Shown: positions 1-64,000 of the stretch, in pieces
Numbering within the stretch: the first letter of the stretch is position 1
Layout of the letters: every line of letters begins with the position of its first letter
Source: Porphyromonas gingivicanis JCM 15907
GTDB taxonomy: Bacteria; Bacteroidota; Bacteroidia; Bacteroidales; Porphyromonadaceae
Assembly (NCBI RefSeq): GCF_000614585.1
Contig: NZ_BAKX01000003.1
Span: 248,001-312,000, forward strand
Direction of reading: 5' to 3'
DNA: 64,000 nucleotides
Translations under genes and position numbers: made by a program
The notes under the pieces: generated by a model
Database searches by the model: none
What the model was told of the DNA's origin: nothing
What the model saw: only the letters and a program-made list of their open reading frames with translations

Positions 1-1214
1 AAGTATCTTGAAAGAGAAATTGTCTACTACAACGACTTCTTTAGTGTTAGGGATGTCTCGATTATAGTGAAGAATGAGTCCTGCCAAAGTATTGTACTCG
101 TCACTCTCGGGAAGCCCCAACTCAAATCTTTCATTGAGTTCGTCTATTTCGCTACGTCCGCTTATGATATAGGTGTTGTCGTCGATCTTTCGTTCTACGA
201 GCTTTTTTCTGTCGTGTTCATCTTCTATATCTCCGAATATCTCTTCTACCAAATCTTCTAAGGTAATGATACCCGATGTGCCTCCCATTTCATCTATAAC
301 GATGGCAATAGACTTTTTGCGCTGCATAAGTTGCTTCATCAGTTTATGCCCATAGGTACTATCGGTACATAAATAGCGGACTGCATTCTCTCCTGCCAAT
401 CTTTGCCCTTAAATATTTCCGAACAGTGTATATAGCCCACTACATCGTCTATGCTTTCTTTATAGACGATTACCTTAGAAAGCCCTGTGCTTATAAAGAT
501 ATTGGTTAATTCTTCGAGACTGGTTTCCAAAGAGCAAGCCACAATTTCATTACGAGGTATCATGCAGTCTCGGGCACGTACATCTGAGAAGTCAATAGCG
601 TTTTGAATGATTTTGACCTCTGTATCCAAAGAACCGAAAGAACCATCGGAGGAGAAACTTTCGCTCAAATAGTGATCCAAGTCGATTGTTGTAAGTTGTG
701 CGTGAGGGATAGACTGGTTCCTTTTACCCATAAGATAGAGGATGCCTTGCGATAGCTTGGTACATAGGATGCTTATAGGATACAGCAAAAAATAGCTAAA
801 CACTATTGGCAAGGCGAGGTGGCGCATAACCCCATTAGGGTCTTTTTTGAATTGAGATTTGGGTAAGTATTCGCCAAAAACAATAATAATAAGGGTAGAA
901 AGAATGGAGTTTACTAAAAGAAGAATCCCATCTGAAGTAATAAATCGTTGCAATATCGGATCTAAAACCTGAGACATAAACAGCCCATACATAACGAGAA
1001 CAATGTTATTACCCACAAGTATCGTAGTTATGTAGTTGTTCGGATTGCGAAATAGGATAGTGAGCATACGCCCCGTCAATCCACCTCTATTTCTATCCAA
1101 CTCGATACGGAGTTTGTCGCTCGTCAGATAGGCTATCTCCATTCCCGAAAAGAAGGCAGAAAGGATAAGCAGGATAATGATGTAGATTAGAATATATATG
1201 TTGTCGGACACCAC
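1..1214 (-). CDS. CNNM/CorC-family transporter (hemolysin-like), 3' end beyond window, frameshifted
   Basis: Inner-membrane protein of the DUF21 (CNNM) plus CBS-pair plus CorC_HlyC family, linked to divalent cation (Mg/Co) transport. The first ~170 residues hold the DUF21 membrane segments (FSGMEIAYL near residue 23, then LVGNNI and FGEYLPK). A CBS pair follows (ARDCMIPRNEIV, then KVIVYKESIDDVVGYIH). The frame breaks at about 361-365 and resumes as GHKLMKQLMQRKKSIAIV and the DEMGGTSGIITLEDLVEEIFGDI signature of the second CBS and CorC region, which runs off the left edge. One extra base in the CCGAT at the break restores the frame (Pro-Asp). The start is GTG at 1214, 33 bases after lptC, so it is the last gene of that operon seen here. 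A second family member is gldE at 54865-56217. Transport substrate is not shown by the sequence. Confidence 0.85.
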
Positions 1215-1247
1215 GGTTCTATTAACTTATTTTCAAAAGTAAGCAAC

Positions 1248-1852
1248 TTATTCGGAACTTTCCTCCTCTTCCTTTAGTTTCATACTTCCTCTACTGTGGT
1301 AGAAGGTGTATTTAGAGAAGTCTTGATTGGCAGAAAAATGACTCCCTTTGAGTACTTTGTCTTTTGTGATAATCGTTACAGTATCATCGGAATATATAAT
1401 GTTATCTCCCTTTTTCCAGTTGAGGGTTCGGGCAAAGAATTGGTCCCCATCCAAATTTATGACAGAGATGTTGCCGATGAGATTCCAAACTTCTTCCTCT
1501 GTATAATAGTAGGCGGTGTCCGCTTGTATTTGAGCCAAAAAATTTCTATTGCTATCTATTTTTTCGGATATAAACCCCGATGGGAAGTACCAGTACGGAC
1601 GAGGAGCTTTACTATAGATGTACACTCTTTAGCCTTGAGTCGATAGCGAGTTTCTCCAGAGTCTGAAACGAGTACATCGACATCTTTTGTAAGCATACTA
1701 TAGGCAGAATCTACCGAAAATCCATGTTCCGATGTAGTCGCCTTCTTATTGCCACAACTCATAGATGATAGCAATAAAAAAATAGCTAAAGTACCTAACC
1801 ATTGATGGATAGATACTTTAGCCAAAGAGAAAAATATATTCGTTCTTCTCAT
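1248..1852 (-). CDS. lptC: LPS export ABC transporter periplasmic protein LptC (frameshifted)
   Basis: LptC is the bitopic periplasmic partner of LptB2FG that passes lipopolysaccharide to LptA. The N-terminal half starts at ATG 1852 with a membrane or signal segment ending LLLSSMSCGNKK, a possible lipobox, followed by DSAYSMLTKDVDVLVSDSGETRYRLKAKE, typical of Bacteroidetes LptC. The frame breaks at 1623-1627. The rest, VYIYSKAPRPYWYFPSGFISEKID through SRGSMKLKEEEE, lies in another frame. Adding one base (Glu then Val-Tyr) joins them into about 201 residues, the usual length. It sits between the TPR gene and the CNNM transporter, as in related genomes. LptC is normally essential in Gram-negative cells, which argues that the break is a sequence error. 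Confidence 0.8.
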
Positions 1853-1906
1853 CTATAACAGAGGTATTGACTAATGCCTGTAATAACCTCTACAAAATGT
1901 TTTTGT

Positions 1907-3274
1907 TTAACGAATTACGGTGCTTTCGCCAATCCAACCTCCTACATAGAAGCTCTTGCCTGACTCTAACTCTGGGTGCATAAATACGTCTGTAGAGGAG
2001 GGGAGTGAGCGACGATAAGAAGCGATAAGCTGTGAAGCTTCAGTTGCTACCTTAGGATCTATGGAGCGAGCTTTTTCCAACTTGTCGATAACTAAGTAGT
2101 ACACGCAACGCTGTCTAATAGCATCTCCTGGGAAAATGCTTGATGCAGAGGCTGCATACATTTTGGCTATCAAAATGAGAGGACTACCCATAGATGGGTT
2201 TTCTGCCATAGCCTTGTTACAGAACTGACGTGCTTGAGAGTAATTGCGTGTATTCATTTGCATAACAGCCATGGTGTAATAGCAACTTGCCTTAATGTTT
2301 TTGTCGGAGGTCAAAGAGATAGCTTGCTCAAGGTAATTCATCGCTTCGGTATTACGGTTACTATTCATTGCCTCTTTGGCCAATCCTAATGCTGCGGCAG
2401 CTGTAGGCTTGATAGCGAAAAGATATTTACTAGCTTGGAAATAGATAGGGTCTTTTTCACAATCGGCGCTACGGAACATATCTAACATTGCTTGCAAGAA
2501 AGAGATATTATCCTTGTTAGCCTCCAAATCTTTACCATAAATCTTTACCAGAGTCTTACAGTCTGCCAATCCGCTCTGAGCGAAAAGAGCATCAAGCTGC
2601 CCCTTAAGGCTTCTAAGGTACTCTAATTGTACAGTGTCTCCTCCTTGTTCTGCTCTCTCTACAGCTTTTTCCATGAGATCATTGCCCGCCATATAATCTT
2701 TGATATACTGCTGGTGCCAAGACTCGTTGCCAATAGCTTTGTTCAAAGAAGAGAAGACATTGAAGTAAACAGCTTTAGGGTCTGCACTTTCCCCCATTTG
2801 TTCTACAATAGGCTTAGTCCAAGAGTAAATCATGTTATAATCTACCTTGTTCTTGTCTACCCAATTGAGATAATCCGTAATCTTACTTGAGGTAATCCAA
2901 TCTATTCCATACTTGGGATCATTACCAAAGTACTTGGCACGAGTATCGTAAACCTCTAAGAGCTCTTTAAGTAACTGCTCTTTTTGGGTAGCATCTGTTG
3001 TATTTTGTAGTTCCCAATTAAGAATCCGTACACCATAGATATAGATATTCTTGGTAGAAGCAGGACATTCCTTGTAAGCCGACTGCCAGTAAGAGCGAGC
3101 CTCTTTGAAGTTGCCTTCTTTGGCGTAAGAGGTGAAAAGGCTTATGTTCTCTCGGCATTTGATACTGTCTTGTCCTGTACCAAAAGGAGTATTTGTTTCT
3201 ACTCCTGTTTGAGCATATCCCATTAATGAATAAGCCAACAATGTGGCGGAAAAAAGCATTTTAATACGTTTCAT
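1907..3274 (-). CDS. Secreted tetratricopeptide-repeat protein
   Basis: Periplasmic or outer-membrane-associated TPR protein of about 455 residues. I choose the ATG at 3274 because it begins a clean signal peptide (MKRIKMLFSATLLAYSLMGYAQ). A start upstream at 3310 would put a charged, non-signal stretch in front. The mature part begins with a cysteine-containing segment (GQDSIKCRENISLF). The C-terminal half has helical TPR-like repeats (NTEAMNYLEQAISL, NYSQARQFCNKAMAENPSMG, DKLEKARSIDP). It lies between the barrel gene and lptC in one minus-strand operon, so an envelope-assembly scaffold is a reasonable guess. The sequence shows no enzymatic motif. Confidence 0.7.
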   Translation of the reverse strand: MKRIKMLFSATLLAYSLMGYAQTGVETNTPFGTGQDSIKCRENISLFTSYAKEGNFKEARSYWQSAYKECPASTKNIYIYGVRILNWELQNTTDATQKEQLLKELLEVYDTRAKYFGNDPKYGIDWITSSKITDYLNWVDKNKVDYNMIYSWTKPIVEQMGESADPKAVYFNVFSSLNKAIGNESWHQQYIKDYMAGNDLMEKAVERAEQGGDTVQLEYLRSLKGQLDALFAQSGLADCKTLVKIYGKDLEANKDNISFLQAMLDMFRSADCEKDPIYFQASKYLFAIKPTAAAALGLAKEAMNSNRNTEAMNYLEQAISLTSDKNIKASCYYTMAVMQMNTRNYSQARQFCNKAMAENPSMGSPLILIAKMYAASASSIFPGDAIRQRCVYYLVIDKLEKARSIDPKVATEASQLIASYRRSLPSSTDVFMHPELESGKSFYVGGWIGESTVIR

Positions 3275-3332
3275 TAGTATTATTCCTTTCTTATTGTTTT
3301 TTTGAACCATCTGCCTTTTGAGGGCAGTCCTT

Positions 3333-4636
3333 TTAATCTAACTTAATCTTACGGAACCAGCCTTCGTTAAAGCGAAGTCCCACGGTAAAACGGATATAGT
3401 TCTCGTGAACCCATTCCTTAGTCAAAGGCATGAGATGACCATAATCGAGGGTTAAATCCAAGAAAGATCTTCTATCTACCATAGGGATTCCCACTCCCAA
3501 TGATATCCCTCCTTTGTAGTATCCGCTCAAACTCTTTCCCGTGGGTAGTTGAAGATAAGAATTTTCAGCAGAAAAACCTCCTCTATACTCGATTTTTTTC
3601 CAAAAAGAACGATCCGAAGCATCGGGGGTATAGGCTATTCCCATGCCAGCTTGCCATTGATTTTGCACTTTATAGGTTTCTTTTTCGAGAATCGCTCCCT
3701 GCCAAAAGTTGTATTGTAAATCTGCAGTGAACAGTAACTTCTGATTGACCTCATAGGCAACACCTGCTCCTAACTGCATAGGTACTTTATAGTCACTGTT
3801 AGAACTAACAGAGTCAGAACTAATGATATTCTTTGGCACACCTGACTGTAATACACTTTCTTGATGTATAGCTACGCTTTTCAAAGGAAGCGAAGGTGTG
3901 TAAGTAATGCCCAATGTTAGTTTGTCAGACTTTGCGATTGGCATAGTGTACTGCATCCCCACAGAGCCCTTGAATCCAGAAAGTCTCAATGCATCGAAGA
4001 AAAGTGTGTTATAAGACGATGAGGTGTTGTAACTCACTGTTTGTATATGCTTGAGTCTCCGAGAAGAAAAGAGGCATTTATTCCAATAGAAAAGCCCTTG
4101 AAAGGAGCGAAAGCTGTACCTAAATAAAATTCGTTGATAGTTCCATTCCCACTATAATCAACGGAATATTTTTGTTTGGCATTAGTTCCAATTGGTTGAG
4201 TACTACCGAAACGATATCCTACAGAAGAGTAGGGCATAACTCCTGCACTCACTGCCATCCATTTGGTTACGGGGAAAAGCATGCTGAGATACTCAAAGTT
4301 ACCTAAAAGACGACTATCGCTCTTATTATTCTCGGCAAACCAAGAGAAGCCAATGCTCGAAGAGAAGTCCATAATGAACGTTTGGGAGTCGACAGCAATA
4401 TACGAAGCTGGATTTTTGGGGTTAATATGTCCTTTGGAACTAAGAGCAATACCTGTGTTACCTAAGCTACGAGAAGTGTTGGAAGCTGATTGCGATAGAG
4501 AACCAATTCCAAATCTTGTATAGGGAGACTCGGTACTATTGTTTTGAGCCTTGATAAGAGGCGAGAAAAGCAACGCCACCGCCCAAAAAGAGAGTATATA
4601 CGAGAGCTTAGTGCTCAAACTGTGCTTTTTGTACAT
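3333..4636 (-). CDS. Outer-membrane beta-barrel protein (frameshifted)
   Basis: Predicted outer-membrane protein of about 434 residues once repaired. The N-terminal part has a signal peptide ending LLFSPLIKAQ, then SPYTRFGIGSLSQ and alternating amphipathic strands (MAVSAGVMPYSSVGYRFG, FYLGTAFAPFKGFSIGINASF). The frame breaks at 4035-4039. The second part continues with SYNTLFFDALRLSGFKGSVGMQYT and ends in strands (EGWFRKIKLD, IRFTVGLRF) as barrel proteins do. One added base (Gln-Val) joins the halves. Its start overlaps the 3' end of coaX by about 29 bases. Function is unknown. The neighbourhood (TPR protein, lptC) suggests an envelope role. Confidence 0.7.
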
Positions 4637-5371
4637 TGTATTCTAATAATTTATCTAACCCTTTCATTACAAGGTTTGGTTCTACAAAGGTCACACTTTT
4701 TAGTTTATCAGCAAAATAGGGGGCATAACCTCCTGTTAGCAATACTGTATACAATGGATGTTGATCTTTTATTTTACGGCAATATCCTTCGATTTCAAAT
4801 AGAATTCCATCCATAATGCCTGCTAAGATAGCTTCTTCGGTGGTGTTACCGAGGTCTTTGTAGGCGATAGCTAACTCTACCTGTGGCAGTTTAGCTGTTG
4901 CCTGATGTAACGATATACTCCTAGTTAAAGGTCCAGGAGAGATATTTCCTCCGAGGTAGACCCCAGCCGAAGAGATGCGTTCGTAAGTGATAGCTGTGCC
5001 TATATCTATAACTAATATCTCATGCCCTTTAGGAGCTATCTCGTAGCTCCTACAGCTAAGGCAATGCGATCTGCTCCTAATTGTCTTCGATGATAGCGAA
5101 TCTCCTTTAGCGGGATTTCGGTTTTCTCATCAAGATATAGAAAGAAGGAGCAACGCTCTCGAAGAAATTCAATAACTCGACTTTCAGAAGTCCCTACTGC
5201 ACTATACAGAGCCCTGAGAGAAACATTGGATGGCACATCGCATAGAGAAGCCAAATCAGACTGCGAAAGCTCTCGAAACAGTATTTGTTCCGACAACTTT
5301 CCATCATCCGAAAGAGTAACCTTACAGTAGGTGTTGCCCCTATCTATCAGTATGTTTCGAGTGCGAAGCAT
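4608..5371 (-). CDS. coaX: Type III pantothenate kinase (frameshifted)
   Basis: CoaX phosphorylates pantothenate, the first committed step of coenzyme A synthesis. The N-terminal part has the phosphate-1 region ILIDRGNTYCKVTLSD and the family signature LGADRIALAVGA. The frame breaks at 5042-5049. The next frame gives YEIAPKGHEILVIDIGTAITYE (the phosphate-2 aspartate region), GGNISPGPLTRSISLHQATAKLP, GNTTEEAI and GIMDGILFEIEGY, ending VLLTGGYAPYFA. One extra base joins them at about 254 residues, the normal length. It follows lipA by 35 bases. panC, an earlier step of the same pathway, is at 23364. The C-terminal part is easy to mis-annotate as a separate 68-residue ORF. Confidence 0.88.
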
Positions 5372-5406
5372 ATTGTACCGATTATTGATACTCTTAACAG
5401 AAGGTT

Positions 5407-6264
5407 TTACTTCTTGATAATGTGCTGCTCAGCATGATAGGAAGAGCGTACCAAAGGAGCACTTTCTACATGGGTAAACCCTTTACTCATAGCTATCTCT
5501 TTGAGGTAGTCGAAATACTCAGGTGTAAGATATTCTACTACAGGGATGTTCTTTCGACTCGGTCTAAGATATTGTCCTATCGTGAGGATGCTAACTCCTT
5601 TTTCTCGAACATCGTCCATCAGTTGTATAATCTCTTCTTCTTCTTCTCCCAAGCCTAACATAAGTCCAGTTTTAGCAGGGATGCCTGACAGGGCTATGCG
5701 CTGCAAAACAGCAAGACTTGTATCATAAGTCGCTACACTGCGAACAGATGGAGTTAGTCTACGTACAGTTTCCATATTATGCGATATAACCTCTGGTTGA
5801 GCTGCTATAATCTTGTCGACCATAACTAAATCTCCTCTAAAGTCTGGAATTAAAACTTCGCATGTTACTCCTGGGTTCAGCTTCTTGATAGCAAGAATAG
5901 TTTGTACCCAATGCTCAGCCCCTCCATCAGGGAGATCGTCTCTATCTACACTGGTAATGACGGCATGTTTTAGCTTAAGCGTTTTCACACTCTCGGCAAC
6001 GGCTTGAGGTTCGTTGGGATCTAAAGGAAGAGGACGTCCTGACTCGGTGTTACAAAAGCGACAGCTACGAGTGCAGATATTACCACCAATCATAAAAGTA
6101 GCAGTACCTCGACTCCAACACTCTCCTTGGTTGGGACAACGACCACTACTGCAAATAGTGTGTAGACAGTGACCTTCTATAACTTGGCGCGTAGTACCAT
6201 ACGTGACACTACCGCCCATTTTGATGCGAAGCCACTCTGGTTTTTTTACAAAGTTACTGGGCAT
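5407..6264 (-). CDS. lipA: Lipoyl synthase
   Basis: Radical SAM enzyme that inserts two sulfurs into the octanoyl group on lipoyl carrier domains. The auxiliary cluster motif C38-x4-C43-x5-C49 (CSSGRCPNQGEC) and the radical SAM motif C64-x3-C68-x2-C71 (CTRSCRFC) are both present, with TSVDRDDLPDGGAEHW and the C-terminal VRSSYHAEQH whose Ser ligates the auxiliary cluster. 285 residues is full length. It sits 33 bases after DPP IV and 35 before coaX. Intact, in contrast to both neighbours. Confidence 0.96.
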   Translation of the reverse strand: MPSNFVKKPEWLRIKMGGSVTYGTTRQVIEGHCLHTICSSGRCPNQGECWSRGTATFMIGGNICTRSCRFCNTESGRPLPLDPNEPQAVAESVKTLKLKHAVITSVDRDDLPDGGAEHWVQTILAIKKLNPGVTCEVLIPDFRGDLVMVDKIIAAQPEVISHNMETVRRLTPSVRSVATYDTSLAVLQRIALSGIPAKTGLMLGLGEEEEEIIQLMDDVREKGVSILTIGQYLRPSRKNIPVVEYLTPEYFDYLKEIAMSKGFTHVESAPLVRSSYHAEQHIIKK

Positions 6265-6297
6265 AATACCTTATAGTGTAGAAAAGATGTTTGGTTA

Positions 6298-8494
6298 TTA
6301 TAGGTTTTTCTTTAAGAAGTCTATTTTCTTCTTGTAAAGATGTTGGCGTGTGTTTCCGCCATAGATACTATGGTCTTTGTCGGTATAAATAGCATTTCAA
6401 AAGGAATATCATGCTGTACCAATACTTCTACAAAATCCATGGCGTTTTGAAGATGCACATTGTCATCCGCACCTCCATGTACGATGAGAAGATTCCCTTT
6501 TAAGTTCTTAGCCATGTGCAGAGGAGCTCCCTTGGTATAGCCATCAGGGTTTTCTTGAGGAGTACGTAGATAACGCTCAGTATAGATAGTATCATAATAA
6601 CGCCAATCGGTTACAGGAGCTACCGATATACCTGCTTTGAAAACGCCTTCACCTCGACACATCGTGAGAAGTGTCATATAACCTCCAAAGCTCCATCCCC
6701 ATATACCAATTCGAGAAGCATCGACAAAAGGTAGTTTCCCAAAGGCTTTGGCTGCTGCTATTTGGTCATCGGATTCAAGAATGCCCAGTTGCATATAGGT
6801 ACACTTCCTCCATTCCCTACCTCTTGAACCTGTACCTCGACCATCTACACAAGCCACAAGATATCCCTCTTGGGCGAGGTAGTACTCCCAGCCCATACTG
6901 AAACGATCTAAAACTTCTTGAGAGTCGGGACCGCTGTACTGTACCATAAGAAGAGGGTACTGTTTGTTAGGGTCAAAGTCTTTGGGCTTCTGCATCCAAC
7001 CATTGAGAGTAATGCCTCCGCCAATTTCTAACTGAATGAATTCTTTAGGAGCGAAGCGATACTCTTTGATACGCTTTGCCAAATCTTGGTTTTCTTCAAG
7101 CATACGGAGTTGTTTGCCATCTTTACTGCTGTGGATAGAGTATTGATGGGGGGTATCTGTGTTGCTAAAAACGTTGAGGAAATGGGTAAAGTCGCTACTA
7201 AAAGTAGCATCATTTATTCCGCTCTTACCTGCTAAAACCTGTATTTTACCCGAAGGAGTAACCTTCAAAATTCGGCGTTGTGTAGCTTTTACATCTGCTG
7301 CTTGGTAGTAGATATTGCCTTGCTTGTCGGCTCCATAAAGAGTCAAAACATCGTAAGCCCCCTTGGTAAGTTGCGCTTTCTTTTCGCCAATGGGAGAGTA
7401 CTGATAGATATGCGCATAGCCATCCTTTTCGCTAACCATGGTAAAGCCTTGTTGAGAGATAATAAGGCTACGCACCCACTCGGTCTTTATGTAAGCCTCG
7501 TCAGTGTCTCTTAAGGCTTGTTGCGCTACAAGAGTAGCAGGGTTAACCATAAAGAGTTTGAAGTCGTTTTGATGTCTATTGAGAGTGAAAACTGCTAACC
7601 CATTCTTGATAGGTGTAAACTCAATACGAGGCAGATAAGTTTCCTTATCAACAGGTAAAACTACTTGGCGAGCTACCTTTTGATTGATATTATAAACAAA
7701 GAGAGAGACATCGGAGTTTTTTTCACCAGCCTTAGGATATTTGTAGGTATAGTTTACGGGATACAATCGCTTTCCATAGAGAGGCATATCGTAGGCTTTT
7801 ACTGCCGACTCATCAAAGCGTACATAGGCAAGATAATTATTGTCAGCACTCCAAGAGAGTAACTTGGTGGAGCCCAACTCCTCTTCATATACCCAATCGG
7901 TAGCTCCATATATAATTTCATTCTTTTTACCATCAGTAGTAACCTGTATCTCACTATCGAAGTCAAACTTGTGGATAAAGATGTTATTATCTCGAACAAA
8001 GGCTACCATACGACCATCTGGACTGAAGGTCGGAATCATAATCAACCCCTCTTTAGAACTGAGAGGCGATAAACGATTTCTACGAACATCATAATGGTAC
8101 ACCTTAGAGCGAGAAGAGTGACGATATATCTGCTCTGTCTCGGTCATGAGCAACATGTGGTTCCCCCCCGGAGCTATGATATAGTCATCAATATGCTTTA
8201 TGGAGCATCCGTTTGTTGGGCGAGGTCGAACAAAACCCTTACCTCCCTGCCGGTAGCAAACTCAGACTGGGTTATCCTTGTCCTTTCGTAATTCAACTCT
8301 GTATAGTAACGTCCATCATCCATAGAGCGGAAGCCTCTACCTGCATGCTTGTACGCAAAATGCCAATTCGTAATCTCCTCAATAGAAAAAGGTTTACTGC
8401 CATTTTGAGCTGTAGCTGTTTGAGGCAACCATGTTCCCAAAGAGAGTATAAAAATAGAGACAAGTGAAGTAAAAAAGTTTCTGGACTTTAACAT
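6298..8494 (-). CDS. Dipeptidyl peptidase IV, S9 family (two frameshifts)
   Basis: Exported serine peptidase that removes X-Pro dipeptides. In asaccharolytic Porphyromonadaceae it feeds peptide catabolism. The signal peptide is near the start (LGTWLPQTATAQ). The frame breaks at 8200-8206 (between QQTDAP and IKHIDDYIIAPGGNH). A long middle part holds the beta-propeller and the alpha/beta hydrolase nucleophile GWSFGGYMT, then the aspartate in HGGADDNVH. A second break at about 6380-6384 hides the catalytic histidine: the other frame reads DKDHSIYGGNTRQHLYKKKIDF and stops at 6298. Each break is mended by one extra base, giving about 732 residues, close to the usual family size. Taken literally, the sequence would encode an inactive enzyme. 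Confidence 0.9.
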
Positions 8495-8561
8495 AATGTT
8501 TTTCTGATGCTAATATGGATGATTCCAATAACGTTACTAAAAGTTTATCCCCGAATTGTTA

Positions 8562-8999
8562 TTAGCGCTTTAGTACAATAACAGGTTGTTTATCATTCTT
8601 ATCCTTGTAAAGAAATGCCTCTTGTCCTTTTACATAAATATAGGTAATAGACTCAAGCAAAGCGTAGTATTCGGTTTCAAATCCATTACCAGGGCATCCG
8701 ACTAGGGTAGAAAATACATCTTTAATTTTTATAGTCCCTGATGTTTTGAGTGTAAAAGGAGCACCATAGCTATTACAGATTGCTTTTCCTCCTATACGCA
8801 TCTCTTTAATATCAAAGTTTATAGTCATAGGCTCTTCGCCCAAAAATTTGTTTCCATTGATATGGGTTACTTGCCAATCTCCTGCTATTTCTTCCAGAGA
8901 AGCTCCATTATGATTCATTTTACAAGCGCAGGAAGTTAGTAGTACAAATGTTGCGACAGTGGCAAGTAGTAAAAAAAACACTTTCTTATTAGTTTTCAT
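8562..8999 (-). CDS. META-domain lipoprotein (HslJ-like)
   Basis: Small lipoprotein of 145 residues. The signal peptide ends in the lipobox LLTSC, giving Cys at residue 24. The rest is one META domain: the GDWQVTHINGNKF strand, then GGKAICNSYGAPFTL (the conserved CN-Y-G core), VGCPGNGFETEYYALLESITYIYV and a final LYKDKNDKQPVIVLK. META proteins such as HslJ are heat-inducible or stress-linked outer-membrane lipoproteins in other bacteria. Here it lies between murI and DPP IV on the same strand, probably co-transcribed. Substrate unknown. Confidence 0.8.
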   Translation of the reverse strand: MKTNKKVFFLLLATVATFVLLTSCACKMNHNGASLEEIAGDWQVTHINGNKFLGEEPMTINFDIKEMRIGGKAICNSYGAPFTLKTSGTIKIKDVFSTLVGCPGNGFETEYYALLESITYIYVKGQEAFLYKDKNDKQPVIVLKR

Positions 9000-9049
9000 A
9001 GTTGATGGATATTATTTAGTGAATGATTTTAGTGTAATAACATACAGAG

Positions 9050-9883
9050 TTAGTCTATGATGATTTGCTCAGCGAGGATAGACTCTTGTAGAAAAACAGA
9101 GGCTTTTTCGACGAATTTACTTTCTTGCTCGGTACTAAGATAACGTGTAGTACCTTCTTTAGAGAGTCTCTGTTCCATATCACGGTGTCTTAATAAATAA
9201 TCTTTCAGAGAGGTTGCTACGTATTCTCCCTGTGCTACAATATGAACGAAAGAGGGAAGATATTGTTGTATTTTCTCTCGCAAAAGAGGGTAGTGTGTAC
9301 AACCTAATACGATTGTGTCAATAGCTCTATCTTTAGATAAAAGAGCCTCCAAATGTTTGCGAACAAAGAAGTCTGCACCAAGGCTATTATACTCTCCATT
9401 TTCAACAAGAGGCACCCACATAGGACAAGCCTCTTCATGCACTACGAGAGAGGGGAATAGCTTGCCTATCTCTATGGGATAGCTATGACTCCCCACGGTA
9501 CCTTCTGTAGCCAAAATACCTACATGCTTGGTACTACTTAATTGATCTATAATCTCTATGGTAGGACGTATAACCCCCAATACTCTTCGAGTAGGATCTT
9601 CCATGAGAGGCAAATCTTGTTGCTGTATAGAACGAAGAGCTTTGGCAGAGGCTGTATTGCATGCCAAAATAACCAAGGGACAACCGAAAGAGAATAATTT
9701 CTTTACCGCTTGGAGGGTAAACTTATAGACAATTTCAAAAGAACGACTTCCATAAGGCGAACGAGCATTATCTCCCAAATAGAGATAGTCATACTGAGGC
9801 ATCACTTTACGTATTTCGTTAAGGATGGTAAGTCCGCCATAACCTGAGTCAAATATGCCAATAGGGGCCTTCTGTGATAACAT
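9050..9883 (-). CDS. murI: Glutamate racemase
   Basis: Makes D-glutamate for peptidoglycan. The two catalytic cysteines are in ACNTASA (C75) and GCTHYPLL (C195), with IGIFDSGYGGLT at the N terminus and GDNARSPYG near residue 40. 277 residues is normal. It is the first gene of a minus-strand run that continues through the META lipoprotein, DPP IV and lipA with short gaps. A TAACTTTG -7-like box lies upstream at 9913-9920 (minus). Confidence 0.95.
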   Translation of the reverse strand: MLSQKAPIGIFDSGYGGLTILNEIRKVMPQYDYLYLGDNARSPYGSRSFEIVYKFTLQAVKKLFSFGCPLVILACNTASAKALRSIQQQDLPLMEDPTRRVLGVIRPTIEIIDQLSSTKHVGILATEGTVGSHSYPIEIGKLFPSLVVHEEACPMWVPLVENGEYNSLGADFFVRKHLEALLSKDRAIDTIVLGCTHYPLLREKIQQYLPSFVHIVAQGEYVATSLKDYLLRHRDMEQRLSKEGTTRYLSTEQESKFVEKASVFLQESILAEQIIID

Positions 9884-10171
9884 TCTATTGATGCCTGCTC
9901 TTTTTCGGCTCTCAAAGTTACTATTTTTCTTGAGAGCGGAGTAGTTTCTTAGTAGCGATTTATCTCTGATTGTCTGAAAAGAGGGCTGTTATTTTGCTTA
10001 AGAGAGTTCATTATTAAGTAGCTATTAATCTTTGAAAGGGAACTCATATTTCCTTTCGACTCTAACATTTATTCTCCTCAAGTGCAATATTCCACTTTTG
10101 ACAAAACATCTGGGAACTATTGTATTAGCTTCAAAAACACTTTTGTAACAAACTTCTTCTGTGAAGTATTT

Positions 10172-10257
10172 GAAAGGTATAATGGTTGAGTGAGAAACCA
10201 TTATACCTTTTGTCATTAACCTTTAACCCTTACACTTGTAACCATTAACCCTTTTGA
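10172..10257. repeat. Intergenic palindromic repeat cluster A
   Basis: A perfect 15-bp inverted repeat, AAAGGTATAATGGTT (10173-10187) against AACCATTATACCTTT (10196-10210) with an 8-base loop, followed by inverted copies of the same theme (CATTAACCTTT at 10214 and AACCATTAACCCTTTTGA at 10240-10257). Related clusters are at 21558, 32528, 41647 and 51660. Confidence 0.75.
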
Positions 10258-10371
10258 AAAAATCCATTTGACTTTTTTGTTATGTGAAGGAGGTGTTAGC
10301 CTTTCTTCTCTTCGATATGCTCTTCAGAAAAGAATCTTTCTAACGAAAGTATGGTCAATTCAATATTGTTG

Positions 10372-10388
10372 GCTACCTTTGCGGTAGC
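10372..10388 (+). promoter_or_regulatory. Probable gapA promoter -7 box within an inverted repeat
   Basis: TACCTTTG (10374-10381) matches the Bacteroidetes -7 consensus TAnnTTTG. No TTG stands at the right distance upstream. The box is covered by the inverted repeat GCTACC-N5-GGTAGC (10372-10377 and 10383-10388), which could be an operator. The start codon of gapA is about 170 bases downstream. Confidence 0.5.
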
Positions 10389-10550
10389 TTCACGGGGAGG
10401 GTATTTACAAAACTTCTTTTGTAAGATGTAAAGCAACTTTTATACCTCTCTTTTATCCATTGTAGGTGGGTAGAGTGGTGGCTTGTGAGAGTTCTTTTCC
10501 GTGTAGTCAGCACACTATGCTTATTAAACAATTCAAAATAGTAAATATAA

Positions 10551-11564
<1,014 letters not shown>

Positions 11565-11575
11565 TATATAACATC

Positions 11576-11626
11576 AAGAGGGGGCTTACCGAAGTGTAAT
11601 ACATAGGGCAAGCTCCCTCTTTTCCT
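11576..11626 (+). terminator. Intrinsic terminator of gapA
   Basis: AAGAGGGGGCTT pairs with AAGCTCCCTCTT (one G-T pair) and runs into TTTTCCTTTT, 11 bases after the gapA stop. Confidence 0.75.
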
Positions 11627-11784
11627 TTTATAGACTCTTCTTTTATAGGAGAGAGAAAAAGCCTTCTTATGACTCCTTTGGGGAAAAACTTTTATTAAGA
11701 GATATGCAGTGAGGTGTTAGCCAGCATTGTAGAAAAGGAGCTGGGAGGGATTAATGTAGAATTTTGCAAGCAAAATAGGAACTC

Positions 11785-12807
11785 GTGTCTTTAATAGAAA
11801 AAGTACGTGGCGTTATCGCCGAAGTGGAAAATTTGAAAGCACAACGCTTAGATGAGGTTGAGGCTTTACGGATTCAGTTTCTCAGTAAAAAGGGAAAAAT
11901 ACAAGCTCTTGTAGAGGAGTTTAGAGATGTACCCAGAGAGGAGAAACCTGTAATTGGTGCTCTCCTAAATGAGCTAAAACAGAAAGCTTTAGAGCGAATA
12001 AACTCCTTGAGAGATAGTTTGTCCGTAAAAACCGATACGGAAAGAGAAGACCTCTCTCGTTCTCCCTATCCAATTCCTTTAGGTAGTCGGCATCCTCTCT
12101 CTATCGTACGCCAAGAGATAACGCAGATATTTTCCAAATTAGGCTTTAGCATAGCCCTCGGACCCGAGATAGAGGATGACTATCACGTCTATTCAGCCTT
12201 GAACTTTGCTCCAGACCACCCTGCTCGAGATATGCAGGACACTTTCTTTGTACAGCAACACCCTGATATTGTACTACGCTCCCACACCTCTTCTGTCCAA
12301 GTACGGGTTATGGAGACTTCTAAGCCTCCTATTCGAGTATTATGTCCAGGGCGAGTTTATCGAAATGAGGCTATTTCCGCACGAGCACACTGCTTTTTTC
12401 ACCAAGTAGAGGGGTTGTATATTGATAAGAACGTATCTTTTTCAGATTTGAGAGAGGTGCTTTTCTATTTTGCTCGAGAGCTTTTCGGTCCCGATACAAA
12501 AATTAGGCTTCGCCCAAGCTACTTCCCCTTTACAGAACCTTCTGCCGAGATGGATATTTCTTGTAACATCTGTGGGGGAGAGGGTTGCTCTTTCTGTAAG
12601 CATACAGGTTGGGTAGAGATATTAGGGTGTGGAATGGTAGACCCCAACGTGTTGGAGGCTTCTGGTATAGACTCCTCTGTGTATAGTGGCTATGCTTTTG
12701 GCTTGGGTATAGAGCGTATCACCAACTTGAAGTATAGAGCTAAAGATTTACGCCTATTTTCCGAAAATGACAAGCGTTTCTTAGAGCAGTTCGAGGGGGT
12801 ACACTAA
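11785..12807 (+). CDS. pheS: Phenylalanyl-tRNA synthetase alpha subunit
   Basis: Catalytic alpha chain of the (alpha-beta)2 enzyme. The N-terminal ~90 residues form the coiled tRNA-binding arm. The class II core has motif 2 (GRVYRNEAISARAHCFFHQVEG) and motif 3 (YAFGLGIERI). A cysteine-rich insert near residue 255 reads CNICGGEGCSFCKHTGW and looks like a zinc knuckle (see findings). The start is GTG at 11785, chosen because AATAGGA lies just upstream and the family begins MSLIEK. 340 residues is normal. pheT is not in the window. Confidence 0.95.
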   Translation: MSLIEKVRGVIAEVENLKAQRLDEVEALRIQFLSKKGKIQALVEEFRDVPREEKPVIGALLNELKQKALERINSLRDSLSVKTDTEREDLSRSPYPIPLGSRHPLSIVRQEITQIFSKLGFSIALGPEIEDDYHVYSALNFAPDHPARDMQDTFFVQQHPDIVLRSHTSSVQVRVMETSKPPIRVLCPGRVYRNEAISARAHCFFHQVEGLYIDKNVSFSDLREVLFYFARELFGPDTKIRLRPSYFPFTEPSAEMDISCNICGGEGCSFCKHTGWVEILGCGMVDPNVLEASGIDSSVYSGYAFGLGIERITNLKYRAKDLRLFSENDKRFLEQFEGVH

Positions 12808-12876
12808 TGCCCTTGAGACTTTTCTTGGTAGCCTCTTTGAACCTCAAAATGTAGAGACTTTTTAGATACTATCCTG

Positions 12877-13359
12877 ATGAAGAGCAATCAAGTAACAATC
12901 CCTTATAGGGAGATAGGTAGAGAGGAGTTTTCGGATGACTTGCTCCTTTTAGAGCAACATGCGGTTGAGGCGGCCCAAAAGGCGTATGCTCCTTATAGTC
13001 ACTTTTATGTAGGTGCAGCTGTACGCCTTTCGAGTGGTACAATTGTTACAGGTAGTAATCAAGAAAATGCGGCTTATCCTTCAGGCTTATGTGCAGAGAG
13101 AACAGCGCTTTTTTCGGCTGGGGCTTTGTATCCCAACGACCCTGTTGAGGCTCTTCTTATCGTTGCTTTCTCTCAAGATGAGCGAGTAGAGACCATTACC
13201 CCTTGTGGTGCTTGTCGTCAAGTATTGATGGAGGTAAGTAGTCGTTTCAATCGTCCTTTCCAAGTGATTATGGCGGGAGAAAAGAGAGCCATCGTTTTGG
13301 ACGATAATAAAGGGTTGCTTCCTTTTGCTTTCGATGGTAGCGATTTGCCTAAAGAATGA
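12877..13359 (+). CDS. cdd: Cytidine deaminase
   Basis: Converts cytidine and deoxycytidine to uridine forms in pyrimidine salvage. Zinc ligands and catalytic glutamate are visible: C72-A-E74 (LCAERTAL) and P-C110-G-A-C113 (PCGACRQV). 160 residues fits the homotetrameric class with a short N-terminal extension. It lies 69 bases after pheS and ends at a hairpin terminator shared with the convergent ksgA. A uridine phosphorylase at 20095 would act on its product. Confidence 0.93.
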   Translation: MKSNQVTIPYREIGREEFSDDLLLLEQHAVEAAQKAYAPYSHFYVGAAVRLSSGTIVTGSNQENAAYPSGLCAERTALFSAGALYPNDPVEALLIVAFSQDERVETITPCGACRQVLMEVSSRFNRPFQVIMAGEKRAIVLDDNKGLLPFAFDGSDLPKE

Positions 13360-13462
13360 GGGCTATACTTCCAAAAAGACAATACTTTTATAGAGAAAAA
13401 GAGCCTTCTTTTCTCTTCCCATAATGGAAGATATTTTACAAAGAAGAGAGAGGAATAGACAA

Positions 13463-13507
13463 AACCCAGTATCAGTTCCGAGAGAGCTAATGCTGGGTTA
13501 TTTTTTG
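13463..13507. terminator. Bidirectional terminator between cdd and ksgA
   Basis: AACCCAG (13463-13469) pairs with CTGGGTT (13493-13499) and is followed by ATTTTTTG on the plus strand. The reverse strand runs into TTTTGTC, so it can serve both convergent genes. Confidence 0.75.
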
Positions 13508-13533
13508 TAGAGAAGAGAAGTCGAGACTTTCTG

Positions 13534-14358
13534 TTATTCTTTTGTTGATTCTTCTTTTACACAATCTTCTTGTAGGAGTTTTTCATACTCTTGTGTGAGC
13601 CAAATATACTCTTCGACATCCAAGCGTTCGGCTCGTAGAGAGAATATAGGAAGAGAGTAATCGTAGCTATCTCCGAATAGACTTTTAAGGGCATTGCGCA
13701 GGGTTTTGCGCCTTTGTCCAAAGGCAGTCTTAACCACTTTCTTGAAGAGAGCTTCATCGCAAGGTAGGGAAGTTCTTTGGTTACGCACCAGTCGGAGTAC
13801 TCCTCCTTTAACTTTTGGAGGTGGATCAAAGTCCAGTTCGCTCACAGTAAAGAGATATTCAGCATCGTACCAGCATCGGAGCAGTACGGTCAAGATACCA
13901 TAATCTCGCCCTCCGGGAGAGGCACACAGGCGCTCGGCAACTTCTTTTTGTAGCATTCCAGCACAGCAGGGCACTCTATCTCTTAAATCGAGCAAGCGAA
14001 AGAAAATTTGACTTGATATGTTGTAAGGATAGTTTCCAATCATAACAAAAGGAGTATCGGGCTTTTCGGGGATAAGTTTTTCCTCGGGCAGGTGTAGCAC
14101 ATCGCCTCTGTTAAGCATCGTCCGTCGGCAAAGTAGGGAAAGTTCTTTTGGAGGTATTCCACAGATTCATGGTCTATCTCCAATAGATAAAGCTCAAAGT
14201 CCAAATCGAGCAACACTTGCGTGAGTACCCCCATACCGTCCTATTTCTAAAACGGGTATTCCTTTCCAAGGCAATATACTCTCTCCGATGGATTGGGCAG
14301 CCGATAGATTGGTGAGAAAATGTTGCCCTAAGGCCTTTTTTGCACGTACTTTATTCAT
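13534..14358 (-). CDS. ksgA: 16S rRNA dimethyladenosine transferase KsgA/RsmA (two frameshifts)
   Basis: Methylates the two adjacent adenosines near the 3' end of 16S rRNA. I place the start at ATG 14358 because the protein then begins MNKVRAKKALGQHFL, the family start. The reading frame further upstream is not KsgA. First break at about 14234-14242: VLEIG then GMGVLTQVLLDLD, so the SAM-binding motif VLEIGPGMGVLT is interrupted and two bases appear to be missing. Second break at 14118-14127: PYFAD then MLNRGDVLHL (one base). The rest is intact: MIGNYPYNISSQIFFRLLD (catalytic NPPY-type motif), then FDPPPKV and AFGQRRKTLRNAL. Total about 275 residues. It is convergent with cdd and divergent from the flippase-like gene. 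Confidence 0.88.
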
Positions 14359-14378
14359 AGATTCTTTCAAATATGGAG

Positions 14379-14386
14379 TATATTTG
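14379..14386 (+). promoter_or_regulatory. Possible -7 box for the flippase-like gene
   Basis: TATATTTG fits TAnnTTTG in the divergent gap between ksgA and the gene starting at 14512. There is no clear TTG at the expected distance, so this is tentative. Confidence 0.3.
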
Positions 14387-14511
14387 CATTGTTTATAGTG
14401 CGAAGTTAGATATTCATCTCCTATTATGGGATAGCCCATTTGCAGATGCTGGATGGCAATGTGAAAAAGGAGTGGTGATATAAGACTTGCACTTAATATA
14501 AGAGTATTAAA

Positions 14512-15531
14512 ATGAGTAGCTTACACTCCTTCTTTCAAAAGAAAAATTTATTTCGCTTCTTCTTTTCATTGTTCATCGGCATAGGGTTGCTACTCTTTGT
14601 ATATCGCTCCATTGATATTACTGACCTCTCCTCGTTTCTTTTGGATAAAAGTATTCGTTGGGAGATTATAATTGTCTCTGTTTTTGTGGGAGTTTTGGCT
14701 AACCTTTTTCGAGGTTTGAGGTGGAGGTTGCTCATACAACCTTTTAGTACTCCATCCCCCAAACGAAGTAACGTTATTTTAGTTTCTTGGGGATGTTTTT
14801 CTATCAATATGCTTTTTCCCAGAGCTGGGGAAGTATGGCGTTGTACAACTTTAGCGCGCCGAGAGCAGCTCCCTTTTTCTAAACTTTTGGGCTCTCTTTT
14901 TATGGATAGAGTTATGGATATGTTGGTTATCCTGCTCCTATTTATTGCCTGTGTACTCTCTTTTAGAACCCAATTGATGCTCTTTTTTGTGGGGCAGAAT
15001 AGTTGGAGAGAGCGCTTCCATGTATGGCTTTCGTCTTCTCAATTTTGGCTTTTGATAGCAGTAGTTGTTGTGTCTATTACTTTCGGATTTGTCTGGATGT
15101 ACAAGAGGAACTTGTGGCAAAAAATAAAAAAAGAGATGAGAATGGTCTTAGAAGGCTTTCGCTCTATCCGTTCCTTGGCATCCCCTTGGCTTTTCCTACT
15201 CTATACGATAGCTATGTGGCTTTGCTATTACTATGCTTTTCAGATAACGTTTGAGGCTTTCTCTTTTACCGAGAGTTTGAGTTGGGATATTGCTTTCCTA
15301 TCGTTTGTAATGGGCACAATAGGAGTGGTCGTGCCCGTTCAGTCGGGTATAGGAGCGTGGCACTTTATGATTATAACCACGTTGGGTCTCTTTGGGATTG
15401 TGCAACAAGATGCAGGTGTATTTGCTCTTGTGGTACATACTTTTCAAACACTGGGTAATGCCCTTGTTGGTTTTTTTGCTATCTTAGTGTTACCTTTACT
15501 GAACAAAAACTATAATAGAACAGCTAAATAA
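14512..15531 (+). CDS. Flippase-like integral membrane protein (LPG synthase TM-region family)
   Basis: Inner-membrane protein of 339 residues with about seven or eight hydrophobic segments. It belongs by appearance to the UPF0104 / lysylphosphatidylglycerol synthase transmembrane family: FRGLRWRLLIQP after the second segment, SINMLFPRAGEVWRCTTLARRE, then GTIGVVVPVQSGIGAWHF near residue 275. Family members move or modify lipids, and many have no proven activity. It lacks the C-terminal aminoacyl-transferase domain of MprF. A DUF2156 protein (that domain's fold) is found separately at 30441. pepD starts 12 bases later, probably in the same transcript. Confidence 0.8.
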   Translation: MSSLHSFFQKKNLFRFFFSLFIGIGLLLFVYRSIDITDLSSFLLDKSIRWEIIIVSVFVGVLANLFRGLRWRLLIQPFSTPSPKRSNVILVSWGCFSINMLFPRAGEVWRCTTLARREQLPFSKLLGSLFMDRVMDMLVILLLFIACVLSFRTQLMLFFVGQNSWRERFHVWLSSSQFWLLIAVVVVSITFGFVWMYKRNLWQKIKKEMRMVLEGFRSIRSLASPWLFLLYTIAMWLCYYYAFQITFEAFSFTESLSWDIAFLSFVMGTIGVVVPVQSGIGAWHFMIITTLGLFGIVQQDAGVFALVVHTFQTLGNALVGFFAILVLPLLNKNYNRTAK

Positions 15532-15543
15532 ATAAAACAGCTT

Positions 15544-16998
15544 ATGGCAAAAGAAATTTTGAATTTGCAACCAGCTTCCGTGTGGAAGTATTTTTATGAT
15601 TTTACACAGATACCTCGCCCGACAGGACAGATGGAAGAGGTTACAAATTATGTATATGAGTGTGGCAAAAAAATGGGGCTTGAGACGTTGCGCGATGAGG
15701 TAGGCAATATTTTAATTCGCAAGCCTGCAACAAAAGGTTATGAGAGTAGACCCATTGTTACTTTACAGTCGCATGTCGATATGGTGCCTCAGAAAAATTC
15801 AGACGTCAACCACGATTTTTCAAAAGACCCTATCGATGCCTACATAGATGGAGAGTGGGTAAAAGCAAGAGGTACTACCTTGGGCGCAGATAATGCCATT
15901 GGAGCTTCTATGGCTTTAGCCATTATGGAAGATAATTCTTTGGAACATGGTCCTCTTGAAGCTCTCTTCACAATTAATGAAGAGGTCGGAATGGATGGAG
16001 CTAATGGTCTAAAACCAGGTTTTTTGAAGGGCGATATCTTACTCAATATAGACTCTGAGGTTGAGGGTAAACTTTTCATCGGTTGTGCTGGAGGGGTTGA
16101 TGTGAATGTTTCTTTGGAATATAAAGATCAGGAGACTTCTTCGGAAGACGATTGTGCAGTGCGCCTCTCGCTTGTGGGCTTGAAAGGAGGTCACTCCGGT
16201 GTAGATATTCACGTAGGAAGGGCCAACGCTAACAAGTTGATGGCTCGCCTCTTAAAGGCTGCCATAGAAGAGTTCGGTATTCGTCTAAGCTCTTTCGAAG
16301 GGGGTACGATGCGCAATGCTATCCCTCGTGAGGCTTTCGCAACACTCACTTTGGCTCCAGAGGACAGTGAAAACTTCAATAAGTTTATCGCTGACTTCGA
16401 AGCGCTCTTTACCAAAGAGTTTGCAGGTATTGAGGATAGAATTGCACTTAAAATAGAGAAGTGCGAGTTGCCCAAGTACCTAATCCCCGAAGATGTTCAA
16501 GACAATTTGATTAATGCCTTGGAGGCTTGTCAAAATGGTCCTATCTCTATGTTACAGAGCTTTCCTGACACAGTAGAGGCTTCTACGAACCTGTCTATTG
16601 TTCGTGCTGGCGAGGGTAAGGTTACCGTTAACTTCCTCGTAAGAAGTTCTTCTGATAGTCGTAAGATGTGGGTGGCTTCGAGCATTGAAAGTACCTTCCT
16701 TCTCATAGGGGCAAAAGTAGAGTTCGATGCTTCTTACACAGGATGGCAGCCCAATGCTCAGTCTCATATTATGAATGTAATGAGTAAAGCCTTCGAAGAT
16801 TTCTATAACGAGAAACCCGATATAAAGGTTATGCATGCAGGTTTGGAGTGTGGTATCATTCAGGGAGTTATGCCCAATATGGATATGATTTCATTCGGTC
16901 CTGAAATTCGTCACCCTCACTCTCCAGATGAGAAAGTACATATCGAGTCAGTAGCACGCTCTTATCAAGTGCTTTTGAATACGCTGAAGTTAGTTTAA
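15544..16998 (+). CDS. pepD: Aminoacyl-histidine dipeptidase (PepD, M20)
   Basis: Cytoplasmic metallopeptidase that splits Xaa-His and other dipeptides. Metal-binding positions are visible: LQSHVDMVPQ (His), LGADNAIGASM (bridging Asp), TINEEVGMDGA (Glu pair) and NIDSEVEG. GLKGGHSGVDIHVGRANAN is the dimerisation lid. 484 residues is full length. It is flanked by the flippase-like gene (12 bases) and fabD (25 bases). Confidence 0.93.
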   Translation: MAKEILNLQPASVWKYFYDFTQIPRPTGQMEEVTNYVYECGKKMGLETLRDEVGNILIRKPATKGYESRPIVTLQSHVDMVPQKNSDVNHDFSKDPIDAYIDGEWVKARGTTLGADNAIGASMALAIMEDNSLEHGPLEALFTINEEVGMDGANGLKPGFLKGDILLNIDSEVEGKLFIGCAGGVDVNVSLEYKDQETSSEDDCAVRLSLVGLKGGHSGVDIHVGRANANKLMARLLKAAIEEFGIRLSSFEGGTMRNAIPREAFATLTLAPEDSENFNKFIADFEALFTKEFAGIEDRIALKIEKCELPKYLIPEDVQDNLINALEACQNGPISMLQSFPDTVEASTNLSIVRAGEGKVTVNFLVRSSSDSRKMWVASSIESTFLLIGAKVEFDASYTGWQPNAQSHIMNVMSKAFEDFYNEKPDIKVMHAGLECGIIQGVMPNMDMISFGPEIRHPHSPDEKVHIESVARSYQVLLNTLKLV

Positions 16999-17023
16999 TA
17001 CAGATTTATATATAGCAATTGTT

Positions 17024-17910
17024 ATGAAAAAGGCTTATGTATTCCCAGGTCAAGGGGCACAGTTCGTAGGCATGGGACTTCCTCTCTATGAGAGCAACGA
17101 CACCGCAAAACAGCTCTTTGAAGAGGCTAATGATATTTTGGGCTTCTCAATTACAGATATAATGTTTAAGGGTACAGATGAAGATCTCAAACAAACTAAG
17201 GTTACGCAACCCGCTGTTTTTCTTCATTCGGTAATTTTAGCTCGTTGCTTGGGAGAAGATTTTCGCCCCGATATGTTAGCAGGGCACTCTCTGGGAGAAT
17301 TCTCTGCTTTGGTAGCTGGAAATGCTCTTTCTTTTGCAGATGGCTTGCGTTTAGTATCTAAGCGCGCCCAAGCTATGCAAAAGGCTTGCGAAAAAACTTC
17401 CTCTACTATGCTGCTGTATTAGGCTTGCCCGATGAAAAAGTAGCTGAGATTTGCGCCTCTATCACTGACGAAATTGTCGTTGCTGCCAACTATAACTGCC
17501 CTGGACAAATCGTTATATCGGGTACTATGTCTGGTGTGGAGAAGGCTTGTGAGTTGATGAAAGCGGCTGGAGCAAAGAGAGCATTGCCTTTAAAGGTGGG
17601 CGGAGCTTTCCATTCTCCTTTGATGGAACCTGCTCGTGAAGAGTTGGCAGAGGCTATTTCTAATACCTCTTTCAATATGCCTATGGCTCCTATTTATCAA
17701 AATGTAGTGGCAAAGGCTGTGACGAATCCTATTGAAATCAAAGAAAACCTCATCAAGCAACTTACTTCTCCTGTACGCTGGACAGAGTCTGTTACCCAAA
17801 TGGTCGCTGATGGTGCTACTCATTTCGTAGAGTTAGGTCCTGGTAATGTATTGCAAGGACTGGTGCGTAAAATAGCTTCGACAGTAGAGATAGAGGGAAG
17901 AGAGCAATAA
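17024..17910 (+). CDS. fabD: Malonyl-CoA:ACP transacylase (frameshifted)
   Basis: Loads malonate on acyl carrier protein for fatty-acid synthesis. The first part has VFPGQGAQFVGMG and the nucleophile motif GHSLGEFSALVAG. The frame breaks at 17408-17412, where ATGCTG should read ATGGCTG, giving STMAAVLGLPDEKV. The second part holds the catalytic His region GGAFHSPLMEPA and ends HFVELGPGNVLQGLVRK. About 295 residues in all. FabD is normally essential, and the single missing G in a GG pair suggests a sequence error. trxB follows by 25 bases. Confidence 0.92.
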
Positions 17911-17935
17911 CTTATTTTCAGAATATATAGAACTA

Positions 17936-18886
17936 ATGAACAATACAAACGAACACGTACGTTGCCTGATTTTAGGTTCTGGCCCAGCAGGTTATACGGC
18001 TGCTATCTATGCCTCTCGTGCAAATTTACGCCCTCTCTTATTTTCGGGTCTTCAACCTGGAGGACAGTTAACGACTACAACAGATGTTGAAAACTTCCCA
18101 GGTTATCCAGATGGGATTACAGGACCAGAAATGATGAATCAGTTAAAAGAGCAAGCTCTTCGTTTCGGAGCAGATATCCGTTCGGGAATGGCAACCGAAG
18201 TTGATTTGTCAAAGAAACCCTATACCATAACCATCGATGGAGAGAAGAAGATTACTGCTGACTCTCTTATCATTGCAACAGGGGCTGCTGCCAAATACCT
18301 TGGCTTGCCCGATGAAGAGAAGTATGCAGGTATGGGAGTTTCGGCTTGTGCTACCTGTGATGGTTTCTTCTATAGAGGTCGCACTGTAGCAGTAGTTGGA
18401 GGAGGAGATACGGCTTGCGAAGAAGCTACTTACTTGGCTGGCTTGGCTAAGAAAGTGTACTTAATAGTGCGCAAAAACTATTTAAGAGCGTCTCAGGTTA
18501 TGCAAGATCGAGTGCTGAATAACCCTAAGATTGAGGTGCTTTTTGAGCATAATACCGTTGGTCTCTTTGGAGAAGATGGCGTAGAAGGTGCTCATTTAGT
18601 AAAGCGTAAGGGAGAGCCTGATGAGTCTATGGTAGATATTGCAATAGATGGTTTCTTCTTAGCGATTGGTCATAAGCCTAATACAGACATTTTCAAAGGA
18701 CAGATTGATTTGGATGAGGCTGGATATATACTAACTCGCAATGGTACTCCTTTGACTAATGTACCTGGGGTATTTGCCGCAGGAGACGTCGCAGACTCAC
18801 GTTACCGTCAGGCGATTACATCAGCAGGTTCTGGATGTAAGGCTGCATTGGAAGCAGAGAAATATCTTGTAGAGAACAATCTGTAA
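17936..18886 (+). CDS. trxB: Thioredoxin reductase
   Basis: FAD/NADPH enzyme that reduces thioredoxin. FAD motif LILGSGPAGYTAAIYASRA, redox pair C138-A-T-C141 (ACATCDG), NADPH motif VVGGGDTACEEA and the C-terminal FAD motif GVFAAGDVADSRYRQ are all present. 316 residues is full length. Last gene of its run, closed by a strong hairpin terminator. A thioredoxin-like lipoprotein (27757) and Tpx (28301) are possible electron acceptors in the same window. Confidence 0.97.
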   Translation: MNNTNEHVRCLILGSGPAGYTAAIYASRANLRPLLFSGLQPGGQLTTTTDVENFPGYPDGITGPEMMNQLKEQALRFGADIRSGMATEVDLSKKPYTITIDGEKKITADSLIIATGAAAKYLGLPDEEKYAGMGVSACATCDGFFYRGRTVAVVGGGDTACEEATYLAGLAKKVYLIVRKNYLRASQVMQDRVLNNPKIEVLFEHNTVGLFGEDGVEGAHLVKRKGEPDESMVDIAIDGFFLAIGHKPNTDIFKGQIDLDEAGYILTRNGTPLTNVPGVFAAGDVADSRYRQAITSAGSGCKAALEAEKYLVENNL

Positions 18887-18895
18887 AAATGCATG

Positions 18896-18936
18896 AAGAG
18901 CCCTTTTCTCTTTCGGGAGAGAGGGCTCTTTTTATT
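18896..18936 (+). terminator. Intrinsic terminator of trxB
   Basis: AAGAGCCCT (18896-18904) pairs with AGGGCTCTT (18922-18930), with TCTC/GAGA pairing inside the loop, followed by TTTTATT. Confidence 0.9.
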
Positions 18937-18985
18937 GTCCTATAGGTTTAATAAATAGCTCTCAAATACTCTTAGCCCAAATAGA

Positions 18986-20053
18986 ATGAGAAAAAAACAA
19001 TTTTTCGGCTTTATAGGAGGACTTTTCTTCTCTCTTTTTCTCTTTAATCTGGAGGCTCAAACATTAGAGGAGGCAGAAACTTTTGCCGAACAAGGTTTGT
19101 TTGTGGAAGCAAATAGTATATATGAACACTTGATAGAGAAGAGTCCTAACAATATTGCTGTTCGAGATTCTTGGAGTAAAGTGCTCTTGAAAATGTACGA
19201 TTATGATAGAGTAATAGAGTTATTATCTACCATAAAGGGCAAGAAAAAAGATGCCTCTTTGGCTCTGTTGGCAGAGGCTTATTACCATTCTTATCGTTTT
19301 CCAGAGGCTATCCAAACGATTAACCTTATGGGGGGGAAAAAGAAGATAATCTCCGAAGAGATGAAACTTTTAAACTCTATGGCACAACGAGCCTCGAAGA
19401 TGTTGGAGTATTCTGAATGGATAGAAGTAATCGATAGCGTTCAAATAGATTTATCTCATTTGGAGAACTTTCCACAAGGACATTTATCCAAAGAGTGGGG
19501 GACTTTCTTAAAGAATAGAGAGATAATTAGCAAGGCTCCTGCTTATCATCCTGTTTATCAAACCAGTTTGGGGCATGAACGCTTCTTCTCTATGCAGGGA
19601 GAGCAGGATGATATGGAGCTTTTTTATACCCGAAAAGTCGGAGCAAAGTGGACAGAAACTCTTCCTTTAAACTCTTTGAATACTTCTTTCGAAGAGATTT
19701 ATCCCATACTAAGGCAAGATGGTATAACGCTTATATTTTCTCGGAAAAGTCCTGATGGTATAGGGGGATACGACCTCTATCTAACGCGTAAAAATATTGA
19801 CACCAACGAGTTTTTATCTCCAACTCTCCTGGGTATGCCTTTTAATTCTCCTTTTAATGACTACTTCCTTATCTATGATGACCTATATAAGATCGGAGTC
19901 TTGGCATCCGATCGTTACTGTCCCGAAGGAAAAGTGCATATCTATACGTTTCGTTTGAGCGAACAATCAACGAAAATAACAACGAACGACTTAGACTCTA
20001 AACGCCCTCTTGCTGCTTGGTATCCTTGGAGAACAACGATAAACAGAGAGTAA
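18986..20053 (+). CDS. Secreted TPR / PD40-repeat protein
   Basis: Exported protein of 355 residues. Signal peptide ends FNLEAQT. Residues ~25-140 are TPR-like helices (EEAETFAEQGLFVEANSIYEHLIEKSPNN). The second half has WD40-like PD40 repeats (YPILRQDGITLIFSRKSPDGIGGYDLYLTRK, then GVLASDR and VHIYTFRLS). This pairing is common in Bacteroidetes outer-membrane and type IX secretion accessory proteins, but the OmpA-like C-terminal domain of that group is absent. No close functional assignment can be made. It stands alone between the trxB terminator and the phosphorylase gene. Confidence 0.65.
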   Translation: MRKKQFFGFIGGLFFSLFLFNLEAQTLEEAETFAEQGLFVEANSIYEHLIEKSPNNIAVRDSWSKVLLKMYDYDRVIELLSTIKGKKKDASLALLAEAYYHSYRFPEAIQTINLMGGKKKIISEEMKLLNSMAQRASKMLEYSEWIEVIDSVQIDLSHLENFPQGHLSKEWGTFLKNREIISKAPAYHPVYQTSLGHERFFSMQGEQDDMELFYTRKVGAKWTETLPLNSLNTSFEEIYPILRQDGITLIFSRKSPDGIGGYDLYLTRKNIDTNEFLSPTLLGMPFNSPFNDYFLIYDDLYKIGVLASDRYCPEGKVHIYTFRLSEQSTKITTNDLDSKRPLAAWYPWRTTINRE

Positions 20054-20094
20054 ATAGCAAACGTATTAAATCAGTAGAATAAATATTTAATGGT

Positions 20095-20976
20095 ATGGAA
20101 AAGCGTATAATCCCTTCTTCAGAACTCATTATAAATGCAGATGGCTCTGTGTTTCATTTGCACCTTAAGCCAGAAAACTTGTCAGATAAAATTCTTTTGT
20201 GTGGAGACCCTGATAGAGTCGGTATGATTGCTTCTCGTTTTGATTCTATAGAATGCGACGTTTCTAACAGAGAGTTCCGTACTATAACAGGTTTTTATAA
20301 AGGAAAACGTCTCACTGTTCAGAGTCATGGTATTGGAGGAGACAATATAGAGATTGTAGTTAACGAGTTGGATATACTTGCCAACTTTGACTTTGAGAAG
20401 CGTTGTGTAAAGGACGATTTTCGTCAGCTAACGATGGTACGCATCGGTACCTCTGGAGGAATACAACCCGAGGCTCCCATCGGCACCTATGTTGCTGCAG
20501 AAAAGGCTATTGGCTTCGATGGCGTAATAAATTTCTATGCCAATACTCGTTCCATACGAGATTTGGAGTACGAGAAGGCTCTAATCGAACAGCTTGAATG
20601 GAAAATAGAGGGACTAACCCCTTATGTGGTTACAGCCGATAAGGAGTTGCTTGAGCAGATAGCAGGCAAAGATGCACGTGTGTTACGAGGCTCAACGATA
20701 GCTTGTAATGGCTTCTATGCTCCTCAGGGCAGAAAGTTGCGACTCCCTTTGGCAGATGAAGAACTCAACAAGAAGATAGAGGATTTCCGCTACAAAGACT
20801 TCAAGATAACCAATTTTGAGATGGAGTCTTCGGCTCTTTCGGGCATGGCAAGTCTCTTAGGACATAAGGCTCTCACGATTTGCTGTATCATAGCGGGAAG
20901 GCAAAATTTGAACATGAATACAGACTACAAGGGGAGTATCGAGGGGCTAATAGACCTTGTTTTAGATAGAATCTAA
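20095..20976 (+). CDS. Uridine phosphorylase family nucleoside phosphorylase
   Basis: Cleaves nucleosides with phosphate. LCGDPDRVGMIASRF is the phosphate-binding loop, VRIGTSGGIQPEAPIGTYV the core signature, and NFEMESSALSGMASLLGH the base/ribose-binding motif. 293 residues matches the Bacteroidetes group, which is longer than E. coli Udp. Uridine is the most likely substrate by family, but purine use cannot be excluded from sequence. cdd (12877) makes its substrate. Confidence 0.85.
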   Translation: MEKRIIPSSELIINADGSVFHLHLKPENLSDKILLCGDPDRVGMIASRFDSIECDVSNREFRTITGFYKGKRLTVQSHGIGGDNIEIVVNELDILANFDFEKRCVKDDFRQLTMVRIGTSGGIQPEAPIGTYVAAEKAIGFDGVINFYANTRSIRDLEYEKALIEQLEWKIEGLTPYVVTADKELLEQIAGKDARVLRGSTIACNGFYAPQGRKLRLPLADEELNKKIEDFRYKDFKITNFEMESSALSGMASLLGHKALTICCIIAGRQNLNMNTDYKGSIEGLIDLVLDRI

Positions 20977-20995
20977 TTTATTTAGCACTCTGTTA

Positions 20996-21025
20996 TTGCC
21001 TTTTTAGGTAAAAGTGTTACCTTTG
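20996..21025 (+). promoter_or_regulatory. rpsO promoter
   Basis: TTG (20996-20998), 19 bases, then TACCTTTG (21018-21025) is an excellent Bacteroidetes promoter. The inverted repeat AGGTAA-N5-TTACCT (21006-21011, 21017-21022) overlaps the -7 box. Transcription should begin near 21032. Confidence 0.8.
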
Positions 21026-21048
21026 CTGGCGATCTGCAACCGTAGTGC

Positions 21049-21089
21049 GGGTGCAGCACCCTTTGTTTAACTCGTTAATTATAAAACGA
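21049..21089 (+). promoter_or_regulatory. Structured rpsO leader, candidate S15 autoregulatory site
   Basis: The ~58-base leader has a GGGTG-CAG-CACCC hairpin at about 21049-21061 and a second stem TCGTT/AACGA (21072-21076, 21085-21089) ending one base before the start codon. S15 represses its own mRNA in several phyla through unrelated leader folds. This is an inferred equivalent. Confidence 0.4.
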
Positions 21090-21090
21090 A

Positions 21091-21360
21091 ATGTATTTAG
21101 ATTCAGCTAAGAAGAAAGAGATCTTCGGACAGTATGGACAGTCGTCTAACGACACAGGTAGCGTAGAAAGCCAAGTAGCACTTTTTACCTATCGTATTGC
21201 TCACCTTACAGAGCACCTCAAATCTAATAAGAAAGACTTCGCAACAGCGCGTGCCCTTAAGATGTTGGTAGGTAAGCGTCGTCGTCTTTTGGATTATGTA
21301 GCTAAGAAAGATATTGAGCGCTATCGTGCTCTTATTGCTAAGTTGGGTATCCGTCGCTAA
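21091..21360 (+). CDS. rpsO: 30S ribosomal protein S15
   Basis: 89 residues, complete. DTGSVESQVALFTYRIAHLTEHLKSNKKD and LVGKRRRLLDYV are the family signature, covering the 16S helix-22/three-way-junction contact surface. It has its own promoter and two hairpins downstream and is probably transcribed alone. Confidence 0.97.
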   Translation: MYLDSAKKKEIFGQYGQSSNDTGSVESQVALFTYRIAHLTEHLKSNKKDFATARALKMLVGKRRRLLDYVAKKDIERYRALIAKLGIRR

Positions 21361-21426
21361 AAAGACACGATCCCCTAAGAATGTTATCCTTAGGGATACT
21401 TTCTAAACACTTTACAAATCATTTAT

Positions 21427-21470
21427 AACTCTCGGTTGTTCTACAAAAGAACTTCCGAGAGTTCTTTTGT
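21427..21470 (+). terminator. Intrinsic terminator downstream of rpsO
   Basis: AACTCTCGG (21427-21435) pairs with CCGAGAGTT (21455-21463), followed by CTTTTG. Confidence 0.75.
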
Positions 21471-21557
21471 AGGGATTATATTTTTCTTGAACTAACTTTT
21501 TTTTGAGTGCATCATTAGACGCACTCGTACTCTTCCCAGTCATAAATCTGATAGGAC

Positions 21558-21640
21558 AAAACCATAGAACCTTTTACCCGAAAGCATGGAACCTTTTAAC
21601 TTCAACCATTAAGGGTTTGTAAGGAAAGCATTAACCCTTC
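21558..21640. repeat. Intergenic palindromic repeat cluster B
   Basis: Read on the minus strand, three or four degenerate copies of the shared motif: AAAAGGTTCTATGGTTTT (21558-21575), AAAAGGTTCCATGCTTTC (21580-21597) and GAAGGGTTAATGCTTTC (21624-21640), with a mixed copy AACCATTAAGGGTTT (21604-21618) between them. Confidence 0.65.
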
Positions 21641-21828
21641 AAAATGCTACGTTATATGTTGCCTATTTTCTTTTTTGTACAACATTGCTACCTATCTTCA
21701 CCGAAACTGCTCGAAAGAGAAAATAGCATTGTTGGGTTTGAGGGTACTTCACTTTCATTCTGAAAAAACGAACCCTATCTTTTCAAGCTCTTTTTGGGAG
21801 CTTGTGTAGAGCTATTTATTGAAAAATC

Positions 21829-21859
21829 TTGGTTGCACGGTCTAAAAGTTCTACTTTTG
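21829..21859 (+). promoter_or_regulatory. queA operon promoter
   Basis: TTG (21829-21831), 20 bases, then TACTTTTG (21852-21859). Matches the Bacteroidetes consensus, about 25-70 bases before the candidate queA starts. Confidence 0.65.
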
Positions 21860-21884
21860 TGCTTGATTTACGGATGGATAATCT

Positions 21885-23126
21885 ATGCAGTCCATTAGCG
21901 CAATGAAAAGAGAGATAGAATCTATTTCAATGAAGGAGTATGATTATCTCCTCCCCGATGAAGCAATTGCTCGCTATCCTTTAGAGGATCGCTCTTCTTG
22001 CCAGTTGCTACACTATAATCGTGGAAACCTATCGACGCATCTCTTCTCCGAAATAGCCTCTTTGCTTCCGACTAATAGTTTATTGGTTAGAAACAATACA
22101 AGAGTTATAAGGGCTCGCATCTATTTGCACAAAAGTACAGGCGCACAGATAGAACTACTCTGTTTAGAGCCTGTTAGCCCCTCGCAATATGAATGCTCTT
22201 TGACGGCAACTGAGAGTTGTGTGTGGCGTTGTATGGTAGGCAATGCTCGTAAGTGGAAAGAGGGGGCACTCGAGCGAGAGGTCTGTTTTGAAGGAGAGAA
22301 TTCTTTTACTTTCAGAGCCGAACGTATCGAGAAAGACCTCATCCGCTTCTCTTGGGATAATCCATCTTTTTCCTTTGGACACATCTTGGAGCAGGTAGGT
22401 ATATTACCTATTCCCCCTTACCTCAATAGAGCGACCGAAGAGCGAGACAATAGAGACTACCAAACTGTCTATGCCGTGAATAAAGGTTCGGTGGCAGCTC
22501 CCACGGCAGGATTGCACTTTACGGATAGAGAGTTTGAGCAAATTACCCAGAGGGGAATACCCGTTGCCGATGTTACTCTACACGTTGGGGCGGGAACCTT
22601 TCTCCCTGTTAAGTCAGACAGCATTGCAGAACACTCTATGCATCAGGAGTTGTGCATCGTAGAGCGTGCTACCATAGAGCAACTGCTCGATCACACCGAC
22701 CAAATCATAGCGATAGGCACAACAAGCGTTCGCACGTTGGAAAGTCTTTATTATGTTGCACTCAATCATCTGGATGAACTGACAACATCTGAAGAAGGGG
22801 CTTCTCTCCCAGTAGTAGATCAGTGGGAGCCCTACACAACTCCAGATAGCGAAGAGACTACAAGAGACCTTTTGCAAAGGTTGCTATTTAGAATGCAAGA
22901 GTTAGAGCTTTCTTCTGTCGTATTTGCTACTACTTTGTTGATTATACCAGGCTATCGTTTCCATATTGTAAAAGGGCTTGTAACTAATTTTCATCAGCCC
23001 AAGAGTACACTTTTACTCATGATAGCAGCACTGTTAGGCGAGAATTGGAAAGCAATGTACGACTATGCTCTTGCGCATAACTACCGTTTTTTGAGTTATG
23101 GTGATGCCTCTCTTTTACTACCTTGA
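21885..23126 (+). CDS. queA: S-adenosylmethionine:tRNA ribosyltransferase-isomerase
   Basis: Adds the cyclopentene ring precursor in queuosine synthesis on tRNA. Signatures: DYLLPDEAIARYPLEDRSSCQLL, GILPIPPYLNR, VNKGSVAAPTAGLHFTDREF, DVTLHVGAGTFLPV and NFHQPKSTLLLMIAAL. The real start may be the ATG at 21931 (MKEYDYLLPDEAI), which matches the family better. The ATGs at 21885 and 21903 add a tail of ~15 residues. First gene of a plus-strand operon through hemW. Confidence 0.92.
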   Translation: MQSISAMKREIESISMKEYDYLLPDEAIARYPLEDRSSCQLLHYNRGNLSTHLFSEIASLLPTNSLLVRNNTRVIRARIYLHKSTGAQIELLCLEPVSPSQYECSLTATESCVWRCMVGNARKWKEGALEREVCFEGENSFTFRAERIEKDLIRFSWDNPSFSFGHILEQVGILPIPPYLNRATEERDNRDYQTVYAVNKGSVAAPTAGLHFTDREFEQITQRGIPVADVTLHVGAGTFLPVKSDSIAEHSMHQELCIVERATIEQLLDHTDQIIAIGTTSVRTLESLYYVALNHLDELTTSEEGASLPVVDQWEPYTTPDSEETTRDLLQRLLFRMQELELSSVVFATTLLIIPGYRFHIVKGLVTNFHQPKSTLLLMIAALLGENWKAMYDYALAHNYRFLSYGDASLLLP

Positions 23127-23148
23127 ACTTTTTATAAAATGAAATAGT

Positions 23149-23361
23149 ATGACAACTAAACATTATATCGTTGAGGGAATGCATTGTCCCCATTGTAAAC
23201 AAACCGTGCAAAACGTGGCAGAGACCACCAAAGGAGTTCTAAAGGCAGAAGTCTCTTTAGAAGAAAAAACATTAGTATTAGAAGTAGAAGAGTCCGTTTT
23301 CAATGAAACTTTTTTGATAGAGTCCATCGGAGAAGAAGGATTTAAGACCATTCGTAAGTAA
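23149..23361 (+). CDS. Heavy-metal-associated (HMA) domain protein, CopZ-like
   Basis: A free-standing HMA domain of 70 residues with the metal-binding motif GMHCPHC (C13, C16) and a ferredoxin-like beta-alpha-beta pattern. Usually a copper chaperone, or a mercury-type carrier in other settings. No P-type ATPase or metal regulator is nearby. It lies in an operon between queA (22 bases) and panC (2 bases), so metal specificity is open. Confidence 0.85.
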   Translation: MTTKHYIVEGMHCPHCKQTVQNVAETTKGVLKAEVSLEEKTLVLEVEESVFNETFLIESIGEEGFKTIRK

Positions 23362-23363
23362 AG

Positions 23364-24211
23364 ATGAAAATCGTAGCTACTAAGAAGGAGCTTACAGCTC
23401 TCCTTGATGCCGAGAGAGTACAGGGCAAAAGTATAGGTTTAGTACCCACTATGGGAGCTCTTCATGAGGGCCATTTGAGCCTGGTAGAACAGGCTGTAAA
23501 GGACTATGATATCTGTGTGGTGAGCATTTTTGTTAATCCAAAACAATTCAATAATCCTCAAGATCTTGTTACCTATCCTCGTCAGCCTGAGCAAGATATT
23601 CAACTCTTAGAAAAGGCTGGATGTAACTACCTTTTTATGCCCACCGAAGAAGAGGTATATGAGCAGGGGGCTGTAGAAAGAGAGTTTCACTTTGGTCCCA
23701 TTGCAGAGGTAATGGAGGGTATTAAGCGTCCTGGACATTTCGAGGGAGTAGCCTTATTGTAAGTAAGCTTTTCGAATTGGTAAAACCTGATGGGGCTTTC
23801 TTTGGAGAGAAAGATTATCAACAAATAGCCATTATCCGCTCTATGGTAGCCCAGTGCGGATTTGAACTCGATATTATAGCTATGCCTATTGTACGTGAAG
23901 CCTCTGGTTTAGCTTTAAGTAGTCGTAATCAGCGTTTAACAGAGCAAACTCGCCCCAATGCTCCAAAGATTTACCAAAAGCTCCGTGAGAGTTTGGACTG
24001 GAAGAACAATGGAAAAACACCTCGGGATGTAGAGAAACAAGTTACCGAAGAGCTCAATGCAGAGCCTCACTTAGAGGTTGAATATTATACGATAGTAGAT
24101 GCTACTTCTCTGCAACCTATTGAATCTTGGAACGATGCCACCCAAACTATTGGTTGCATCGCTTGTTACTGTGGAGAGGTGCGCCTCATAGATAATATCT
24201 TTTATACATGA
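23364..24211 (+). CDS. panC: Pantothenate synthetase (frameshifted)
   Basis: Joins pantoate and beta-alanine. The N-terminal part has LVPTMGALHEGHLSLV (HxGH nucleotide motif), VSIFVNPKQFNNPQDL and YPRQPEQDIQLLE. The break is at 23755-23760, after RPGHFEGVA. The next frame gives IVSKLFELVKPDGAFFGEKDYQQIAIIRSM (KMSKS-like region), then ASGLALSSRNQRL. One added base gives about 282 residues, the usual length. coaX at 4608 acts next in the CoA pathway. The 3' end overlaps the next gene by 4 bases (ATGA). Confidence 0.92.
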
Positions 24212-25796
24212 TTAGAATAACCACTCATAGAGGGAGAGGAGAGGTTAGAGCCATTTTGCTCTCTCTACTATGTTCACTTTTTTTGTTGCAAGGGTGCGCT
24301 ACTCGTAAATCTAAAGAGAGTGAGCCAAGGAGAGCAACGTCTGCTCCTTTGAGAGAGGTACTTTCTCCTATTGCTCAGAAAAGTGTGGTTATTCCTTTCA
24401 AATACAGCAAAGAACCCGAAATACGAGGAGTATGGCTCACAACTATTTATGGATTAGATTGGCCTCATGCTCCCGCCACAACACGAAATGCGATGAGAAA
24501 GCAGAGGGAGGAATTGTGTCAAATTTTAGACCGTTTAGCCTCTGCCAATTTTAACACAGTCTTTTTTCAGGTTCGTCTAAGAGGAGATTTACTTTACTCT
24601 TCAGACATAGAACCAATGGCTTCAATACTAACAGGCAAGAGTGGTTTCACTCACTTGGATTATGATCCATTGGCTTTTGCCGTAGAGGAGTGTCACAAGC
24701 GAGGTTTAACGCTCCATGCTTGGATTGTTACATTACCCATTGGTACTGATAAGCATGTAAAGTCTTTGGGCAATAGAGGTGTATGGGGGCGACATCGCTC
24801 TTGGTGTATTTCTCACAAAGGGGAGTGGTATTTAGATCCTGGACTGCCAGAAGTGCGCCAATATATCGCCTCTCTTTCGAAAGATTTGGTGAAGCGGTAC
24901 GATGTAGATGGTATTCATTTTGACTACATTCGTTATCCAGAACATGCCTCTTCTTTTAAAGATCAAGCCTCTTATCTAAAGTATGGAAAGGGAAAAGAGA
25001 AGAATGTTTGGCGAGTAGAGAACATTTCTTCTCTGCTTCGAGAAGTAGCACAAGACATCCGAGCACTCAAACCACATGTGCTGATTAGTGCTGCTACACT
25101 GGGTAAATTTCGCACCTTGCCTGATTATCCCAAAGTGGGATGGACTTGTCGAGAAAGCGTATTTCAAGACCCTATACGATGGCATAAAGAGGGAAGTATA
25201 GACTTCATTGTTCCGATGATGTATTATAAGGATCATCTCTTCGACCCTTTCCTCTTTGATTGGAAAAAGCAGATACCCTCTCTACCATTGTGGCGGGATT
25301 AGGGGTGTATCGAGTGGATGATAATAGCCGCTGGCATCCTACTACCATAGCCCAGCAAATAAAACTTTCGACCGAGCAAAAAATGGCAGGGGTTTGCTTC
25401 TATCGAGAAGAGAATATTCGCCCTCGAAGAAAAGGAGTAGACCAAATTATTGCTCGTCATTTTGCTTCTCCTGTTCGTATGTACCCTTTTAAGAGTAGGG
25501 CTTTAGAAACACCTCCTGCTCCGACTAATTTGCTTCTAACTCGACTAAATGAAAAAAAAGTGCAAATATCTTGGGAGATAGCAGATCAATTTAAGTCTGC
25601 TACCATTTACAATCTATTTTTACGCAAAAAGAGTACTACGTCATCCACGGAAGAGGATGTATTATTGGTCCCCCTTATCTATGGGAACAAGGTGATAGTC
25701 TCTTCCGAAATGCTCCAAGATGCTGATTTTCTTCGTGTCGAAGCACTGGATAGAGCGTTTAATATAGGAGGGGTTTCTCAGCCTTTGTATCTCTAA
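24208..25796 (+). CDS. Family-10-like glycosyl hydrolase lipoprotein (GHL10; frameshifted)
   Basis: Exported protein, about 529 residues repaired. The signal peptide ends LLQGCATRKS (lipobox Cys near residue 29). The TIM-barrel GHL10/DUF187 domain starts EIRGVWLTTIYGLDWPHAP, with FNTVFFQVRLRGDLLYSS, YDVDGIHFDYIRYPE and DFIVPMMYYKDH as landmarks. Break at 25264-25268 in an A run (five A where six would restore WKKADTLSTIVAGLGVYRVDD). The C-terminal domain is fibronectin-III-like (PPAPTNLLLTRLNEKKVQISWEI). Members are proposed to cut glycans such as peptidoglycan or exopolysaccharide; substrate unknown here. Confidence 0.8.
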
Positions 25797-25812
25797 ACAG
25801 AGTAGGGAATAG

Positions 25813-26946
25813 ATGGCAGGACTTTATATTCACGTTCCTTTTTGTGCCTCTCGTTGTATTTACTGTGATTTCTATTCGCAGACCAATGCGCAACTAAAAA
25901 AAGATTTTGTCGTTGCTCTCTGTCGAGAAATAGAGCTATTAAAGGACTCCTTAACGGAATTTGCGCCTTTTAGTACAGTTTATTTTGGAGGAGGTACTCC
26001 CTCTCTGCTTTCTATACACGAGTTAGCGACGATTATAGAATGTTTGCTTTCTAATGTCTCTATTCTGCCAAGTGCGGAATGGACTCTTGAGGCTAATCCC
26101 GATGATGTGCGTCTTGATTATGCTCATGGGTTAAAAGGGCTTGGAGTCAATCGAGTTAGCTTGGGAGTGCAGAGTTTTTCAGACAGAGAACTCGCATTCT
26201 TGGGAAGGAGACATTCTGGAGAACAGGTCTATCAAGCAATAGATGCTCTGCGAAGGGAGTCTATAAATAACATTAGTGTAGATCTCATTTATGCCCTACC
26301 CAATCAAACAAAAGAGCAGTGGCATAAAAATGTACAGAATGCCATTGAGTTGGAAGTGCCTCATATATCATCGTATCATCTGATTTGTGAAGAGAATACC
26401 CCCCTATACAAATTAGTGGATCGAGGGGCAATAGTTCTTCCTAAGGAGGAACAGGGAATCGAAGCCTACTACTATTTAATACAGGAGTTAGAACGAGTCG
26501 GATTTAAGCATTATGAAATCTCTAATTTTGCCAAGGAGGGATACATCTCTTGTCACAACTCTGCCTATTGGAATAGAACTCCTTATTTCGGATTAGGACC
26601 TTCGGCGCATAGTTACATTCCAGAGAGGCGTTGGTCTAATGTTGCTGATTTGCGCTCTTACATAGACAGAGTTGGCTTAAACGAACTCCCAAAAGATTTC
26701 GAAGAGAGACTCTCTCTTAAAGATCAGTATAATGAATGGATTATGTTGGGGCTACGTACCCGTGAGGGAATTGACACGAAATTATTACAAGAGAGCTTGG
26801 GACAAGAATATTATACTTTGTTAAAGAGGCAGGCAGCTCCATTTTGTCAAAAAGGTTGGCTTGAATGGAAAGGTAACTATTTGCAATCTACCTCACAAGG
26901 TTTTATATTTGTGGATGGTATCATTAGAGATATATTTAGCCTTTAG
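25813..26946 (+). CDS. hemW: Radical SAM protein HemW (HemN-like)
   Basis: 377 residues with the radical SAM cluster motif CASRCIYC (C-x3-C-x2-C) near the start, VYFGGGTPSLL, EANPDDV, RVSLGVQSFSDREL and ISNFAKEGYISCHNSAYW. The length and the absence of the HemN N-terminal extension favour HemW, a heme-carrier or radical SAM chaperone, over coproporphyrinogen dehydrogenase HemN. Last gene of the queA run, 16 bases after the glycosidase-like gene. Confidence 0.88.
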   Translation: MAGLYIHVPFCASRCIYCDFYSQTNAQLKKDFVVALCREIELLKDSLTEFAPFSTVYFGGGTPSLLSIHELATIIECLLSNVSILPSAEWTLEANPDDVRLDYAHGLKGLGVNRVSLGVQSFSDRELAFLGRRHSGEQVYQAIDALRRESINNISVDLIYALPNQTKEQWHKNVQNAIELEVPHISSYHLICEENTPLYKLVDRGAIVLPKEEQGIEAYYYLIQELERVGFKHYEISNFAKEGYISCHNSAYWNRTPYFGLGPSAHSYIPERRWSNVADLRSYIDRVGLNELPKDFEERLSLKDQYNEWIMLGLRTREGIDTKLLQESLGQEYYTLLKRQAAPFCQKGWLEWKGNYLQSTSQGFIFVDGIIRDIFSL

Positions 26947-26986
26947 TGTTTTGTAGAATATAAATCTTCTTTTGAGGTATTTAGTT

Positions 26987-27670
26987 ATGAAAAGATTCTT
27001 TGCAGTAGCTATTACTATTGTAGCACAAATTCTTTTTTTCTCCTCTTTTGCTCAAAATCTGCGTGGATTGCGTATTACATCTGAGGAATATCCTATTATT
27101 GTTTACATTGACCAACAGGAGATTTCCATGCCTACCATGAGCTGTTTTGTCGCCAATTTGGAACGAAGCTACTATCATATTAAGATTTACCGCTCCTCTC
27201 GTTTCGGAGGCAAAGAGAGATGTGTTTATAACCAAAAAGTGTATTACAACGGAAGAGGAGTTGTAAATATCGTGGTAGGTTCTGACTATGGCGATTCTTT
27301 CCCCTGGCCTCCTCAAGATAGCGAAGACAACTGGGACAATGGGAATGGGTGGAATAATTATGGTAAGGAAATGTCCTCCGACCAGTTTGAGACCTTTTAT
27401 AAGAAGTACAAAAAGCTCTCTTTTGAAAGTGAACGAGAGGAGCTATTGAGCTATGTACTATCTTACTCCATGCTTTATTCGGCACAAGCCCTGCGCTTGG
27501 TAAAGGATTGTTCATTCAATAGCGAAAAAAAGAAACTAATCGAAAAAGTTTATCCCAATATAATTGACAAACACAACTTTTATCAAGTGATAGAGGAACT
27601 CGACTTTTCTTCGGACAAAGAGGAGATGTACAAGAAGTTGAGTAAACTCAATCAAGATGCTAAATGGTAA
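26987..27670 (+). CDS. Exported DUF4476-domain protein
   Basis: About 227 residues from ATG 26987, chosen because it starts a signal peptide (MKRFFAVAITIVAQILFFSSFAQ). An in-frame TTG at 26972 lacks support. The N-terminal half is beta-rich (YPIIVYIDQQEISMP). A Gly/Asn/Trp linker follows (DNWDNGNGWNNYG). The C-terminal DUF4476 helices read MSSDQFETFYKKYKKLSFESEREELL. Found widely in Bacteroidetes, function unknown. Confidence 0.75.
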   Translation: MKRFFAVAITIVAQILFFSSFAQNLRGLRITSEEYPIIVYIDQQEISMPTMSCFVANLERSYYHIKIYRSSRFGGKERCVYNQKVYYNGRGVVNIVVGSDYGDSFPWPPQDSEDNWDNGNGWNNYGKEMSSDQFETFYKKYKKLSFESEREELLSYVLSYSMLYSAQALRLVKDCSFNSEKKKLIEKVYPNIIDKHNFYQVIEELDFSSDKEEMYKKLSKLNQDAKW

Positions 27671-27756
27671 CTTTTTATAATATTTCCGAGAGGAGTGAAC
27701 TTTTTCTTTTGTATAACTATTCTGTAGTTGACAATACAAAGTAACTAATTCGTATT

Positions 27757-28227
27757 ATGAAACGTCTATTGATTAATCTATTTTCCATAGGAGTACTCCT
27801 CTCAGGAAGTGCTTTGCAGGTCTCCTGTCAAAATAACACAAAAACAGACAAAAAGGAAGTTTCTTACATAAAGGAAATAGATGCCGCTTTTATGAAAGAG
27901 CATATTTTCGATTATGAAAAGAATCCTACGAAATTTGTGTATAAGGGAAACAAACCTGCTGTTATTGATTTCTATGCTAATTGGTGTGGTCCATGTCGTC
28001 AATTGGCTCCTAAGTTGGAGCGTGTAATTCATTCATATAATGGAGAGGTAATTCTCTACAAAGTAAATGTGGATAACAATAGAGAGCTTGCCAGACAATT
28101 TGCCGTAGAAAGCATTCCCATGGTATTATTTATACCTGTTAAAGACACTCCTTATCAAACTATGGGTAACCTTCCCGAAGCCTCTATAAAGGAGTATATC
28201 GAGAAAATTCTACCTAAGAAGAAGTAA
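27757..28227 (+). CDS. Thioredoxin-fold exported protein
   Basis: 156 residues: an N-terminal signal, possibly lipoprotein type (Cys at residue 24 in QVSCQN, a weak lipobox), then a thioredoxin domain with the active site W-C77-G-P-C80 (YANWCGPCRQLAPKLE) and the cis-Pro loop VESIPMVLF. It probably exchanges disulfides or reduces envelope partners. It is followed by tpx, 73 bases on. Confidence 0.85.
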   Translation: MKRLLINLFSIGVLLSGSALQVSCQNNTKTDKKEVSYIKEIDAAFMKEHIFDYEKNPTKFVYKGNKPAVIDFYANWCGPCRQLAPKLERVIHSYNGEVILYKVNVDNNRELARQFAVESIPMVLFIPVKDTPYQTMGNLPEASIKEYIEKILPKKK

Positions 28228-28300
28228 CTATTTGCACAATACAGCAGTTATCACTAACTTAGCTGTGTAAAATGAACAGACTATAATTTTACAGAATAAA

Positions 28301-28807
28301 ATGACAACAATCAAACTAAAAGGGACAATAGATATAAACCTCTCTGGTAATATGCCTGAGGTTGGAGCTATCGCACCAGACTTTACTGCTGTAAAGCAAG
28401 ATCTTAGCGAGGTAAAGTTGAGCGATTATAAGGGAAAGAAGGTAATTATCAACGTTTTCCCAAGTGTAGATACGGCTGTTTGCGCTGCCAGTGTGCGCCG
28501 CTTTAATGAAGAAGCCGCTAAGTTGGATAATTGTGCAGTACTTTGTGTATCAAAGGATTTGCCTTTTGCACTGGGACGTTTCTGTGGAGCAGAAGGTATC
28601 ACGGGGGTAGAAACGGTTTCAATGTTCCGTTGTGATTGCTTCGAAAAAGGGTATGGACTCCTTATGGAAACAGGACCCTTGAAAGGGCTTTTGGCGCGTG
28701 CCGTTATTGTGGTAGACGAAGAAGGAAAAGTTATATACACTCAATTGGTGCCAGAGGTTACTCAAGAGCCCGATTACGAAAAGACAATTGTAGCCATAAA
28801 GGGATAA
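28301..28807 (+). CDS. tpx: Thiol peroxidase (Tpx, atypical 2-Cys peroxiredoxin)
   Basis: Reduces hydroperoxides using thioredoxin. Peroxidatic C61 in [15 protein letters not shown] and resolving C95 in [10 protein letters not shown] sit at the family positions. 168 residues, complete. It lies next to a thioredoxin-fold gene, and trxB is at 17936. A terminator-like hairpin follows. Confidence 0.95.
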
Positions 28808-28894
28808 ATACCTATCCCATAGAGATATAAAGGAAATGATTATACTCTTTCCTTTCCCTTTATAGGGGTATATGTTTCATGTGTTGGTGTGTTG

Positions 28895-28934
28895 GGCCAC
28901 TGTTGTTACTGTTTTAGGTACGCAGTGGCCTTTT
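28895..28934 (+). terminator. Terminator-like hairpin after tpx
   Basis: GGCCACTG (28895-28902) pairs perfectly with CAGTGGCC (28923-28930), followed by TTTT. The loop is long (20 bases). Confidence 0.6.
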
Positions 28935-28986
28935 CGTAAGTTTAGACTAAGCTTTTTAGTAGCATATTGCTTAATATTTATCGTTT

Positions 28987-30003
28987 ATGAAGCATCTTTC
29001 CATAGTGCAAATGGTAGGTTCTCTATTGATTGCTCCTGCCCTCCTTCTTACCTCTTGCTCAAATGAGCGCTCCTCTTCTAAAGACTCTTCTGCCGAACAG
29101 GGTAGTGCCACAACTAATCGTACCGAGAAAGAGGATAAATTATTTTCTGCCGACAGTGCTTATAGCTATATTGCCCATCAAGTTTCTTTTGGACCAAGAG
29201 TACCTAATACAGAAGGCCATAAGGCTTGTAGAGAGTGGTTGGTGCAGAAACTGTCTTCGTTCGGAGCTCAAGTGGTGCGCCAAGAAACTACTGTTACAGC
29301 CCATGATGGGAAGAAGTTAGATATAACCAATATAATAGGCTCTTTTAATCCGGATAATCCTAATCGAATATTGTTATTAGCGCATTGGGATACTCGTCCT
29401 ATCGCCGACCATGACCCTAACGAAAATTTGCGTAGTGAACCCATATTGGGTGCAGACGATGGAGGAAGTGGAGTGGCGGTTCTTTTAGAGATAGCTCGTC
29501 AGTTACAAAAGTCCAATACATCATTGGGTATTGATATTCTTTTGGCAGATGCCGAAGATTATGGAGTCTCTAACGACGAAGAGTCTTGGTGTTTAGGCTC
29601 TACTTACTGGAGCAAAAATCCTCATGTGGCTAATTATAGAGCCGATTGGGGTATACTTCTTGATATGGTAGGCGCTAAGGGGGCAAAGTTTAGATGGGAG
29701 ATTTTCTCTAAAATCCATGCACCTTATCTGCTGACGGCTATTTGGGATATTGCTTATCGCTTGGGATATGGTTCACTCTTTATTCAGGCAGATGGTGCAG
29801 CCCTTACAGATGACCATGTTCCTGTAATTAAGAACTTGGGCATTCCTACTATCAATATTGTTAATTATGATCCTGATAGGCCCAATGGTTTCGGAGGGCA
29901 TTGGCATACCCATAAGGATGACTTAGATAACATAGACCCAACTGTTTTAGAAGCAGTAGGACACACTGTAATGACCTTTTTGAAACAACAAGAGAAGAAA
30001 TAA
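28987..30003 (+). CDS. Glutaminyl-peptide cyclotransferase-like M28 lipoprotein
   Basis: 338 residues. Lipobox LLTSCSN at the N terminus. The M28 fold is close to glutaminyl cyclases, which convert N-terminal Gln to pyroglutamate: LLAHWDTRPIADHDP (metal region), ILGADDGGSGVAVLLE (zinc Asp), ILLADAEDYG (Glu) and LTDDHVPVIKNLGIPTINIV (zinc His). Glutaminyl cyclase is characteristic of oral Porphyromonadaceae, where many exported proteins begin with Gln after signal cleavage. A plain aminopeptidase is the alternative. sufE starts 2 bases after its stop. Confidence 0.82.
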   Translation: MKHLSIVQMVGSLLIAPALLLTSCSNERSSSKDSSAEQGSATTNRTEKEDKLFSADSAYSYIAHQVSFGPRVPNTEGHKACREWLVQKLSSFGAQVVRQETTVTAHDGKKLDITNIIGSFNPDNPNRILLLAHWDTRPIADHDPNENLRSEPILGADDGGSGVAVLLEIARQLQKSNTSLGIDILLADAEDYGVSNDEESWCLGSTYWSKNPHVANYRADWGILLDMVGAKGAKFRWEIFSKIHAPYLLTAIWDIAYRLGYGSLFIQADGAALTDDHVPVIKNLGIPTINIVNYDPDRPNGFGGHWHTHKDDLDNIDPTVLEAVGHTVMTFLKQQEKK

Positions 30004-30005
30004 CT

Positions 30006-30437
30006 ATGAGCCAAAACGTATTACAAGAGGTCCAAAATGAAATTATTGAGGAGTTTGCGCCCTTCGATGATTGGATGGATCGTTATGCTTTATTGATAGA
30101 TATGGGCAACTCTTTGGAGCCTTTGCCTGAAGAGTATAAGATACCCCAAAATATAATTGAGGGATGCCAAAGCAGGGTTTGGATAAAGGCTTCTTTGACT
30201 CAAGAGGGAAAATTACATCTATTGGCAGATAGTGATGCTCTCATTGTGAAAGGTATTGCCGCCTTACTTCTTCGTGTTTTTAACAATCAAGACCCTAAAG
30301 AGATACTCTCAACAGAGCTTTTCTTTTTGGAGGAATTGGGGCTAAAAGAACATCTCTCTCCAACGAGAAGCAATGGGCTACTCTCGATGATTGGGCGTAT
30401 CCTACAATATGCAAGAGAGTTTACAGCAAAGGAGTGA
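30006..30437 (+). CDS. sufE: SufE-like sulfur acceptor protein
   Basis: 143 residues. It takes persulfide from SufS for iron-sulfur cluster assembly. The acceptor Cys is C54 in IIEGCQSRVWI, preceded by the DWMDRYALLIDMG helix, the family pattern. No other suf gene is in view. It is embedded in a tight operon after the glutaminyl cyclase and before a DUF2156 gene. Confidence 0.92.
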   Translation: MSQNVLQEVQNEIIEEFAPFDDWMDRYALLIDMGNSLEPLPEEYKIPQNIIEGCQSRVWIKASLTQEGKLHLLADSDALIVKGIAALLLRVFNNQDPKEILSTELFFLEELGLKEHLSPTRSNGLLSMIGRILQYAREFTAKE

Positions 30438-30440
30438 ACA

Positions 30441-31343
30441 ATGCACTTTAGACAAATAGAATTAGAGGATAGGGGCAAGATATATCCAGACCTTTACAAT
30501 GCAGAGAAAGCTATTTGCGATCTCTCTTTTACCAACCTTTACGGCTGGGCTTCTCATTATAATACTTCGTGGGCAAAGACGGAAGAAGGCATTTTGGTAA
30601 TACGTTTTCAGTCTCCTTTGTACAATCATCCTGTTTTTTTATTGCCATATTGCCCAGATATGCACATTTGGGAGGCAACTATTTTGCAGATTAAAGAGAC
30701 CACTGAGAGAACAGCAACCCCGCTTGTTTTTATGGGAGTAACCCCAATTTGTGCAGAAAACTTAGAAATACTTTTTCCTAATGCTTTTTCTTTTTCTTGG
30801 AATAATAATCTTGCGGATTATGTTTATCTAAGAGAACGCTTGGTAACATTAAGTGGCAAAAAGTTGCAATCAAAGCGCAATCACATTAACAGATTTAAGA
30901 AGCTCTATCCGAACTATTCTTTCCGTTTACTCTCTTCAGAAGATATCCCTTTATATAAGGACTTTGCCGATCATTGGTTTGAGAAAGAGCAACTCAGAGA
31001 AGGAGTTGATGCAGAGAACCGGATGATTCATCGCATTTTAGATGCGCATAAAGAGTTAGAACTCTCTGGAGGGGCTCTTTTTGTTGATGATAAACTTGTG
31101 GGCATAACATTGGGTTCTCCTATTAATTATGATACCTTTGATGTTCATGTCGAGAAGGCAGACACATCTATCGAGGGGGCTTATACCATTATCAACAATG
31201 AGTTTGCCAAGGTAATCCCAGAAAACTACCTATATATCAATCGAGAAGAAGATTTAGGCATTCCTGGTCTTCGTTTTGCCAAAGAGTCTTATCAACCTGA
31301 AAAAAGACTCTTAAAGGGCATGGCTCTCTTGAAGAACAGTTGA
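30441..31343 (+). CDS. DUF2156 (phosphatidylglycerol lysyltransferase C-terminal-like) protein
   Basis: 300 residues with the double GNAT fold seen in MprF catalytic domains: TNLYGWASHYNTSWA, SGKKLQSKRNHINRFKKLYPNYSFRLL, FADHWFEKEQ, ALFVDDKLVGITLGSPI, YTIINNEFAKVI and YINREEDLGIPGLRFAKESYQPEKRL. It is soluble here, with no membrane part. The substrate may be a lipid, tRNA-charged amino acid or peptide. The next gene is another GNAT-fold protein, 16 bases away. Confidence 0.8.
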   Translation: MHFRQIELEDRGKIYPDLYNAEKAICDLSFTNLYGWASHYNTSWAKTEEGILVIRFQSPLYNHPVFLLPYCPDMHIWEATILQIKETTERTATPLVFMGVTPICAENLEILFPNAFSFSWNNNLADYVYLRERLVTLSGKKLQSKRNHINRFKKLYPNYSFRLLSSEDIPLYKDFADHWFEKEQLREGVDAENRMIHRILDAHKELELSGGALFVDDKLVGITLGSPINYDTFDVHVEKADTSIEGAYTIINNEFAKVIPENYLYINREEDLGIPGLRFAKESYQPEKRLLKGMALLKNS

Positions 31344-31359
31344 TTTCTTTACTCTCTAT

Positions 31360-32363
31360 ATGTCTTGCCGTAATCCTCGTAGAGAGATCGCCTTTAGCAT
31401 TTGGAAAGAGGTGTTCCATGATTCTGATTCTTTCATGAGTCTATACTTTCAAGAGGTATATAGCCCTGAACAAACCCATCTTATAGTTGATTATAAGCAC
31501 AATAAGGGCATCGCTCATATCCAGCTATTGCCCTATCGAATAGTCGTATGGGGGACTCGTTGTGGAGCAGGTTATATATCGGGTGCTGCTACGAACCAAG
31601 AATATAGAGCTTCAGGGATAATGCCTCAACTGATGCGACGAGCTCTTGTAAGTATGTTTCAGAGGGGCGATATATTTTCCTTTTTAATCCCTGCTGAGGA
31701 ATGGCTTTATGCTTATTACACGCGTAAGGCAGGCTATGCCTCGGTAACTTGCCGAGCTATTATATCTCCCTCTCAAAAAGAAAACACCTCGAAATTAGAG
31801 GTGAATAGAATCTCCCTTTCGACAGATGTATCGGTAGAGAACTATAAAAATTTTATTCGTTTTCGCAGAAGGATTGGTTTTTTCCTCATGTTGAGCACTC
31901 CTATGCACAGTGGAGAACTATTGTCAAAGATGCGGCTCTATCGGATGGAGGTCATCAAGAAGATTATATCATTCGTTATTTAGGCGATGTTACACAGGGT
32001 GTTTTTACAGGGGCTACTTCCAAATCCATACGCTCCAACCCAAGAGAAAAGGCTATACAAATCATAGCCCCTTCAAACTTTTACCCCAATGCCCCTATAC
32101 AGAAGCATGGAATGCTACGGATAGTACGGGCAGAAGATGCATTACGTCTATATGCAAAAACACATCCCAGAGAGATGCGTACTTTAGATCTTATAGACTA
32201 CGAAATCCCCAAAAACACGGGGCGTTATCGCATCTCTTCGGGCAAAGTCTTGTACCAATCATTGCCCTCTAATCGACTCTCTCAAAGAGCTTTTACCCCC
32301 TCTCAACTCGCTGAAGAACTCTTTCAACAAACTCCTTTCTACATAGATCTAATGTTAGACTAA
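31360..32363 (+). CDS. GNAT-family acetyltransferase, Eis-like (frameshifted)
   Basis: About 334 residues repaired. The first part has the GNAT acetyl-CoA segment CGAGYISGAATNQEYRASGIMPQLMRRAL. The break is at 31858-31864 (four T, five would restore the frame). The other frame gives KDWFFPHVEHSYAQWRT, then GMLRIVRAEDALRLYAK, and ends in an SCP2-like C-terminal domain (LSQRAFTPSQLAEELFQ). Two-GNAT plus SCP2 order resembles Eis N-acetyltransferases. Acceptor unknown. Confidence 0.78.
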
Positions 32364-32527
32364 TCTTTTCTTAGAGGAGCTTATATCGAACTATCTTTTC
32401 CTTTTTCATTCCGAAAACCCTACGCTTAGCAAATAAAGTCGTAAAGAAAGAGAGGTAAGTAAAAGGTTATACCAATCTTTCGATAGCTATAAAGACAACT
32501 TTCAAAACCCTCTGTGTGAACCCTCGC

Positions 32528-32585
32528 AAGGTATAATCATTTTGATTAAAAGGTACCTAATCTTTTAATCAAAGCATTATACCTT
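32528..32585. repeat. Intergenic palindromic repeat cluster C (long hairpin)
   Basis: Outer stem AAGGTATAAT (32528-32537) with ATTATACCTT (32576-32585); inner perfect 12-bp stem TTTGATTAAAAG (32541-32552) with CTTTTAATCAAA (32562-32573). It lies between two convergent genes and shares the AAGGTATAAT core with cluster A. Confidence 0.75.
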
Positions 32586-32607
32586 TTGAGTAGCTTGGAT
32601 GCTCCCT

Positions 32608-33312
32608 TTAATAGTACCCGATTCTTATAAGTACTTTGCTCATCTCTAAAGAAAAAGCTATCATAAAGAAAAGGTAACCCAAAAGAATAGTGCGCCAAAC
32701 AACGATGTTGTTTTGGAAAACTTTGTAGGGAAGATTAGCCTTGGACTTTCCGAAAAACTTAGAACGACATAGCACATAAAGTCGATAGAATAGGTAGCCC
32801 AACAAAACTCCCAATAGTGATCCCGGTATAATGTCAGAAAGGAAATGAACTCCCAAGTAAATCCTACTGTAAGCTACAAGAGTAGCGAGTGAGAAGACCA
32901 AAACAGAATAGAAACGGTTTCTAAAAGAGAGAGAGGTAAACATCGCAATGGCGAAGAAATTAGCTGCGTGCCCTGATACAAAACTAAAGCCCCACCCAAG
33001 GTTATTGTAGACATTCATAACCATATCTTTGGTATAGGGATGATAAGCAGGGCGCAATCGTCCGAAGAAGGGTTTTATAAGCGATGAGGTAAGTTGGTCG
33101 CATGCTACATGCATAAGTACAGCTATAACGATAAATAGAATAGCTTCTTTGGGAGAACGCTTGTAGAATACCCACAGGATAAGTGCTATGACGACCGCTG
33201 TCCAAGTCCATCGGGCAGAGATGAGATACATAAAAGCATCTAAAAATGGTGTGTGGAGATGATTGAGAGCCAAGAAAAGTTCACGCTCCCACAGGATTAA
33301 TTGATCTAACAT
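32608..33312 (-). CDS. PAP2-family membrane phosphatase
   Basis: About 234 residues from ATG 33312 (MLDQLILWERELFLALN), preferred because an upstream start would overlap batE. Six hydrophobic segments. The phosphatase motifs are KPFFGRLRP, VSGHAANF and SRIYLGVHFLSD. Likely acts on lipid phosphates such as undecaprenyl pyrophosphate, phosphatidate or lipid A. It begins 7 bases after batE and appears to be the last gene of the bat operon. Confidence 0.85.
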   Translation of the reverse strand: MLDQLILWERELFLALNHLHTPFLDAFMYLISARWTWTAVVIALILWVFYKRSPKEAILFIVIAVLMHVACDQLTSSLIKPFFGRLRPAYHPYTKDMVMNVYNNLGWGFSFVSGHAANFFAIAMFTSLSFRNRFYSVLVFSLATLVAYSRIYLGVHFLSDIIPGSLLGVLLGYLFYRLYVLCRSKFFGKSKANLPYKVFQNNIVVWRTILLGYLFFMIAFSLEMSKVLIRIGYY

Positions 33313-33319
33313 ATAGAGG

Positions 33320-34105
33320 CTATTTAGTAGTGCTAAAAGGATAAATGGTTGCAATTGAGTTTCTTTCGAGCCAACCTAATTTGTTATCAGGTAGCTCTAT
33401 CGCAACCCATTGCTTATCTGTAGAAGAATCTACAATAGTGATTTTGCTCCCTTCATAAAGAGTTATTAGAGAGGTACTACCTATTTCGGGCGAGCTTTTC
33501 ACAGCTACTTTACCTTCTAAAACAATCGCTTCGTGAGGATTTTTATATTGTTGATGTAGAGAGTAGAGTAAAACTTGTGCCACAATAAAGAGAAAGAACG
33601 AAACTAAGGCTGTATAGAACCCAATCTGTCGTTCAACTCTTCGAGACCCTAAAAGGAAAAAGAGTATGCCTATCAAAAGGAGCGCAAAGAGGAGAAATGC
33701 GATGATGATTATCACTCGTGTAGATATTCTTTGAAATAGTAGGCTCTTGATAGAAGAAAGGTAGGAAATAGGATACTCTATCGGATTGGTTATTTCATTG
33801 TTAGCTATCATTAGGTTGTGTCGGATAGCTTTATTTTGTGGCACTATGCGCAAGGCTCTTTCATAGTTGAGTATGGCAAGCCCCAATTGCCCATGGCGGT
33901 AGTAGGCATTCCCCAAATTGTAATAGAGTGTGGCATTCTCTCGCTGTGATGGGTCATCAAGCATCTCACAGTAGCTTTCGATAGCCAAGGCATATTCCTT
34001 TTGCTCGTAATGCTTTTGTGCTTTCTGTATTTTACTGTTCTCTCCTTTCATAATATTGAGTGAGAGAGATAACAGAAGCGATAGGAGTAAGATTGTATGC
34101 TTCAT
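33320..34105 (-). CDS. batE: BatE: TPR and SH3-like protein
   Basis: 261 residues. Signal peptide, then TPRs (QKAQKHYEQKEYALAIESY, ATLYYNLGNAYYRHGQLGLAILNYERALRIVPQN), two membrane segments near residues 135-180, and a C-terminal SH3-like domain (VAVKSSPEIGSTSLITLYEG, then GWLERNSI). Matches BatE of the Bacteroides aerotolerance operon. It overlaps batD by 4 bases. Confidence 0.85.
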   Translation of the reverse strand: MKHTILLLSLLLSLSLNIMKGENSKIQKAQKHYEQKEYALAIESYCEMLDDPSQRENATLYYNLGNAYYRHGQLGLAILNYERALRIVPQNKAIRHNLMIANNEITNPIEYPISYLSSIKSLLFQRISTRVIIIIAFLLFALLLIGILFFLLGSRRVERQIGFYTALVSFFLFIVAQVLLYSLHQQYKNPHEAIVLEGKVAVKSSPEIGSTSLITLYEGSKITIVDSSTDKQWVAIELPDNKLGWLERNSIATIYPFSTTK

Positions 34106-35910
34106 TGTTTCGATTCTATCCTTTGTACGACATTTAGAGTACGTTCTATCAAAGAGAGGGGAGACGTAGCTATTTCCCCACTGGCATAACGAGCATATTC
34201 CGCTTGTTGCAAGATTTTCAGAAGCTCCTCTACAATATCTTGCGTATAGTTATTTTGGAGGGTCTCTCGAATTAAGGTAGAGCTTAACTGACTGGTAGAT
34301 AAGTGGAATTTATTGGAGAGATAGCCATAAATAGCAGAGAGAAGTAAGGCATAGAAATTGCCCTTATCTCCTTTTTCGATTGTCGCTTGTAAAGATTTTA
34401 ATTCTTGTGTGATTATTTTGCCCGCTTTCTTATACTTTCTGCCAACTACATCGTTAAGAGATTGTCGATGCAGATTGTAGCCCCAACCAGCAGCTAAGAC
34501 TATCAAAAGAAGTAGGAGATAGAAACTCCAGTAAAGGGGAGAATAGAAAAATTGGGTTAAACTCTTATTATAAAGCTCTTTTTCTTGTAAGCCTGCAATA
34601 TCATTGTCATATAGATTGAGATCGTTGGAGGCTTTTGCTTCGTAACCCGCAGCAGAACCTTTGATTACGGAGAAGGAGATTTCTTGGGTTTGCTTAGAGA
34701 GATAACTCTTCTTTTCAGGGTCAAAATAGACCAACGAAAGAGAAGGAATAGAAAATGTTCCCACGTTGTGAGGAATAATTTGATATTCTATTATCCTCGA
34801 ACCTTTTATCCCCTCGGTCGTCGTAGTTATGGCAAAATCAGTGGATTGATCAAAGATTTCGAAGCTCTCAGGCAGTACAAAGGATGGGGGAGTTAATAGC
34901 TTCAAATTGCCCTCTCCCGATATGGTTACTCGTAGCAGAAATGGTTCGTCAGTTTTTATCGTATTCTTATCAGAGAGCTCTGCCTTGATGTCGAATGAGC
35001 CAACAGCCCCATCAAACCCCGAGGGAGCTGGTTGAGGGAGTTCGAGTACATTGATTTTGACTGCTGGAGTAAGGAGCTTCTTGGCAATCGTAGGGGTAGA
35101 AGAAGACTCAAAGAACTCTTCTTCGTTGTCGACAGTTCTCTCCAAAGCTACTGTCAGATTAATTTCTCCTTGAGGAATAACAAGCTCTCCACTTTGTTGA
35201 GGGATAATGATAGATTGGCGAATTATGCCTGTGTAGTAGTTCTGACCATTATAACGTTCCATGGCAAGCTGACTTTGTGAGGAGTTATTGATTTCCTCTT
35301 CGACAAAACCATCATATTCTGGAAATTTTGATTGCTCAAACTGAAAGCGACTACTTCGAGCATATATTTTGTAGGAGACAAGCATTCCTTCCTGTCTGTA
35401 AACAGTTCTTTTGGACGGGATAGTACGGATGAAAAAGGTAGACGAAGAGGAGGATGACGCCGTTTTTTCGTTCTTCTCCTGGGGTAATACCTTTATGGAA
35501 ATAGGTTTGGTTTTATACACTTTTCCCTTTACTTGTATCTCTGCGCTACCGATACGTATGATGCCTGCTTTCTCGGCAAGATAGGTACCCGTATAGATAG
35601 TAGAGGGTTTACCGTTAAACTCCCCTTTTGCTGTCGCTTTTGAGGGAGGGAAAAGGGTAGATACACCTTCGACTTCGGGATTTTTGAAATTCATTCCCTC
35701 ACCATTGGTAAGGATAAAGCGCACCACAATCTTGTCCGAAAGTGTTACTGATGTAGGGGCTTCTATTTTGAAGCTAACTTGTGCCGATGTATTGACACTC
35801 CCAACAAAGAGAAAGAGAGTTGTAAGTAGAGGCAAAAAAAGATGTTGCCATCCCCTCTTTTTACAGAGAGAGCTAGTTGATTCCGTATGTATAAATGCCT
35901 TTTGATACAT
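34102..35910 (-). CDS. batD: BatD: oxygen-tolerance family protein
   Basis: 602 residues with signal peptide (VGSVNTSAQVSFKIEAP), repeated Ig-like domains (TLSDKIVVRFILTNGEGMNF, TDEPFLLRVTISGEGNLKLL), one membrane helix near residue 458 (YWSFYLLLLLIVLAAGWGY) and a cytoplasmic C terminus. This is the BatD arrangement. Thought to work with BatA and BatB VWA proteins at the inner membrane; biochemical role not settled. Confidence 0.88.
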   Translation of the reverse strand: MYQKAFIHTESTSSLCKKRGWQHLFLPLLTTLFLFVGSVNTSAQVSFKIEAPTSVTLSDKIVVRFILTNGEGMNFKNPEVEGVSTLFPPSKATAKGEFNGKPSTIYTGTYLAEKAGIIRIGSAEIQVKGKVYKTKPISIKVLPQEKNEKTASSSSSSTFFIRTIPSKRTVYRQEGMLVSYKIYARSSRFQFEQSKFPEYDGFVEEEINNSSQSQLAMERYNGQNYYTGIIRQSIIIPQQSGELVIPQGEINLTVALERTVDNEEEFFESSSTPTIAKKLLTPAVKINVLELPQPAPSGFDGAVGSFDIKAELSDKNTIKTDEPFLLRVTISGEGNLKLLTPPSFVLPESFEIFDQSTDFAITTTTEGIKGSRIIEYQIIPHNVGTFSIPSLSLVYFDPEKKSYLSKQTQEISFSVIKGSAAGYEAKASNDLNLYDNDIAGLQEKELYNKSLTQFFYSPLYWSFYLLLLLIVLAAGWGYNLHRQSLNDVVGRKYKKAGKIITQELKSLQATIEKGDKGNFYALLLSAIYGYLSNKFHLSTSQLSSTLIRETLQNNYTQDIVEELLKILQQAEYARYASGEIATSPLSLIERTLNVVQRIESKQ

Positions 35911-35948
35911 AATGATGGGGCTTTTTCTCCTAACAGTTAAGGGGGCGA

Positions 35949-36635
35949 TTACCAGCGTTTTTTATCTTTAGAAGACTCGGCTTCTTGTTGAGAGCGTTGC
36001 ATCTCTTCATATTTACGACGAGTGTTTTCTTCGTCATGCTTGTAGGAGTCGAGTATTTTTTTAGCTGTCTCGGGGTCTATCTTCTCTCCATTTTTAGGAG
36101 CATCATCCGATTTCTCTTGCTCTTTCTGTTGATTTTGCTGTTCGTTGTTGGGGGAGTTATTAGGCTGTAAAGCGTTGTTTTGAGGAGTAGGGGGCTGATC
36201 TTTGGGAAGTTGCTTTAGAGCCAAAGCCAAGTTATAACGAGTTTCATCGTCCATCGGGTTGAGTCGGAGCGACTGTTTGAAGCTCTCCACGGCAGGGGCA
36301 TATTGCTTTAGTTTGAGCTGAGCATTACCGATGTTGTGAAAGAGTTGAGAGGCCTCTTCTTGGCTTTCTATGCTCTCGGGGGCGATGTTGCCATATACCT
36401 CCAAGGCATCTTTGTATTTGCCCTGCTCATATAGTGCATTCCCCAAGCCGTATCGGGCTGCGACTTCTGTAGAGTCTTGCATAAGGGCTTTGCGAAAAAG
36501 GCTCTCTGCGTGTGCATACTCTTTCCTCTCGATAGCTTTATTCCCCTTTTTGAGGAGGATGCGAGAGGTCCCTTGAGCTGCGAGACCCAAAGGAAGTAGC
36601 AGAAGGATAGCAATGAAGTAACTTTTGATAGACAT
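35949..36635 (-). CDS. batC: BatC: TPR protein
   Basis: 228 residues: signal peptide (LLLPLGLAAQG), three TPR units (HAESLFRKALMQDSTEVAARYGLGNALYEQGKYKDALEVY and onward), then a low-complexity Asn/Gln/Lys tail (PNNEQQNQQKEQEKS) and an Arg/Glu-rich end. Start codon overlaps the batB stop (TAATG). Confidence 0.87.
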   Translation of the reverse strand: MSIKSYFIAILLLLPLGLAAQGTSRILLKKGNKAIERKEYAHAESLFRKALMQDSTEVAARYGLGNALYEQGKYKDALEVYGNIAPESIESQEEASQLFHNIGNAQLKLKQYAPAVESFKQSLRLNPMDDETRYNLALALKQLPKDQPPTPQNNALQPNNSPNNEQQNQQKEQEKSDDAPKNGEKIDPETAKKILDSYKHDEENTRRKYEEMQRSQQEAESSKDKKRW

Positions 36636-37651
36636 TAGTTAAAGAGCTTAATCCGAGCGAAGAAATGATTCTTTCGAGGCAATACTACCTCCATAATGAT
36701 AAGGAAGAGGATAGCAGAGAAAGCAAACCAGCCAAAGAGTTCGTGCTTATTCTCTGCATAATTGGTAACGACAGCTTGGGGGAGTTTCTTTAGCTCATCG
36801 TTAAGCTTTGAAGCGAGTGTCGAAGAATTGGTCCCTTGAATAAACGCACCACCCCCTATAGTGGCCAATTGTTGACACACCTCCGTATTGACACGAGTAA
36901 TGACTTTTTCCCCATTTTCATCCAACATATACTCTCCCTCTTTCGATAGGGGTATTGCTGCCCCTTGCTCAGAACCGATGGAAGATATATATATTTTAAT
37001 TCCTTGCTCTCGTGCTTTTTGTGCCATTTCGAGAGCATTGGTATCGTGAGTTTCACCATCGGTGAAGATTATAATAGCCTTACCAACATCCTTTCGAGAA
37101 GAGAAGGAGGGGATAGCCATATCTATCGCTGTACCTATGGCACTACCTTGATTGGATATCATCTGTGGGTCTGCCTCTTGGATAAAGGTCTTTACCATGT
37201 TCAAATCTGAGGTAATGGGAAGTTGCGTATGCGCCGAGCCTGCGAAGACTATGATGCCAATCTTGCTTTTATGCAATTTTTCAACCAATTTTATACTACT
37301 TATCTTAGCAAAAGAGAGGCGGTTAGGCGAGAAGTCTTCTGCCAACATCGAGTTGGAAATATCCAAAGCAATAATGGCTTCGATACCCTTTTCTTCTGTA
37401 GGTTTATCACTCTTCTGAATTTGTTGCGGACGCGCCAACATTATAACGATAGAAGTTACAGATAGTAGTAGTAAAAAATGGTGTACCCAACGTCGCTTAT
37501 GAGAGGCATCAGGTTGCAAAAGTCTCCAAAAGGCATTTTCTGCGAAGAGCTTTTGTTGTTTTTTGCGTACATAGCTCTCCACAATCCCAAGTCCTAAGAT
37601 GGGGATAAAAAGTAACAAAAGCCATAGGTATTGAGGAGAGGCAAAGTACAT
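36635..37651 (-). CDS. batB: BatB: von Willebrand factor A membrane protein
   Basis: 338 residues. N-terminal hydrophobic segments, then a VWA domain with MIDAS motif DISNSMLAEDF, the Thr/Asp region FTDGETHD, and a C-terminal membrane helix (LFGWFAFSAILFLIIMEVVL). Paired with batA, 12 bases upstream. VWA MIDAS sites bind a metal and partner proteins. Confidence 0.9.
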   Translation of the reverse strand: MYFASPQYLWLLLLFIPILGLGIVESYVRKKQQKLFAENAFWRLLQPDASHKRRWVHHFLLLLSVTSIVIMLARPQQIQKSDKPTEEKGIEAIIALDISNSMLAEDFSPNRLSFAKISSIKLVEKLHKSKIGIIVFAGSAHTQLPITSDLNMVKTFIQEADPQMISNQGSAIGTAIDMAIPSFSSRKDVGKAIIIFTDGETHDTNALEMAQKAREQGIKIYISSIGSEQGAAIPLSKEGEYMLDENGEKVITRVNTEVCQQLATIGGGAFIQGTNSSTLASKLNDELKKLPQAVVTNYAENKHELFGWFAFSAILFLIIMEVVLPRKNHFFARIKLFN

Positions 37652-37663
37652 ACGCTACAAAGA

Positions 37664-38641
37664 TTAGGGTTGTATTCTCAATAAGGTGTTGCGCAAAACG
37701 AAAGAAAGTATAAGTGTTATGAGTGCCAGTATGCCCCATATTTGGTATAACTCTTCGTATGCCGTAAAGCTCTTAGTCATCAATCGACTCTTTTCGAGGC
37801 GGTCTATCTCGTCATAAATCTTTTCAAGGCTTTCGTTGTCTTGCGCTCTAAAGAAGTTTCCCCCTGTGGTTTCGGCAATTTCCTTGAGAGAGTTTTCGTC
37901 AATATCTACTTTCACATAGTCGGTAACAGTGCCGAAGTTAGTTTGACGAGGGTAGGGAGCTTCACCTCGTGTACCTACCGCTACAGTATATATACGTATC
38001 CCCAATGTTTGGGCTATAGATGCTGCCATATAGGGAGTAATGCCTCCACGATTGTTGGTGCCATCGGTTAGCAGTACTATAATTTTACTTTTGGTGGGGC
38101 TTGCCTTAAGACGATTGCAGGCGGTCGATATACCTAAGCCAATGGCAGTACCATCCTCCAGCACTCCCATCTGAACGTTTTCGAGCCTTTTCAATAATGT
38201 GGCATGGTCTGTAGTGAGGGGGCATTGGGTAAAACTCTCTCCTGCAAAGACTACCAAGCCTATATTGTCATTAGGGCGATTGGCTATGAATTTCTTGGCA
38301 ACCTCTATTGCTGCCGTGAAGCGGTTAGGCTCTAAATCCATAGCAAGCATACTGCCCGAAGCATCGATAGAGAGAATGATGTCGATGCCTTCAATAGTAT
38401 CTTTCTGCCAATTACTCGTATTTTGAGGGCGAGCAAATGCAATGATAAGAAAGCTCAAAGCAAGCATATTGAGCGCAAAGGGTAAATGGCGTAGTGCCGT
38501 GATAAAGCCCCCTCGCTCCAATCGGTAACAGGCAGAAAGTCGGAGACTTGCGTACCGCTTCTTATGAGAGAGTACATAAAAGAGGGTGAAGATAGGTACT
38601 AAAAGCAGTAGCCAAAGGAGGTGGGGGTATAGAAAGCTCAT
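37664..38641 (-). CDS. batA: BatA: von Willebrand factor A membrane protein
   Basis: 325 residues. Two N-terminal membrane segments, MIDAS motif DASGSMLAMDLEPNRF, second metal region LLTDGTNNRGG, and a C-terminal membrane helix. Start overlaps the stop of the preceding gene (ATGA). Part of the moxR-bat set, associated with oxygen and stress tolerance in Bacteroides and virulence in other genera. Confidence 0.9.
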   Translation of the reverse strand: MSFLYPHLLWLLLLVPIFTLFYVLSHKKRYASLRLSACYRLERGGFITALRHLPFALNMLALSFLIIAFARPQNTSNWQKDTIEGIDIILSIDASGSMLAMDLEPNRFTAAIEVAKKFIANRPNDNIGLVVFAGESFTQCPLTTDHATLLKRLENVQMGVLEDGTAIGLGISTACNRLKASPTKSKIIVLLTDGTNNRGGITPYMAASIAQTLGIRIYTVAVGTRGEAPYPRQTNFGTVTDYVKVDIDENSLKEIAETTGGNFFRAQDNESLEKIYDEIDRLEKSRLMTKSFTAYEELYQIWGILALITLILSFVLRNTLLRIQP

Positions 38642-39614
38642 ACCTTCGTCCTCCCTTCTTTTACTTCTTGCTTTGCTTGCACCTCTCTGTTATAGAGTGC
38701 ATGAACAAAGCGCAACACATTTTCGTAGTCCTCATCACACTCGGAGATCTGAATAGCTTCGTTGGCGAACTTACCCAAATCGCTATGCTCCATAAACTGA
38801 TATAGTTTAAACTCTTGTAGCCAAGGTATGTAGTCCCTTTCTTCAAGAGCTTTGATAAGCTGTCGAGAAGTCATTTCCAAAGAATTGATGTGTAATAAAT
38901 TCCATAGAAATGAGCGCAAAAGCATATTCAACTCGGTATAATAGCTCTCTACAAGCCTTTTTCAGGGAGCTGTCGCGTTCGGAGCTCCTCCATCTTGAGA
39001 CAGAAAAGTTCTATAATCGAAATGGGGGGTGGAGTTACGTTTTTCGCTCTATGTTTGTGGCGATTGTAGAAGTGACGGCATAGGAAAAAGCCGATTATAG
39101 CGAGCAGGGCTATTCCAAAGCCTATTAGCCAATAGCGAAGCAATATCCACCAATCATACAGCTTATAGTTCCTTTTCCATATGCTCTTTAACCCAAAAAA
39201 CTCGTCAGGGTGTTCCATATCAACCTCGGGCAGGTTCACTTTCAGGTACAAGGGCTGAGAATAAACTTCTTGCTCTCCTACTCGTACTCCAAAAGCGGGT
39301 AGGGTAACTAAGGTCGAGTCGAAAGAGGTGAGCACCATCTCTGCCGACAATTCTTTGAGTGTTCCCTCCAAATGCACTGTATCTGTAACCCTAAACGAAA
39401 GAGCCTCCGCTCTGTGAATAGCTGTATCGGGAGGGATGATAAGAAAGGTATTGTCAATATCGTTGGTACGTATCTTTAAGCGCACCAAAGCCTGTTCTCC
39501 TATTTGAATCTCTCCTGGCTCTATACGAGTAGTTATCCCTATGTTTTGCCCCCAAGAGACATAGGAAATGAGGAGGAGAACTACGGAAACTATCAGTCGG
39601 AGGTATCGAGCCAT
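38638..39614 (-). CDS. Bat-operon membrane protein between DUF58 and BatA (frameshifted)
   Basis: About 325 residues repaired. Signal peptide (LLISYVSWGQ), a BatD-like Ig region (TRIEPGEIQIGEQALVRLKIRTND), a membrane helix (WLIGFGIALLAIIGFFLCRHF), then a basic stretch. The frame breaks at 38946-38956 (EKGL then VESYYTELNMLLRSFLWNLL); one base restores it. The C-terminal helical domain, EMTSRQLIKALEERDYIP through ENVLRFVHALY, is the usual tail of this operon protein. The 38638-38931 part alone is not a separate gene. Confidence 0.75.
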
Positions 39615-39619
39615 AAAGA

Positions 39620-40501
39620 TTAACGATGTGAAAATATTTTGAGAAGAGCCTTGACAAAATCCTCGCCTGTAGAGACCTCAGCGTAGGTTATTCCGTAGAG
39701 TTTCATCGCATTACGACGCTCTTCGCGTGCTTTAAGGAATTTCTCTTCATAGGTAGCTCTTACCTTACGAGAGGAGGTATTGACCCAAAACTTCTCGCCC
39801 GTCTCGGTATCTCTAAACTGTACCAAGCCCATTGAGGGGAGCGTTTGTTCCCTTCGATCCGATACCACTACTGCTATAAGGTCATGCCTGCGAGCTGTTA
39901 GGCGTAATTCGTTGCGGTAGTACTCGCTATCTCCATCGGTCATAAAGTCGCTTATGAGAAAGGTGGTAGCTCTCTTTTTGAGCAACTTATTGAGCACCGA
40001 TAGAGCCTCTTCTATCTTTGTAGTAGTCCCCACGGGGGTAAAGTGCAGTATCTCTCGGATGATGTAGAGGATATGCTTCTTACCTTTCCCAGGAGGGATG
40101 TATTTTTCTACCGTGTCTGTAAAGAGTAAGACCCCCACTTTATCGTTGTTTTCAATGGCAGAGAATGCCAGTGTAGCAGCAATCTCGGCTACTAACTCCT
40201 TTTTGGTCTCTCCGATAGTCCCGAAGCCGATACTCCCAGACATATCTATGGCGAGCATCACAGTCAATTCTCTTTCCTCCTCGAAAACCTTGATATAGGG
40301 GGCATTGTGCCGTGCTGTTACGTGCCAGTCAATATCTCTAATATCGTCACCTACGGCATACCCACGTACTTCGCTGAAAGTCATCCCCTTACCTTTGAAA
40401 GCGGTATGATACTCTCCAGCAAAGAGTTCTTGGCTCAGTCCTCGGGCTTTTATCTCTATGCGCCGTACCTGATGGAGTATGTCACTCGTATTTAGTGGCA
40501 T
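39620..40501 (-). CDS. DUF58 protein (VWA-like), moxR partner
   Basis: 293 residues. DUF58 core: YHTAFKGKGMTFSEVRGYAVGDDIRDIDWHVTARHNAPYIKVFEEERELTV is the typical pre-VWA segment (positions ~28-85), followed by a VWA-like MIDAS at DMSGSIGFG and LISDFMTDGD. Almost always encoded after moxR. It lies 33 bases after moxR and 5 before the next gene, so one transcript. Confidence 0.88.
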   Translation of the reverse strand: MPLNTSDILHQVRRIEIKARGLSQELFAGEYHTAFKGKGMTFSEVRGYAVGDDIRDIDWHVTARHNAPYIKVFEEERELTVMLAIDMSGSIGFGTIGETKKELVAEIAATLAFSAIENNDKVGVLLFTDTVEKYIPPGKGKKHILYIIREILHFTPVGTTTKIEEALSVLNKLLKKRATTFLISDFMTDGDSEYYRNELRLTARRHDLIAVVVSDRREQTLPSMGLVQFRDTETGEKFWVNTSSRKVRATYEEKFLKAREERRNAMKLYGITYAEVSTGEDFVKALLKIFSHR

Positions 40502-40534
40502 CGAATTGGAATGATTTTAGAAAATAGGTTACTC

Positions 40535-41530
40535 TTAAGGCACTAATACCTTATTGAGGATTTCGGTAATAATCTGATCGGAGGTTAAATCGTTAGCCTC
40601 TGCCTCGTAACTTAGACCGATGCGATGGCGTAGTACATCGTAGCATACGGCTCGAATATCTTCGGGTAACACATACCCTCTACCCTCAATAAAGGCATAG
40701 GCACGGGCTGCTAAAGTCAAATTGATAGAAGCTCTTGGTGAAGCTCCGCTTTGAATCATCGGTTTCAGATGCTCTAACCCGACCTGTTCGGGGTATCTCG
40801 TTGCAAAAACAATATCTACAGCATACTGCAAAATCTTCTTGTCTACATAGATTTTTTGTACCGTTCTTCGGGCTTTCTCTATCTCTTCGACCGAAGTTAC
40901 AGGCGTAGGTTTGGGCAAAGTTCCCTGCATATTGAGGGAAATAATATCACACTCTTCCTCTTTGGAGGGATAACCTATGCAGACTTTGAGCATAAAACGG
41001 TCTACCTGAGCCTCAGGGAGAGGATAAGTCCCCTCCTGTTCGATGGGGTTTTGGGTTGCCATCACCAAGAAGGGAGAGGGGAGGGTATAGGTCGTGTCTC
41101 CAATCGTTACTTGATGCTCTTGCATAGCTTCGAGTAGGGCACTCTGCACCTTAGCGGGAGCTCGGTTTATTTCGTCCGCCAGAATGAAATGAGCAAAAAT
41201 AGGTCCTTTCTTAACCTCAAACTCCTCTTTCTTGAGACTATATATGAGTGTACCAATAACATCGGCAGGGAGCAAGTCGGGGGTAAACTGTATGCGACTA
41301 TAATCCGACTCAATAAGTTGCGAAAGCGTTTTGATGGCAAGAGTTTTGGCAAGCCCCGGTACTCCCTCCAGAAGGATGTGTCCATCTGCCAGTAACCCAA
41401 TCAATAAAGAGCGAACTAAATGCTCCTGACCTATAATAGAATGCTTCATGCCAGAGAGTATTTTTTGAACAAATTGACTCTCTCGAGCAATCTCGGCATT
41501 GAGTTGTTGAAGGTCTTTATGTAGTTCCAT
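40535..41530 (-). CDS. MoxR-family AAA+ ATPase
   Basis: 331 residues. Walker A GVPGLAKTLAIK near residue 65, Walker B FILADEINRAPAKVQSALLEAM, sensor 1 FLVMATQNPIEQEGTYPLPEAQVDRF. Chaperone-like ATPase acting with VWA proteins. First gene of the bat operon, with a TACTTTTG box upstream. Confidence 0.93.
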   Translation of the reverse strand: MELHKDLQQLNAEIARESQFVQKILSGMKHSIIGQEHLVRSLLIGLLADGHILLEGVPGLAKTLAIKTLSQLIESDYSRIQFTPDLLPADVIGTLIYSLKKEEFEVKKGPIFAHFILADEINRAPAKVQSALLEAMQEHQVTIGDTTYTLPSPFLVMATQNPIEQEGTYPLPEAQVDRFMLKVCIGYPSKEEECDIISLNMQGTLPKPTPVTSVEEIEKARRTVQKIYVDKKILQYAVDIVFATRYPEQVGLEHLKPMIQSGASPRASINLTLAARAYAFIEGRGYVLPEDIRAVCYDVLRHRIGLSYEAEANDLTSDQIITEILNKVLVP

Positions 41531-41559
41531 TATCTTCTAAATTCTTCTTCTACTTCTCA

Positions 41560-41567
41560 CAAAAGTA
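41560..41567 (-). promoter_or_regulatory. moxR-bat promoter -7 box
   Basis: CAAAAGTA on the plus strand reads TACTTTTG on the minus strand, 30 bases before the moxR start. No TTG stands at the standard distance. Confidence 0.5.
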
Positions 41568-41646
41568 CGAATAATCGCCGATTGATTTCATAGACCTACA
41601 AGTTATTCATTTGAGAAGCCCTACAAACGCCTCTTTGACCCTCCAT

Positions 41647-41685
41647 AAAAGGGTTAATGGTTCGGGGCAAAAGGGTTATACCTTT
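41647..41685. repeat. Intergenic palindromic repeat cluster D
   Basis: Two tandem plus-strand copies: AAAAGGGTTAATGGTT (41647-41662) and AAAAGGGTTATACCTTT (41669-41685). The second ends in the inverse of the AAAGGTATA half seen in clusters A and C. Confidence 0.7.
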
Positions 41686-41793
41686 CGAGAGTTTGCACGG
41701 AAGGTTTCGAGAGTTTACTCGGATGGGTAGAACTAAGGTGATTAAAGGGGAAAAAAGAGAGGCTTCTGCAACGGGACACTCCCCAAGAGTATC

Positions 41794-41834
41794 AAAAAAA
41801 GAGAAGCAACCTTATCGGGCTACTTCTCTTTTAT
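41794..41834 (-). terminator. Terminator at the end of the thiamin operon
   Basis: On the minus strand AAAAGAGAAG pairs with CTTCTCTTTT and is followed by more T, about 70 bases after the transporter stop. Confidence 0.85.
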
Positions 41835-41903
41835 TCTTGTAAAGAGTGTTAGGGAGGAAACTTTCCCTCCAAATACTACTTTTATACTTTATCAGAGTGC
41901 TTT

Positions 41904-43064
41904 TTACAGCTTGACTAACTTATTTACAATTAGAGCAATAGCGCCATCTCCTGTTACATTGCAAGCTGTTCCAAAGCTATCCATAGCGATATAGAGCGCA
42001 ATCATTAGAGCTTGGGAACTTTCGTCAAAGCCTAAGATGGAACTTAATATACCCAAGCAAGCCATAATAGCTCCCCCAGGCACTCCCGGAGCTGCTACCA
42101 TGGTTATACCTAACATTAGTATAAAACCAACGAATTGCAGTGTGTCTATCGGCATTCCCAACATCATCATAAGTGCCACCGCACAGGAAACAATCTTTAG
42201 GGTACTGCCCGATAGGTGGATAGTAGCACAAAGAGGGACAACAAAGCCTGCGACATGAGGAGCTACTCCATTGCGTTGTGTCTGCTCTAAAGTAACAGGG
42301 ATAGTAGCAGCCGACGATTGCGTTCCTAAAGCAGTGAAATAGGCAGGAAGCATAGTCCAAAGTAGACGGAACGGATTGCGGCGAGCAATAAGCCCTGCAA
42401 TGGTATATTGTAGTACCAATAGCCCAATGTGCAGCAGGAAAATCACACCGATTATCTTGATGAATACCATCATTATGCTCCAAGCCTTTCCCGTAAAAGT
42501 CATTTCCAAAAAGATACCGAATATATATATCGGTAAGGCGGGAATAATAACGGAAGTAATAACCTTAGTAATGATTTGCTCAAAATCTTCACAGCTCTTT
42601 TTGAGTGCATTAGAAGTCAGGGATGCCATACCTAAGCCTAAAAGAAATGCCAAAACTAAGGCTGTCATAACGTTAAGTAAAGGCGGTATTTTTATGGAAA
42701 AATAGGGTAGCGGTGTAATGCTACTCTCCGTAATACTTTGTAGAGATTGACTCGTATCTATCAGAGAGGGAAAGGTAAATATACTGGTAATGTATGCCAA
42801 GCCTCCAGAGAAAATAGTTGCACCGTAGGCTATCGCGACTGTAATAAAGAGCATTCTTCCTGCTCCCTTGCCAATACCTGCAATAGCTACACTAACGAGT
42901 CCAAGTATAATAAGAGGAATACAGAAACTCAGAAACTCGCCAAAAAGCCCATTAAAAGTGGTAAAGATACGCACCACAGATAGGGGAAGAAACTGTCCGA
43001 AGAGTACCCCTAAGACAATAGCAATAATGATACGAGGCAATAAGCCTATGCGAAAACTTTTCAT
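41904..43064 (-). CDS. DAACS-family symporter, divergent substrate site
   Basis: 386 residues, about eight membrane helices with two re-entrant hairpins. Family landmarks: GTQSSAATIPVT (hairpin 1 serines), VPLCATIHLSGSTLK (TM7, in place of the NMDGT sodium motif), AAPGVPGG (hairpin 2) and DSFGTACNVTGDG (TM8). The TM8 Asp and NVTGD are kept, but the arginine that binds acidic side chains in GltPh (R397) is Gly here. Glutamate, aspartate or dicarboxylate is therefore unlikely as substrate. Start is 14 bases after thiH, with the operon terminator beyond it, so it is probably read from the TPP-controlled transcript. Confidence 0.82.
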   Translation of the reverse strand: MKSFRIGLLPRIIIAIVLGVLFGQFLPLSVVRIFTTFNGLFGEFLSFCIPLIILGLVSVAIAGIGKGAGRMLFITVAIAYGATIFSGGLAYITSIFTFPSLIDTSQSLQSITESSITPLPYFSIKIPPLLNVMTALVLAFLLGLGMASLTSNALKKSCEDFEQIITKVITSVIIPALPIYIFGIFLEMTFTGKAWSIMMVFIKIIGVIFLLHIGLLVLQYTIAGLIARRNPFRLLWTMLPAYFTALGTQSSAATIPVTLEQTQRNGVAPHVAGFVVPLCATIHLSGSTLKIVSCAVALMMMLGMPIDTLQFVGFILMLGITMVAAPGVPGGAIMACLGILSSILGFDESSQALMIALYIAMDSFGTACNVTGDGAIALIVNKLVKL

Positions 43065-43078
43065 CTATCTTTTTTCTA

Positions 43079-44188
43079 TTATAACCATTCGTCCCAATCT
43101 TTCCAAACAGGTTCGTAGCCTTGTGCTCGTACGGCTGCTGCCATCTCTTCGACCGAACGGGAATCATTAATTTCGAACTGCTCTAACTCTTTGTGCTTTG
43201 TAGCATATCCTCCTGGCTCGGTACTCGAAGCAGCACTCATAGTCGTTACACCAATGCGCATAGCCATATCTCTAAAGGATGCACTTTCTCGAGTAGAGAG
43301 CGAAATATCCACCTCGGGATCGAAGAGGCGATAGGCACAGATGAGTTGAGCCATTTGTCGGTCGTTGATGGGATCGGTAGGCATAAAGCTCCCAACATGA
43401 GGACGTAGGCGAGGTAGAGAAATAGAGTATTTGGTTTTCCAATGGGTACGCTCAAGGTAATGCAGATGAAGAGCTGTAAAGAAAGAGTCAGTTCTCCAAT
43501 TTTGCAATCCGAGCAAAGCACCTATTCCTATCTTTTGTATCCCTGCGGTTCCGCAACGGTCAGGCGTTTCCAATCGATAGCGAAAGTTTGCTTTCTCGCC
43601 CCGGGGGTGAAACTCTGGATAGGTTTTCTCATTGTAAGTCTCTTGATACACACATACATAACTAATACCTGCCTCGTACATTCGTCTATACTCTTCGGTG
43701 GTTAGAGGTTGTACTTCAAGAGATATTTGTGCAAAGTGAGGACGTACAGCTCTTATGACCTCTTCGTAATAAGCTGCATCTGTTAGCTTAGGTGCCTCGC
43801 CAGATACCAATAATAGATGGCGAAAGCCCCATTTCTTTAGAACAGCTATCTCTTCTAAAATCTGAGGAATGTCAAGTTTTACGCGATGTATCTGATTATG
43901 ACAACTAAACCCACAATAAACACAGGAGTTGGTACAGTAATTCGAGACATAAAGTGGCACATACATCTGTATAGTACGCCCATAACGTTTGATGGTCAGT
44001 TGTTCTGCTTTAGTTGCCATCTCTCGAAGAAATGGCTCAGCAGCAGGTGAGATGAGTGCTTTGAAGTCTTCCAAATTGCATCTTTCCTTTTGAAGCGCTC
44101 TCTGTACATCCGAGGCAGTCTTTTTGAAGATAGACCCCTCTACGGCATCCCAGTCGTACTTTTTAAGTTCGTCGTAAAACGTGGTCAT
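43079..44188 (-). CDS. thiH: 2-iminoacetate synthase (tyrosine lyase)
   Basis: Radical SAM enzyme that splits tyrosine to dehydroglycine for the thiamin thiazole ring, the anaerobic alternative to ThiO. The cluster motif is CTNSCVYCGF near residue 88, with QIHRVKLDIPQILEEI and ISLSTRESASFRDMAMRIGVT. 369 residues. It lies 39 bases after thiG. Confidence 0.93.
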   Translation of the reverse strand: MTTFYDELKKYDWDAVEGSIFKKTASDVQRALQKERCNLEDFKALISPAAEPFLREMATKAEQLTIKRYGRTIQMYVPLYVSNYCTNSCVYCGFSCHNQIHRVKLDIPQILEEIAVLKKWGFRHLLLVSGEAPKLTDAAYYEEVIRAVRPHFAQISLEVQPLTTEEYRRMYEAGISYVCVYQETYNEKTYPEFHPRGEKANFRYRLETPDRCGTAGIQKIGIGALLGLQNWRTDSFFTALHLHYLERTHWKTKYSISLPRLRPHVGSFMPTDPINDRQMAQLICAYRLFDPEVDISLSTRESASFRDMAMRIGVTTMSAASSTEPGGYATKHKELEQFEINDSRSVEEMAAAVRAQGYEPVWKDWDEWL

Positions 44189-44227
44189 TGTATCAGAATA
44201 GTTGTTGTTGAGTTGTGCATTAAGTGA

Positions 44228-44998
44228 TTACATACCAAAAAAGGTATCTATAGGCGATGTAGCAGAGGCAGATTGCCCCATAGAGGGTAAACCAGCTTCA
44301 TAAGCTCTGCGACCTGCTATGACTGCTTCCTTAAAAGCTCGAGCCATCTCTACAGGATCTCCAGCAGCTGCTATGGCAGTATTGACCAAAACAGCGTCTG
44401 CTCCCATCTCCATTGCCTCTGCTGCATGAGAGGGAGCCCCCAAGCCCGCATCGATAACCACAGGCACGCGACTCTGCTCGATGATTATCTGTAATAAGTC
44501 TTTGGTTTTAAGTCCTTTGTTTGTACCAATAGGAGCTCCCAAGGGCATTACGGCTGCTGCGCCAGCATCTTCGAGGTATTTACAAAGTATAGGGTCTGCC
44601 TGAATGTAGGGCATCACTATAAATCCCTCTTTTGCCAATACTTCAGTAGCCTTCAGAGTTTCAAAAGGGTCGGGCAGAAGATACTTGGGGTCGGGATGAA
44701 TTTCTACTTTTACAATCTTAGAACCGAAAGCCTCATATGCTAAACGAGAGGCAAATATAGCCTCCTCGGCATTGTGGGTACCCGAGGTGTTGGGCATGAG
44801 TTTTACTCCAGATTGAGTTATGGAAGCGATGAGTTTATCGTGTTCATTGTTCATCTCGACTCTTTTGAGAGCTACTGTTACCAACTCGCTTTCGGAAGCA
44901 AGGATAGCGTTATACATTAAATCATTGGATGCAAACTTGCCCGTACCTAAAAAAAGACGAGAAGTAAATTTCTCTCCCGATAAAATAAGAGGTTGCAT
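44228..44998 (-). CDS. thiG: Thiazole synthase
   Basis: Condenses 1-deoxyxylulose 5-phosphate, dehydroglycine and ThiS thiocarboxylate. 256 residues, TIM barrel: [47 protein letters not shown] (Schiff-base lysine region), [31 protein letters not shown]. Complete. Confidence 0.95.
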
Positions 44999-45023
44999 AG
45001 TATAGTTTGTTTAATGGGTCTTT

Positions 45024-47006
45024 TTACTTTGTAAATAGTTGCTGTAAGGTCTCTACCATAGCGGTAGTGGTAGCGAAAATATCGTCTACATGATTGATAG
45101 CCCCAGATAACGCAATTCCTTGTATATCTAATGATGCAAGGTCAGCAAAATCAGAAGGCGTAATCCCTCCGATAGCAAATAAAGGAATAGGGTGGGGGAG
45201 TTGCTGATTATACTTACTCAAAACGTCCATTCCCTTCTTTCCTAATATAGGGCTAAGTACTTTTTTGGTGGAGGTGGCTCGATAGGGTCCTATACCAATG
45301 TAGTCTACTCCCTCAAGAGCTCTTTGACTTATATCTTGACACGTGTTGCAAGTACCTCCTATTATTTTACTTGTTCCTAAGACTTTTCGAGCTGTGGCTG
45401 GAGAGACATCCCCCAAGCCCAAATGCACTCCATGAGCATCGCAAGCTAAGGCGGTTTCCAAGTCGTCGTTTATAATCAGCGTTGCTCCGAGATAGTTTTG
45501 CATCAGCTTTTTTAGAGCAAATGCTGCTTCAAGTCTCTGAGCTGAAGACACCTCTTTCATGCGTAACTGTACCCATCGGACACCTGCCTCTAAGGCAAAT
45601 TCTGCTTTGGAAAGTAATTCTGTCAAGTCCGTCGAGTCGGTAATATATTGGAGGTGGCAGGTCTTTAAGCGCAGCTTTTTCTCGATCAATTCAACAGGTT
45701 TATGCCCTCCTAAGAGCTGACTATTTGAACGTCGGAAAGCATCTGTTCGCCATTGTCCCCATCTACAAGCAGAGGGTAGGTCATACCCATGAGCAAGAAA
45801 TGAAACAATAGAGGCAGAGAGGGTACACCCCGTACCATGTTTGTCGTGCGGAGTGCGTGGCACTGTATATCGAGCCATCTGCCCATCAGGCGAAAAAAGC
45901 AAATCTGTCGAAACATTTTTGTGGCTGTTTTCGTGTCCTCCCTTTAATAAGATATAGGTTTGATATTCAGAGGCCAACAGAGAAAGGTCGAATGCTTCGG
46001 TAGAGCCAAAAAGTTGTTGCGCTTCGGGATAATTAGGAGTAACCAACGTTATTAGAGAAAGAAACTCCTTGATTTCATTGGCAGAAAAAGCATTGTGTAT
46101 GCTATTTTCCGAAGCAGAGGCTTTGAGAATTGGGTCCCAAACAACATAGCGTACTCCCTTTTGACGGAGTTTTTGAGCGATTCTGATACCTTGTCGGAGT
46201 GAAGAAATCAATCCTATTTTACAAGCAACAGGGGTATGATGTGCCAAAAGTACCTCTAAGGGGTGCTCTTCTTCAAGTGGCGATAAGGAGACAAAGTCAT
46301 ATTCGTTTTGAGCTGTTATCGAGCTACATACCGAAAGAGGATAGGTGTCATTGCTTTCAAAAACTCTTATATCTCCCCCTATTCCTGCTCCTGACGTGGG
46401 GTCATGCCCTGCTACGGTTAAGACTTCGGGCTGAGGGTAGCGCAAGAAAGCCTCTTCGATATACTCTCCCGAAACGGCTAAATCCCCTAAAACAGCTACT
46501 CCCGAAAAACCATACTCCAAAGCCTTCCTATATCTTTCGTGGGTTATACCACCTAAGGCGACTACAGGAAAGGGTAACTGAGGCAGATATTTTTGGCATT
46601 CCTTTACGTTCAACTGTGCTGGATAGTTAGTTTTGGAAATGCTATCGAATAGTGGACTGAGCAAGGCATAAGTCGGTACAAAGGGAAGCTGTCGCAACTC
46701 TTCTATCGAATGAGCAGAAACAGATACTCTGCCTCGATTTATACCCTGCCAGTCTCGCCACTGGTCAATATATTCTTTACGCAAATGAATACCCCCTGTA
46801 CCTGCTATATCTCCTAACTCAAAGTAATCACACAAAACAACTCTATGCCTAAAAGCAGGCTCGATAGCTTGAATGCAAGCCTTGTATTGCTCTCGAGAAG
46901 CATTAGGTAGTCGCAAGTGCAATGAGTGCAACCCAAGTGAAAAAAGACGGTTGTAACGAACTATATCTCTTGGAGTAGCATCGGGGGGAGTAATAGCGAT
47001 AAACAT
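45024..47006 (-). CDS. ThiE-like / ThiD / ThiE three-domain fusion
   Basis: 660 residues in three parts. Residues 1-200 are a ThiE/TenI-like barrel with altered site residues (LHLRLP in place of QLRxK; then GGIHLRKEY, SVSAHSIEEL, ALGGI). Residues ~200-450 are ThiD, the HMP/HMP-P kinase: TVAGHDPTSGAGIGGDIRVF, DPILKASA, PNYPEAQQL, HDKHGTGCTLSASI. Residues ~455-660 are canonical ThiE, thiamin phosphate synthase: VQLRMKEV, LIINDDLETALACDAHGVHLGLGD, GIGPYRATSTK, FAIGGI. The protein would phosphorylate HMP-P and couple it to the thiazole. The first domain may be a non-catalytic or altered paralogue. Confidence 0.9.
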   Translation of the reverse strand: MFIAITPPDATPRDIVRYNRLFSLGLHSLHLRLPNASREQYKACIQAIEPAFRHRVVLCDYFELGDIAGTGGIHLRKEYIDQWRDWQGINRGRVSVSAHSIEELRQLPFVPTYALLSPLFDSISKTNYPAQLNVKECQKYLPQLPFPVVALGGITHERYRKALEYGFSGVAVLGDLAVSGEYIEEAFLRYPQPEVLTVAGHDPTSGAGIGGDIRVFESNDTYPLSVCSSITAQNEYDFVSLSPLEEEHPLEVLLAHHTPVACKIGLISSLRQGIRIAQKLRQKGVRYVVWDPILKASASENSIHNAFSANEIKEFLSLITLVTPNYPEAQQLFGSTEAFDLSLLASEYQTYILLKGGHENSHKNVSTDLLFSPDGQMARYTVPRTPHDKHGTGCTLSASIVSFLAHGYDLPSACRWGQWRTDAFRRSNSQLLGGHKPVELIEKKLRLKTCHLQYITDSTDLTELLSKAEFALEAGVRWVQLRMKEVSSAQRLEAAFALKKLMQNYLGATLIINDDLETALACDAHGVHLGLGDVSPATARKVLGTSKIIGGTCNTCQDISQRALEGVDYIGIGPYRATSTKKVLSPILGKKGMDVLSKYNQQLPHPIPLFAIGGITPSDFADLASLDIQGIALSGAINHVDDIFATTTAMVETLQQLFTK

Positions 47007-47026
47007 AGGTATTCTTTCGATAAAGA

Positions 47027-48805
<1,779 letters not shown>

Positions 48806-48850
48806 TTAGACTGTTATTTACTGTTTTGAAAATCTTTATTCTTGTTGGGC

Positions 48851-49051
48851 TTATCCTCCTCTTACAGCTCCGATAATGAGTATCTTATCTCCTTCTTTAA
48901 GATAGGTTATTTCCCAGTTTTCTCGCTTTATAATTTCTTGATTGACTGCCACGGCAATGTATCCACCTTCTATCTGCTCCAAGGCAATAAGAGAGGTTAT
49001 AGTACACTCATCAGGCACTATTTTTATCTTTTGATTAAGTTCGATTTGCAT
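48851..49051 (-). CDS. thiS: Sulfur carrier protein ThiS
   Basis: 66-residue ubiquitin-fold carrier ending in Gly-Gly (AVRGG), which is adenylated and then thiocarboxylated to give sulfur to ThiG. ALEQIEGGYIAVAVNQEII is the family core. First gene after the riboswitch. The activating enzyme ThiF is not in this cluster. Confidence 0.9.
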   Translation of the reverse strand: MQIELNQKIKIVPDECTITSLIALEQIEGGYIAVAVNQEIIKRENWEITYLKEGDKILIIGAVRGG

Positions 49052-49177
49052 TATTCTTAATGGGTTACATTCTCTCCATCCTTTTCAAACAGGGATTTTT
49101 AGAAGAGTAATTCCATCAAACTTGGGAATAAATGGGAGGTAACCATGGCCAGAACAAGCCACTTCAAAGATTGTTTC

Positions 49178-49265
49178 TTTGCCTACGCCAGTATTATCTG
49201 GATCAGGTCACGGGTATCCTCTCAGCCAAAAAGGAGATATTACAACTCTTATTGGCACCCCCAAG
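49178..49265 (-). ncRNA. TPP (THI-box) riboswitch
   Basis: On the minus strand: GGGGTGCC, then GGCTGAGAGGATACCCGTGACC, TGATCCAGATAATACTGGCG and TAGGCA, the conserved order of the thiamin pyrophosphate aptamer. It lies ~127 bases before thiS. I see no T-rich terminator after it, so control of translation or of the long leader is more likely than attenuation. Confidence 0.95.
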
Positions 49266-49295
49266 AAAGATTAGACTCTTCATTCTAATCCTCGG

Positions 49296-49325
49296 CAAAG
49301 GTATCATTATATATGTAGAGAACAA
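49296..49325 (-). promoter_or_regulatory. Thiamin operon promoter
   Basis: On the minus strand: TTG (49323-49325), 19 bases, TACCTTTG (49296-49303), an excellent consensus match about 30 bases ahead of the riboswitch. The perfect inverted repeat AGAGAACA-N7-TGTTCTCT (49317-49324, 49332-49339) covers the -33 element and may be an operator. Confidence 0.8.
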
Positions 49326-49537
49326 AATTTCTGTTCTCTTTTTGCCAACTTTTAGACCTCGATGAATATGAAAAACGATAAAAAATATCGAGCAAAACTC
49401 ATCTTTTACTTAATAAAATATATTAGATGTTTACTTCTCTCTGCCCAAATATATATTTTATTGAGGAGATTTTCATTCTCTTACTCTTCAACTTATTGTG
49501 ATAGTAGAAAAAATCTATAATAATCGCTATTAATACT

Positions 49538-49545
49538 TACCTTTG
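49538..49545 (+). promoter_or_regulatory. -7 box of the ROK kinase gene
   Basis: TACCTTTG matches TAnnTTTG 20-30 bases before the candidate starts. There is no upstream TTG at the usual distance. Confidence 0.45.
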
Positions 49546-49565
49546 TCCTCCGTCTTGATTTGTGA

Positions 49566-50540
49566 ATGTTAGATATGACTAAATCGTACGTTATAGGAGT
49601 TGATATCGGCGGTACAAATACTGTCTTCGGTATTGTTGATGCCCGTGGTACTATCGTTGCAACAAACTCCTTAAAAACTCAGGAATATGGAGACAATGCA
49701 GAGAAGTTTGTAGACCATTTGGCTGACAAAATTTCTCTATTAATTGAGGAGAATAACCTAAGAGATAGTGTACGCTCCGTTGGAATAGGAGCTCCTAATG
49801 GCAATTACTATACAGGTACTATTGACTTTGCCACCAATATGGCATGGAAAAAATCCCTCCCGATTGTAACGATGCTTTCGGAGCGTTTGAACCTACCTAC
49901 AATATTAACTAATGATGCCAAGGCTGCAGCTATAGGAGAGATGACATACGGTGTAGCCAAAGGGCTCAAAGATTTTATTATGATTACTTTGGGTACAGGA
50001 GTCGGTAGCGGTATCGTCGTTAATGAAAAGGTACTCTACGGCACCGATAGCTTGGCAGGAGAGTTGGGGCACTTCATAGTGCGACGCAACGGGCGCAAGT
50101 GTGGTTGTGGGAGAAATGGTTGCTTGGAAACCTACTGTTCGGCATCGGGTATTGTCCGTTCTGCCCATGAATTCTTGGATGCACGCACAGAGCCAAGTTT
50201 ACTCCGAAGTATAGATAGAGACAAATTGACCTCCAAGGATATTTACGAGGCTGCCTCTCGGGGAGATGCTATTGCAATAGATATTTTCAATTTTACAGGA
50301 AAGATATTGGGGGAAACGTTGGCAGACTTTGTCACTTTCTCCAGTCCTGAAGCCTTTGTCCTCTTTGGGGGATTGGCAGCTGCTGGAGACCTATTGATGA
50401 ATCCCGTTAAAGAGGCTTTCCAAACCAACTTGCTTAAAGTTTACAACCCACCTAAACTTCTATTCTCTTCCTTGCCTGCAGCGGACTCTGCTGTATTGGG
50501 AGCTGCCGCCATTGCATGGGAAGCTAAGAGCGAAAAATAG
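49566..50540 (+). CDS. ROK-family sugar kinase (glucokinase-like)
   Basis: 324 residues. ATP motif GVDIGGTNTVFGIVD near the start, substrate region GAPNGNYYTGTIDFATNMAW, DAKAAAIGE, TLGTGVGSGIV, the zinc motif CGCGRNGCLETYCS, and ELGHFIV with the His. Consistent with ATP-glucokinase; N-acetylmannosamine or other hexoses cannot be ruled out. The ATG at 49575 (MTKSYVIG) is an equally good start. Confidence 0.88.
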   Translation: MLDMTKSYVIGVDIGGTNTVFGIVDARGTIVATNSLKTQEYGDNAEKFVDHLADKISLLIEENNLRDSVRSVGIGAPNGNYYTGTIDFATNMAWKKSLPIVTMLSERLNLPTILTNDAKAAAIGEMTYGVAKGLKDFIMITLGTGVGSGIVVNEKVLYGTDSLAGELGHFIVRRNGRKCGCGRNGCLETYCSASGIVRSAHEFLDARTEPSLLRSIDRDKLTSKDIYEAASRGDAIAIDIFNFTGKILGETLADFVTFSSPEAFVLFGGLAAAGDLLMNPVKEAFQTNLLKVYNPPKLLFSSLPAADSAVLGAAAIAWEAKSEK

Positions 50541-50576
50541 TAGAATGTAATCGAAATTAAGTATAGAATTATAGAT

Positions 50577-51347
50577 ATGAGTGTTATGAAAAATCCTGTC
50601 GCTCTCGTTACGGGAGCTACGTCGGGTATAGGAAAAGCTACCGCTTGTAAGTTGGCTAAAATGGGCTATAAGGTTATCATAACGGGACGCAGAAAAGAAC
50701 GCTTAGAAGAGGTAGCTCAAACACTTCGAGACGAATGCAAAATAGAAGTACTTCCTCTACACTTTGATGTGCGCAACAATAGGGAGGTAGAAGAGCATTT
50801 GGGCAACCTCCCCAAGGAATGGAAAGATATAGAGGTGCTGGTCAATAATGCTGGCTTAGCCGCTGGCTTAGAACCCATTCAAGAGGGACTTCTGGAGGAT
50901 TGGGAACAGATGATTGATACCAACATCAAGGGCTTACTCTATGTAACCCGAGTGGTAGCTCCCTCTATGATAGCACGTAAAAAAGGGCATATTTTCAATA
51001 TCGGTTCTATTGCTGGGCGTGAAGTATACCCCAATGGTAACGTTTACTGTGCGACCAAACATGCGGTAGATGCTATCTCTAAAGCGATGCGCATCGATAT
51101 GCACAAGTATGGTATCAAGGTTACTCAAGTTGCTCCAGGGGCGGTAGAAACAGAATTTTCGCTGGTACGCTTCCACCAAGATGCAGACCGTGCCGAAAAT
51201 GTGTATAAGGGCTACACTCCGCTAACAGGGGAGGATATAGCTGATTGCATTGCTGCTGCTTTGAATCTACCCGAGCATGTTTGCTTGGCAGATATGTTGG
51301 TACTTCCCAAAGCACAAGGCTCCAGTAGAGACTTTTTCAAAGAGTAA
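50577..51347 (+). CDS. Short-chain dehydrogenase/reductase (YdfG-like)
   Basis: 256 residues (or 253 from the second ATG). NADP motif TGATSGIGKATA with basic RRKER after beta-2, NNAGLA, catalytic S in NIGSIAGRE and Y-x3-K in YCATKHAV. Closest to 3-hydroxy acid / serine dehydrogenases. It follows the kinase by 36 bases, probably in the same transcript, ending at the hairpin at 51404. Confidence 0.87.
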   Translation: MSVMKNPVALVTGATSGIGKATACKLAKMGYKVIITGRRKERLEEVAQTLRDECKIEVLPLHFDVRNNREVEEHLGNLPKEWKDIEVLVNNAGLAAGLEPIQEGLLEDWEQMIDTNIKGLLYVTRVVAPSMIARKKGHIFNIGSIAGREVYPNGNVYCATKHAVDAISKAMRIDMHKYGIKVTQVAPGAVETEFSLVRFHQDADRAENVYKGYTPLTGEDIADCIAAALNLPEHVCLADMLVLPKAQGSSRDFFKE

Positions 51348-51403
51348 AGCGAAAAACTACAAATAAATTTCTCGATAGGTTCCACTATACGGAGCGTAAC
51401 AAT

Positions 51404-51438
51404 AGAGGGGGAGGCTCTTAGTCTTCCCCTTTCTTTTT
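51404..51438 (+). terminator. Intrinsic terminator after the SDR gene
   Basis: GGGGGAG (51407-51413) pairs with CTTCCCC (51423-51429) with one G-T pair, followed by TTTCTTTTT. Confidence 0.75.
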
Positions 51439-51530
51439 GAAATTGTTATACTCCTTTCATAGGTTACCTCCTGTTAGAGGAGAAGATAGAGGAAAGCGTT
51501 TTTGTTCAAAGTATTGTCCCTTGCCAGCGA

Positions 51531-51610
51531 ACTCCCCATCTGTGGTGGAGTATAAAGCCCATAGGATTATGTACTTTTCGGTATAGTACATAGCCCTATG
51601 GGCTTTTTTT
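51531..51610 (+). ncRNA. Candidate small RNA 3' end with strong terminator
   Basis: Hairpin ACTCCCCA/TGG-T-GGAGT is followed at once by a 12-bp stem AAAGCCCATAGG/CCTATGGGCTTT (51554-51565, 51595-51606) with an inner 8-bp stem TATGTACT/AGTACATA, then T7. It lies beyond the SDR terminator, so it may end an independent RNA. The 5' end is not resolved and no promoter box was found. Confidence 0.4.
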
Positions 51611-51659
51611 GTTTGTTTTTCCGAGTATTCTTCTTTTCCAAACTCCAGAACTAACGTTC

Positions 51660-51741
51660 AAAAGGGCTAATCCTTTTTAAGATAAGGACTAATGGTTTCT
51701 TCTCAAACCATCAGTGCTTTTCGATGAAAGGGTTATAGGTT
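51660..51741. repeat. Intergenic palindromic repeat cluster E
   Basis: Four degenerate copies: AAAAGGGCTAATCCTTTTT (51660-51678), AAGGACTAATGGTTT (51684-51698), inverted AAACCATCAGTGCTTTT (51705-51721) and AAAGGGTTATAGGTT (51727-51741). The second and third form a hairpin (ATGGTTT/AAACCAT). Confidence 0.65.
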
Positions 51742-51849
51742 GGAGACTTGGATGTATTCCTTCTAAATCAGAGAGTATATACGCTATGCGTGTAGCTATC
51801 TGTATCTTTGTAGTGCCATTGGTCCTGTTGATATGGCATACCGTTTCGA

Positions 51850-54216
51850 ATGATTGATTACAAACAAGAATTAAATTCCGCTCAGGCAGAAGCTGTACTT
51901 TACGATGGGGGACCTGCCCTCGTGATTGCAGGAGCTGGTTCGGGGAAGACCCGTGTTTTAACCTATAAATTGGCGCATCTGATAGAGTGTGGTTATGCGC
52001 CCGAGAAGCTAATGGCTCTCACATTTACCAACAAAGCTGCTCAAGAGATGCAACAGCGTGTGGCTCAAATGGTCTCTGCCCACGCCGCCTCTAAAATGAG
52101 GGTGGGTACGTTCCACTCCGTTTTTGCTCGCATCCTAAGGCGATACGCTCCGCTATTAGGCTTTACGCCTAATTTCTCTATCTACGACACTTCGGATTCT
52201 AAGAGCTTGGTGAAAAAAATAGTCAAGGAACTCAACTTAGATAATCGGCTCTACACCCCCAAGCTCATACTCAACCGTATCTCAACCTCCAAAAACAGGC
52301 TTATAACCCCACAAGCCTACAATTCGCAGGTCGATATGGTGTCGTACGATAAATCCAACGGTATTACACTCATCAACTCCATCTATGAACTTTATACGCA
52401 ACGCTGTAAGGAGGCCAATGCGATGGACTTTGATGATTTGCTCTTCCTTTTCAACGTTCTGCTTCGAGATTTTCCCGAAGTGTTGCAGGAGATTCAAGAA
52501 AGTATCGACTATCTGCTGATTGATGAGTTCCAAGATACGAACCCCTCTCAATACCTTATTGTACGCCGATTAGTCGAAAGTAAGCAACGAATATTTGCCG
52601 TAGGAGACGATGCGCAGAGTATCTACTCGTTTCGAGGGGCAAGTATGCAAAACATTCTATCCTTTACACAACTTTTCCCCGAGGCACGCCTTTTCAAATT
52701 GGAGGAGAACTATCGCTCTTCGCAAAACATTGTCAATCTTGCCAATAGCCTCATAGAACACAATAGGGAGCGCATACCGAAGAAAGTTTTTTCTCGCCGT
52801 CCTAAGGGAACAAAAACAATACTAAATGGGGCAGATAGTGGATATGAAGAGGCACAAAATGTAACCACCTCAATAGCCCATTACAAAAGGGAAAATCCGC
52901 TTCTCCCTTATAACTCCTTTGCCATTCTGTACCGAACCAATGCGCAAAGTCGCCTTTTCGAAGAGCAGTTACGCACCGCAGGCATTCCCTACAAGATATA
53001 TGGAGGACTTGCTTTCTATGGTAGAGCCGAAATCAAAAATATACTCGCTTACCTCCAACTAATCCTAAATAAGGACAATAATGAGGCTTTTGAACGAGCC
53101 GCCAAATATCCCAAAAAGGGCATAGGAGACAAGACATTGCAGGCTATCTACGACAGAGCACGTGGAGAAGGTATATCGCTCTATCGAGCCTCTCAAAAGC
53201 TATTGTTAGAGCAGGCTCCTCTGCCAAGAGCTGGAGCCAAAAACTTGGCACTTTATTTGGAGCTATTGGGCGATATTTCCACCCCTGTAGAGGGCAATTT
53301 TGTAGATTGGATTAAGTACATTGTAGTGCGGTCGGGCATTGTAGAAGCACTTCGATTGGACAATACCGAAGAGAGCGAAACACGCCTTGAAAATGTGGAA
53401 GAGTTCGTATCGAGTGTACAAGAATTCTTGACAGCTACGATAGAGAGCGATTTGCTCTTTGACCCCAATTACTCCACACCGCAAGATCTTTTAGCCCTCT
53501 TTCTACAGGGTATCTCTCTCGCTTCTGATAGAGACGATGAAGAGCAGGAGGAAGACCGAGATGCTGTACATCTGATGACGGTTCACGCCTCTAAGGGATT
53601 GGAGTATGACTATATATATATTGTAGGTTTGGAGGAGGGCTTGTTCCCCTCTCAACGAAGCGAAATGGACGACAATCTCGAGGAAGAACGTCGTCTGCTC
53701 TACGTGGCAATAACAAGAGCGAAAGAGCAGTGTAACCTTTATTTTGCTCGTTATCGTATCATTAACGGTAATGGTGCTCCTATGTTACCGAGCCGATTTT
53801 TGAAGGAGTTAGATGCTTCTCTCTTAGCGCAAGAGGGTATTCGCCCCGAAGAGCATAGATTCTTGTCACTCACCTCTGCACCAGTACCAAAAAGGGGGAT
53901 ACCTGCCCCAAAAGCACAAAAAGAGGAACGCAAAGGGGTACCTATTTTAGGAGGTCCTATGAGGCAAGAAATACATTCTTCTCCTTTTACTACTTCTCGC
54001 AAAAATATAGAAATAGAGAGCCATCAAGCTACTGTTAGCATCAAAAGCGCCGAAGACCTATCCTTAGGAGATAGAGTGTTTCATAAACTTTTTGGAGAGG
54101 GAATTGTAAAAGAGATTGAGGGAATCAAAGAGAATGCCATTGCAACAATAGACTTTGGTAGAGCTGGAGAAAAGCAGATATTCTTGCGCTTCGCAGCACT
54201 GAAAAAGTTTGTGTAA
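51850..54216 (+). CDS. UvrD/PcrA-type DNA helicase
   Basis: 788-residue superfamily 1A 3'-5' helicase. Motif I GAGSGKT (28-34), motif Ia TFTNKAAQEM, motif II LLIDEFQDT, motif III AVGDDAQSIYSFRGA, motif IV LEENYRS, motif V VHLMTVHASKGLEYDYIYIVGLEEGLFP, motif VI RRLLYVAITRAKEQ. The C-terminal end has a Tudor-like tail (DRVFHKLFGEGIVKEIEG) as in PcrA, which contacts RNA polymerase. Roles: nucleotide-excision repair and clearing of stalled polymerases. TATCTTTG at 51803 is a likely -7 box. Confidence 0.93.
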   Translation: MIDYKQELNSAQAEAVLYDGGPALVIAGAGSGKTRVLTYKLAHLIECGYAPEKLMALTFTNKAAQEMQQRVAQMVSAHAASKMRVGTFHSVFARILRRYAPLLGFTPNFSIYDTSDSKSLVKKIVKELNLDNRLYTPKLILNRISTSKNRLITPQAYNSQVDMVSYDKSNGITLINSIYELYTQRCKEANAMDFDDLLFLFNVLLRDFPEVLQEIQESIDYLLIDEFQDTNPSQYLIVRRLVESKQRIFAVGDDAQSIYSFRGASMQNILSFTQLFPEARLFKLEENYRSSQNIVNLANSLIEHNRERIPKKVFSRRPKGTKTILNGADSGYEEAQNVTTSIAHYKRENPLLPYNSFAILYRTNAQSRLFEEQLRTAGIPYKIYGGLAFYGRAEIKNILAYLQLILNKDNNEAFERAAKYPKKGIGDKTLQAIYDRARGEGISLYRASQKLLLEQAPLPRAGAKNLALYLELLGDISTPVEGNFVDWIKYIVVRSGIVEALRLDNTEESETRLENVEEFVSSVQEFLTATIESDLLFDPNYSTPQDLLALFLQGISLASDRDDEEQEEDRDAVHLMTVHASKGLEYDYIYIVGLEEGLFPSQRSEMDDNLEEERRLLYVAITRAKEQCNLYFARYRIINGNGAPMLPSRFLKELDASLLAQEGIRPEEHRFLSLTSAPVPKRGIPAPKAQKEERKGVPILGGPMRQEIHSSPFTTSRKNIEIESHQATVSIKSAEDLSLGDRVFHKLFGEGIVKEIEGIKENAIATIDFGRAGEKQIFLRFAALKKFV

Positions 54217-54247
54217 GAGTTGGGAAATAGGGTTGGGAGGATTAGCC

Positions 54248-54856
54248 TTATAGGGCAGTTGAGGCTTGAGTGTCCGACAGGTAAGCCAAGGTGTAGAGCT
54301 CTTTTTGCTCTACCGTTATAGAGAGCCTTGCCGAAGAAGTGGTAGGATGGCTGTAATGAAGTTGGAGGGTTTGTTTGCTCTCCTCTTTGTGAAAGGGAAT
54401 GATACTATCCAAAAAAAGAGTGTGGTAATAGGCTCGAAAATCGGGATGAGCAGAGCGAAAGTATTTGAACGTAGCCTCCTTGGCACTCCAAATAATAGTG
54501 GCAAATCGCTCTTGCTCACAGTGTGTGCGGAGCTTCGACAATGCCTTCAACTCCTTATCATTCATAAATCGAGGAGCAACCCGCAATACTTTGGCATATT
54601 TACTCTCAATATCTATCCCAATATGACGAGCCGTAGAGGAGAGGAAGAGAGCTACAAAATCGGTCGAATGACTGATGCTAATTGTCCCCGAACACCCCTC
54701 TATGTAGGGTGCTCCTTCGGCTGTATGCGATAGTTTTCCGTGGGGTAGAAGTTGTTCTAAAAGCCGTTTAACCGCTTCTTGCTCTTGTGTACGTCGGGGG
54801 AGGGTAGTTGCCCCCTCTACGAGGTCTGCTACACGGGCTACAAAAACTCCTTCCAT
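54248..54856 (-). CDS. 4'-phosphopantetheinyl transferase (Sfp/AcpT-like)
   Basis: 202 residues. Signature IGIDIESK (magnesium Asp/Glu) and WSAKEATFKYF (Glu/Lys), with ISISHSTDFVALF upstream. It transfers phosphopantetheine from CoA to carrier proteins. It follows gldE by 8 bases and is convergent with the helicase gene. No carrier protein gene is adjacent, so the target is uncertain. Confidence 0.88.
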   Translation of the reverse strand: MEGVFVARVADLVEGATTLPRRTQEQEAVKRLLEQLLPHGKLSHTAEGAPYIEGCSGTISISHSTDFVALFLSSTARHIGIDIESKYAKVLRVAPRFMNDKELKALSKLRTHCEQERFATIIWSAKEATFKYFRSAHPDFRAYYHTLFLDSIIPFHKEESKQTLQLHYSHPTTSSARLSITVEQKELYTLAYLSDTQASTAL

Positions 54857-54864
54857 TGAGGCGT

Positions 54865-56217
54865 TTATTGAGGGTTGTCTGTGTATTCTTTAGGGAGGGT
54901 AATACGCATCTGCATGATGCGATATTTCTCTAATTTCGTTACCTCAAAGCGAAATCCAGCATACTCTGCAAAAGCTCCCACTCGGGGCAACTCCTGCTTA
55001 ACTTCTAAGTAGATGCCACTAAGTGTATCGACCTCTTGAGAAATCTCTTCGAATACTTTAGGGTCTATATCGAGCAGTCTGCAAAAATCGTTTATGGGAG
55101 TTTTGCCCTCAAAAAGTAGAGAGCCGTCAGGTAAGCGGGTATAGAGTAACTCTTCCTCATCATATTCATCGGTAATCTCTCCGACTATTTCTTCCAAAAT
55201 ATCTTCCAGCGTAATCAATCCCGAAGTACCTCCATACTCATCTACAACGATAGAGATATGGATACGTTGTGAACGGAACTCCTCCAAAAGGTCGTCTATT
55301 TTCTTGTTTTCTGGTACAAAATAGGCCTCTCTGATTAAACGATGCCAATTAAACTCATCAGTCTCTTGGGCATAGGGAATACAATCTTTAATGTAGAGAA
55401 TACCCTTGATGTCGTCTTGTGTACCCTGAAAAACGGGGATGCGCGAGTAACCTGCCTCTAAGATAAAAGCGAGTACTTCGGTAAAAGTCCAACTATAATC
55501 CACACTCACCATATCCACTCGAGGGAGCATAATCTCATTGGCTGTTTTGGCATGAAACTTGATGATTTCTCCGATCAATTTGCTCTCCTCTTCTGTTTGG
55601 TCTATGGTAAGCTCCACTGCTTTAGAGAGGTCATCTACCGAGAGGCTGTACTGTTTGCTTGTTTTCTTGTCCAAGGAGGAAGAAATTTTTATGAGAAGTT
55701 TTGATAGAGGCGAAAGCAAACGATGCAGGGGATACATAATCTTCGTAGAAAATCTACTGAAAGCTAAAGGATTGTTCTGAGCATAGACCTTAGGAATAAT
55801 TTCTCCAAAAAGTAGCAGAATAAAGGTCAGGGCTATGGTCTGCACTATGAAACGCATCGACTCTGCCTCTCCAAAGTCAAAAGTCAGACGTACCCAGTAG
55901 TTACTTAATAGTACTATGCTAATATTGACGATGTTATTACCGATGAGTATTGTAGCCAACAACTTTTCAGACTCGCTGAGTAGTGTTAAAAGTTTTTGGT
56001 CTGTTGGAGTATTGCTATTACGCACCTCATGGATATTCTGAGGAGAAAGCGAAAAAAAAGCTACTTCCGAAGAGGACATATAGCCCGATAACACCAGCAA
56101 GACCACTATCAATAGTAAAGCAATAGCAGCCCCAAAAGTGAAGGGAAGCACCTGTATCTCGGGAAAATATAAGGGGAAAAGTGAAGCAAGGAAAGATGAT
56201 ACAATGGTATCCATCAA
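54865..56217 (-). CDS. gldE: GldE-like CNNM/CorC membrane protein
   Basis: 450 residues: DUF21 with four membrane segments (SGYMSSSEVAFFSLSP, ATILIGNNIVNI, LFGEIIPKVYAQNNPLAFS), CBS pair (ANEIMLPRVDMVSV, SRIPVFQGTQDDIKGILYIKD, IHISIVVDEYGGTSGLITLEDILEEIVGEI) and a CorC_HlyC tail. The order ssb-gldE is the hallmark of the gliding-motility gene GldE. In motile relatives gldD comes next; here a PPTase follows instead. Non-gliding Bacteroidetes keep the gene. Confidence 0.85.
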   Translation of the reverse strand: MMDTIVSSFLASLFPLYFPEIQVLPFTFGAAIALLLIVVLLVLSGYMSSSEVAFFSLSPQNIHEVRNSNTPTDQKLLTLLSESEKLLATILIGNNIVNISIVLLSNYWVRLTFDFGEAESMRFIVQTIALTFILLLFGEIIPKVYAQNNPLAFSRFSTKIMYPLHRLLSPLSKLLIKISSSLDKKTSKQYSLSVDDLSKAVELTIDQTEEESKLIGEIIKFHAKTANEIMLPRVDMVSVDYSWTFTEVLAFILEAGYSRIPVFQGTQDDIKGILYIKDCIPYAQETDEFNWHRLIREAYFVPENKKIDDLLEEFRSQRIHISIVVDEYGGTSGLITLEDILEEIVGEITDEYDEEELLYTRLPDGSLLFEGKTPINDFCRLLDIDPKVFEEISQEVDTLSGIYLEVKQELPRVGAFAEYAGFRFEVTKLEKYRIMQMRITLPKEYTDNPQ

Positions 56218-56234
56218 GATAAGATGTTTATAGA

Positions 56235-56600
56235 TTAACTTCCAATGTTTTTGTTTTGCTCTTGGGCATGATTACCCACATAGCCAACTCGCTCAGCTAC
56301 AATCTCTGTTACGGAGTGCATCACATTGTTTTTGTCTGAATACTTGCGGTAACTTACTCTGCCTTCTACCATAAGAAGGTGTCCTTTTCGGACAAATTTT
56401 TCGCAAAAGAGAGCCTGTTCTCCATAGGTAACTATACGATGCCAATCCGTATGTTCGGGGCTCATAGCTCCAGAACGTAAGCGGTAACTGGGCTGTGTAG
56501 TAGCTAAAGAAAAAGTCGCCGTAGCCATATTTTCTTTTATGTAACGTACTTCGGGATCCATCCCGACATATCCAACCAAGATAACCTTATTTAGAAACAT
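56235..56600 (-). CDS. ssb: Single-stranded DNA-binding protein lacking acidic tail
   Basis: 121-residue OB-fold SSB: NKVILVGYVGMDPEVRYI, FSLATTQPSYRLRSG, TDWHRIVTYGEQALFCEKFVRKGHLLMVEGRVSYRKYSD. The usual C-terminal acidic tip (DDxPF-type) that recruits repair proteins is missing; the protein ends EQNKNIGS. It may be a secondary SSB paralogue. First gene of the ssb-gldE-PPTase run. A TACCTTTG box lies at 56632-56639 (minus). Confidence 0.88.
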   Translation of the reverse strand: MFLNKVILVGYVGMDPEVRYIKENMATATFSLATTQPSYRLRSGAMSPEHTDWHRIVTYGEQALFCEKFVRKGHLLMVEGRVSYRKYSDKNNVMHSVTEIVAERVGYVGNHAQEQNKNIGS

Positions 56601-56631
56601 AGCTTTGCATTAAAATAATCTAACAGATAGG

Positions 56632-56639
56632 CAAAGGTA
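56632..56639 (-). promoter_or_regulatory. ssb-gldE promoter -7 box
   Basis: CAAAGGTA on the plus strand is TACCTTTG on the minus strand, about 32 bases before the ssb start. The upstream element is unclear. Confidence 0.45.
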
Positions 56640-56686
56640 CTTACCAAAATTCAATATAGCGATAAGTCAAGACCTTTTTATTCCTT

Positions 56687-57397
56687 TTATTTCTTCTCTC
56701 CCTCTTGGGCAAGAATTAGTGCATCAGAAAGATAAGAAGCTACCCCCCTTAGCTCTTCATCTTGGTGTTCTTGCCATTGGGTTATATAAGTGTTTAGTAA
56801 AGTAGAAAAATCGGGATGGAGGGCAAGACGCTCTAAAAAGGAAATCTCGATTGAGGTAAAAGGAAGCGAGATGCTATGAGTTTTTACAATTTCTTGTAAT
56901 ACAGTTTGAACAAAAGTTGGCTCTATGGGTAGTTGTAACAATAGCTTACGGGTTAGAGCGGCAATAATCTCTGGACGAGCAGCTCCCTCTTGCCATAGAG
57001 TTGTCCAAATAGGAGAGTGGGGTTCTAAAGAACTTAGAAAGTGATGAGCGTATATATCTTTTAACTCTTGAGTAGGGAGTTCTTCGAGTAGAGCCATAGC
57101 CCTCTCCTTGGTTAACTCCTCGGTTGGGTATAAAATGAGCCCTATTATTTTCAGTTCTCTAGAACGTGTCGCTAAAAGATGCTCTGCAAAAGAGAGGGTA
57201 GTAGGCAAGCCCTCAGCTAATTCCCTTATTTGTGGGATAGAGAGTCCCAAGTTATAGGAGTAATCAATCCCCTTATCTCTCATAGAAGATGCCATAACAC
57301 CATCCATTCGTGAGCGAATCCTTTTTCTTAGTTGGAGTAGTATTTCTTGCTCTTCTTGAGTAAGAGGATAGCTGTTAGATGGGGCTATGGCATCCAT
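56687..57397 (-). CDS. HEAT-like protein, AlkD-type DNA alkylation repair family (tentative)
   Basis: 236 residues, almost all alpha-helical. DKGIDYSYNLGLSIPQIRELAEGLP resembles the N-terminal motif of the AlkD/AlkC HEAT-repeat proteins, followed by repeated helix pairs (LATRSRELKIIGLILYP, TQELKDIYAHHFLSSLE). I do not see the AlkD catalytic residues with certainty, so it may be a non-glycosylase member. It lies 22 bases after PNP in a purine-salvage run. Confidence 0.5.
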   Translation of the reverse strand: MDAIAPSNSYPLTQEEQEILLQLRKRIRSRMDGVMASSMRDKGIDYSYNLGLSIPQIRELAEGLPTTLSFAEHLLATRSRELKIIGLILYPTEELTKERAMALLEELPTQELKDIYAHHFLSSLEPHSPIWTTLWQEGAARPEIIAALTRKLLLQLPIEPTFVQTVLQEIVKTHSISLPFTSIEISFLERLALHPDFSTLLNTYITQWQEHQDEELRGVASYLSDALILAQEGEKK

Positions 57398-57419
57398 TAG
57401 TAAAAAGTGTTATCGAATT

Positions 57420-58241
57420 TTATTCGGCAATTTCTTTAATCAGTCGTGTAAAGATTTTGCCCATTCTTTCAGAAGCTTGGTTGGCAGCATCTATTACCTC
57501 TTGGGCATCATTGGTATAGTCTCCCTCAAAATGCCACCCTTCGTTGGTGATAACAGACATTCCGAAAACTCTTATTCCTGCATGACGAGCCACCAACACT
57601 TCGGGTACAGTACTCATGCCGATAGCATCTCCTCCACCTAATTGGTAGAAGCGATACTCTGCAGGTGTTTCATACGAAGGTCCTGTAAGCCCTACATAAA
57701 CACCCTTTTTGAGTTCAATCTTCTCCTCTTGGGCTATACGCTCCGCCTTTGCTATCAGTTCTCTATCATAAGCACGTGTCATATCAGGAAAACGCACTCC
57801 GAACTCCTCTTTGTTGGGACCAATGAGCGGATTGGGAAGATTATTTATGTGATCTCGAATAATCATCAGGTCTCCTACCCTAAAAGTACTATTGATACCT
57901 CCTGCAGCATTAGATACAAAAAGAGTTTCTACACCAATAAGCTTCATCACTCGCACTGGAAACGTTACTTGTTCCATAGAGTAGCCTTCGTAGTAGTGAA
58001 AGCGTCCCTGCATGGCTATCACAGGTACTCCACCCAAGTTACCACAAATAAAGTTCCCTTTATGACCAATGGCAGTAGAGTGAGCAAAGTGTGGAATTTC
58101 ACTGTAAGGGATTACAGTGGCGTCTTCAATTTTATCGGCCAAAGCCCCCAAACCACTACCCAGAATAATGCCTATTTTAGCTTGAAAGGGAAGTCGTTGG
58201 AGTAGAAAATCTGCCGACTCTCGATACATTTTCATTTCCAT
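57420..58241 (-). CDS. Purine nucleoside phosphorylase (PNP-I family)
   Basis: 273 residues. [15 protein letters not shown] (phosphate loop), [78 protein letters not shown] are the family signature. Cleaves inosine and guanosine (possibly methylthioinosine) with phosphate. It lies 4 bases after the deaminase gene, which suggests they act in sequence. Confidence 0.93.
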
Positions 58242-58245
58242 AATC

Positions 58246-59526
58246 TTACTTTTGTTTTATGCCATAGTTGGCTATTAGTTTATAGGCTTTTTGAGCTGCT
58301 TTCATAATAACCTCTTCCTCTCCGGGGATGACACCCTCTCGCATCAAGATGCGTCCGTCTACAATCGTGGTATCCACCACAGAACCATCTGCCGAGTAGA
58401 CCAAATTGGAGATAAGGTTATGCATTGGAACCATAGTAGGAACATTAGTTTTTAGCAAACACAAGTCTGCCAAAGCTCCTTCTTTGAGTACACCTCCCTC
58501 TAAACCTAATATGTGATAACCTGTTTCAGTTGCTGCTTGGTAGACATCTTGTGCAGAAGTCGCGGTCGAATCATAACGCCATACTTTGCCTAAGAGAGCC
58601 GCCATGCGCATCGCAATAAACATATCTAAGTTGTTCGACGAAGAGCAACCATCCGTACCTATACCTACACGGATGCCTCGCTGCTTCATCTCTTCAAATC
58701 GGAAAGAGAAGCCCGATGCCAACTTCATATTAGAAGCGGGATTGTGTACTGTGGCAGCACCAGCTCGAGCTATAATGTCTAATTCGTTATCTTCCAACCA
58801 AAGGCTATGAGCCAAAACAAAACGGTCGCTAATAGCCCCTATTTTTTCAAGATACTCTGCAGGGCGCATACCATATTGTTGTATAGCATCTGACACTTCT
58901 TTTTGTGTTTCAGACAGGTGAAGGTGTACCAAAACACCCGTTTCATCAGCAAAATTTCGGCAAAATTGCAATTGCTTTTCGCTCACTGTATAGATAGCAT
59001 GGGGAGCTATGGAATAAATAACTCTATCAGAATACTGCTCAAAATCTTTGAGGTATTGGTAGCAATTATCTCGGTCTAACTTGGCCCTCGCCTCATCTCC
59101 TCTATCAAAAAGTGTACACCCCACTACGGCTCTAATCCCAGAGTCTTCCACAGCCTGTGCGGTAGCCAAGGGGGAGGCATACATATCAAGGAAAAGAGTT
59201 GTACCAGTACGAATCATTTCAAGACAAGCCAAACGTACGCCCCAATAAATATCTTCCTCCGTTAGATGTGCCTCTACGGGCCAAATATAATCTTCTAACC
59301 AAGGCATAAGAGGAAGGTCGTCGCCATAACCTCTAAAAAGGGTCATAGCTGCATGGGTATGAGTATTAGCCATACCTGGTACAACTACTCGATGGGCTCC
59401 TTCTAAAACATCATACTCTTCTTTTTGAGGGATAAAAGGAGCAATACGCGCAATCCTATTCTCCTCAATAAGAAGATCTTGTACGATACCGTTTATCAGA
59501 GCCCCAGAGATTAAAATAGGTTTCAT
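58246..59526 (-). CDS. 5-methylthioadenosine / S-adenosylhomocysteine deaminase
   Basis: 426-residue amidohydrolase. Metal ligands [43 protein letters not shown] (His), [12 protein letters not shown] (His) and [23 protein letters not shown] (Asp). The MPWL loop is typical of the MtaD/SsnA group, which deaminates methylthioadenosine or adenosylhomocysteine to inosine analogues. PNP next door could then release hypoxanthine. Confidence 0.9.
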
Positions 59527-59530
59527 AGAC

Positions 59531-60883
59531 TTATCGATAGAAACGATAGAATTCAGCCACAGCCTCTATACCAATGCGGAATAGATCCAATGGGAAATTT
59601 TCATTAGGAGAGTGAATAGCGTTACTTTCCAATCCAAAGCCCATCAACACGCTTTTTACCCCCAATATCTTTTCAAATTGGGCTATGATGGGAATACTAC
59701 CTCCGCGGCGAATAGCAAAGGACGTTTGCCAAAAGCTACTTCACAGGCTTGCTCTGCCGCCTTATAGGCAGGTAAATCGATGGGACAAAGGTAGGCTTCT
59801 CCACCATGCATAGGAGTTACTTCAACACGCACATAGGGAGGAGCAATTTGTTTTACATAATCAACAAATTGCTGGGATATTTTGGAATGATCTTGATTGG
59901 CCACTAAACGAGTAGAGACTTTAGCATACGCCTTTGAGGGGAGTACCGTTTTAGCTCCTTCTCCTGTATAACCGCCCCAAATACCGCATACATCAAAACT
60001 TGGACGACAACTGTTGCGTTCCAAAGTACTATAGCCTTCCTCTCCAAAAAGGGCATTAACATCAATAGCCTTCTTGTATTTCTCTTCAGAAAAAGGTATT
60101 TGAGCAATCATATCTCGCTCCTCTTGGCTTAGAGGTACTATGTCGTCATAGAAATGGGGTATTGTGATGCGTCCCTTCTCATCCACCATTTGGGCAATAA
60201 TCTTGGACAACTCATTGATAGGATTGGCAACAGCTCCTCCAAAATGCCCAGAGTGAAGATCTCTATTAGGTCCTGTAACCTCTATCTCCCAATAGGCTAA
60301 CCCCCGTAGCCCTGTAGTAAGAGTAGGTGTTTCTTTACTTACCATACTGGTATCAGATACCAAAATAGCATCCGCCTTAAGCATATCTTTGTATTTTTCG
60401 CAAAAAGCTCCTAAGTGTGTAGAGCCTATCTCTTCTTCTCCTTCAAAGATGATTTTGACGTTGCATTTTACCAGGTCAAGAGCCAAGGCTGTTTGTAAAC
60501 CAGCTACCTGTATCATAGTTTGCCCCTTGTCATCATCTGCCCCACGTGCCCAGATATGACCATCTCGAATAACAGGTTCAAATGGTTCGCTTTTCCAAAG
60601 CTCGAGAGGTTCAGCCGGCATTACATCATAATGTCCATAAATAAGAATCGTTTTAGCCGAAGGTCGATAATACGTTCTGCATATACTACAGGGTTGCCCA
60701 TAGTGGGATAAACCTCCGAACGATTCATCCCTATTTTTTTTAGGTACTGGCACCAGTGTTCAGCCATACGCACCATGTCGGCTTATGTTCCGTCTTAGAG
60801 CTAATACTGGGAATGCGTATGATTTCGAACAAATCATCCAAAAATCTCTCTTCGTTGGTTTGGATATATTCTTTAATTGTCAT
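59531..60883 (-). CDS. M20-family dipeptidase (three frameshifts)
   Basis: About 451 residues repaired, starting MTIKEYIQTNEERFLDDLFEII at ATG 60883 and ending EAVAEFYRFYR with stop at 59531. Breaks: 60778-60783 (HKP then DMVRMAEHW), 60658-60666 (RIID then PSAKTILIYGHYDVMPAEPLELW) and 59716-59720 (KRP then FAIRRGGSIPIIAQFEKILGV). Each needs one base. Metal ligands: YGHYDVMPAE (His), ARGADDDKGQ (Asp), FEGEEEIGS (Glu pair), SDTSM. Resembles CNDP/PepV-like dipeptidases. It starts the run with deaminase, PNP and the AlkD-like gene. The ORF beginning MPVPKKNRDES is a wrong-frame start. Confidence 0.85.
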
Positions 60884-60915
60884 TTTATATAGATATTTTA
60901 GTACTGCTTCTTTGC

Positions 60916-60923
60916 CAAAGATA
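60916..60923 (-). promoter_or_regulatory. Possible -7 box of the dipeptidase/purine run
   Basis: CAAAGATA on the plus strand reads TATCTTTG on the minus strand, 33 bases before the start. Tentative: no matching -33. Confidence 0.4.
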
Positions 60924-60940
60924 ACACATTCTATTGGCTC

Positions 60941-63900
60941 TTAGTTCCTTTTCACGGGAGAGATCAAGGAGGTTTCCTCTCTGAAATACCATAAGTATCC
61001 TTTTACATTTTTATATCCCATGCTTTCCAGTAGAGATACATAGTGCGCCACTTGTTTGTTGTACTTTTTCTGTTCCTCTCCAAATTTATAGTCTACCACC
61101 ACAACTTCTCCATCAGGACAAAGAATAATTCTATCAGGACGATAGAAGTTATTTTTTTGAGGAAGCAATATATCTTGCTCATTAAGAACCACAACCTCGG
61201 ATGCAAACCATTTTTGAGTGAGAGGGAAAGACAACTCTTTTCTTAATCTATCTTCCAATTTTTCTCTCTCTCTCTCTAATAGTTTGCCATCACGTACAGC
61301 TTTCTTAACCACTCGTTCTATATCATCCATTGTGACTACCTCACTAAGAATTTCATGCATTACTGCTCCATGTTGGATAGCTTCTGTATCTTGAAAAGCC
61401 CTCTTGGCTTTGAGTTGTATAGTGATATTATTGGAACTTTCTTGCCGAGCTATTCGAGGAGAATACGTTAGTCCACTTTTCTGTGAAGTTGTTGCATATT
61501 TCTTTTCTTGAGGGGGGATAGGTGCTAAGTACTCTTCAAGGTTATAATGTTTGAAAATATGATTCAGTAGACTGTCCAAAGAGTCTGTAACGTATTCTTT
61601 TTCCACTTTTGGCAACCAAAGTAAGAGACCTTTTTTAGCCCGAGTCATAGCCACATAGAAAAGGTTGAGTCTATCAATTATCTCATCTGTTAGCTCTTGA
61701 AAGTACTTGGAAGCAAAGAGACTATCGGACATTTGCGTAGAGCTTTTCTCTAAAGCTACGAGAGATAAGTCAATACCCAACTCGTGGCGAGTATCTTCGG
61801 GTATAGAAGTCCAAATAAAGGAAAAAGCATTGCGCATCCCCGAAAGGACCATGTAGGATAGGGGAGTAAAACGATAGGAAAGCCGAGACCTTTAGATTGA
61901 TGGATGGTGAGAAGCGTAATAGCAGAGGCACCTTGCTCTTCGGGCAATTGGCTTTTGTTCCCTTTGGTATCCCACCAAGTTATAAAGCCAGCAATATCTG
62001 TAGGCTGTTCGCAATGAAAATTATAAACAAGGTCTAAAAAATGAGTGATATAGGGATCTTCTTCGGGAGAAGTAACAGGTTGTAATAAGTCTATAATACT
62101 TACTACAAGTTCGTACATCGCTAAGTAGGGCAAACGTCCTACCAACTCGTGTATTATCTCTTGGAAAGAAATGCATTTGTTATCATCTTTTTGGGAAAGA
62201 CAAAGAGAAACATAGTGTTGTTCTGTAAGATTGTGCTGTTCTTCATCCTTCGGATTAGCTAAAGAACGAAGTAGGTTAATAACCAGTCGAACTGTATTGG
62301 AGTTCGTTGTCAATAGAGCCCTTGCCGATATGAACTTGAGGCTTTGTGCTTTCTCTGGATGTTGGTCTACATACTTTAATAAGCACTCTGCTATCTCTGC
62401 TACTTCATCGTTTTTATTCGCCAAAATGGCAATATCTTCGGGAGCATACCCTTTATCCTCTATGAGAGATAGGAGTATCTCGGGAAGGTTTTTCTCCCCA
62501 TTGATATCGATGGGAGACTCTTCCTCCGGATTATAAAATAAAACCTCTACTCCTCCTTTCAGAATTTCATTTTTTGGGGGTACTAACTGCCGAGCGGTAG
62601 CATAGCACTCTACAACATCTTCCGCAACATCAGAAGAAGGGATATAATCGCTATAACCAGAACGCTGGAAGATTAATTTGCTGCGTTCTATTTTCTCCTT
62701 TAATAAGTCCGTAACTACCTGAGGCAAGAGAGAGAAGAGTTGATTGTTAAAAAGAACTATCTCTTGACAACTTCTCCAATTGTACTCAAGTATATGATCT
62801 TGAAAATAAGGGTCAAAGTCTCGCTCTAAATCTTGTCCTAAAATGGAGCGATCACAATTGCGGAACTTGTATATACTCTGCTTTATATCACCAACAATAA
62901 GACTGCTATAACCCGAAGAAAGAGTATCTTCAAGTAATGGACGCAAATTTTCATATTGCAAACGAGCCGTATCTTGAAACTCATCAAGCATCAAGTGATG
63001 TAGTGTACCCCCTAAACGCTCGTAGATAAAAGGAGCTGGTGCTCCCTCTATGATACGATGGATAAAATGTTGAGAATTGCCCAAAAGCATAGTATTTTGC
63101 TCTTGCCCTAATTGATACATCGTTGTATTTATATCGCTTAGGGTACCAAGCTTGGAGAGATGCTTTAGAATGATACTTGCCGTCCTACGCTGTACATGAA
63201 GCCTTACAAGTTTTTTATTACACTCTTTTAGTCCTCCCTCTATAACACGCAGATAAGAGGCATAGAGAGCTTCATTCTTGCGAATAGCATCGGTAAGGTA
63301 TTCGGAATAATCGTCCGAAGAATCAATTTTTAGAAAAGAATCAGTAAGAGATGGAACTTCTTCTGGGTAGGCTACTATCTTCGTATATACCGACAATGGG
63401 GAACGCCCTTTTCCCTTAAAAGAGGCAGGCTCTAAACCTTCTTGACTCATTAGAGCAATCGCATTTTGGGCTACATGAAGACGTTCCTCATCACATTGTT
63501 TGAGAAATAAGGAGAGGACTCTTCGAGAGGAGCGTATCTCTTCTTTGGTCGGAAAGTCCTCCGTATTGATAGCTCTAAGAGGGATTTCTTTGAAGAGTTC
63601 TCTTCCCAAACGCATCAACGTTTTGGTTAAGTCGTGTCCTTGTCCTTCGTCAATAGTTTCTTCCGAAAGTTCCGTTATCCAATGCCTTAAATCTTCATAA
63701 CCGGGAGTGTGTAAGCTGTGAAGTAACAATAGTATGGACTGATAGAGCCAAAGCTCAGCATCCATTTCTATTTTGTAGTTGCCTGCATAATTTAACTCAT
63801 AGGCAAACGTGCGAATAATCTCTTGAAAAAAAGAGTCTATGGTTTTTACCTTAAAAGAAGAATAGTCGCCCAGCAAGGCTAAAAGCATTTTCCAACACTT

Positions 63901-64000
63901 GCTACGTATTTCCTCCATTGTAAAACCTAACTCGGAGGACAATTCCTGTAAGAGTCCCTCTTCTCCCAAATTAAAACAAAGTCTATAGAGCGCTTCGACA
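60941..64000 (-). CDS. AddA/RecB-like helicase-nuclease (5' end beyond window, frameshifted)
   Basis: Over 1000 residues visible; the frame is open to the right edge, so the Walker A end is missing. UvrD-like motifs: LMLDEFQDT (motif II), IVGDIKQSIYKFRNCD (III), LEYNWRS (IV), TIHQSKGLGFPIVLLPYP (V) and LFYVAMTRAKKGLLLW (VI). The C-terminal PD-(D/E)XK nuclease shows YRPDRIILCPDGEVVVVDYKFGEEQ and then QVAHY. Frame breaks at 61836-61842 in a G run (FRG then MRNAFSFIWTS); one base repairs it. Acts in double-strand-break end processing with an AddB-like partner, not in this window. Confidence 0.85.

Follow-up and report, generated by a model that had tools for sequence, protein, structure and literature searches.

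A probable serine/threonine carrier gene at the end of a TPP-riboswitch-led thiamin operon in Porphyromonas gingivicanis and a near sister species

In the DAACS carrier GltPh, the single substitution R397C is reported to turn aspartate transport into transport of serine, alanine and cysteine (PMC5750217), and alanine mutants of N310 and D312 are described as not functioning (PMC3302783). A review credits the P. gingivalis genome with a single SstT, whose best substrates are serine and threonine (PMC8048996), and the thi operon of this species is given as five genes, PG2107-11 (PMC3946380). For the TPP-controlled thi operon of B. thetaiotaomicron, the account of its regulation has the whole operon falling upon thiamin, and terms the mode of action of TPP riboswitches in the phylum uncertain (PMC5613172).

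Here we describe a thiamin operon of Porphyromonas gingivicanis JCM 15907, lying in an analysed stretch of 64,000 nucleotides (hereafter the window), which closes with a DAACS gene (Table 1). As in B. thetaiotaomicron, a riboswitch lies upstream of the operon; unlike the gene order set out for that species, thiSEGCHF-tenI with no DAACS gene named in it and with PnuT under another riboswitch (PMC5613172), the order here is thiS-thiC-(ThiE/TenI-ThiD-ThiE fusion)-thiG-thiH-transporter. The RF00059 match, inside which the first-pass annotation had drawn a riboswitch at 49178-49265, is the only Rfam match at the gathering threshold in the window and the only match to that family in the whole genome, and the ORF coordinates agree with the same annotation in placing the transporter 14 nt after thiH (gap 43065-43078). 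Fusions resembling the ThiE/TenI-ThiD gene occur in relatives.

Table 1. Features of the thi operon and of its flanks, in window coordinates and in order of reading
Feature	Position	Strand	Basis
Bacteroidota-type promoter-like motif upstream of riboswitch	49296..49325	(-)	TTG-N18..23-TAnnTTTG scan
TPP riboswitch aptamer	49163..49272	(-)	RF00059, 62.1 bits
thiS, 66 aa, GG at end	48851..49051	(-)	named from GG end and place
thiC	47027..48796	(-)	NF006763, 1019 bits (cut-off 650)
Fused gene, 660 aa: two ThiE/TenI-type stretches around one ThiD domain	45024..47006	(-)	PF02581 x2, PF08543 x1
thiG	44228..44998	(-)	PF05690, 349.3 bits
thiH, 2-iminoacetate synthase	43079..44188	(-)	TIGR02351, 540.5 bits (cut-off 380)
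DAACS/SDF transporter ORF, putative P. gingivalis-SstT-type subfamily	41904..43064	(-)	386 aa, PF00375, alignment, model
Terminator-like hairpin and T-run downstream of transporter	about 41794..41830	(-)	sequence, fold

Our reading of this arrangement, to which we give a probability of roughly 0.72, is as follows. The transporter would be a Na+-coupled, elevator-type carrier of neutral hydroxy amino acids (serine, threonine), which a rearrangement in the common ancestor of the window species and a near sister species (G024) would have set directly behind thiH, the thiF-type gene that most relatives have at that place apparently lying elsewhere now. Read-through from the riboswitch promoter would reach the transporter, an ample supply of TPP should lower its expression, and its transport work, the purpose of which would be amino-acid uptake, would go on as before. 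On this reading, the transporter is a commonplace carrier of the Ser/Thr type at an operon position that is unusual and tied to one lineage; what the first-pass annotation observed is real and was described well, and its interpretation went partly too far.

The transporter is the sole PF00375 gene of its genome (303.8 bits, the cut-off being 27.9, covering positions 1-386 of the 387 in the profile); 11 of the 17 genomes searched have exactly one such gene, and six have none. An AlphaFold2 model based on 18 orthologues (mean pLDDT 80.0, pTM 0.75) has GltPh as its top structural match (6wyk; Z 38.1, rmsd 3.0, 365 aligned), nearly equalled by ASCT2 (8oui_B; Z 36.5, rmsd 3.3, 362 aligned), so that the predicted protein has the GltPh elevator fold, which it would likewise share with human ASCT2, another carrier without the arginine. 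ASCT2 was also ranked first (6.1e-19) by a single-sequence search of solved structures, and a profile search of solved structures at 1e-30 returned no matches. The best NCBIfam model for the transporter is the SstT equivalog NF010151, the cut-off of which (308 bits) is reached neither by the transporter (79.4 bits) nor by its P. gingivalis orthologue (84.5 bits), with the controls, E. coli SstT (705.7 bits) and locus L027 (589.7 bits), both above it. This last locus, in another genome of the order (G055), encodes a true E. coli-type SstT, distinct from the subfamily of the transporter.

The residues that mark this subfamily were first noticed in TM7 and TM8, where HLSGS had been read in place of the NMDGT of GltPh, and glycine in place of its R397; both are seen in the alignment. 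TM8 reads DSFGTACNVTGD, with Gly365 in the R397 column, which holds arginine in E. coli GltP, DctA and TcyP and glutamate in E. coli SstT. The latter protein, 24% identical to the transporter, differs from it also in TM7 (NMAGA), and resembles it in the HP1 motif SSAA and in the aspartate at the last TM8 site, a site occupied by asparagine in GltP and DctA of E. coli, which are H+-coupled. The signature holds well beyond the window: in a 45-member alignment (16 of the 18 orthologues from the genomes searched, and 29 of the 80 named loci), His283, Gly286, Ser287, Asp362, Phe364, Gly365, Thr366, Asn369, Gly372 and Asp373 are invariant, as are both HP1 serines and the SSAA pattern, with the TM8 Asp, Thr, Asn and Asp retained throughout. 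TM7 follows the pattern HL-S/A-GS, residue 285 being serine in 42 members and alanine in three, and M replacing L in 2/45. In a tree, a split with a support of 100/99 sets the 45 subfamily rows apart from 13 other DAACS rows; this split is the sole tree result on which we rely, rows L023 and L026 (end branches of 10) being very probably wrong reading frames that arose from picking the longest ORF, and Ec_TcyP and Ec_DctA standing on long branches too. Taken together, the signature and a clade apart from the E. coli DAACS proteins would place the transporter in a P. gingivalis-type SstT subfamily. Because the signature is fixed in all 45 members, whether thi genes are near or not, it is the mark of a clade, not an adaptation to thiamin. 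The Na3 ligands N310 and D312 of GltPh are replaced throughout the subfamily, by His283 and by serine or alanine at 285, so that the GltPh scheme of Na+ coupling need not apply: the transporter is presumably Na+-coupled, and the stoichiometry in this subfamily may differ from that of GltPh. That a DAACS subfamily found across the Bacteroidota has its Na3-site residues replaced is of mechanistic interest in itself.

As for the substrate, glutamate and dicarboxylates had been called unlikely, and we agree: the transporter has neither the arginine nor the NMDGT of the acidic amino acid and dicarboxylate branch, and in GltPh the change R397C is reported to cost aspartate transport (PMC5750217). 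A loss of acidic-substrate recognition thus seems well supported by the residues present. The nearest described carrier is that of P. gingivalis ATCC 33277, the genome of which has one PF00375 gene, and it is because this is the only DAACS gene there that we tie the name SstT to it. Its product is 66% identical to the transporter and shares both the HL-S/A-GS and D-x-FGTA-x-NVTGD signature and the single copy; it differs in that the gene lies downstream of a MeaB gene, outside the thi operon. The protein adjoining this P. gingivalis transporter is identical in 216 of 220 residues to chain 2qsv, which we take to come from P. gingivalis. The substrate of the window transporter is, then, most likely serine and threonine. 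The window and G024 transporters have kept every residue that is conserved among the remaining 43 members, the last residue excepted, and there is therefore no sign that the substrate changed once the gene had moved.

The linkage to thi genes is confined to these two genomes. Counting proteins of at least 54% identity as orthologues, we found the transporter in 18 of 61 genomes (the window genome and 60 relatives); thiH was found in 14 of the 18 and gave no match in the other four (G005, G019, G021, G039). The two genes lie side by side in the window genome and in G024, there with a gap of 29 nt, and the recurrence of the junction in an independent genome shows that it is not an assembly artefact. 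The other 12 genomes have thiH on a separate contig or at least 160 kb from the transporter, including one (G047) in which the transporter locus is a 4-kb contig and thiH is on another. Among the 26 genomes of the genus, the transporter occurs in 13 and thiH in 20. A class sample of 395 genomes, in which linkage was judged by the positions of thiG, not of riboswitches, has the transporter in eight, the window genome included, and thiG is present in three of the other seven, either 430 kb off or on a different contig. Among 80 named loci (54 with full 10-kb flanks), thiC, thiG and thiH are near the transporter in one, that of Myroides odoratimimus (L148:10001-14046), in which the transporter (10001-11176), a member of the same subfamily, is upstream of a full thi operon. 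We rejected this locus as a second TPP-controlled case, since its riboswitch (11816-11915) comes after the transporter, with an ORF between, and so exerts no control on it. A Gelidibacter locus (L147) has a lone ThiE/TenI-like ORF (11244-11906, 28% identity) directly after the transporter and no TPP riboswitch; we take this apparent thi link to be due to chance.

In 15 orthologue-bearing genomes without a thi link, most of the immediate neighbours have housekeeping roles or no evident relation to the transporter (TypA family at four loci, MeaB at three; further RmuC, SmpB, NhaC and a sigma factor), and searches on 10 chosen neighbour proteins gave no thiamin partner. The adjoining MeaB genes could hint at threonine/propionate metabolism. 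Since in relatives this transporter is found at other places in the genome, its thiamin link looks local, perhaps accidental. The linkage of thiH to a DAACS gene, by which the first-pass annotation would have had its idea stand or fall, is therefore absent from relatives save the one near sister species. The dedicated thiamin-pathway substrate suggested in that annotation is not supported, with the signature invariant in 45/45 regardless of thi genes, the linkage seen in 2/18 genomes and serine and threonine preferred by the P. gingivalis SstT. A transporter should not be taken for a thiamin-pathway carrier on the strength of closing a thiamin operon, and the case corrects a natural but risky inference.

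How the transporter came to its place is suggested by the gene that most relatives have there. A ThiF-family gene follows thiH within 80 bp in 19 of the 24 thiH-bearing genomes of the family, the exceptions being the window genome, G024, P. gingivalis, G010 and G006; the transporter thus holds a place that a thiF-type gene occupies in most related thi loci. The closest-matching ThiF/MoeB-type gene of the window genome (C33:8370-9095) is about 280 kb from thiH and, with its G024 counterpart (L194:5600-6325), lies within another gene cluster that is common to both genomes. The two proteins are 81% identical to each other and 51-61% identical to the thiF-type proteins of four relatives; the window protein scores 210 bits, under the NCBIfam ThiF cut-off of 275, as does a thiH-adjacent thiF-type protein in a relative (G007, 197 bits). 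The flanks past the transporter differ between the window genome and G024. Between the same genomes, dN is 0.046 for the transporter and 0.060 for thiH, with synonymous sites saturated in both, indicating that both genes are under purifying selection. The simplest reading is a single rearrangement in the ancestor of the two, probably bringing the transporter in after thiH and taking the thiF-type gene out.

A rearrangement by chance does not, however, explain one further fact. PnuT (PF04973) has no match in the window genome (88.5% complete) or in G024 (98% complete), precisely the two genomes with the thiH-transporter junction, and is present in 6/6 other relatives searched, which keeps alive the idea of a role for the transporter in B1 supply. 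Put at its strongest, the only DAACS carrier of a PnuT-less Porphyromonas lineage would stand under a TPP riboswitch as a working part of B1 supply, low TPP leading to more uptake of serine or cysteine, or in the extreme case of thiamin or one of its precursors. We consider this unlikely, as we do a selected, TPP-controlled role of the transporter in general. A literature search for a DAACS carrier in a TPP regulon found none, and to our knowledge this one would be the first. Should TPP control prove to exist and to be of use to the cell, bacteria that ferment amino acids would have the uptake of these coupled to their vitamin status.

It is, similarly, improbable that the transporter was recruited for thiamin synthesis, such that scarce TPP would raise uptake of serine or cysteine and so the supply of sulfur (cysteine to ThiS), pyruvate (to DXP) and glycine (purine branch). 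The junction has been retained in two species with saturated synonymous sites, the riboswitch and the promoter-like motif directly upstream of it have been retained in G024 along with the junction, and GltPh without R397 is reported to take cysteine besides serine (PMC5750217). However, 16 of the 18 orthologue-bearing genomes have no such linkage and four lack a thiH match, the conserved sites of the transporter are all unchanged, and gene order is retained between the window genome and G024 at the thiF locus as well, so that the kept thiH-transporter junction is nothing special.

Whether the riboswitch reaches the transporter at all depends on the signals along the operon. The motif TTG-N18..23-TAnnTTTG, the Bacteroidota-type promoter consensus, has nine matches over the two strands of the window, and the scan found none between thiH and the transporter. 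An E. coli-type match (10/12) at 43106-43078, overlapping the end of thiH, would allow the transporter a promoter of its own and make its operon place one without regulatory effect. We hold this to be quite improbable, because such matches are as numerous as in shuffles (16 found, 15.8 expected), because no Bacteroidota-type motif intervenes and because the gap is 14 nt. The first-pass annotation had put the first terminator beyond the transporter. A strong hairpin with a T-run is there, and the fold of 41780-41905 has a z of -3.64, with 0/200 shuffles equally stable; but this hairpin is not among the sites of a pattern scan, which gives instead four same-strand terminator-like sites inside genes of the operon, two of them in the transporter (42977-42958, 42724-42707). 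The excess of such sites on both strands is real (13, against 6.7 in shuffles, sd 2.8), yet these are weak, with 5-6 pairs, and fall within coding DNA.

The layout supports the preferred reading in that the transporter belongs to the thi transcription unit, with which it would be co-transcribed. TPP control, which the first-pass annotation had derived from that membership, is likely. On reading the sequence we saw no T-run between aptamer and thiS, which suggests that riboswitch control may be translational, and if control is exerted through the translation of thiS, its effect on the last gene, a long way off, could be smaller or absent.

That the transporter substitutes for the lost PnuT as a carrier of thiamin or a precursor is barely credible, although PF04973 is missing from both junction genomes and each has its single TPP riboswitch at the thi operon, since TM8 and HP1 retain every amino-acid-binding residue, the transporter shows no lineage-specific change, the window genome is incomplete and a single TPP riboswitch per genome is nothing unusual (14 of 28 genomes, these two included). 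We know of no DAACS protein that carries thiamin. A phage collection gave matches to the transporter (57-71%) in records that come from human fecal samples, carry no annotation and are probably bacterial DNA.
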